DNA from: a candidate division KSB1 bacterium
GTDB taxonomy: Bacteria > Zhuqueibacterota > JdFR-76 > DREG01
Length of the DNA: 9,910 nucleotides
Direction: 5' to 3'
Assembly: GCA_022566355.1 (NCBI GenBank)
Contig: JADFJB010000149.1
Span: 1-9,910, forward strand
Part shown: piece by piece, positions 1 through 9,910 of the stretch
Layout: every line of letters starts with the position of its first letter
Numbering within the stretch: the stretch's first letter is position 1
Made by a program: the position numbers and the translations under genes
The notes under the pieces: model-generated
What the model was told of the DNA's origin: nothing
What the model saw: only the letters and a program-made list of their open reading frames with translations
The model's database searches: none

Positions 1-18
1 TGGAAAGTAATGGAATAA
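1..18 (+). pseudogene. 3' end of a reading frame overlapping the vapC-like start (possible antitoxin tail)
   Basis: The first bases read in frame as W-K-V-M-E followed by TAA, and the last A of that stop is the first base of the downstream ATG (TAATG). A one-base stop/start overlap is the usual arrangement of an antitoxin followed by its VapC toxin, so this is plausibly the C-terminus of the cognate antitoxin. Only five residues are visible, so the family cannot be named, and the gene itself may be intact upstream of the window. It is labelled a remnant only because its partner is destroyed. Confidence 0.35.
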
Positions 19-87
19 TGGTAACTTTGGATACTCATGTCATTATCTGGGATGCATTAAACCCGAAATTAGTTAGTAGAAACCAAT
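18..87 (+). pseudogene. PIN-domain (VapC-type) toxin, N-terminal fragment cut by an IS3 element
   Basis: The frame from the ATG reads MVTLDTHVIIWDALNPKLVS and then runs into the terminal repeat of the insertion sequence, reaching a stop at 122-124 inside the element. The opening is the typical start of PIN-domain ribonucleases: a hydrophobic beta strand carrying the first catalytic acidic residue (D5 in L-D-T-H-V), followed by W-D-A-L-x-P. VapC toxins are normally about 125-140 residues; only about 20-23 belong to the gene here, so the other acidic residues of the active site are lost. The start overlaps the stop of the preceding frame (TAATG), as in translationally coupled toxin-antitoxin operons. 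I see no continuation of the toxin beyond the right end of the IS at 1491, so the missing part was deleted or moved, not simply interrupted. Confidence 0.6.
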
Positions 88-109
88 TGTTTCACCCAAA
101 AACCAGACA
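88..109. repeat. IS3 terminal inverted repeat, orfB-side end
   Basis: This 22-bp stretch begins TG and is the imperfect reverse complement of 1470-1490. Matches cover the outer TGTTTC and the inner CAGACA blocks. It lies 25 bp beyond the orfB stop codon, as expected for the downstream end of the element. Confidence 0.65.
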
Positions 110-133
110 TTTAGAAATATTTTAGTTTAGTGC

Positions 134-1102
134 TCATGCTGCTTTTTGTTCAAATTTTTTAGATTCATTTAGTTGTATATTCCATTTTATTCTTTTTTCT
201 TTTGCTCTTTTTAATTTTTGTTTTCTTTTTATAAATATTTTTTCTTCTTTGTTAGTGTATTTAGAATGTGGTGTAATAAAACCGATAGCAGAGTGATAAC
301 GACAATAGTTGTAAATATGAATCTGTTCTTTGATAAGTTCGAGCAAATGGCTAAAGTTCTTGGCTTCATACGGATCAAGAAGTTCTCTAACTGTTCTGTG
401 GTATCGTTCAATTTCAGCATTCTCATTTGGACAATGAGGATGGATGCGGTGGTGGTTAATTTCTGATTTTGCTAAATAGCTGCGATACTCCTGGCTAATA
501 TAACAGCTGCCGTTATCGGATTGAACAACTTTCGGTTTCTTATTGGTTTTTTTAAATGCTTGCTGGGTTGCTTCTTTGATGCTATCGCCAGTCATTGAGG
601 TGCAAAGTTTATGAAACACGATGAAACGAGAGTAGATATCCATATAGGATAGAAAATAGTAATCTCTATTTCCGAAAGTAATGACCATCAAATCGGTTTG
701 CCAAACTTGATCCGGATAACAAGGCTTTTCATGTGGAGCCCAATTCTCTGGCTTTGATCTGGATTTTCTGATGGGTAAGAGATTGTTTTCTCTTAAGATA
801 CGATAAACACTCGAAGAACTCATAAAAGCAATGTTTTCATCAATCATTCGATAGCTGAGTTCTCGATGATTATACTGGGTGTGTGAAAGAGCATAATCTT
901 TAACGGCTTGCTTTTCTTCTTGGGTAATTGTATTCAATTGAATTCTTCGAAGTGTCTTATCGTTTTGGGGAGTTTTCTTTTTCAGTGAATAAAACCGTTG
1001 GATGTTAATTCTCCATTTACTGCAAATAGCTCTTTTACTCCAGCCATAGTGGCTATATCTGTCTAACATATCTGATAGATCCAATTTGATTTCCATACTC
1101 AA
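134..1102 (-). CDS. IS3-family transposase orfB (DDE integrase core)
   Basis: This is the catalytic part of the IS3 transposase. The N-terminal 110 residues are helical and end in a region of the HTH_21 type (S-S-V-Y-R-I-L-R). The rve/DDE core runs from about residue 128 to 285. Catalytic acids are visible at D137 (W-Q-T-D-L), D196 (Q-S-D-N-G) and E232 (E-R-Y-H-R-T), and the last two are 35 residues apart, the D(35)E spacing of this family. The core is followed by Y-H-S-A-I-G-F-x-T-P and a basic tail. The 322-residue frame opens at TTG (1100-1102), with an ATG two codons further in. Translation in vivo is more likely a -1 frameshift from orfA, giving a fusion of about 420 residues: the orfB frame is open back to the A9 run. 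No stop or frameshift breaks the frame, so the gene looks intact. Confidence 0.9.
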   Translation of the reverse strand: MSMEIKLDLSDMLDRYSHYGWSKRAICSKWRINIQRFYSLKKKTPQNDKTLRRIQLNTITQEEKQAVKDYALSHTQYNHRELSYRMIDENIAFMSSSSVYRILRENNLLPIRKSRSKPENWAPHEKPCYPDQVWQTDLMVITFGNRDYYFLSYMDIYSRFIVFHKLCTSMTGDSIKEATQQAFKKTNKKPKVVQSDNGSCYISQEYRSYLAKSEINHHRIHPHCPNENAEIERYHRTVRELLDPYEAKNFSHLLELIKEQIHIYNYCRYHSAIGFITPHSKYTNKEEKIFIKRKQKLKRAKEKRIKWNIQLNESKKFEQKAA

Positions 1103-1116
1103 ATGACGGTATTTGC

Positions 1117-1404
1117 CTAATCGGTAAGTTTTTTTTTAAGCTCTAACGCCTCTTCTGTGACAACGGCTATGATATGATCTTTGCGCCTTAATTCCTCTTC
1201 CAGGTTATTTATCTTGCGCTCCGTTGTCTTGGGTAATTTTGTAAATAGCGCATCTGCATTGCTAATCATTTGCTTCTGCCATTGATAAAACTGAACCTCA
1301 CTAATTCCTCGTTGACGACAGTAAGCCGCTATACCTTCAGGCAATTTCAGACCTTCTAAAACTGTTCGAACTTTATAACTCGATGAATATTTCTTCCTTA
1401 GCAT
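1117..1404 (-). CDS. IS3-family transposase orfA (helix-turn-helix, DNA-binding)
   Basis: This 95-residue protein has the IS3 OrfA layout. Residues 5-48 form a helix-turn-helix region (S-S-Y-K-V-R-T-V-L-E-G, then Y-C-R-Q-R-G-I-S and F-Y-Q-W-Q-K-Q) that binds the element ends. A basic-acidic leucine-rich coiled coil at residues 65-93 is used for multimerisation. The ATG at 1402-1404 has a good ribosome binding site, AAGGAG nine bases upstream. The last codons before the TAG contain an uninterrupted run of nine A residues on the coding strand, which is the frameshift site into orfB. Alone, OrfA usually acts as a regulator of transposition; fused to OrfB it forms the active transposase. Confidence 0.88.
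   Translation of the reverse strand: MLRKKYSSSYKVRTVLEGLKLPEGIAAYCRQRGISEVQFYQWQKQMISNADALFTKLPKTTERKINNLEEELRRKDHIIAVVTEEALELKKKLTD
1129..1137 (-). promoter_or_regulatory. A9 slippery run for -1 ribosomal frameshifting orfA to orfB
   Basis: On the coding (minus) strand the sequence is CTT, nine A, CTTACC. OrfA reads three lysines here and stops four codons later. Slipping back one base gives K-K-K-T-Y-R-L-G-K-Y and continues without a stop into orfB. Homopolymeric A runs are the known slippage signal in the IS3 family. A stimulatory stem-loop downstream was not identified by eye. Confidence 0.7.
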
Positions 1405-1469
1405 GGATCGATGCTCCTTTCTTTTGTCTTAATGTATTCATCCATGCACTTAACAAAAAATATTTAATT

Positions 1470-1490
1470 TGTCTGTTTTCTACGGAAACA
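1470..1490. repeat. IS3 terminal inverted repeat, orfA-side end
   Basis: This 21-bp stretch ends in CA and mirrors 88-109 with one gap. It lies about 65 bp upstream of the orfA start, leaving room for the element's weak promoter. Confidence 0.65.
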
Positions 1491-1527
1491 GTACGGTTTT
1501 TGTAATTTTCATTTAATTCGGTCAACA

Positions 1528-2095
1528 TCAACTGAATTCGATTATTATCAATTCCTTTTGTTTACTGACTTTCCATTCATCTTTCTCTTCAATGCTTATA
1601 TACCATGTCTGAATTTCAGAATCTTTGACATGGTAGACCATCATACTTCCTTGTCTGTTTTGCTCCGAATTAGAAGAGATCCAAATGCATAAACCACTAT
1701 TGGTTCGTTTCGAAATAAAGTTGTTTCGGTTTTTTGTGCTTCCTTGGTAGGTGTGAAGTAGTTCCTCAAATTTTTTATTCTGAATCTCCTTTAATCTAAA
1801 CAGTGATTCAGATAATACTCGGTCAGGGTTGAATGGGGAAATTGTTATTTATTTATTCCAAAAGGGTTCAAGGACGAATGGAATACCAGGATGTGTTTTT
1901 AAATCGTATTTAAGAATCTCTTTACCTGTATAATTAAGCCACTTATGGTCAAACCAGTTCTTAATTCTAACGACTGAAATTTCATCTGGATTTAAAAGTT
2001 CTTATCAAATTATCTACAATGGAGTCAATAATCTTTTTGAACCCTTCAGCATCCGAGTCGTCAAATTTTATCTTGATCATTTTCTTTAATTGCAT
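1528..2095 (-). pseudogene. Decayed hypothetical gene (one frameshift, one in-frame stop)
   Basis: From an ATG at 2093-2095 (or 2078-2080) the frame reads M-I-K-I-K-F-D-D-S-D-A-E-G-F-K-K-I-I and closes at 1982-1984. At about 1998-2006 an extra base moves the coherent reading into the next frame, which reads L-L-N-P-D-E-I-S-V-V-R-I-K-N-W-F-D-H-K-W-L-N-Y and then P-F-V-L-E-P-F-W-N-K up to a TAA at 1849-1851. After that stop the same frame stays open for 107 more codons (I-T-I-S-P-F-N-P-D-R-V-L-S-E-S-L-F ... W-Y-I-S-I-E-E-K-D-E-W-K-V-S-K) and ends at 1528-1530. Together this is one protein of about 188 residues broken twice. The stop lies in a tandem ATTT tract, suggesting slippage. I do not recognise the family. 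The composition (many aromatic and charged residues, no signal peptide, no membrane segment) suggests a soluble cytoplasmic protein. Confidence 0.6.
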
Positions 2096-2145
2096 CCTAA
2101 CTTTTATATAAATTCATTGTTTTTTTCACTTCATTTCAGTGGGTA

Positions 2146-2158
2146 AACACAATGTGTT
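2146..2158. repeat. Short perfect palindrome AACACA-A-TGTGTT
   Basis: The six-base arms are perfect reverse complements around one central base. It sits between the decayed gene and the kelch gene. It could be a protein-binding site or a junction relic; nothing else supports a specific role. Confidence 0.35.
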
Positions 2159-2163
2159 AATAT

Positions 2164-2180
2164 CGCTTATTCGTTAAGCG
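2164..2180. repeat. Small hairpin CGCTTA-TTCGT-TAAGCG after the kelch gene
   Basis: A six-base perfect stem with a five-base loop lies 8 bp beyond the stop of the kelch gene. No T run follows on either strand, so it is not a standard intrinsic terminator, although its position just after the gene would fit transcript-end protection or weak termination. Confidence 0.35.
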
Positions 2181-2187
2181 GCAACCA

Positions 2188-3234
2188 TCAATTCTCTTTA
2201 GGGGCAAACGTGAAACCCTGATTAACATCCGTAACTCCAAAACCTGCAACCGGTCCACCTCCAATAACGAAGATTGTATCGGCAACTGTAACTGCACTCA
2301 TACCGTGGCGAGGCGTTCGCAGTGAGGTGACTGACCGCCAGGTATTGGTAACCGGATCATATTCCTCATTTTCTTTGAAAACACCCGAGCTTCCTGGACT
2401 AAAAAATTCTCCCCCAAAAACATACAATTTCCCATTCATGGCTGCTGCCGCCAAACCGCCTCGCGCTGTAGGCATATCTGCCAATGTATGCCAACTATCA
2501 CTGGCAGGAGAATAGGCGTGCAGGCTGCGTTGGTTGACAAACTGACTGTTTCTGCCACCAACTACATAAATCAGCGAATCGAGGACTGCGGCTGCCAGGT
2601 GATCTTGTTTGGTGGGCATTGGTTCCAATATAGTCCAGGAATCTGATGTCGGGTCATAAACCTCGTTTACGGATAGAACCCCTGAACTATTCGCCCCGCC
2701 GATAGCATAAATCTTTCCATCATATTCTACAGAAACATGTGCACCCCGTGATGTAAACATTGGACTTTTAAGGTTCCAATCTTCTGTCTGGAAATTATAC
2801 TCATACACCTTATTATGAGCAATAAAACTGCTGCCTAAATAGCCTCCGATAACGTACAATTTATCATTTAAACCCACCATGGTTAGATGGTTAAGTGGAG
2901 TAGGTAGATTGGGAATTGATGACCATTTGTTTGAAGAAGGATCAAAGACTTCTACCAATGAAGAACCGGAGGCTTCCTCGTTGAAACCACCTGGAACGTA
3001 AATTTTCCCATTGAACAATGTGAGGGGCATTTCTTGTCGTGCTGTTGGAAGTGGTGCCCGCGTAAACCAGGAGCCTTTTTGCTCGCCGCCCGTTAATCCA
3101 GTCCGGATATCCTTAGGACCATCTACTTCCATATTATTACAAGAGCATATTACGACTGAGATAACTAAAAGGGTCAAACTTCCTCTAATGTTAAAAATAT
3201 TGAGTTGATGTATTTTAAAAAATGGAATAAACAT
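2188..3234 (-). CDS. Kelch-repeat beta-propeller lipoprotein
   Basis: The 348-residue protein starts at ATG 3232-3234 with GGAA upstream. Its signal peptide has a basic stretch, a hydrophobic core (S-L-T-L-L-V-I-S-V-V) and a lipobox-like I-C-S-C ending at C32, so it is probably a lipoprotein anchored in the periplasm or at the outer membrane. Six kelch units follow, each with the diagnostic hydrophobic-Y-x-x-G-G strand: glycine pairs at 82-83, 130-131, 179-180, 226-227, 274-275 and 325-326, spaced 47-51 residues. Each unit also has the Y/F-D-P-x-x-x-x-W element. This predicts a complete six-bladed propeller, a binding scaffold. Similar propellers occur in sialate mutarotases (NanM) and galactose oxidases, but no catalytic signature is seen, so the ligand is unknown. 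The gene is monocistronic-looking, with 95 bp to its upstream neighbour. Confidence 0.9.
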   Translation of the reverse strand: MFIPFFKIHQLNIFNIRGSLTLLVISVVICSCNNMEVDGPKDIRTGLTGGEQKGSWFTRAPLPTARQEMPLTLFNGKIYVPGGFNEEASGSSLVEVFDPSSNKWSSIPNLPTPLNHLTMVGLNDKLYVIGGYLGSSFIAHNKVYEYNFQTEDWNLKSPMFTSRGAHVSVEYDGKIYAIGGANSSGVLSVNEVYDPTSDSWTILEPMPTKQDHLAAAVLDSLIYVVGGRNSQFVNQRSLHAYSPASDSWHTLADMPTARGGLAAAAMNGKLYVFGGEFFSPGSSGVFKENEEYDPVTNTWRSVTSLRTPRHGMSAVTVADTIFVIGGGPVAGFGVTDVNQGFTFAPKEN

Positions 3235-3279
3235 GGCTATATTTCCATGTTTGAATAGTATATTTTGTAGCGATGGAAT

Positions 3280-3289
3280 ATAGCGCTAT
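3280..3289. promoter_or_regulatory. 10-bp perfect palindrome ATAGCGCTAT upstream of the kelch gene
   Basis: This self-complementary decamer lies 46 bp upstream of the kelch start codon, where an operator or promoter element would be expected. No convincing -35/-10 or Bacteroidota-type promoter was identified next to it, so an operator role is only a suggestion. Confidence 0.25.
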
Positions 3290-3329
3290 GAAGCATTAAA
3301 AACAGGCATTTTGTGGTAAGTAAAGAAAT

Positions 3330-3707
3330 TTACAGGACCGCAGCTGTTTCGTTACAATTATTATGTTCAATTTTCGTAGGAGTTTTTTCGGCTATATCAG
3401 CGGTAAAAACAAAGATCAATTGATTATCAGCTTCTTTCAATAAACAGACACGGATTTCGACAAGCGATATTTCACCCTTCTTATTTTTGAATTTTCCTTC
3501 TAAAGTAAGGGGATTACCTGGACTTAATTTTGTGATTACATTAGCTAATTTCGTTGGTGTGGCTTCCAAATAAACCTGGTCTAATGACAGATTCAGTAAC
3601 TCCTCGCGACTATATCCTAGACTCTTACATGCGCATAGATTTGCGTGATTAATATTTCCATAAAAATCCGTTAGGAAAAAAGCCTTTGCAGATTGTGTAG
3701 TTTTCAT
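3330..3707 (-). CDS. Single-domain PAS protein
   Basis: Nearly the whole protein is one PAS fold: strand A-F-F-L-T-D, then G-N-I-N-H-A-N, the helix C-K-S-L-G-Y-S-R-E-E-L-L-N, the central region V-I-T-K-L, and the closing strands L-E-G-K-F-K-N-K-K-G-E, V-E-I-R-V-C-L-L and L-I-F-V-F-T-A-D-I-A-E. There is no signal peptide, membrane helix, kinase, cyclase or DNA-binding domain, so it is a stand-alone cytoplasmic sensor or protein-interaction module. I prefer ATG 3705-3707 (AGAAG nine bases upstream). An in-frame TTG at 3729-3731 would add eight lysine-rich residues but has a poor ribosome binding site. Two cysteines lie close together in N-L-C-A-C-K, where PAS domains often have N-x-A-A; they might bind a ligand or react to redox, but this is not established. 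The tail (I-E-H-N-N-C-N-E-T) is short and polar. Confidence 0.75.
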   Translation of the reverse strand: MKTTQSAKAFFLTDFYGNINHANLCACKSLGYSREELLNLSLDQVYLEATPTKLANVITKLSPGNPLTLEGKFKNKKGEISLVEIRVCLLKEADNQLIFVFTADIAEKTPTKIEHNNCNETAAVL

Positions 3708-3870
3708 TTTTTTGACTTCTTTTTTGACCAATCTTTAGATTCGATATCTCATGTGTTTACGTTATGTTGTAAGTATATTTACTTTTGAAAATAACTGAAG
3801 TTTCAGAAACCGGAGAAAAATAGTTAAATATTTGTCTTAAATAAATAGTTACCAATTAAGAACAAAGTTG

Positions 3871-5556
3871 TCATTCTTTGGCAAACACAACTTTACCGCC
3901 AACAATGGTATATAACACTTCGGTTTCAGGGATAGCATTCGGATCTATGGTCAATAGATCTTGAGACAAGACTACCAAATCAGCAAGTTTCCCGGGACTG
4001 ATAGATCCCTTAATGTCCTCGTCAAAAGCGGCAAATGCTGAAGTAAGGGTATAGGCTTCGATAGCTTCTTCAACCGTGATTTTCTGTTCCGGGAACCAGC
4101 CATCCGGATTGGCACCATCCGTAGTTCGGCGAGTGACTGCCGCATCAATACCCAAGATGGGATCGAGGGGTGCGACGGTCCAATCCGAGCCAAAACTTAA
4201 TTTAACACCACTGTCCAGAAAAGTGCGAAATGCATAGGTGGTTTTGCAGCGTTCATGCCCGATTCGTTTTTCAGCCCAGCGTCCATCATCAATGGCATGG
4301 TAGGGCTGGACGCAAGCGATAACACCCAGGTCTGCATAGCGTTTGAAATCCTGAGGATGAATGTGCTGGGCATGCTCAACTCTAAAACGGCGGTCCCTGG
4401 GACCATTTTTTTGGATGGCTTCGGCAAAGATATCCAATAAAACCGAATTGGCGCTATCCCCTATCGCATGAATTGCCAGGTGTAATCCGGCACGATCGGC
4501 TTCCAGAATGTTTCGCTTCAATTCTGCCGGTTGAGTAGTATAAACACCGCGGGTGCTTGGATCTTGCACATAGGGTTCAAAAAATAAAGCAGTACTCGAA
4601 CCCAGGGAACCATCGACATATTCTTTAAGACCCCCGATTTTAATCCAATTTTGATCCCGAAAATTCTTGATGATACCCATATCAGCCAATTCATGCCAGC
4701 GTTTCAATGTCCAGCGTCCATCGATTCTTGCAGTCAGTTTTCCCTCGTGAAGGATTTCCTGGTAAATTCGCAGTGTGGTTGGATTCAAGTTCATGTCTTG
4801 TAAACTGGTAGTACCAACTCGTCTGGCTTCAGCCAATGCCGCTTCCAGAGCTCCACGAATTTCAATTTCACTCGGTGGAGGAATTACCCGCAAAACCAAG
4901 TCTTGCGCTGTATCCTTAAGCACACCGGAGGGTTCATTAGAACCCGGTTTGCGCACGATTATTCCTCCGGGGGGATCCATTGTTGCGGCAGTGACCCTGG
5001 CCAGCTTCAGAGCCGTACTATTTGCAACAGACATGTGACCATCATAACGACTCACAAATACAGGCCGGTCCGTTACATATCGATCAATCAACTCTGCTGT
5101 TGGTAAATTGCCGCCTGGCCAGTTGTCGTGGTCCCAGGTACCACCGGTAATCCAGACACCTTCCGGTAACTCAATGGATTTCTCAGCCAAGCGCTGCCCG
5201 AATTCTTCTTCATCTTTGGCATCTTTCAATTTAACCCCGGTCATCCAGAATCCTCCTTCTACGAAATGAGTATGATTATCGTTAAATCCCGGCAGGACTA
5301 ATTTACCTTTAAGATCGATTACTTTTGTATTACCACCTATAAATGAATCAATATCTTTCGAACTCCCAACTGCTAAAATACGATCCCGCCAAACAGCTAA
5401 AGCTTCTGCAGTTGGGTTCTCTTTGTCTACCGTCCAGATTTTGCCGTTGGTTAAAACCAAATCTGCTTCTATCAGATTCTTTGTAGAGCAACTGGTTATA
5501 GCCAAAAAAACCAAATTAATGAGTAAGCATGATACGATTCGATTTACAAACAACAC
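3871..5556 (-). CDS. YtcJ-like metal-dependent amidohydrolase, predicted lipoprotein
   Basis: The 561-residue protein belongs to the Amidohydro_3 / YtcJ group of the amidohydrolase superfamily, which hydrolyses amide or related C-N bonds with a metal centre. The order of elements is typical: N-terminal beta-sandwich strand (V-L-T-N-G-K-I-W-T-V-D), then L-P-G-F-N-D-N-H-T-H with metal ligands H95 and H97, K311 in G-G-L-K-E-Y-V-D-G-S-L-G-S, H363 in A-I-H-A-I-G-D, H395 in R-V-E-H-A-Q, and D458 in F-G-S-D-W. The closing P-G-K-L-A-D-L-V-V-L is the family's C-terminal sandwich. Length fits the family. An N-terminal signal peptide with lipobox I-T-S-C (C23) suggests export and lipid anchoring. The start is GTG at 5554-5556, supported by a GGAGG five bases upstream. 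The catalytic set looks complete, so it should be active; the substrate (an N-acyl or formamide-like compound is typical of relatives) cannot be read from the sequence. Confidence 0.92.
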   Translation of the reverse strand: MLFVNRIVSCLLINLVFLAITSCSTKNLIEADLVLTNGKIWTVDKENPTAEALAVWRDRILAVGSSKDIDSFIGGNTKVIDLKGKLVLPGFNDNHTHFVEGGFWMTGVKLKDAKDEEEFGQRLAEKSIELPEGVWITGGTWDHDNWPGGNLPTAELIDRYVTDRPVFVSRYDGHMSVANSTALKLARVTAATMDPPGGIIVRKPGSNEPSGVLKDTAQDLVLRVIPPPSEIEIRGALEAALAEARRVGTTSLQDMNLNPTTLRIYQEILHEGKLTARIDGRWTLKRWHELADMGIIKNFRDQNWIKIGGLKEYVDGSLGSSTALFFEPYVQDPSTRGVYTTQPAELKRNILEADRAGLHLAIHAIGDSANSVLLDIFAEAIQKNGPRDRRFRVEHAQHIHPQDFKRYADLGVIACVQPYHAIDDGRWAEKRIGHERCKTTYAFRTFLDSGVKLSFGSDWTVAPLDPILGIDAAVTRRTTDGANPDGWFPEQKITVEEAIEAYTLTSAFAAFDEDIKGSISPGKLADLVVLSQDLLTIDPNAIPETEVLYTIVGGKVVFAKE

Positions 5557-5561
5557 AATAA

Positions 5562-5566
5562 CCTCC
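5562..5566 (-). promoter_or_regulatory. Strong ribosome binding site deciding the GTG start of the amidohydrolase
   Basis: The coding strand carries GGAGG five bases before GTG 5554-5556. This fixes the start at GTG rather than at the directly following TTG, and keeps the complete signal peptide. Confidence 0.7.
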
Positions 5567-5627
5567 GGGTAATTAAGATGATATCACCAAGTCTTTCAAT
5601 GATCGATTTTATAAATATTTTATTGAC

Positions 5628-6356
5628 TTATTCATGTGATCGCAAAGTGTCCGTTCCCAGGTATTTTTGATCCTTATTGAAATACCATTTCCGTATTTTT
5701 GGCAACCGCATTTCTCCAATTTTATATTCATCTTCCAGTGTGATATATTCACCATCATTTTTGCTTTCATCATGATAAAACCGGTAACCCACAAGCCGAT
5801 AATTTGTCGGATCAAAATAAAAGTACCAAATATCATTTCCGACGGATTCATCATAAGTGACCTTCAGACTCAAGACTTCTTTGCCCAAAAATTTTGAGTT
5901 CATTACTTGATCGGCAAGGTTTGTCCCCGGATCTTTGAGTTTCATGGGTAAGCCATAAAGATACAGATAATAATTTCTGTACCATTTTATCCGATCGCAG
6001 GATAACCGGTATTTTTCTTCCTCTTCTTTTGAAAACTGCACAGAACCATTCAAGCTTGCAGAACAAGAATCTCGGTCAAGAACCCTGGTAATATGGATTT
6101 CACCATCCTGCATTTCATAGGTAAACAGTTCGTTGAGGATATCCAGGGTTACTGAAACCTGTCTCAAGGTTCCGTTGGGACGGCTTTCTTCCAAATTTAA
6201 AGTTTGGTGAAAAGTTTGCCAGCGGTTGGCAGGATCATGATAGCGGATACTTTTTTCAAGAACTTCAGCGGCAGATTCATGATGTTGGCTATAGGCACAA
6301 ACGGAAACCAATAGTAAAACTAGAAAAACAATCATCGCTATTTTTATATTTTTCAA
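5628..6356 (-). CDS. Secreted DUF6503-like protein of unknown function
   Basis: The 242-residue protein has a Sec signal peptide: K-N-I-K, a hydrophobic core (I-V-F-L-V-L-L-L-V-S-V-C), and an A-Y-S cleavage site giving a mature N-terminus at Q24. The mature part opens with E-V-L-E-K-S-I-R-Y-H-D-P-x-x-R-W and then alternates beta strands through V-S-V-T-L-D-I, Y-L-Y-G-L-P-M-K-L, W-Y-F-Y-F-D-P-T-N-Y-R-L-V-G-Y and M-R-L-P-K-I-R-K-W-Y. This resembles Bacteroidota/FCB periplasmic proteins annotated DUF6503, beta-rich and LolA-like in feel. The family call rests on memory of the Y-H-D-P-x-x-x-W opening and is tentative. C98 and C120 could form a disulfide outside the cytoplasm. The start is TTG 6354-6356, directly after an in-frame TGA; no in-frame ATG lies upstream and the next ATG would remove the basic n-region. 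It lies 71 bp upstream of the amidohydrolase and may be co-transcribed with it. Confidence 0.65.
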   Translation of the reverse strand: MKNIKIAMIVFLVLLLVSVCAYSQHHESAAEVLEKSIRYHDPANRWQTFHQTLNLEESRPNGTLRQVSVTLDILNELFTYEMQDGEIHITRVLDRDSCSASLNGSVQFSKEEEEKYRLSCDRIKWYRNYYLYLYGLPMKLKDPGTNLADQVMNSKFLGKEVLSLKVTYDESVGNDIWYFYFDPTNYRLVGYRFYHDESKNDGEYITLEDEYKIGEMRLPKIRKWYFNKDQKYLGTDTLRSHE

Positions 6357-6465
6357 TTTTCACCCAGGAAAGAAAAGATCAATAAAATAAATATGAATTG
6401 AAATCATATCTTTTTAAAATCCATTATTTGCTCCAGGAATTACCTATTTATTTAGAACTAACCAT

Positions 6466-6663
6466 CTACGCTTTAAATCTTGCAGCGTCAATGATCGACC
6501 AAATATGAATGATCCATCCCAGCATAAAAATCCATAACCCTGCCGCCAGAACAAAATGAATAATTGCCATTCCTAACCTGCCTTGTAAAAGCTGTCCCAA
6601 ACCCGGAATAAAAAAACTAGCCAATGCAGCTATTACATTTCCCGTGGACCCTTGTTCTGCCAT
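6466..6663 (-). CDS. Small two-helix membrane protein (TM2-like)
   Basis: The 65-residue protein has a short polar N-terminus followed by two membrane-spanning segments: about residues 9-26 (V-I-A-A-L-A-S-F-F-I-P-G-L-G-Q-L-L) and 33-58 (A-I-I-H-F-V-L-A-A-G-L-W-I-F-M-L-G-W). The loop G-L-G-Q-L-L-Q-G-R-L-G between them resembles the glycine-rich turn of TM2-type and related small bacterial membrane proteins. The helix end W-S-I-I-D-A-A matches the I-W-x-I-x-D-A motif common in that group. It should sit in the inner membrane; function is unknown. ATG 6661-6663 has GGAG nine bases upstream. It is separated from the GWxTD gene by a large inverted repeat and from the next gene by 109 bp. Confidence 0.7.
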   Translation of the reverse strand: MAEQGSTGNVIAALASFFIPGLGQLLQGRLGMAIIHFVLAAGLWIFMLGWIIHIWSIIDAARFKA

Positions 6664-6683
6664 AATTATTTTCTCCTTTTTTG

Positions 6684-6784
6684 CAATAATTTACGACCTA
6701 AGACCTGGCAGGTTTTTTTCTCAAAAAAAAATTATTTTTTGAAAATTGGAGTTTGAAACCTGCCAGGTCTTTTTGCAATTATTG
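6684..6784. repeat. Nested inverted repeat built on the ACCTGGCAGGT / ACCTGCCAGGT core
   Basis: Arms at 6700-6715 and 6756-6771 are perfect 16-bp reverse complements (AAGACCTGGCAGGTTT and its complement). Each arm is itself palindromic around one base (ACCTG-x-CAGGT). Inside lies a second pair, TCAAAAAA at 6721-6728 and TTTTTTGA at 6735-6742. Outside lies a third, CAATAATT at 6684-6691 and AATTATTG at 6777-6784. A direct 10-bp match TTTTTGCAAT is present at 6678-6687 and 6770-6779. It separates the GWxTD gene from the small membrane protein. The plus strand has a T5 run after the right arm, but there is no plus-strand gene ending here, so it is better described as a REP- or MITE-like palindromic repeat than as a terminator. 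Confidence 0.75.
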
Positions 6785-6799
6785 AATAATCCAGGTTAG

Positions 6800-8992
6800 T
6801 TACCTTAAAGTTAGTGATGTTTCTTTGTTGGCAGATCGCTGGTTTTTTTGATCCGTTACTTTTATATTAAGGGTATATTCACCTTTTTTTAAATTACTTA
6901 CATCAATGGCGAGATGTTCAAAAGAAAATGTAGAGTTACTTTTCCGATCCGAACTAACAGTGACGGATGTTTTCTTTCCCTTGCCAAATAAACCGAATAT
7001 TTTTCCTTTGTTGGCTTTTTTTGATTGAATGGTGTACTCGATTGAAAAAGAGCTCATTTCGGTAGCGAGTTCCAGGTTATAAATCTCAAAATAAATATAA
7101 ACCGGCCGGTCAATTTCAAAACTTTTCATGATGTTTGGAGTAATTTTGAGCCCATGCCTGGTAAACTTTCCCGGGCTATCCGATGCATGAATGGACGTTG
7201 CCAATAGAATATCACTTATACTCAATATGTTGGCCGAATAATCCGGTAAATTCACCAACAGGTTTTGATAACCACCCAATAAATTTGTATGATTTGGTTT
7301 AGCATGAAAAGCGACGCGATAAGAGTCCGGTTCCATTGTCGCACGAAATAGGTCAAAAATTAAATCTTTCGCATGTAACTCACTTCGTTTAAAAGGAATG
7401 TCCAGAATTCGCGGTTGCTGCAGAATTTTGTGCCAATCCATACCGTGTACTGCCAGACCGCTTTCAATTTGCATAACAGTTACCGTATCTGCCAAAGACT
7501 TGGCTATGGTTTGAATTGGAAATCCATAATACACTTCAAGAGTAGTTTTGCCGGATTCACCCTTGAAAGTCACAATAGTGTACGGGAGGTCCAATGGTTT
7601 GATTTCGCGATCCCAGCTATGGCGATCGGTTGTCAACGCTATTGTAACTTCCTTGCTTCGCTGAATAGCCATGTCCTCACTGGCGGCTAAACGCTCACCC
7701 ATTGAAATTTGATTTGCTCTATAATATCCCGAATTCCAGTGATAACGATCACTCAACATTGCCGGGTCATCGAGTTTTGCACTTAAGCGCCAGACCTCGC
7801 CCGGTTTTAGAAAATGAAAGGTCATTTCAGGATTTGCTTCCCTGGCATAATATAACCAGGATTGGTTGCTGACTTTTGCCACAGATCTGATTTCATCGTC
7901 CGGCAGGCCATGTCGAAGATAAATTACACCGCGGTCATCCAGCCAATGATTCAATTTAAAAGTTTCGGGAAATTGAATATAGTTCAACTTATCCGGATTG
8001 TTGGCCCAGGTACGAAAACCATCGAACTCATAGTTTTCTTCTGCATAAATCAATCGACGGTAATGTTCTATAAGCCTGGCGTTTTGCTCTGACGCTGGTG
8101 TCGGATCGCGACTGGCCCAAAAAGTTCGAAAAAATGTTATCTTGTCGTTCACCGAATCCATTGCCCGATAGGAATCAAACTCGTCCTCAGTGACTATATA
8201 TTTGATATCTTCGAAAACAAGATCCGAATCCAGGTGAGATTGAATTCCGTCGACAGCCCGCCAAAAATAATTTCCAAGGTCATCTAACTCATTATTAGCA
8301 AATTGAACGCGAATCATTGAGAGAAATATGGGTTGTTTACTCATGTTTAAATCATTAGCGAGCAATTCTTGAAAGATGGAATCCGCTTCTTGAGTCTTAC
8401 CTTCCCGGCGAAACTTTTCGCCAATGTAGTAACTGGCCTGGTCCCACTGTTGCCGGGATAACCACGATATGGCTTCATCCAGTTTTTTGTGATCGATATA
8501 ATGGCGGTATAGATCCAATAAGCCAATTTGAGCCTTAATTATTTGCGGCTTCAGCCGAATTTGCTTATGGCCTAGTTGAATAGCCTCGGTATATTTCTTT
8601 CGATATCTTTGCAATAAAGCAAATTGAAAGAAAATATCTTTGAACAAAGAATCCTTCGTTATCACTTTTTTAAAATGCTTTTCAGCATTTGGCCAGTCAT
8701 GAACAAAAGCCACTAACCGTCGGAATTTACCATATTCTCTATGACAAATACCCCGGTAATAATGCGCTTCTATATTTTCGGGTTCCAACTTCAAGATTTT
8801 GTCGAATTCCTTAGAAGCCTTGCTCCACTTTTCCTGGTTGATTAAAATTTTACCAATGGCAAAATATCTATCTATTTGCTTTTGATCGTTTTCCTGAGAT
8901 TGGTAAGAATTTGATAAGGTTGGCGAAGCTATGGTGTTGATTGAAATAAATAAACAGATGAAAATGAAGAATTTGCGGGGGATTTTATGCAT
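6800..8992 (-). CDS. Exported TPR protein with a variant GWxTD domain
   Basis: The 730-residue protein begins at ATG 8990-8992 with a signal peptide (H-K-I-P-R-K, then F-F-I-F-I-C-L-F-I-S-I, cleavage near I-A-S). Residues about 38-215 are tetratricopeptide-like helices (for example K-A-S-K-E-F-D-K-I-L-K-L-E-P-E-N and E-A-I-Q-L-G-H-K-Q-I-R-L-K-P). Residues about 286-385 form the GWxTD domain: F-W-A-S-R-D-P-T-P, L-I-E-H-Y-R-R-L-I-Y-A-E-E-N-Y, then D-D-R-G-V-I-Y-L-R-H-G-L-P-D-D. The naming motif itself is altered to H-W-L-D-D (residues 349-353). The remaining C-terminal half is beta-rich, ending in an Ig-like extracellular-style module (L-K-K-G-E-Y-T-L-N-I-K-V-T-D) after a glycine/lysine-rich stretch at 659-675. 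GWxTD proteins are widespread in FCB and related phyla and usually exported; their biochemical role is not known. No intact partner gene adjoins it. Confidence 0.85.
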   Translation of the reverse strand: MHKIPRKFFIFICLFISINTIASPTLSNSYQSQENDQKQIDRYFAIGKILINQEKWSKASKEFDKILKLEPENIEAHYYRGICHREYGKFRRLVAFVHDWPNAEKHFKKVITKDSLFKDIFFQFALLQRYRKKYTEAIQLGHKQIRLKPQIIKAQIGLLDLYRHYIDHKKLDEAISWLSRQQWDQASYYIGEKFRREGKTQEADSIFQELLANDLNMSKQPIFLSMIRVQFANNELDDLGNYFWRAVDGIQSHLDSDLVFEDIKYIVTEDEFDSYRAMDSVNDKITFFRTFWASRDPTPASEQNARLIEHYRRLIYAEENYEFDGFRTWANNPDKLNYIQFPETFKLNHWLDDRGVIYLRHGLPDDEIRSVAKVSNQSWLYYAREANPEMTFHFLKPGEVWRLSAKLDDPAMLSDRYHWNSGYYRANQISMGERLAASEDMAIQRSKEVTIALTTDRHSWDREIKPLDLPYTIVTFKGESGKTTLEVYYGFPIQTIAKSLADTVTVMQIESGLAVHGMDWHKILQQPRILDIPFKRSELHAKDLIFDLFRATMEPDSYRVAFHAKPNHTNLLGGYQNLLVNLPDYSANILSISDILLATSIHASDSPGKFTRHGLKITPNIMKSFEIDRPVYIYFEIYNLELATEMSSFSIEYTIQSKKANKGKIFGLFGKGKKTSVTVSSDRKSNSTFSFEHLAIDVSNLKKGEYTLNIKVTDQKNQRSANKETSLTLR

Positions 8993-9104
8993 ATCTCAAT
9001 ATTTATAGGGTGATTTATTTACAAAATGGTAGATATTCGCATAAGAAGCAATTATTTAATTGATTAACATTTTATGATAAAGGACTAAACCTTTTTCGCT
9101 GATT

Positions 9105-9122
9105 GGGGCTGTTGAAAAGTCT
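9105..9122. mobile_element. Isolated insertion-sequence-end-like motif
   Basis: GGGGCTGTTGAAAAGTC resembles the terminal repeat of several DDE insertion sequences (IS1182- or IS4/IS5-type ends with G-G-C-T-G-T-T-G-A-A-A-A). No transposase reading frame and no complementary second end are visible nearby, so at best it is a solo remnant. The resemblance is from memory and the motif is short. Confidence 0.3.
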
Positions 9123-9138
9123 GATACAAATAAACAAA

Positions 9139-9190
9139 AAGCAATATTGAGAGTTCTTTGAGTGCTAAGCTATGTTCTTTTTTATTGCTT
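9139..9190. repeat. Inverted repeat AAGCAATA ... TATTGCTT
   Basis: Perfect 8-bp arms lie at 9139-9146 and 9183-9190, with a 36-bp loop. It sits between the IS-end-like motif and a short broken reading frame, in the non-coding stretch upstream of the GWxTD gene. The role is unclear. Confidence 0.3.
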
Positions 9191-9198
9191 GTATTTTT

Positions 9199-9252
9199 TT
9201 AAAATTCATGTAAATCACTTACCTCCTTTATTATTTTCTCAATCTTTGTCAT
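9199..9252 (-). pseudogene. Short broken reading frame just after the attC-like site
   Basis: ATG at 9250-9252 opens M-T-K-I-E-K-I-I-K-E-V-S-D-L-H-E-F and then hits TAA. The opening is like the amphipathic N-terminus of small antitoxin-like or regulatory proteins. A neighbouring frame continues briefly with F-K-K-I-Q-A-I-K-K-N-I-A before another stop, so a frameshift near the A7 run is possible. It begins 15 bp beyond the attC-like structure, which is where a cassette gene would start. This may be the relic of a small gene or chance; 17 residues are too few to decide. Confidence 0.25.
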
Positions 9253-9267
9253 CTTGTAACATCTTTA

Positions 9268-9396
9268 TATCGACGCAAGTTAACCCGATTTGACAGCAGG
9301 CAATGAACTTGATAGCCGCGCAAAACTTGAACTAAACCGTACAGAAAAACTAAAAAATCAACGGCTTGCAAATTCGGGTTGAACGATGGGTTAGAG
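9268..9396 (-). other. attC-like recombination site, degenerate (integron cassette site candidate)
   Basis: On the minus strand the element opens with CTCTAAC (R''-like, 9390-9396), five bases, then GTTCAACCCGAATTTG (L''-like, 9369-9384). After a long central region come CAAATCGGGTTAACTTG (L'-like, 9276-9292) and GTCGATA (9268-9274) at the R' position. The inner arms pair as AACCCG/CGGGTT plus ATTTG/CAAAT with one unpaired base, like the extrahelical bases of attC hairpins. A further AGCCG/CGGCT pair lies inside. The length of 129 bp is within the attC range. It begins 12 bp after the stop of the 129-residue gene, the normal place for a cassette's attC. Against this, the R' box departs from GTTRRRY and no integrase is in the window. 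Confidence 0.45.
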
Positions 9397-9408
9397 GCAG
9401 CCAAAAGA

Positions 9409-9798
9409 TTAATTAAAAAAGTTTTCAATTACATATTTCTTGAACAAATATTTTTTAGAGTCACCTAAAACGCTACCTACTATATTCTTGCTATTATAAA
9501 AACAATATTGCAAAGATTTAAAGGAATTCAAAGAAACTAATGCGTTATCTTTTTTACTTTCTCTATGTTTCTTTAAATCCAGATTTGCTACTGAACAATA
9601 AATTTTGTTATCTTGCGAGAGAAACTCTCTACGTTTTTGCATTTTACCTTGATTACCCATTTGAGTATGAGATGGATTAATATAAATATCCGTCTCTGCC
9701 GATATTTTGTCAAATTTAGATTTTAAATATTTATCCTCGTATTGCCATTCCTTTATATTTAACTTGCCATTAATCTCCCACCACTTTTTAAAACTCAC
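9409..9798 (-). CDS. Unrecognised AT-rich hypothetical protein, 129 residues
   Basis: The frame starts at GTG 9796-9798 with GAGG five bases upstream, directly after an in-frame TAA, so the start is well defined. The protein begins M-S-F-K-K-W-W-E-I-N-G-K-L and is rich in lysine, asparagine, serine and aromatic residues. It has no signal peptide, no membrane helix and no motif I recognise. It is probably a soluble cytoplasmic protein. Codon and base composition are clearly more AT-rich than the amidohydrolase or kelch genes, as is usual for recently acquired accessory genes or phage/cassette genes. Its start overlaps the stop of the preceding gene by four bases (GTGA), implying translational coupling. 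Its stop lies 12 bp before the attC-like structure. Function is unknown, and a long spurious frame cannot be fully excluded. Confidence 0.6.
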   Translation of the reverse strand: MSFKKWWEINGKLNIKEWQYEDKYLKSKFDKISAETDIYINPSHTQMGNQGKMQKRREFLSQDNKIYCSVANLDLKKHRESKKDNALVSLNSFKSLQYCFYNSKNIVGSVLGDSKKYLFKKYVIENFFN

Positions 9799-9910
9799 AC
9801 CAACCTCTTAGATAACTCATTAATCGGATGCTTAGGATTCTTAAAGTAAACCTTAAACACTTCATGCCATGGATTGTTAGTCTTATACTGCTTCCTTAAT
9901 ATCCATTCGC
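9795..9910 (-). CDS. Unrecognised gene, C-terminal part only (runs off the window)
   Basis: Reading in from the window edge, the minus strand is open for 37 codons: E-W-I-L-R-K-Q-Y-K-T-N-N-P-W-H-E-V-F, then K-V-Y-F-K-N-P-K-H-P-I-N-E-L-S-K-R-L-V and TGA at 9795-9797. Composition matches the following 129-residue gene (basic, aromatic, AT-rich codons). The stop is embedded in the GTGA overlap with that gene, so the two are probably one transcription and translation unit. The fragment is too short to name; the basic, tryptophan-containing tail would fit a nucleic-acid-binding or phage-type protein but this is only an impression. Confidence 0.5.
   Translation of the reverse strand, partial: EWILRKQYKTNNPWHEVFKVYFKNPKHPINELSKRLV
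9804..9808 (-). promoter_or_regulatory. Ribosome binding site for the GTG start at 9798
   Basis: The coding strand carries AGAGG five bases before GTG, inside the end of the upstream gene. It supports the GTG start and the coupled two-gene arrangement. Confidence 0.55.

Follow-up and report, generated by a model that had tools for sequence, protein, structure and literature searches.

An intact attC site acts as a single-stranded hairpin of the bottom strand, with R and L boxes to which the integron integrase IntI binds; an extrahelical base orients the enzyme, and cleavage in R′ at the GTT/AAC triplet leads to the insertion or excision of a cassette. Among the described systems, the VCR-type long attC of the sedentary chromosomal integrons of Vibrio cholerae resembles the site reported here in its length of about 130 nt, in forming a homogeneous family within a lineage, and in its layout, i.e., R″, spacer and L″ with one extrahelical base, then L′ and R′, around a long imperfect centre and with an ORF just upstream. 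The present site differs from the VCR type in that it is solitary, its R′ triplet is mutated and no intact intI was found in the genome; its loop sequence is presumably unrelated to the VCR loop. The aadA-type attC sites, which belong to class 1 integrons and Lysobacter arrays, are nearly identical to it in their R″ and L″ arms (CTCTAACAAGTCGTTCAACCCGA in Lysobacter) and have the extrahelical base at the same position, but they are only 60 nt long, with a short GC-rich loop and an intact R′. A further likeness is with CALINs, in which attC-type sites stand without a neighbouring intI. The arrays on contig C18 of a same-family genome (G004) and on contig C200 of the host genome are of this kind, no intI being found on the assembled stretch; however, their contigs end, so that a linked intI is possible.

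The window, that is, the whole stretch of DNA analysed, covers all 9910 bp of contig C149, from a genome of 4.62 Mb that is assembled in 213 contigs and 98.5% complete. Its element at 9265-9396 belongs to a known class, the attC sites, as a degenerate example. Very probably, this relic is the end of a former gene cassette of a chromosomal integron, the cassette gene being the 129-aa ORF at 9409-9798.

Architecture of the Site

On the minus strand, the order is R″, five nucleotides, L″, a long loop, L′, a spacer and GATATAA. The features of the site and of the putative cassette are as follows.

9265-9396, minus strand: degenerate long attC, whole element from R″ to R′; matched by covariance model R3 (see below) over 9267-9396
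9390-9396, minus strand: R″ box CTCTAAC; heptamer common to all eight Lysobacter/Stenotrophomonas matches
9389-9385, minus strand: spacer CCATC between R″ and L″, 5 nt
9374-9384, minus strand: L″ arm GTTCAACCCGA, with the C at 9381 unpaired; 10/11 identity to the aadA1 attC arm; perfect pairing with L′
9289-9373, minus strand: long central loop of VCR-like length; homologous to and alignable with the loops of the G004 sites
9279-9288, minus strand: L′ arm TCGGGTTAAC; complementary to L″ throughout, the extrahelical base apart
9265-9271, minus strand: degenerate R′ box GATATAA (canonical GTTRRRY); position from an alignment with six homologous sites
9409-9798, minus strand: probable cassette gene, an orphan encoding 129 aa from a GTG start; its stop codon lies 12 bp ahead of R″
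9795-9908, minus strand: final 37 aa of another translated frame, truncated by the contig end; overlaps the orphan gene at its GTG start

R″ agrees with RYYYAAC at six of seven positions. Like those of the aadA1 attC, the L″/L′ arms form 10 perfect pairs and leave one base extrahelical, here a C, the fourth base of L″. The preliminary description had given the order R″, five bases, L″ and L′ and a single unpaired base, both of which stand as described; its placement of R′ at GTCGATA does not, since the homologues put the box three bases further out. It had also called R′ off consensus, and rightly so: GATATAA has GAT in place of the scissile GTT, and the site is for this reason filed as a degenerate and not as a functional attC. 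No second attC was found on the window contig, whereas CALINs are usually recognized from at least two attC sites lying close together without intI.

The bottom-strand fold, proposed earlier as a check, gave a mixed outcome: the arms pair, but the energy is ordinary (z = -0.96, not beyond shuffled sequences). Of five G004 sites folded, four reached z = -2.9 to -4.5 and the fifth -1.2. Folding energy by itself is thus no argument for the window site. On a home-made half-site score that runs from R″ to L′ and leaves out R′, the site reached 35.0 bits; random sequence matched in dinucleotides (20 Mb) gave 32.4 bits at best, and most verified attC sites score between 20 and 46 bits.

Rfam yielded chance matches only, blastn of the site against a plasmid collection yielded no match, and the generic short-loop attC models R1 and R2 missed the site; R1 gave no match above about 102 nt, and of a genuine attC that is 121 nt long in a relative it recovered just 57 nt. 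Within the host genome, the left-half pattern TCTAACNNNTCGTTCAACCCGA is found once; a 257-Gb genome collection has it in eight places, all in Lysobacter or Stenotrophomonas and all continuing as 60-nt attC sites. In Stenotrophomonas sp. Iso1 (L052 2459-2518), an attC with the CTCTAAC/GTTCAACCCGA left half has a degenerate R′, GATAAGC, and represents a second GATA lineage.

A Family of Long attC Sites

The covariance model R3 was built from five long sites of G004, a genome of the same bacterial family but another genus, with the window site excluded from training. It matches the window site with 83.4 bits (E = 3.4e-18 genome-wide), which bears out the covariance-model check suggested in the preliminary description. 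As controls, R3 found the aadA1 and aadA2 attC sites of a plasmid integron and the attC sites of Lysobacter arrays at their known places, with E-values down to 1e-9 on classical attC sites, and gave zero matches on eight other loci of the host genome. Four G004 elements are 70-75% identical to the window site along nearly its whole length (best E 6e-14; 74% for one of them), and three of these four are in turn 85-91% identical to a fifth, G004:C88:13143-13273. This fifth site, which with the other four makes up the training set of R3, is found some 650 bp upstream of an intI that is intact and divergently oriented and whose product has 352 aa and scores 471 bits against TIGR02249 (cut-off 265). 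A 91-aa ORF stops 3 bp before the site, and site and ORF sit where the first cassette normally sits. Among the homologues, helix 2 (L stem plus inner stem) carries two-sided compensatory changes in five of its 19 pairs; when the partners were slid out of register, pairing fell from 89.6% of cells to 22-43%.

R3 has 38 matches in G004. Contig C18 holds an array of at least nine sites with ORFs in between, and about 25 sites are scattered, some at contig ends and many alone within long contigs. In the five-contig genome G041, long sites occur in at least four distant places (loci L144, L149 and L110 are examples from G004 and G041). Matches at E ≤ 1e-6 were found in 17 of 81 genomes of the phylum, and a strong intI match in 38 of 82, the same family included. 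Judged by its sequence, the window site belongs to a long (~126-133 nt), Vibrio-repeat-like attC family of the chromosomal integrons of this bacterial family.

Integron Remains in the Host Genome

A search of the host genome for an intact intI returned only Xer-like or partial recombinases and one fossil, and no complete integron was found. The fossil (G000:C15:12338-12707; L015 1319-1688) has a large internal deletion, frameshifts and stops. One of its frames corresponds to residues 30-58 of the G004 IntI, followed, after a deletion of about 190 residues, by the IntI-specific stretch (..RRHH); residues 279-313 and 321-349 are represented by pieces that lie in other frames, and stops occur. 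TIGR02249 is the top NCBIfam match of all three pieces. The proposed search for an integrase therefore found one as a fossil in the host itself, besides those of the 38 genomes mentioned above. Pseudogenised intI genes are common; in one survey (PMC2426708), roughly every third intI gene was of this kind. Just downstream of the fossil lies a HigA antitoxin gene preceded by a small ORF, a probable HigBA pair.

Further copies of the site, which had also been suggested as a search target, exist in the host genome as well as in the family. Two full-length relics of long attC sites were detected by R3 at C7:12328-12459 (60.7 bits) and C184:3405-3501 (44.8 bits), and another attC lies at the end of contig C184 (43.2 bits). 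Contig C131 retains the right half of a long attC (78% identity over 46 bp) beside a UPF0175-DUF3368 pair. On the same contig (L018 5200-7460), the 3′ end of the threonine synthase gene and the HicB-like ORF following it are duplicated two to three times around this pair and the half attC. Contig C200 (L088 247-3711) is of a different make: six shorter attC sites follow one another in a regular array, separated by cassette ORFs that include those of a zinc-ribbon protein and a Ribonuc_L-PSP protein. This contig stops upstream of the array, and a linked intI may be absent from the assembly.

Origin of the Site and of Its R′ Box

Several observations count against reading the element as an attC, namely the off-consensus R′, its solitary position, a fold no stronger than that of shuffled sequences, the failure of R1 and R2 to detect it and the truncation of the cassette by the contig end. 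The ordinary fold energy would suit a chance inverted repeat carrying an attC-like heptamer, and stems of the same geometry with unconstrained sequence arise about 34 times per 20 Mb; yet the homology to elements of another genus over nearly the full length, at the E-values given above for sequence comparison and for R3, already refutes this explanation, whose probability is close to nil. A dispersed MITE-like or REP-like repeat family that resembles attC and moves without IntI would account for the many single and scattered copies in G004 and G041. Such a family would hardly be expected to build a cassette-like array with ORFs between its copies, or to close the first cassette beside an intI, as these elements do; moreover, a model trained on the G004 copies finds classical attC sites, and the geometry of R″, L″, extrahelical base and L′ is exact, which makes this origin very improbable. 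The preliminary reading of a fossil cassette junction or chromosomal-integron relic is preferred because of the R3 match, the homologue beside an intact intI, the intI fossil of the host and the further relics, and it is strengthened by the integrases of the family.

Within the cassette reading, the R′ box could have come about in more than one way. Its GATAT agrees with the consensus of secondary sites, Ga/tTNa/t, and the site is solitary, as would be expected if an IntI acting in trans had put the cassette into a non-attC site (attG or secondary, with a GWT core); G-AT would then be host sequence, and R′ would never have read GTTRRRY. Off-target insertion by a distant IntI is, together with loss of intI and rearrangement, among the proposed origins of CALINs (PMC8618304), and insertion into attG has been demonstrated according to passages of PMC12444791 and PMC12901181. 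A host-derived R′ would, however, be free at its fourth base. The 26 sites compared, which are scattered or lie at contig ends and include that of the window, all have A there, and the three sites with GAT all read GATA. This constancy counts against insertion and favours mutation of GTTA. In addition, the R′ boxes of G004 contigs C73 (ATTATAT) and C99 (GTTATAT) are only two or three changes away from GATATAA. Insertion into a non-attC site is accordingly the rather unlikely course, and R′ probably arose by mutation of a GTT form.

The site still has its loop, its extrahelical base and the R″, L″ and L′ boxes; under descent by mutation, the scissile GTT would have turned into GAT. Owing to this change, the site is probably inactive. 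The GAT triplet, together with the failure to find an intact integrase, makes excision unlikely, and, with a fossil as the sole integron integrase found in the genome, the cassette is probably frozen in place.

Implications for Integron Decay

According to a 2021 review, integrons have been recorded in 14 phyla (PMC8618304). In the host genome, intI is broken and attC relics are scattered, while a regular array of another attC type persists. The genome thus offers a view of integron decay within one lineage, for which G004, with an intact intI and many sites, is the contrasting genome of the same family. A lineage-specific attC model is now available for a phylum in which nearly half of the genomes searched give a strong match to intI, and generic short-loop models can miss long sites. 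The scattered copies also provide material for testing whether off-target insertion disperses cassettes. More speculatively, and with a probability that we consider low, IntI may have seeded long attC cassettes singly over chromosomes throughout the phylum, scattered and separately decaying cassettes rather than one array being the usual state; if so, the GATA that recurs in R′ would represent a core that is tolerated or else a trace left by insertion at non-attC sites.

The Putative Cassette and Its Neighbours

The orphan gene lies in the same orientation as the site and stops shortly ahead of R″, as a cassette gene does, and probably arrived as a cassette. No relative of it turned up in plasmids, phages, viral contigs and 80 genomes of the phylum, nor in Pfam, NCBIfam or PADLOC, and the single-sequence structure prediction of its product is unusable (pLDDT 37). 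The 37-aa partial frame gave no match when scanned for families and is perhaps another part of this cassette. Position 9910, where the contig ends, falls inside the putative cassette, the left boundary of which (G^TTRRRY) would lie beyond it, and a contig-end overlap search for an adjoining contig found none. On the other side, the preliminary description had placed the site between a gene stop and a closely following frame; the stop 12 bp ahead of R″ is as described, but the next frame (6800-8992, minus strand) starts 275 bp away and looks like an ordinary host gene of the TPR/GWxTD type, not a cassette. Elsewhere in the window, a two-gene IS3-type transposase (HTH_Tnp_1 and rve) lies near the contig start at 134-1404, and an AT-rich inverted repeat at 6700-6769 (GACCTGGCAGGTTT ... 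AAACCTGCCAGGTC), with chance microRNA matches in Rfam, resembles a terminator or a repeat hairpin.
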